Shown here: one piece after another, positions 1 to 10,391 of the stretch
Layout: the number at the start of each line of letters is the position of its first letter
How positions within the stretch are numbered: position 1 is the stretch's first letter
NCBI GenBank assembly: GCA_029256485.1
Contig: JAQSXU010000122.1
Span: 1-10,391 of the forward strand
Reading direction: 5' to 3'
Origin: Clostridiaceae bacterium
Lineage (GTDB): Bacteria > Bacillota_A > Clostridia > Clostridiales > Clostridiaceae
Length of the DNA: 10,391 bases
Program-made: the position numbers and the translations under genes
Notes under the pieces: generated by a model
Told to the model about the DNA's origin: nothing
What the model saw: only the letters and a program-made list of their open reading frames with translations
The model's database searches: none

Positions 1-178
1 TTTTAATTGTTTCTAAATTACACACATCAGGGTCATATTCCACTATTACATTTTGCTCACTAAAGCTGGCAATAGCGTTGGTAACACCGAATAACTTTCT
101 TACTGCTTTTTCAACCCTTGTTTCACAGGATGTGCATGTCATGTCATAAACCTTAATTTTCTCCTTTTTAATGCTCAT
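1..178 (-). CDS. HMA (heavy-metal-associated) domain protein, N-terminal part only
   Basis: The reading frame starts at ATG 178-176 and is open to the left edge (59 codons seen), so only the N-terminus is present. A strong GAGGAGG ribosome binding site lies at 186-192, 7 nt before the start. The protein reads MSIKKEKIKVYDMTCTSCE and continues RVEKAVRKLFGV, which is the beta-alpha-beta start of an HMA fold with the metal-binding CxxC pair (Cys15 and Cys18 in MTCTSC). HMA domains carry Cu(I) or similar soft metals. They occur as free copper chaperones, at the N-terminus of P-type metal ATPases, and fused to TauE/SafE- or DsbD-like membrane proteins. The MTCTSCE...RVEKA form, rather than MTCAAC, reminds me more of the membrane-protein fusions, but this is inference from memory. 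The rest of the gene lies outside the window. It sits 75 bp downstream of the YhhN-family gene on the same strand and could share its transcript. Confidence 0.85.
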   Translation of the reverse strand, partial: MSIKKEKIKVYDMTCTSCETRVEKAVRKLFGVTNAIASFSEQNVIVEYDPDVCNLETIK

Positions 179-253
179 TCCTTTGCCTCCTCATAGCATC
201 CATATAATTACATTAAGTATAATAAAAAGTTATGTAGATTTTATAAAGAAGCA

Positions 254-895
254 TTAATTGATAAATCCTAAAACAATTAGCAGCTGTGCCGCCAGGTATG
301 TCAGCATAATACTTATTTCACTCACAGCAGTTTTTGACTTGAATTCATTAAATGCCAGCATTGTGTCTGACATAACAAATAGTATTGAACCTATAAATGG
401 GAACCAGAATTGGTATCCATGAACATTATATATACGGAGAAGGCTGGTAAAACTCATAGTAATCAATACAATAAAATATAAAAGGCCCTGCAGTTTAATT
501 GACTTTAGAAATGGGGAAAGTTTATTGTATACAATAAAGCCATAAATTAAATAGGGTAATATAACAATGTAAATATAAAAAGGTATTTTACTGAGAGAAA
601 TTGGTGTTAATAGTGCTGTAATATAGAATATATGACCTAATAAAAAAGAAATTAAACCTGCAGTAAAAAAAATACCATCACCAAGAAGAAAGGTATCACC
701 AAGAAAGCCAAAAATTAATGCAAAAACTATAAAGTTGCTGGGGCATGATGCATTATACAAATAAGCAAGTAAAAGTGTAGGCATTAATAATGGTTTTGTA
801 ATAATTCTTATAGATTTATTATGTTTTTTTATAGAAATAATGTTTAATAGTGATAAAAGTAAAAATAAAATAAAAGGATAAATCTTTATATTCAT
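254..895 (-). CDS. YhhN/TMEM86-family membrane protein, predicted lysoplasmalogenase
   Basis: This 213-residue, very hydrophobic protein has about seven to eight membrane segments and matches the usual length of the YhhN family. Motifs seen in order are Lys34-Pro35 (TKPLLMP), Gly66-Asp67 (GFLGDTFLL), Gly87-His88 (LLGHIFYI), Ser176-Asp177 (FVMSDTML) and the C-terminal LTYLAAQLLI around 198-207. The conserved Asp and His residues are the candidate active-site residues of the family. Characterised members hydrolyse the vinyl-ether bond of lysoplasmalogens, releasing a fatty aldehyde and a glycerophospho-headgroup. That would make sense in clostridia, which make plasmalogens by an anaerobic route. 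The start ATG (895-893) follows an AGAGGTGG ribosome binding site about 5 nt upstream. The family call is firm; the enzymatic activity is inferred by family. Confidence 0.88.
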   Translation of the reverse strand: MNIKIYPFILFLLLSLLNIISIKKHNKSIRIITKPLLMPTLLLAYLYNASCPSNFIVFALIFGFLGDTFLLGDGIFFTAGLISFLLGHIFYITALLTPISLSKIPFYIYIVILPYLIYGFIVYNKLSPFLKSIKLQGLLYFIVLITMSFTSLLRIYNVHGYQFWFPFIGSILFVMSDTMLAFNEFKSKTAVSEISIMLTYLAAQLLIVLGFIN

Positions 896-921
896 TTAAC
901 CACCTCTAATTAAAGTATAAT

Positions 922-947
922 TAAGGTGATAGGAATATATTACCTTA
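922..947. repeat. Imperfect inverted repeat upstream of the YhhN-family gene
   Basis: The arms AAGGTGATA (923-931) and TATTACCTT (938-946) pair with one G-T wobble, and the flanking T922/A947 adds a tenth pair; the loop is GGAATA. It lies 27-52 bp upstream of the YhhN start, in the divergent intergenic region, so a terminator role is unlikely. It could be an operator or simply an AT-rich chance palindrome. Confidence 0.35.
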
Positions 948-1072
948 TTCCATTAATTATTATGTCCAGGTATTCCAAATGCTTTTCATTTGTTTCTTTA
1001 ATAATGATAGAAAAGCTTTCATTATAAGTACATTGAAGTAACAATATAAAGTGTATACTTGTATTTATCATT

Positions 1073-1078
1073 TATAAT
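1073..1078 (+). promoter_or_regulatory. Candidate -10 box for the oxidoreductase/two-component operon
   Basis: A perfect TATAAT lies 56 bp before the ATG at 1134. No good -35 hexamer sits 16-18 bp upstream. An alternative reading uses TTGTAT (1059-1064) with TAAAAT (1081-1086), spacer 16. In DNA this AT-rich either could be chance, so the position is tentative. Confidence 0.3.
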
Positions 1079-1133
1079 ATTAAAATAGTAATTGAAAATA
1101 CATATTATAAATTAAAAATAAGGAGGGTTATAA

Positions 1134-2126
1134 ATGTCATATTTAATTAAACCATTAAATAATCAAAAGTTATACCTAAAAAATAGATTGGTTATGCCGC
1201 CTATGGCTACATCAAAGTCCCAATCTGATGGGAAGGTAAGCAGAGATATATTAAATTATTATGATGAAAAATCCAAGGGAGGATATATATCACTTATTAT
1301 TATAGAACACAGCTTTATAGCACAGCAGGGCAAGGCTGACGGAAGACAGATGTCTTCAGCTGAGGATGGTGTGGTGGAAAATTTAAAGAAATTAGCTGAA
1401 GTTATTCATGAAAATGATTCCAAAGCTGTAATGCAGATTAATCATGCTGGAAGCGCAGCAAGCAAAGATATTACAGGTTATGAACCTGTGGGACCTTCAG
1501 CAGTAAAAAATCCACGGAAGGGCAATATTCCAAAAGAACTTACTAAAGATGAAATTAAAGATATAATTAACGCTTTCAGAGCAGCTGCCCTTCGCGTAAA
1601 AGAAGCAGGCTTTGATGGCGTAGAAATACATTCTGCCCATGGATATCTTTTGAACCAGTTTTTTTCACCATTGACTAATAAGAGAACTGATGAATACGGC
1701 GGGGATGTTATGGAAAGAATTAAGATTCATTTAGAGGTTATAAAGGCTGTACGCCAAGCAGTTGGCAGTGAGTTCCCAGTACTTTTGCGTTTAGGTGCAT
1801 CTGATTATATGGAGGGTGGAAGCACTATTGAACACAGCAAAATTGCAGCTGTTGAATTTGAAAAGGCAGGAGTTGATATTTTAGATATTTCCGGTGGATT
1901 CTGCGGATATGTTTTACCGAGTGCTACAGAGCAAGGATATTTTTCATCCCTTACCGAACAAATAAAAAAAGTTGTATCTATACCTGTTATTTTAACTGGG
2001 GGCATTACTCAGGCAAAGGCTGCTGAACAACTGCTTTCTGAAGGAAAAGCAGATCTTATTGGTGTAGGAAGGGCAATATACAAAGATTCTTCCTGGGCAA
2101 AGAAAGCTATTGAGAGTGTTAAGTAA
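1134..2126 (+). CDS. Old Yellow Enzyme-family NAD(P)H:flavin oxidoreductase (ene-reductase type)
   Basis: This 330-residue single-domain TIM barrel binds FMN and most likely reduces activated C=C bonds (enones, enals, maleimides, nitro compounds) with NAD(P)H. The family signature HSAHGYLLNQFFSP is at 166-179, followed by NKRTDEYGG at 182-190. His166, His169 and Tyr171 match the substrate-binding histidine pair and proton-donor tyrosine of YqjM-type enzymes. FMN phosphate-binding loops are TGGI (288-291) and GVGR (310-313); Gln101 and Arg219 are at flavin-contact positions. The length fits the short YqjM-like class, with no C-terminal Fe-S/NADH-oxidase half as in 2,4-dienoyl-CoA or 2-enoate reductases. 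The N-terminal motif MPPMATSKS (21-29) has Ala25 where YqjM has its redox-modulating Cys26. AGGAGGG precedes the ATG by 7 nt. The stop codon abuts the ATG of the response regulator, so the two are surely cotranscribed. The physiological substrate is unknown. Confidence 0.9.
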   Translation: MSYLIKPLNNQKLYLKNRLVMPPMATSKSQSDGKVSRDILNYYDEKSKGGYISLIIIEHSFIAQQGKADGRQMSSAEDGVVENLKKLAEVIHENDSKAVMQINHAGSAASKDITGYEPVGPSAVKNPRKGNIPKELTKDEIKDIINAFRAAALRVKEAGFDGVEIHSAHGYLLNQFFSPLTNKRTDEYGGDVMERIKIHLEVIKAVRQAVGSEFPVLLRLGASDYMEGGSTIEHSKIAAVEFEKAGVDILDISGGFCGYVLPSATEQGYFSSLTEQIKKVVSIPVILTGGITQAKAAEQLLSEGKADLIGVGRAIYKDSSWAKKAIESVK

Positions 2127-2813
2127 ATGGAGGAATATAGTATACTTATTATAGAAGATGAAAAACAAATGGCTATGTTTATTGAAATGGAGCTTAGTCA
2201 TGAAGGTTACAAGGTTCATGTGGAGAATAATGGTGTTGATGGATTAAGGGAAATAGAGAATGGCGGCTATAACCTAATACTTCTTGACATAATGTTACCA
2301 GGAATAGATGGTATGGAAATTTGCAGGAGGGTAAGAAAGTTCTCAGAAATACCAATAATTATGCTTACCGCAAAAGGAGAAATAACAGATAAGGTAAAGG
2401 GATTAGATATGGGGGCAGATGATTATCTAACAAAGCCTTTTGCAATTGAAGAACTATTAGCCAGAATACGTGTTATTAAAAGAAAAACCACTACAGAAAA
2501 AAATAGTAATGAACTTAAAGTGTATGATCTAATAATGAATAGGGTAAGCCACCAGGTAAAAAGAGCAAATAATATAATTGAACTAACAAAAAAAGAATAT
2601 GATCTTCTGGAAATTCTTTTAATTAATAAAAATGTAGTACTTACAAGGGAACAATTAATCGAAGCTGTTTGGGGCTATGACTATATTGGAGATACTAATG
2701 TTGTAGATGTATTCATAAGATATATACGCAGTAAAATTGATGATGGTTTTGAAAATAAAATAGTAACCACAGTAAGAGGAGTTGGATATGTAATAAAGGG
2801 TGATGCACTATGA
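2127..2813 (+). CDS. OmpR/PhoB-family response regulator
   Basis: This 228-residue DNA-binding regulator is phosphorylated by the kinase encoded next to it. The receiver domain (about 4-118) shows the acidic pocket Glu10-Asp11, the phospho-acceptor Asp54 in LLDIMLPG, the switch Thr81 and Lys103 in LTKPF. A winged-helix effector domain (about 128-226) has the recognition helix NVVDVFIRYIRSKI (191-204) and the wing motif TTVRGVGYV (214-222). All key residues are intact. The ATG directly follows the TAA of the oxidoreductase gene (TAAATG) and no good ribosome binding site precedes it, so translation is probably coupled to termination of the upstream gene. Oddly, the GGAGG at 2129-2133 lies just after the start codon. 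The start is supported by the normal N-terminus (SILIIEDE begins at residue 5). Likely targets are its own operon and the exporter genes downstream; this is inference from position. Confidence 0.95.
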   Translation: MEEYSILIIEDEKQMAMFIEMELSHEGYKVHVENNGVDGLREIENGGYNLILLDIMLPGIDGMEICRRVRKFSEIPIIMLTAKGEITDKVKGLDMGADDYLTKPFAIEELLARIRVIKRKTTTEKNSNELKVYDLIMNRVSHQVKRANNIIELTKKEYDLLEILLINKNVVLTREQLIEAVWGYDYIGDTNVVDVFIRYIRSKIDDGFENKIVTTVRGVGYVIKGDAL

Positions 2814-4189
2814 AGTTAAAGATTATTAAAAGTGCTAAAATTTCAGTTAAATTAACTATGATTTATGCTTTTATGTTTTCGCTTGTACTACTTTTATTAA
2901 GTGCATCTATCTTATATGGAATTAAATATTATTTAAATATAACTGCAGCGAAACAAGTAGAAGATGTCAAAGCTATGATATTAAATCAAAATACATCAGT
3001 AAATGAATCTGCTGACTTATCCAAGAGGGACATATTATTAGATTTTCCAACTAAAGAAGGAATGTTTATCAGGATATATGATAAAAATGGTATAATCATT
3101 AATTCATCAGATAATTTTAATTATAAAATTAATATCAGTGAACCGTATAATAAAGTAATCCATATAGAGGATGAAGGAAAACATATAACATATGTTAATG
3201 TGAAAGCTTCCAACATAAAATATGGTACCGCATATATTCAAATAGTTAAGGATATGAACAGAGAATATACTTTTTTAAAGATATTATTTGCATTTATGGC
3301 TGTGGGTGACTTAATAGGCATTATAGCCTCAATTATATTTGGATATTTAGTAAGTAAACGAATGCTGATGCCCATTGATTACATTACAAAAACTGCAGAA
3401 AATATAGGCGCAAAGAACTTAAAAGAGAGAATAGATATAAAAGGACCGGATGATGAGCTTAAAAGGCTGGCAGATACTTTTAATAAGATGATAGACAGAT
3501 TACAAGGAGCTTTTGACAAACAGACTCAGTTTGTGTCAGATGCCTCCCATGAGCTAAGAACCCCTATAGCTGTCATTCAAGGATATGCAAATTTATTAGA
3601 TAGATGGGGAAAAGATGATAGGGATGCTTTAGAAAAATCAATTTATGCTATTAAATTAGAAACTAATAACATGGCTAGCTTAGTTGAAAAATTATTGTTT
3701 CTTGCTAAAGGTGACAGCGGTACTAAAAGGATAGAAAAAAAGGAATTTTATTTAAATCAATTAGTAGATGAAGTTGTGGAAGAAAGTAAGCTTATAGCCG
3801 AAAATCATTTTATTTCAAATAGCAGTAATGATACTGTAAAGATTTTTGCTGATTATGAAATGATTAAGCAGATGCTGAGAATTTTCATTGATAATAGTAT
3901 GAAATTTACAAATGAGGGAGGAAATATAGATATAAGTTCTATAGCTATTGATAACTCCGTAAAAATAACCATTAGTGATACAGGTATGGGAATACCGAAA
4001 AATGAAATACAAAATATATTTAACAGATTTTATACAGTAGACAAGTCAAGATCAAAGGAGAAAACTGGAACTGGGTTAGGATTGTCTATTGCAAAGTGGA
4101 TTGCTGATATCCATGAAGGAACTATAGGTGTAGAAAGTGAAGATGAAAAGGGAACAAGAATCACTGTTACTTTAAAGAAGTTAAAATAA
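2810..4189 (+). CDS. Membrane sensor histidine kinase, partner of the upstream regulator
   Basis: This 459-residue HPK1-type kinase has a membrane segment at about 15-40, an extracytoplasmic sensor region of roughly 115 residues (41-155), a second membrane segment at 156-182 and a HAMP linker (about 180-235). The dimerisation/phospho-acceptor helix carries FVSDASHELRTP with His247. The ATPase domain shows the N box (FIDNSMKFTNEGG, Asn362), G1 box DTGMGI (390-395), F box FNRFY and G2 box GTGLGLSIAKW. The sensor contains FIRIYDKNGIIINSS (86-100), a pattern common in PAS/Cache-like periplasmic sensors. Its ATG overlaps the regulator stop codon by 4 bp (ATGA), which indicates translational coupling. 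No ligand can be deduced; the neighbouring ene-reductase and exporter suggest a membrane-active or electrophilic compound, but that is a guess. Confidence 0.95.
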   Translation: MKLKIIKSAKISVKLTMIYAFMFSLVLLLLSASILYGIKYYLNITAAKQVEDVKAMILNQNTSVNESADLSKRDILLDFPTKEGMFIRIYDKNGIIINSSDNFNYKINISEPYNKVIHIEDEGKHITYVNVKASNIKYGTAYIQIVKDMNREYTFLKILFAFMAVGDLIGIIASIIFGYLVSKRMLMPIDYITKTAENIGAKNLKERIDIKGPDDELKRLADTFNKMIDRLQGAFDKQTQFVSDASHELRTPIAVIQGYANLLDRWGKDDRDALEKSIYAIKLETNNMASLVEKLLFLAKGDSGTKRIEKKEFYLNQLVDEVVEESKLIAENHFISNSSNDTVKIFADYEMIKQMLRIFIDNSMKFTNEGGNIDISSIAIDNSVKITISDTGMGIPKNEIQNIFNRFYTVDKSRSKEKTGTGLGLSIAKWIADIHEGTIGVESEDEKGTRITVTLKKLK

Positions 4190-4222
4190 ATGATTATTAT
4201 GACTTGGCTTTGTTTTAAAACA

Positions 4223-4252
4223 TTGGATTTATGTGGTGGAATTACTTATAAT
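4223..4252 (+). promoter_or_regulatory. Candidate sigma-A-type promoter of the exporter operon
   Basis: TTGGAT (4223-4228) and TATAAT (4247-4252) are separated by 18 bp, which predicts a transcript start near 4259. The region lies between the kinase stop (4189) and the exporter lipoprotein start (4317). No hairpin terminator is visible after the kinase gene, so readthrough from the two-component operon is also possible. Confidence 0.5.
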
Positions 4253-4260
4253 AATTGTAA
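4246..4260. promoter_or_regulatory. Near-consensus PerR/Fur-family operator overlapping the exporter -10 box
   Basis: TTATAATAATTGTAA matches the PerR box TTATAATnATTATAA at 13 of 14 fixed positions (G4257 in place of A). Flanking bases extend the symmetry to a 21-bp palindrome at 4243-4263, with outer arms TACTTA and TAAGTA. It covers the TATAAT of the proposed promoter, the position expected for a repressor. PerR is the peroxide-sensing repressor of Firmicutes. The match to a Fur box is weaker (11 of 14). An unrelated regulator could also use this palindrome. Confidence 0.45.
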
Positions 4261-4316
4261 GTAGGTTAAAAAAGGAAAAGTAATTAATAATTTATATTAT
4301 AAGGGGTGTAACATAA

Positions 4317-5057
4317 GTGAAAAGATTTTCTATTTTATTTTTTTCATTAAGTTTAATATTAATTTTAAATGGATGCTCCAAGGTAAGCAAAGAAAAAAAT
4401 ACATATACTGGTACCATTGAATGTGAAAGTTTTTACATAACCAGCGATATCAGTGGAAAAGTTTTAAGCATTTCTGCTGTACAGGGCGCAAGCTTAAAAA
4501 AGGATGACAAAATTGCAGACATTGACACAAGTATGTATAAGTTTCAAAAACAACAAGCAGAGGGTGCACTTTTATCAGCTAATGCAAAATATGATAGTAT
4601 ACCTGAAGGATCAGATGATAACATAAAAAAACAGGCACAGGGAGCAGTAATACAGGCTAAGGCTGCGGTTGATATTGCAAATCTTCAAATATCAAAGGGA
4701 ATCATTACTAATTCAAAGGAAGGTACTGTAACAGATGTTTTTGTACATGAAGGAGAGCTAGTACAGCCAGGTACAAATATATTAAAAGTTATGGATACAG
4801 AAAATAAATATGTAAAGATTTATTTAGAAGAGACTAATAGGGATAAAGTAAAATTAAATGATAGTTTAAATATTTATTATAATGATAAATCAATTGGACA
4901 GGGAAAAATAACTTATATTTCCCCTCAGTCAGAATTCACTCCTAAAAATACTCAGACTAAGGATGAAAAAGAAAACACGGTTTTTGAAGTTAAGGTTAAA
5001 CTGTCAGGGGATAGCAAACTGTCTCCAGGTACTTTAGTTGATGTTGAAATAAAATAA
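4317..5057 (+). CDS. HlyD/YbhG-like periplasmic-adaptor lipoprotein of an ABC exporter
   Basis: This 246-residue protein begins with a lipoprotein signal peptide: MKR, a hydrophobic stretch, then the lipobox LNGC with Cys20 as the lipid-modified residue. It is probably tethered to the outer face of the membrane. Residues 31-72 (GTIECESFYITSDISGKV...GASLKKDDKIADID) form the first half of a biotinyl-lipoyl-like barrel. A short helical hairpin (about 74-125) is rich in Ala, Gln and Lys. The second barrel half follows at 132-160 (SKEGTVTDVFVHEGELVQPG), then a beta-barrel domain to the end. This is the layout of membrane-fusion proteins that serve ABC or MFS pumps, at the short end of the family. 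It starts at a GTG codon with AAGGGG about 10 nt upstream. It is 33 bp from the ATPase gene and forms an operon with it. The order adaptor-ATPase-permease resembles ybhG-ybhF-ybhS of enteric bacteria. Confidence 0.87.
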   Translation: MKRFSILFFSLSLILILNGCSKVSKEKNTYTGTIECESFYITSDISGKVLSISAVQGASLKKDDKIADIDTSMYKFQKQQAEGALLSANAKYDSIPEGSDDNIKKQAQGAVIQAKAAVDIANLQISKGIITNSKEGTVTDVFVHEGELVQPGTNILKVMDTENKYVKIYLEETNRDKVKLNDSLNIYYNDKSIGQGKITYISPQSEFTPKNTQTKDEKENTVFEVKVKLSGDSKLSPGTLVDVEIK

Positions 5058-5090
5058 TTCATTACTAATGTATAAGAAAAGGAGAAACAT

Positions 5091-5870
5091 ATGAATGCCA
5101 TTGAAATAAATAACCTAACCAAAAAATTTGGGGATTTTACTGCAGTAGATAATATTAGTTTCTGTGTGCCAAAGGGTAAAATATATGGTTTTTTAGGCCC
5201 CAATGGATCAGGAAAATCAACTACCATTAGAATGTTATGCGGGGTGCTTAAGCCAACATCAGGAAATGCTGTGGTACTTGGATATGATACTGAAAAGCAT
5301 AGGGACAAAGTAAAAGCAAAAATTGGATATATGTCTCAAAGGTTCAGCCTCTATGAAGATTTAACAGTAGATGAAAATTTGAATTTTTATGCAGGCATAT
5401 ATGGACTTACAAATGCAGAGAGAGATGAAAGAAAGAAATACATCATAAGTATGGCGGGTCTTAAAGGCAGAGAAAATAATATTACTGCAAATCTATCAGG
5501 AGGATGGAAGCAAAGGCTTGCCCTTGGTTGTGCCCTTATTCATAATCCTGAAATACTGGTGCTGGATGAGCCAACTGCCGGGGTTGATCCAGTTTCTAGA
5601 AGAATGTTCTGGGAAATGATATATATACTGGCTTCTGAGGGTATAACTATTTTAGTAACCACACATTATATGGACGAAGCTGAAAGCTGCGACATTGTTG
5701 CATTCATTTTTAATAGTAAGCTTATGACCATAGGAACCCCAAAAGAACTTATTTTAAAAGAGAATGTAAATAATCTTGAAGATGTGTTTATAAAATATGT
5801 TGAAAAAAGTACAAATGAAAAAGTAGAAAATTCCTTTGATGAACTGCGAAAAATAATTAAAAGGGGGTAA
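5091..5870 (+). CDS. ABC transporter ATPase, YbhF/CcmA-type drug-export subfamily
   Basis: This 259-residue cytoplasmic ATPase energises the exporter formed with the adjacent permease. Walker A is GPNGSGKST (36-44), the Q-loop glutamine is Gln83 (MSQRFSLYEDLTV), the signature is LSGGWKQR (135-142), Walker B is ILVLDE ending in catalytic Glu160, the D-loop is GVDP (164-167) and the switch His is His192 (TTHYMDEAE). All catalytic elements are intact. LSGGWKQRLALGCALIHNP and PTAGVDPVSRRMFW are typical of the ABC-2 exporter ATPases related to YbhF and DrrA. A good AAGGAG ribosome binding site precedes the ATG. The permease gene follows after only 5 bp, so the two proteins are made together. The domain is single, so two copies are expected per transporter. 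Confidence 0.94.
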   Translation: MNAIEINNLTKKFGDFTAVDNISFCVPKGKIYGFLGPNGSGKSTTIRMLCGVLKPTSGNAVVLGYDTEKHRDKVKAKIGYMSQRFSLYEDLTVDENLNFYAGIYGLTNAERDERKKYIISMAGLKGRENNITANLSGGWKQRLALGCALIHNPEILVLDEPTAGVDPVSRRMFWEMIYILASEGITILVTTHYMDEAESCDIVAFIFNSKLMTIGTPKELILKENVNNLEDVFIKYVEKSTNEKVENSFDELRKIIKRG

Positions 5871-5875
5871 TTTTA

Positions 5876-7012
5876 ATGAACTTTCAAAGATTTATCTCCA
5901 TAGTGAAAAAAGAATTTATTCAACTAAAGCGAGATAGAGCCAGCTTTGGCATAGCTCTAATGATGCCGATTATGATGATATTTTTATTTGGATATGCTGT
6001 AAATACACAATTAGAAAATATATCTATGGGAGTATTGGATCAAAGTAATACCACTGAAAGCAGAGAACTTATAAAAAGCTTTGAAAATACGGGATATTTT
6101 AATATGACTGAAAAGCAATTAAGTTTAAGCAGTATAGAAGAAAAAATTGATAAAGGTGAAATCCATTCTGCTTTAATTATTCCACCGGACTATTCAAGGT
6201 TACTTTTGCAAAAGGAAAATCCAAAGGTTCAATTGATTATTGATGGATCAGACCCTACAACGGCTAGGACCGCATTTAGCAGCGGAGTACTTGCAGGAGA
6301 AAGCTATGGAATGAAGAAAATTTCTCAAATCAATGATAAATTTTATTTTAAACCTAATATAGGAGGTTTGTCAGTTAATACAAAGGTATTGTATAATCCA
6401 GATTTGAGAAATCAAAATTACACAATACCAGGACTAATTGGTTTAATAATGCAAAATATTACTGTACTTTTAACAGCTTTTGCATTGGTTAGAGAAAGAG
6501 AGAGAGGAACAATAGAACAGCTCACAGTATCACCATTGAAATCATCCGAAATAATACTGGGAAAGCTTGTTCCATACATTCTCATAGGATTTTTTGATTT
6601 TATATTTTCCCTAGCTTTAGGATTATTGTGGTTTAATGTGCCTATAAAAGGCAGCCTGCCTCTGTTGTTATTTCTGGGACTGGGCTTTGTTATTTGTGCC
6701 CTGGCAATAGGTATTTTGATATCGACAATTTCCAGAACTCAGCTGCAGGCTATGCAGCTAAGCGTTTTAATAATACTGCCAAGTGTTTTATTGTCAGGTT
6801 TTGTTTTCCCAAGGGAAGCAATGCCTAAAATAATTCAATTGTTAGGCAGCCTGCTCCCATTAACATATTTTTTAAACATTTTAAGAGGAATAATAACCAA
6901 GGGCGTGGGAATGCAGTATCTGTACAAGGATGTAGTTCTGCTGTTTTCACTGGGAACCATGCTTCTGATTATAAGTATTCTAAGGTATCGAATGAAGCCA
7001 TATAACAGCTAA
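5876..7012 (+). CDS. ABC-2 type permease, YbhS/YbhR-like
   Basis: This 378-residue protein has the standard ABC-2 exporter layout. A short cytoplasmic N-terminal helix (KKEFIQLKRDRAS) precedes TM1 at about 24-42, then comes a large extracytoplasmic domain (about 43-180), followed by five membrane segments between 185 and 370. Family hallmarks are VRERERGTIEQLTVSPL (205-221), LSGFVFPREAMP (306-317) and TYFLNILRGIITKG (330-343). The length matches YbhS/YbhR. Enteric systems carry two permease genes, whereas only one is present here, so a homodimer is likely. AAGGGGG overlapping the ATPase stop serves as ribosome binding site. The gene ends 17 bp from the stop of the convergent flavoprotein gene, with no recognisable terminator hairpin. 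Substrates of related systems include cationic drugs, dyes and cholate-like compounds; the substrate here cannot be predicted. Confidence 0.92.
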   Translation: MNFQRFISIVKKEFIQLKRDRASFGIALMMPIMMIFLFGYAVNTQLENISMGVLDQSNTTESRELIKSFENTGYFNMTEKQLSLSSIEEKIDKGEIHSALIIPPDYSRLLLQKENPKVQLIIDGSDPTTARTAFSSGVLAGESYGMKKISQINDKFYFKPNIGGLSVNTKVLYNPDLRNQNYTIPGLIGLIMQNITVLLTAFALVRERERGTIEQLTVSPLKSSEIILGKLVPYILIGFFDFIFSLALGLLWFNVPIKGSLPLLLFLGLGFVICALAIGILISTISRTQLQAMQLSVLIILPSVLLSGFVFPREAMPKIIQLLGSLLPLTYFLNILRGIITKGVGMQYLYKDVVLLFSLGTMLLIISILRYRMKPYNS

Positions 7013-7029
7013 ATACTTAAAAGCAATAT

Positions 7030-7644
7030 CTATTTTTTTAATTGTGTAATCACATGTGCCATATTCTGTGCTAAGTGTTTCATTATTATTAAACCTTCTT
7101 CATCATTTTCTGCATCTAATTTACCGCTTGTACCAGCTACTCCCACATTCCAGTAATGAGAGCCGGTAACGATAAAATCATTAACAGTCATCCAAAGCAA
7201 TAGCTGTGCAAAGGCAAAATTTTGTCCGGCTCTTCTTGCCACTGTAATTGGTGCGGCCACTTTACCCGAAAAAGCTGTGCCGTTCCATTGATAAGAATCA
7301 GATTCATTTTTCATATTGTTTGCAATCCATCGTCCTGTAAAACCGGCTCTGTCAAGGAGCCCTTTTAATTTTGCAGTTATAGAGGAATTATAAACTGGTG
7401 ATCCAATAAGTATTCCATCTGAATCAAGCATTTTTTGAAATATCTCCTGAAAATCATCTTCTATAATGCAGTGCTTTGCTTTTACACATCCATAGCAGCC
7501 AGTACATTCCTCAATTTTTTTATCACGTAAAGTGATAAGTTCGGTTTCAAAACCCATATTTTTCAGTTCTTTTAAAGTATAATTAATATAAGTTTTAGTA
7601 TTACTCTCTTCTCTGGGACTTCCGCAAATTCCAATTACCTTCAT
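7030..7644 (-). CDS. Iron-sulfur flavoprotein (Isf)-like NADPH-dependent FMN reductase family protein
   Basis: This flavodoxin-fold protein of 204 residues starts MKVIGICGSPREESNTKT, where GSPREESNT (8-16) is the FMN phosphate loop. GSPVYNSSITAKLKGLLDR (81-99) is the second flavin-contact loop. Between them sits the compact cysteine cluster C47-x2-C50-x2-C53-x5-C59 (CTGCYGCVKAKHC). This fits the CX2CX2CX4-7C motif that binds a [4Fe-4S] cluster in archaeal and clostridial iron-sulfur flavoproteins. Such proteins shuttle electrons between ferredoxin-like carriers and acceptors such as oxygen or peroxide. An upstream TTG at 7659 could extend the frame by five codons, but those codons contain the GGAGG (7653-7657) that sits 8 nt before ATG 7644, so the ATG is preferred. 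The gene lies 25 bp downstream of the CoA-transferase gene and is probably cotranscribed from the sigma-54 promoter. Its physiological partner is unknown. Confidence 0.88.
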   Translation of the reverse strand: MKVIGICGSPREESNTKTYINYTLKELKNMGFETELITLRDKKIEECTGCYGCVKAKHCIIEDDFQEIFQKMLDSDGILIGSPVYNSSITAKLKGLLDRAGFTGRWIANNMKNESDSYQWNGTAFSGKVAAPITVARRAGQNFAFAQLLLWMTVNDFIVTGSHYWNVGVAGTSGKLDAENDEEGLIIMKHLAQNMAHVITQLKK

Positions 7645-7669
7645 TATTATTACCTCCAATATATTTAAC

Positions 7670-8995
7670 TTACCATATCATATTTTTTTTAGCTTCAAAG
7701 CGAAGTTCATCTCTAAAATCAGGGTGTGCAATATTTATAAGTTTTTCCAACCTTTCTTTAACTGATCTTCCTCTAAGCCATGCTGTACCATATTCTGTTA
7801 CTACATAATCTACATCGTTTCTGGAAAGAGAAATAATTGTACCTTCCTTTAGCATTGGAGAAATTTTTGATATAGTTTTTATCGTGCCGTCAACATTTTT
7901 GGATGATGCAGTGGAGTGAAGCGCAATTATAGATTTACCACCTTCGGACATCTGAGCACCAATGGCTGTCTCAGCTTGTCCACCTGTACCTGAATACTGC
8001 CAGTGTCCAATTGATTCAGAAGCACACTGGCCTGTAAGATCAACCTCTAAAGATGTATTTATTGATACCATTTTATAATTCTGGCCAACTACATAGGGAT
8101 CATTTGCCCAAGATGCAGCTTTAAATATAAAGGAGGGATTATCATCAATAAAGTCATAAAGCTTTTTAGAGCCAAAAGCAAAACAACCAACGGCCTTACC
8201 TTTATATAAAGATTTCATGGAGTTATCCAAGGCACCGCATTCTATTAAGTCTACCATACTTTCAGTAAACATTTCTGTATGAATTCCCAGATGCTTTTTA
8301 TTTCTTAATTCATGAGCTACAGCGTTTGGTATTTTACCTATACCAAGCTGGATTGTTGAACCATCCTCCACTAACTCTGCAATATTTTCTCCTATTTTTT
8401 TATCCACTTCAGAATATGCTGCCGCTGGTATAGCTGGAGCATCATAATTAACTTCTACAATGGCATCTATTTCGCTTATATGTACCATTGTATCTCCAAA
8501 GGTTCTAGGCATATTTGGATTAACTTCTACAATAACCAGTGCTCCCATGTCAATTAATTCTCTTTCATAAACTGAGGAAAGACTAAGACTTAAATAACCA
8601 TGAGTGTCCATAGGAGAACATGTAGCTAATACAACTAATCTCCTTCCATTTGCAGCAAAAAGTCTTTTAGTTAATGCAGTGTGAGCATGCTGAGGAACTA
8701 ATGTTATATTACCATTCATATGAGAGTTTCTAAGTGGAGCTGTATAGAACCAGCCAGTTACATATATAGCATCCTTGTATGAGGGATTTTTAATAAACTC
8801 ATAGTTAGCAATAGGAAAACAATTTGTAAGTTCACAACCGCGTACACCATTATCTTTAATAGTATGAATATTTTTTAGTATTTCAATAGGTTCGCTTCCA
8901 GCCTGAGCTGTAAATATAAAATCATTTGATTTTATTAGACTAAGTGCCTCTCTTACTGTTTTTACTTTACTTTTGTAAATGTTTTCGTAATTCAT
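7670..8995 (-). CDS. Acetyl-CoA hydrolase/transferase family CoA-transferase (4-hydroxybutyrate/butyryl-CoA type)
   Basis: This 441-residue family-I CoA-transferase moves CoA between a carboxylic acid and an acyl-CoA through a glutamyl-CoA thioester. The catalytic Glu is most likely Glu241 in LGIHTEMFTE, equivalent to Glu238 of 4-hydroxybutyrate CoA-transferase. Other family motifs are LGIGKIPNAV (217-226), FGSKKLYDF (274-282), the glycine-rich QYSGTGGQAE (333-342) and EYGTAWLRGRS (401-411). Length and motifs match the Cat2/AbfT and butyryl-CoA:acetate CoA-transferase group. The exact acid (4-hydroxybutyrate, butyrate, crotonate or another short acid) cannot be told from sequence by eye. GGAGG lies about 7 nt before the ATG (8995-8993). 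Transcription is predicted to start near 9022 from the sigma-54 promoter at 9033-9049, under control of the divergent activator. The iron-sulfur-flavoprotein-like gene follows in the same operon. Confidence 0.92.
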   Translation of the reverse strand: MNYENIYKSKVKTVREALSLIKSNDFIFTAQAGSEPIEILKNIHTIKDNGVRGCELTNCFPIANYEFIKNPSYKDAIYVTGWFYTAPLRNSHMNGNITLVPQHAHTALTKRLFAANGRRLVVLATCSPMDTHGYLSLSLSSVYERELIDMGALVIVEVNPNMPRTFGDTMVHISEIDAIVEVNYDAPAIPAAAYSEVDKKIGENIAELVEDGSTIQLGIGKIPNAVAHELRNKKHLGIHTEMFTESMVDLIECGALDNSMKSLYKGKAVGCFAFGSKKLYDFIDDNPSFIFKAASWANDPYVVGQNYKMVSINTSLEVDLTGQCASESIGHWQYSGTGGQAETAIGAQMSEGGKSIIALHSTASSKNVDGTIKTISKISPMLKEGTIISLSRNDVDYVVTEYGTAWLRGRSVKERLEKLINIAHPDFRDELRFEAKKNMIW

Positions 8996-9032
8996 AATAT
9001 TACCTCCAAAGATTATTTTTAAAATTACTTAA

Positions 9033-9049
9033 AGCAAATGCTGTGCCAA
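9033..9049 (-). promoter_or_regulatory. Sigma-54 (-24/-12) promoter for the CoA-transferase operon
   Basis: On the minus strand the sequence reads TTGGCACAGCATTTGCT. This matches the sigma-54 consensus TGGCAC-N5-TTGCW in full, with GG at 9047-9046 and GC at 9035-9034, exactly 12 bp apart. The predicted transcript starts near 9022, giving a leader of about 27 nt before the CoA-transferase ATG. Such promoters need an AAA+ activator, and one is encoded divergently. Confidence 0.88.
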
Positions 9050-9112
9050 TAAAAATTTGCTTTCAAACCTTGGAATTATGCTGATTTTATATTTGGCTGC
9101 TGAATGTAGATA

Positions 9113-9127
9113 GTAACAAAATGTTAT
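9113..9127. promoter_or_regulatory. Proximal enhancer (UAS) copy, GTAACA-AAA-TGTTAT
   Basis: This inverted repeat has one imperfect outer pair and matches the perfect copy at 9175-9189. Its centre (9120) is about 98 bp upstream of the predicted sigma-54 transcript start, a normal distance for an activator binding site. Confidence 0.65.
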
Positions 9128-9174
9128 TTATTATATGAAGATTTTAAGAATAACACTATTTATAGCCTTTATAG

Positions 9175-9189
9175 GTAACAATATGTTAC
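9175..9189. promoter_or_regulatory. Distal enhancer (UAS) copy, GTAACA-ATA-TGTTAC
   Basis: This is a perfect 6-bp-arm inverted repeat with a 3-bp spacer. Its centre (9182) is about 160 bp upstream of the sigma-54 start and 62 bp from the proximal copy. That is close to six helical turns, so both sites face the same side of the DNA. This spacing supports cooperative binding by the divergent sigma-54 activator. Confidence 0.68.
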
Positions 9190-9191
9190 TC

Positions 9192-9213
9192 TAATTATCA
9201 ATATTGATAATTA
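9192..9213. repeat. Perfect 22-bp palindrome over the activator promoter
   Basis: The left arm TAATTATCAAT (9192-9202) is the exact reverse complement of the right arm ATTGATAATTA (9203-9213), with no spacer. It covers the proposed -35 hexamer of the activator gene, which suggests an operator for a repressor, possibly autoregulatory. I do not recognise the owner; it differs from the GTAACA enhancer repeats just upstream. Confidence 0.6.
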
Positions 9214-9232
9214 TTACTGAATGGTATAATAT
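9204..9232 (+). promoter_or_regulatory. Candidate sigma-A-type promoter of the activator gene
   Basis: TTGATA (9204-9209) serves as -35, with TAATAT (9227-9232) at 17-bp spacing. A perfect TATAAT at 9225-9230 overlaps it at 15 bp. The transcript would start near 9238, about 23 nt before the GTG start codon. The -35 lies inside the right arm of the 22-bp palindrome. Confidence 0.5.
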
Positions 9233-9260
9233 TTTATTATGAAATAAGGAGGGTTGGAAA

Positions 9261-9662
9261 GTGATTAATAAAAAGAGTAAGCCAAGTTCAGAGGAAATTG
9301 CTGATATTATGAGATATATAACAAGCCTTATATTCAATCAGATACCAATTCCAATAAATTTTGTGGATGCAAATTGCAATGTTATTGTAATGAACCAAGC
9401 CTTTCTAAGTTATTTGGGATTGACTTTAAAAGATGTGGAAGGTAAACACTTAACAGAAATAGATCCAATGGTAAGACTGCCTATAGTATTAAAAACCGGA
9501 AAAGCGGAAATTGCGCAAAAACATTGTTTTAAGGATGGGAGAAAGGCAATTTGCCATAGAATACCGCTTTTTTATGACAATGAAATAATAGGCGGAGTAG
9601 GTATTATATTAATTGATGATTTGAATTATCTATATAACTTAAACAGAGAAAATAAAGCCTAA
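9261..9662 (+). CDS. PAS-domain N-terminal part of a sigma-54-dependent activator (frame broken)
   Basis: This 133-residue reading frame starts at GTG 9261, 7 nt after GGAGGG. A short helical lead (residues 1-24) precedes a PAS fold at about 25-120. The PAS pattern includes [22 protein letters not shown], a GKHLTEIDP turn and the closing strand [15 protein letters not shown] domains in this activator family sense small ligands or redox state. The frame then enters a linker ([11 protein letters not shown]) and meets TAA at 9660-9662, just where an AAA+ domain should follow. That domain is present immediately downstream in the +1 frame. This half is therefore best read as part of a split or frameshifted activator of about 450 residues, not as a free-standing PAS protein, although independent expression cannot be excluded. 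It is transcribed away from the CoA-transferase operon that it probably controls. Confidence 0.8.
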
Positions 9663-9675
9663 AACTGCAGCCGAT

Positions 9676-10391
9676 ATGTATAAGGCAAAATATAAGTTTG
9701 AAGACATATTTACTGTAAGTGACTGCGGAAAAAAGTGCATAGAAACTGCAAAAAATTATTCTAAAAATGACTTTTCAGTGCTGTTGACTGGTGAAAGCGG
9801 AGTTGGTAAGGAACTATTTGCTCACAGCATTCATAATGAAAGCAATAGAAAAGAGGGACCATTTATTAGCGTGAATTGTGCAGCCATACCTGAAAATTTA
9901 ATTGAAGCTGAGTTATTTGGCTATGAGGCAGGTGCTTTTACTGGAGCAAATAAAGATGGTAGAATAGGAAAGTTCGAGCTCGCTAATGGAGGTACTATTT
10001 TTTTAGATGAAATAGGGGATCTGCCGCTAAGTATGCAGGCAAAATTATTAAGAGTGCTTCAGGAAAATGAAATGGTGAGAATTGGTGGTAACCATATTAT
10101 CAGTTTAGATTTAAAGGTTATAGCTGCAACAAATTGCAATTTAGAAGAAAAAATAAAAGAAGGAAACTTTAGAGAGGACCTTTATTACAGGTTAAATGTA
10201 CTTAATCTTAATATTCCACCATTAAGGCAGCGTAAAGAAGATATACCTCTTCTTATTGATAATTTTATTACAAAGCTTTATCAGAAATGCGGGATATATA
10301 AGAAATTTTCTGATGAGTCAATTAATGTGCTGACTAATTATTATTGGCCAGGAAATATTAGAGAACTTAAAAATATTGTTGAACGTATTGC
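9676..10391 (+). CDS. Sigma-54-interaction AAA+ domain, continuation of the activator, truncated by window end
   Basis: The frame is open from 9643 and its first ATG is at 9676; it runs off the right edge after about 238 codons. Counting from that [13 protein letters not shown] is the usual entry to the domain, Walker A is GESGVGKE (39-46, at 9790), and the sigma-54 contact loop GAFTGA is at 9931-9948. Walker B is GGTIFLDEI, the arginine-finger region is [12 protein letters not shown], and the sensor region is [12 protein letters not shown] near the edge. All elements are intact, so the ATPase itself looks functional. The C-terminal DNA-binding HTH lies beyond the window. No ribosome binding site precedes ATG 9676, which argues against it being a normal separate gene. 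Removing one A from the AAAA run at 9649-9652 would join the two parts smoothly as [17 protein letters not shown]. Either the gene is mutated, the sequence has an error, or a +1 frameshift occurs. Confidence 0.85.

Follow-up and report, generated by a model that had tools for sequence, protein, structure and literature searches.

A predicted sigma-54 switch with paired GTAAC-N5-GTTAC sites upstream of a 4-hydroxybutyrate-type CoA-transferase operon in a Clostridiaceae bacterium

CoA-transferases are encoded in Escherichia coli by atoDA and presumably, to judge from their names, by cotX and cotY of the Clostridiales. Upstream of the E. coli short-chain fatty acid operon atoDAEB, the sigma-54 activator AtoC acts on palindromic sites (PMC3118216), an arrangement resembling the one described here. 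In Clostridium beijerinckii, AdhR and SigL act on adhA1 and adhA2, and this case was demonstrated by SigL binding assays together with site and gene mutation (PMC7017808). For the Clostridiales as an order, Nie et al. (2019; PMC6615313) described sigma-54 regulons in which PAS-AAA+-HTH activators lie mostly beside the target operon and often have several upstream sites, with TTGGCATN5TTGCT as the promoter consensus and with TGT-N10-12-ACA sites used by 15 of the 39 activator groups; operons containing cotX and cotY are among the targets. The terms "transferase", "hydroxybutyrate" and "homopropionicum" gave no match in the main text of that paper, and the literature retrieved as joining 4-hydroxybutyrate CoA-transferase, sigma-54 and Clostridium consisted only of work on iron in C. 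difficile.

The locus analysed here lies in a contig of a Clostridiaceae bacterium (GenBank accession number JAQSXU010000122.1), and the whole stretch of 10,391 nucleotides is referred to as the window. The window appears to make up the entire contig, the protein database listing its PAS fragment (P0001) from a single contig of 10391 bases. The segment 8996-9260 separates a CoA-transferase gene from a divergent activator gene, and the following features were assigned in and around it.

7030-7644, minus strand: flavoprotein of the NADPH-dependent FMN reductase type, second gene of the operon, 204 aa when started at ATG (PF03358, 6.4e-33)
7670-8995, minus strand: CoA-transferase of the 4-hydroxybutyrate CoA-transferase type, 441 aa (PF13336/PF02550)
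9002-9007, minus strand: ribosome-binding site GGAGGT of the CoA-transferase gene, read from the sequence
9033-9049, minus strand (read 9049 to 9033): predicted sigma-54 -24/-12 promoter TTGGCACAGCATTTGCT, 0 mismatches to TTGGCAYN5TTGCW
9113-9127, unstranded: promoter-proximal candidate activator site GTAACAAAATGTTAT, centre 9120, at about -98, 1 mismatch to GTAACN5GTTAC
9175-9189, unstranded: distal candidate activator site GTAACAATATGTTAC, centre 9182, at about -160, perfect match to GTAACN5GTTAC
9261-9662, plus strand: PAS part of the divergent activator (PF13426, 2.4e-06), stop at 9660-9662
9643-10391, plus strand, other frame: AAA+ sigma-54 activator part (PF00158, 6.7e-71), first ATG at 9676, GAFTGA at 9931-9948

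The switch is of the kind described for the Clostridiales, since a local PAS-type activator, multiple upstream sites and a -24/-12 promoter occur together at the window as in the regulons of Nie et al. (PMC6615313). The sites lie 71 and 133 bp from the promoter in the window, whereas distances of 100-250 bp prevail in that study, and the window sites depart from TGT-N11-ACA at 2 and 3 positions, lacking the outer T/A; this pattern is fitted fully by 7 of the 16 sites found in the window's activator family. AtoC differs in belonging to a two-component pair, AtoSC, as its response regulator, the sensor part in the window being a PAS domain, and both the AtoC site sequence and the CoA-transferase family differ from those of the window (PMC3118216). 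An AtoC-type response regulator was rejected, as the Pfam families listed for the window include PAS and no receiver domain. In the AdhR-SigL case, too, a clostridial activator has several sites upstream of a promoter of the -24/-12 type; its targets, however, are alcohol dehydrogenases, and it was tested by experiment (PMC7017808), whereas the window switch is predicted from sequence.

The best solved relative of the CoA-transferase was 3gk7, a 4-hydroxybutyrate CoA-transferase (1.2e-97). Both the AcetylCoA_hydro domains and the glutamate of GIHxEM are present, GIHTEM of the window protein being aligned with GIHSEM of 3gk7, and this conserved glutamate is taken by us to be the nucleophile. 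Assignment as a butyryl-CoA:acetate CoA-transferase was discarded on the basis of the score against the TIGR03948 equivalog, 282.1 bits versus a curated cut-off of 674.8. After a gap of 25 bases follows the flavoprotein gene, whose product carries a CX2CX2CX5C cysteine motif and whose PF03358 match was computed on the 209-aa frame 7030-7659. By eye, the genes at 2127-7012, facing the CoA-transferase operon, encode a response regulator, a histidine kinase, a membrane-fusion protein and an ABC exporter.

Among the 80 CoA-transferase matches listed, the closest was that of C. homopropionicum (68% identical). Strict promoters and the activator hallmark were looked for at all 80 loci, with gene maps drawn for four; 8 of the 80 listed carried the hallmark in the flanking sequence covered, thus sigma-54 control is not general for CoA-transferases of the 4-hydroxybutyrate type. 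Four Tissierellia CoA-transferase loci (L014, L015, L025 and L029, around 1300-3030) display a sigma-54 activator with one or two strict -24/-12 elements; the GTAAC motif is absent from the 320 bp upstream in all four at one mismatch, and the L014 activator falls outside the window's activator family in the tree.

The initial annotation had called 9033-9049 a full-consensus sigma-54 promoter, and this was borne out on the minus strand, the element having GG at -24, GC at -12, the fixed spacing and the TTGGCAY-N5-TTGCW context. Scanning the window at up to one mismatch gave a single further promoter-like match, 7196-7212, which is intragenic and has 1 mismatch (chance expectation 0.34). In total, the strict pattern YTGGCAYN5TTGCW was matched 197 times across 10 genomes of relatives, versus 4 times for the reversed pattern, so that a full match is a good indicator of a promoter and rarely arises there by chance. 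With the -12 base set at 9034, the transcript is predicted to start at about 9022, that is 27 nt ahead of the ATG at 8995. Sigma-54 itself (PF04552) was present in 16 of the 16 relatives searched.

The inverted repeats previously reported near -98 and -160 were confirmed, with 62 bp between their centres, while the form GTAACA-N3-TGTTAC given for them is better replaced by the wider GTAAC-N5-GTTAC. The motif was widened after viewing L001 and, chiefly, the A. bizertensis locus L002, in which the CoA-transferase gene is preceded by a full -24/-12 element and, farther upstream, by two perfect sites. At up to one mismatch to GTAACN5GTTAC the window contains exactly the two sites 9113-9127 and 9175-9189, the expected number being 0.14. 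Two or more sites were met in 1 of 200 whole-window shuffles, and shuffling of the 320 bp upstream region alone reached the observed site number in 0 of 20,000 cases at either cut-off. The same 15 bases as in GTAACAAAATGTTAT occur upstream of CtfAB in L116/L086.

The two repeats had also been described as phased enhancers about six turns apart. Their 62 bp spacing corresponds to 5.9 turns; the spacings in six relatives are 17, 18, 19, 19, 33, 34, 68 and 69 bp (including two-mismatch sites of L001, L003 and L119 and omitting one two-mismatch site of L116), and the sites with up to one mismatch give 18, 19, 33, 68 and 69 bp, none near six whole turns. Helical phasing as a conserved feature is ruled out by this variation. 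What recurs, in part, is the position of the promoter-proximal site rather than the spacing between sites: its centre is 69-71 bp ahead of the first base of the -24 element in the window, L002 and L116, and likewise in L003 by a two-mismatch site; the distance is 87 bp in L001. Upstream of the C. aestuarii CoA-transferase gene (L003:4820-4880), half-sites fall within one inverted repeat of about 58 bp by eye, which could be a terminator.

As to the activator, the PAS and AAA+ domains and the GAFTGA motif described earlier were found, but not as a single intact gene in this contig. The PAS and AAA+ parts are in different frames, with a break between 9643 and 9662, and the contig ends at 10391, ahead of any DNA-binding domain or helix-turn-helix. 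The closest relatives of the activator, P0028 and P0031 (81-87% identical), are single intact frames, and none of the PAS-query matches listed from a search of 206 genomes has an internal stop. The displaced frame may reflect an assembly error, or the activator may be split or inactive in this strain. Intact activators of L116 and L117 end in an HTH_8 domain, and a similar C-terminal helix is common to the ten intact relatives aligned, which agrees with a shared site.

The 206 genomes are those of the C. homopropionicum family, and the PAS-piece query matched in 67 of them at E<=1e-10, the best match being G101 (65% identical). Wider PAS searches in 225 genomes of the order, a set overlapping that of the family, and in 391 genomes sampled from the class added G218, G222 and G484 at E<=1e-24. 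Seventeen neighbourhoods were mapped, comprising the first 12 family matches, these three genomes, L002 and L003; gene names rest on Pfam for ten proteins and otherwise on similarity to those or to window genes, or on inspection by eye. The same type of CoA-transferase was found in 10 of the 17, and in 8 of those 10 a 3-oxoacyl-ACP-synthase-III-like gene was present (Pfam-checked in L117, by similarity in the others). The related locus of C. homopropionicum includes a sodium:solute symporter.

Different genes accompany the activator elsewhere. In G101 (L116), 1 of the 17, a two-subunit CoA-transferase identified by PF01144 and here assigned the name CtfAB is divergent to the activator; L124 likewise has CtfAB-like genes, and L127 a CtfB-like piece. 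Four of the 17, namely L118 (Pfam-checked), L119, L122 and L123, carry an M20 hydrolase together with a gene lacking any Pfam match, the M20 and neighbouring genes of the last three being 70-77% identical by similarity; other genes adjoin the activator in 2 of the 17 (L125 and L127). The G101 region L116:8154-9531 unites the best-PAS-match activator, the divergent CtfAB and three sites at the one-mismatch cut-off, including an exact copy of GTAACAAAATGTTAT. In G484 (L133) a flavoprotein 52% identical to that of the window, with a similar cysteine motif, is encoded downstream of the activator. The cluster at L133:5102-13270 further contains a ketoacyl-synthase-like protein, a CoA-transferase and a distant symporter relative, and also genes that by eye resemble those of a dehydratase and of a short-chain reductase; it may amount to a complete pathway.

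In the tree, the AAA+ piece of the window groups with P0031 and P0028 (100/100), inside an 18-row clade that holds the C. homopropionicum, CtfAB-linked and M20-linked activators. The activator type of L002 and L003 forms a separate clade of 9, hence the site is common to two related clades. Loci without a good site belong mostly to this second clade (L120, L121, L124, L125 and L126), with L122 and L133 in the first.

Recurrence of the site was assessed in the 320 bp upstream of sigma-54 promoters; for each locus a single promoter, adjoining either the activator or the CoA-transferase, was chosen by hand. L131 was left out as its upstream region runs off its contig. In 17 loci including the window, 16 sites with up to one mismatch were found, distributed over 10 loci (shuffle mean 0.12, maximum 1). 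When the loci that had shaped the motif (window, L001 and L002) were omitted, the 14 held-out loci still gave 10 sites in 7 loci (shuffle mean 0.08, maximum 2), the other 7 having none at this cut-off. The motif search in relatives suggested by the initial annotation was positive beside related activators and negative at other -24/-12 promoters, where GTAAC-N5-GTTAC was found at one mismatch in 0 of 29; these controls were drawn from other matches of the scan, many of them beside mutually homologous activators and 5 within tested loci. At up to two mismatches, 11 of the 14 held-out loci had a site (shuffle mean 1.5) versus 1 of the 29 other promoters (shuffle mean 3.5), L125, L126 and L133 remaining without one. 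A role of the motif as a general sigma-54 element was rejected on these control counts. In L126:13265-13420 (G124) the order is reversed, a strict -24/-12 element being followed downstream by a one-mismatch site.

A composite pattern of site, 45-75 bp and -24/-12 element, applied to the 206 family genomes, gave 1 match, upstream of CtfAB in G101, and 0 in the reversed control. It misses all other mapped activator loci of that family because their sites or promoters are mismatched or lie outside 45-75 bp. The perfect motif alone showed no enrichment in 10 genomes, with 20 sites versus 21 for the reversed control (summed), which gives no support for the motif outside the context of promoter and activator; a genome-wide regulon was rejected on the same counts. 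Recurrence beside activators together with the lack of genome-wide enrichment fits a local, one-operon switch. Of the local sigma-54 switch as first claimed, the tie between motif and activator family thus stands, and the intact activator and the phasing do not.

It is extremely improbable that the -24/-12 match arose by chance and that an ordinary sigma-70 promoter reads the gene. Three sigma-70-like pairs do occur upstream on the minus strand, at 9260-9231, 9023-8994 and 9022-8994, but their frequency matches that of shuffles (16 found versus 15.1 expected), the nearest two span the ribosome-binding site and end within the start codon, and the -24/-12 element recurs together with the activator sites. 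That the repeats are sites of another regulator, such as a nitrogen regulator of the GlnR/TnrA type, and not of the sigma-54 activator, is very unlikely, even though the motif has some resemblance to the GlnR/TnrA-type consensus TGTNANAWWWTNTNACA. Nine of the 16 sites fit it at up to one mismatch, 2 of these fully, and positions 7 (A) and 11 (T), fixed in the consensus, hold in 11 and 13 of the 16. The two window sites, in turn, deviate from it at 2 and 3 positions and another 5 sites at 2 to 4, while positions 6 and 12, free in the consensus, are constant in 14 and 15 of the 16, a constancy favoured by the one-mismatch selection itself. Moreover, the sites accompany the activator family, and none of the 29 other sigma-54 promoters has one at one mismatch; a literature query combining the consensus, GlnR and Clostridium gave no match, which says little.

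A genuinely split activator, with the PAS part made as a protein by itself and the AAA+-HTH part as another one starting at 9676, deserves somewhat more weight and is still improbable. The operon would then be off or, as with PspF, on without a signal. The frames are indeed separate as sequenced and an ATG lies directly ahead of the AAA+ domain; however, all family matches listed, as well as P0028 and P0031, are single-frame, no ribosome-binding site was seen by eye ahead of 9676, and the PAS piece comes from one contig only, which leaves room for an assembly error.

The reading favoured here is that a one-component PAS activator very probably exerts local control over the operon of the 4-hydroxybutyrate-type CoA-transferase and the flavoprotein, as judged from the promoter, sites, domains and recurrence beside related activators apparent in the sequences. 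The segment 8996-9260, lying between the divergent genes, would accordingly hold the control elements of a sigma-54-dependent operon for a CoA-transferase and an iron-sulfur-type flavoprotein. Sigma-54 RNA polymerase would wait at 9033-9049, and dimers of the PAS-AAA+-Fis activator, encoded by the divergent gene or an intact version of that gene, would bind GTAAC-N5-GTTAC at about -98 and -160. On sensing of a ligand by the PAS domain, the dimers would assemble into a hexamer, which would contact the promoter by looping and use ATP hydrolysis to open it, giving the predicted transcript.

As signal, the activator may sense a compound that the CoA-transferase activates, either a hydroxy or oxo acid of short chain length or a metabolite related to one. 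Growth of C. homopropionicum on 2-, 3- or 4-hydroxybutyrate has been reported (PMC4591306), and from this growth and its related locus we infer a short-chain hydroxy or oxo acid as both substrate of the CoA-transferase and signal of the activator, a proposal for which we hold the chances to be about equal either way. More tentatively, and rather doubtfully, one activator family with one type of site may have kept control of short-chain acid activation while the enzyme was exchanged, from the 4-hydroxybutyrate-type CoA-transferase here to CtfAB in G101 and to M20-hydrolase operons in four loci. If so, the PAS domain would read the acid or a CoA-derived metabolite, and the ligand would be predictable from the shared step.

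The switch is of an ordinary metabolic kind, its principle already known, and what is new is this instance. It provides a concrete site, GTAAC-N5-GTTAC, and a promoter for an activator family that often adjoins CoA-transferase genes in anaerobes, and it would help to predict when such anaerobes turn on the uptake and activation of short-chain acids.
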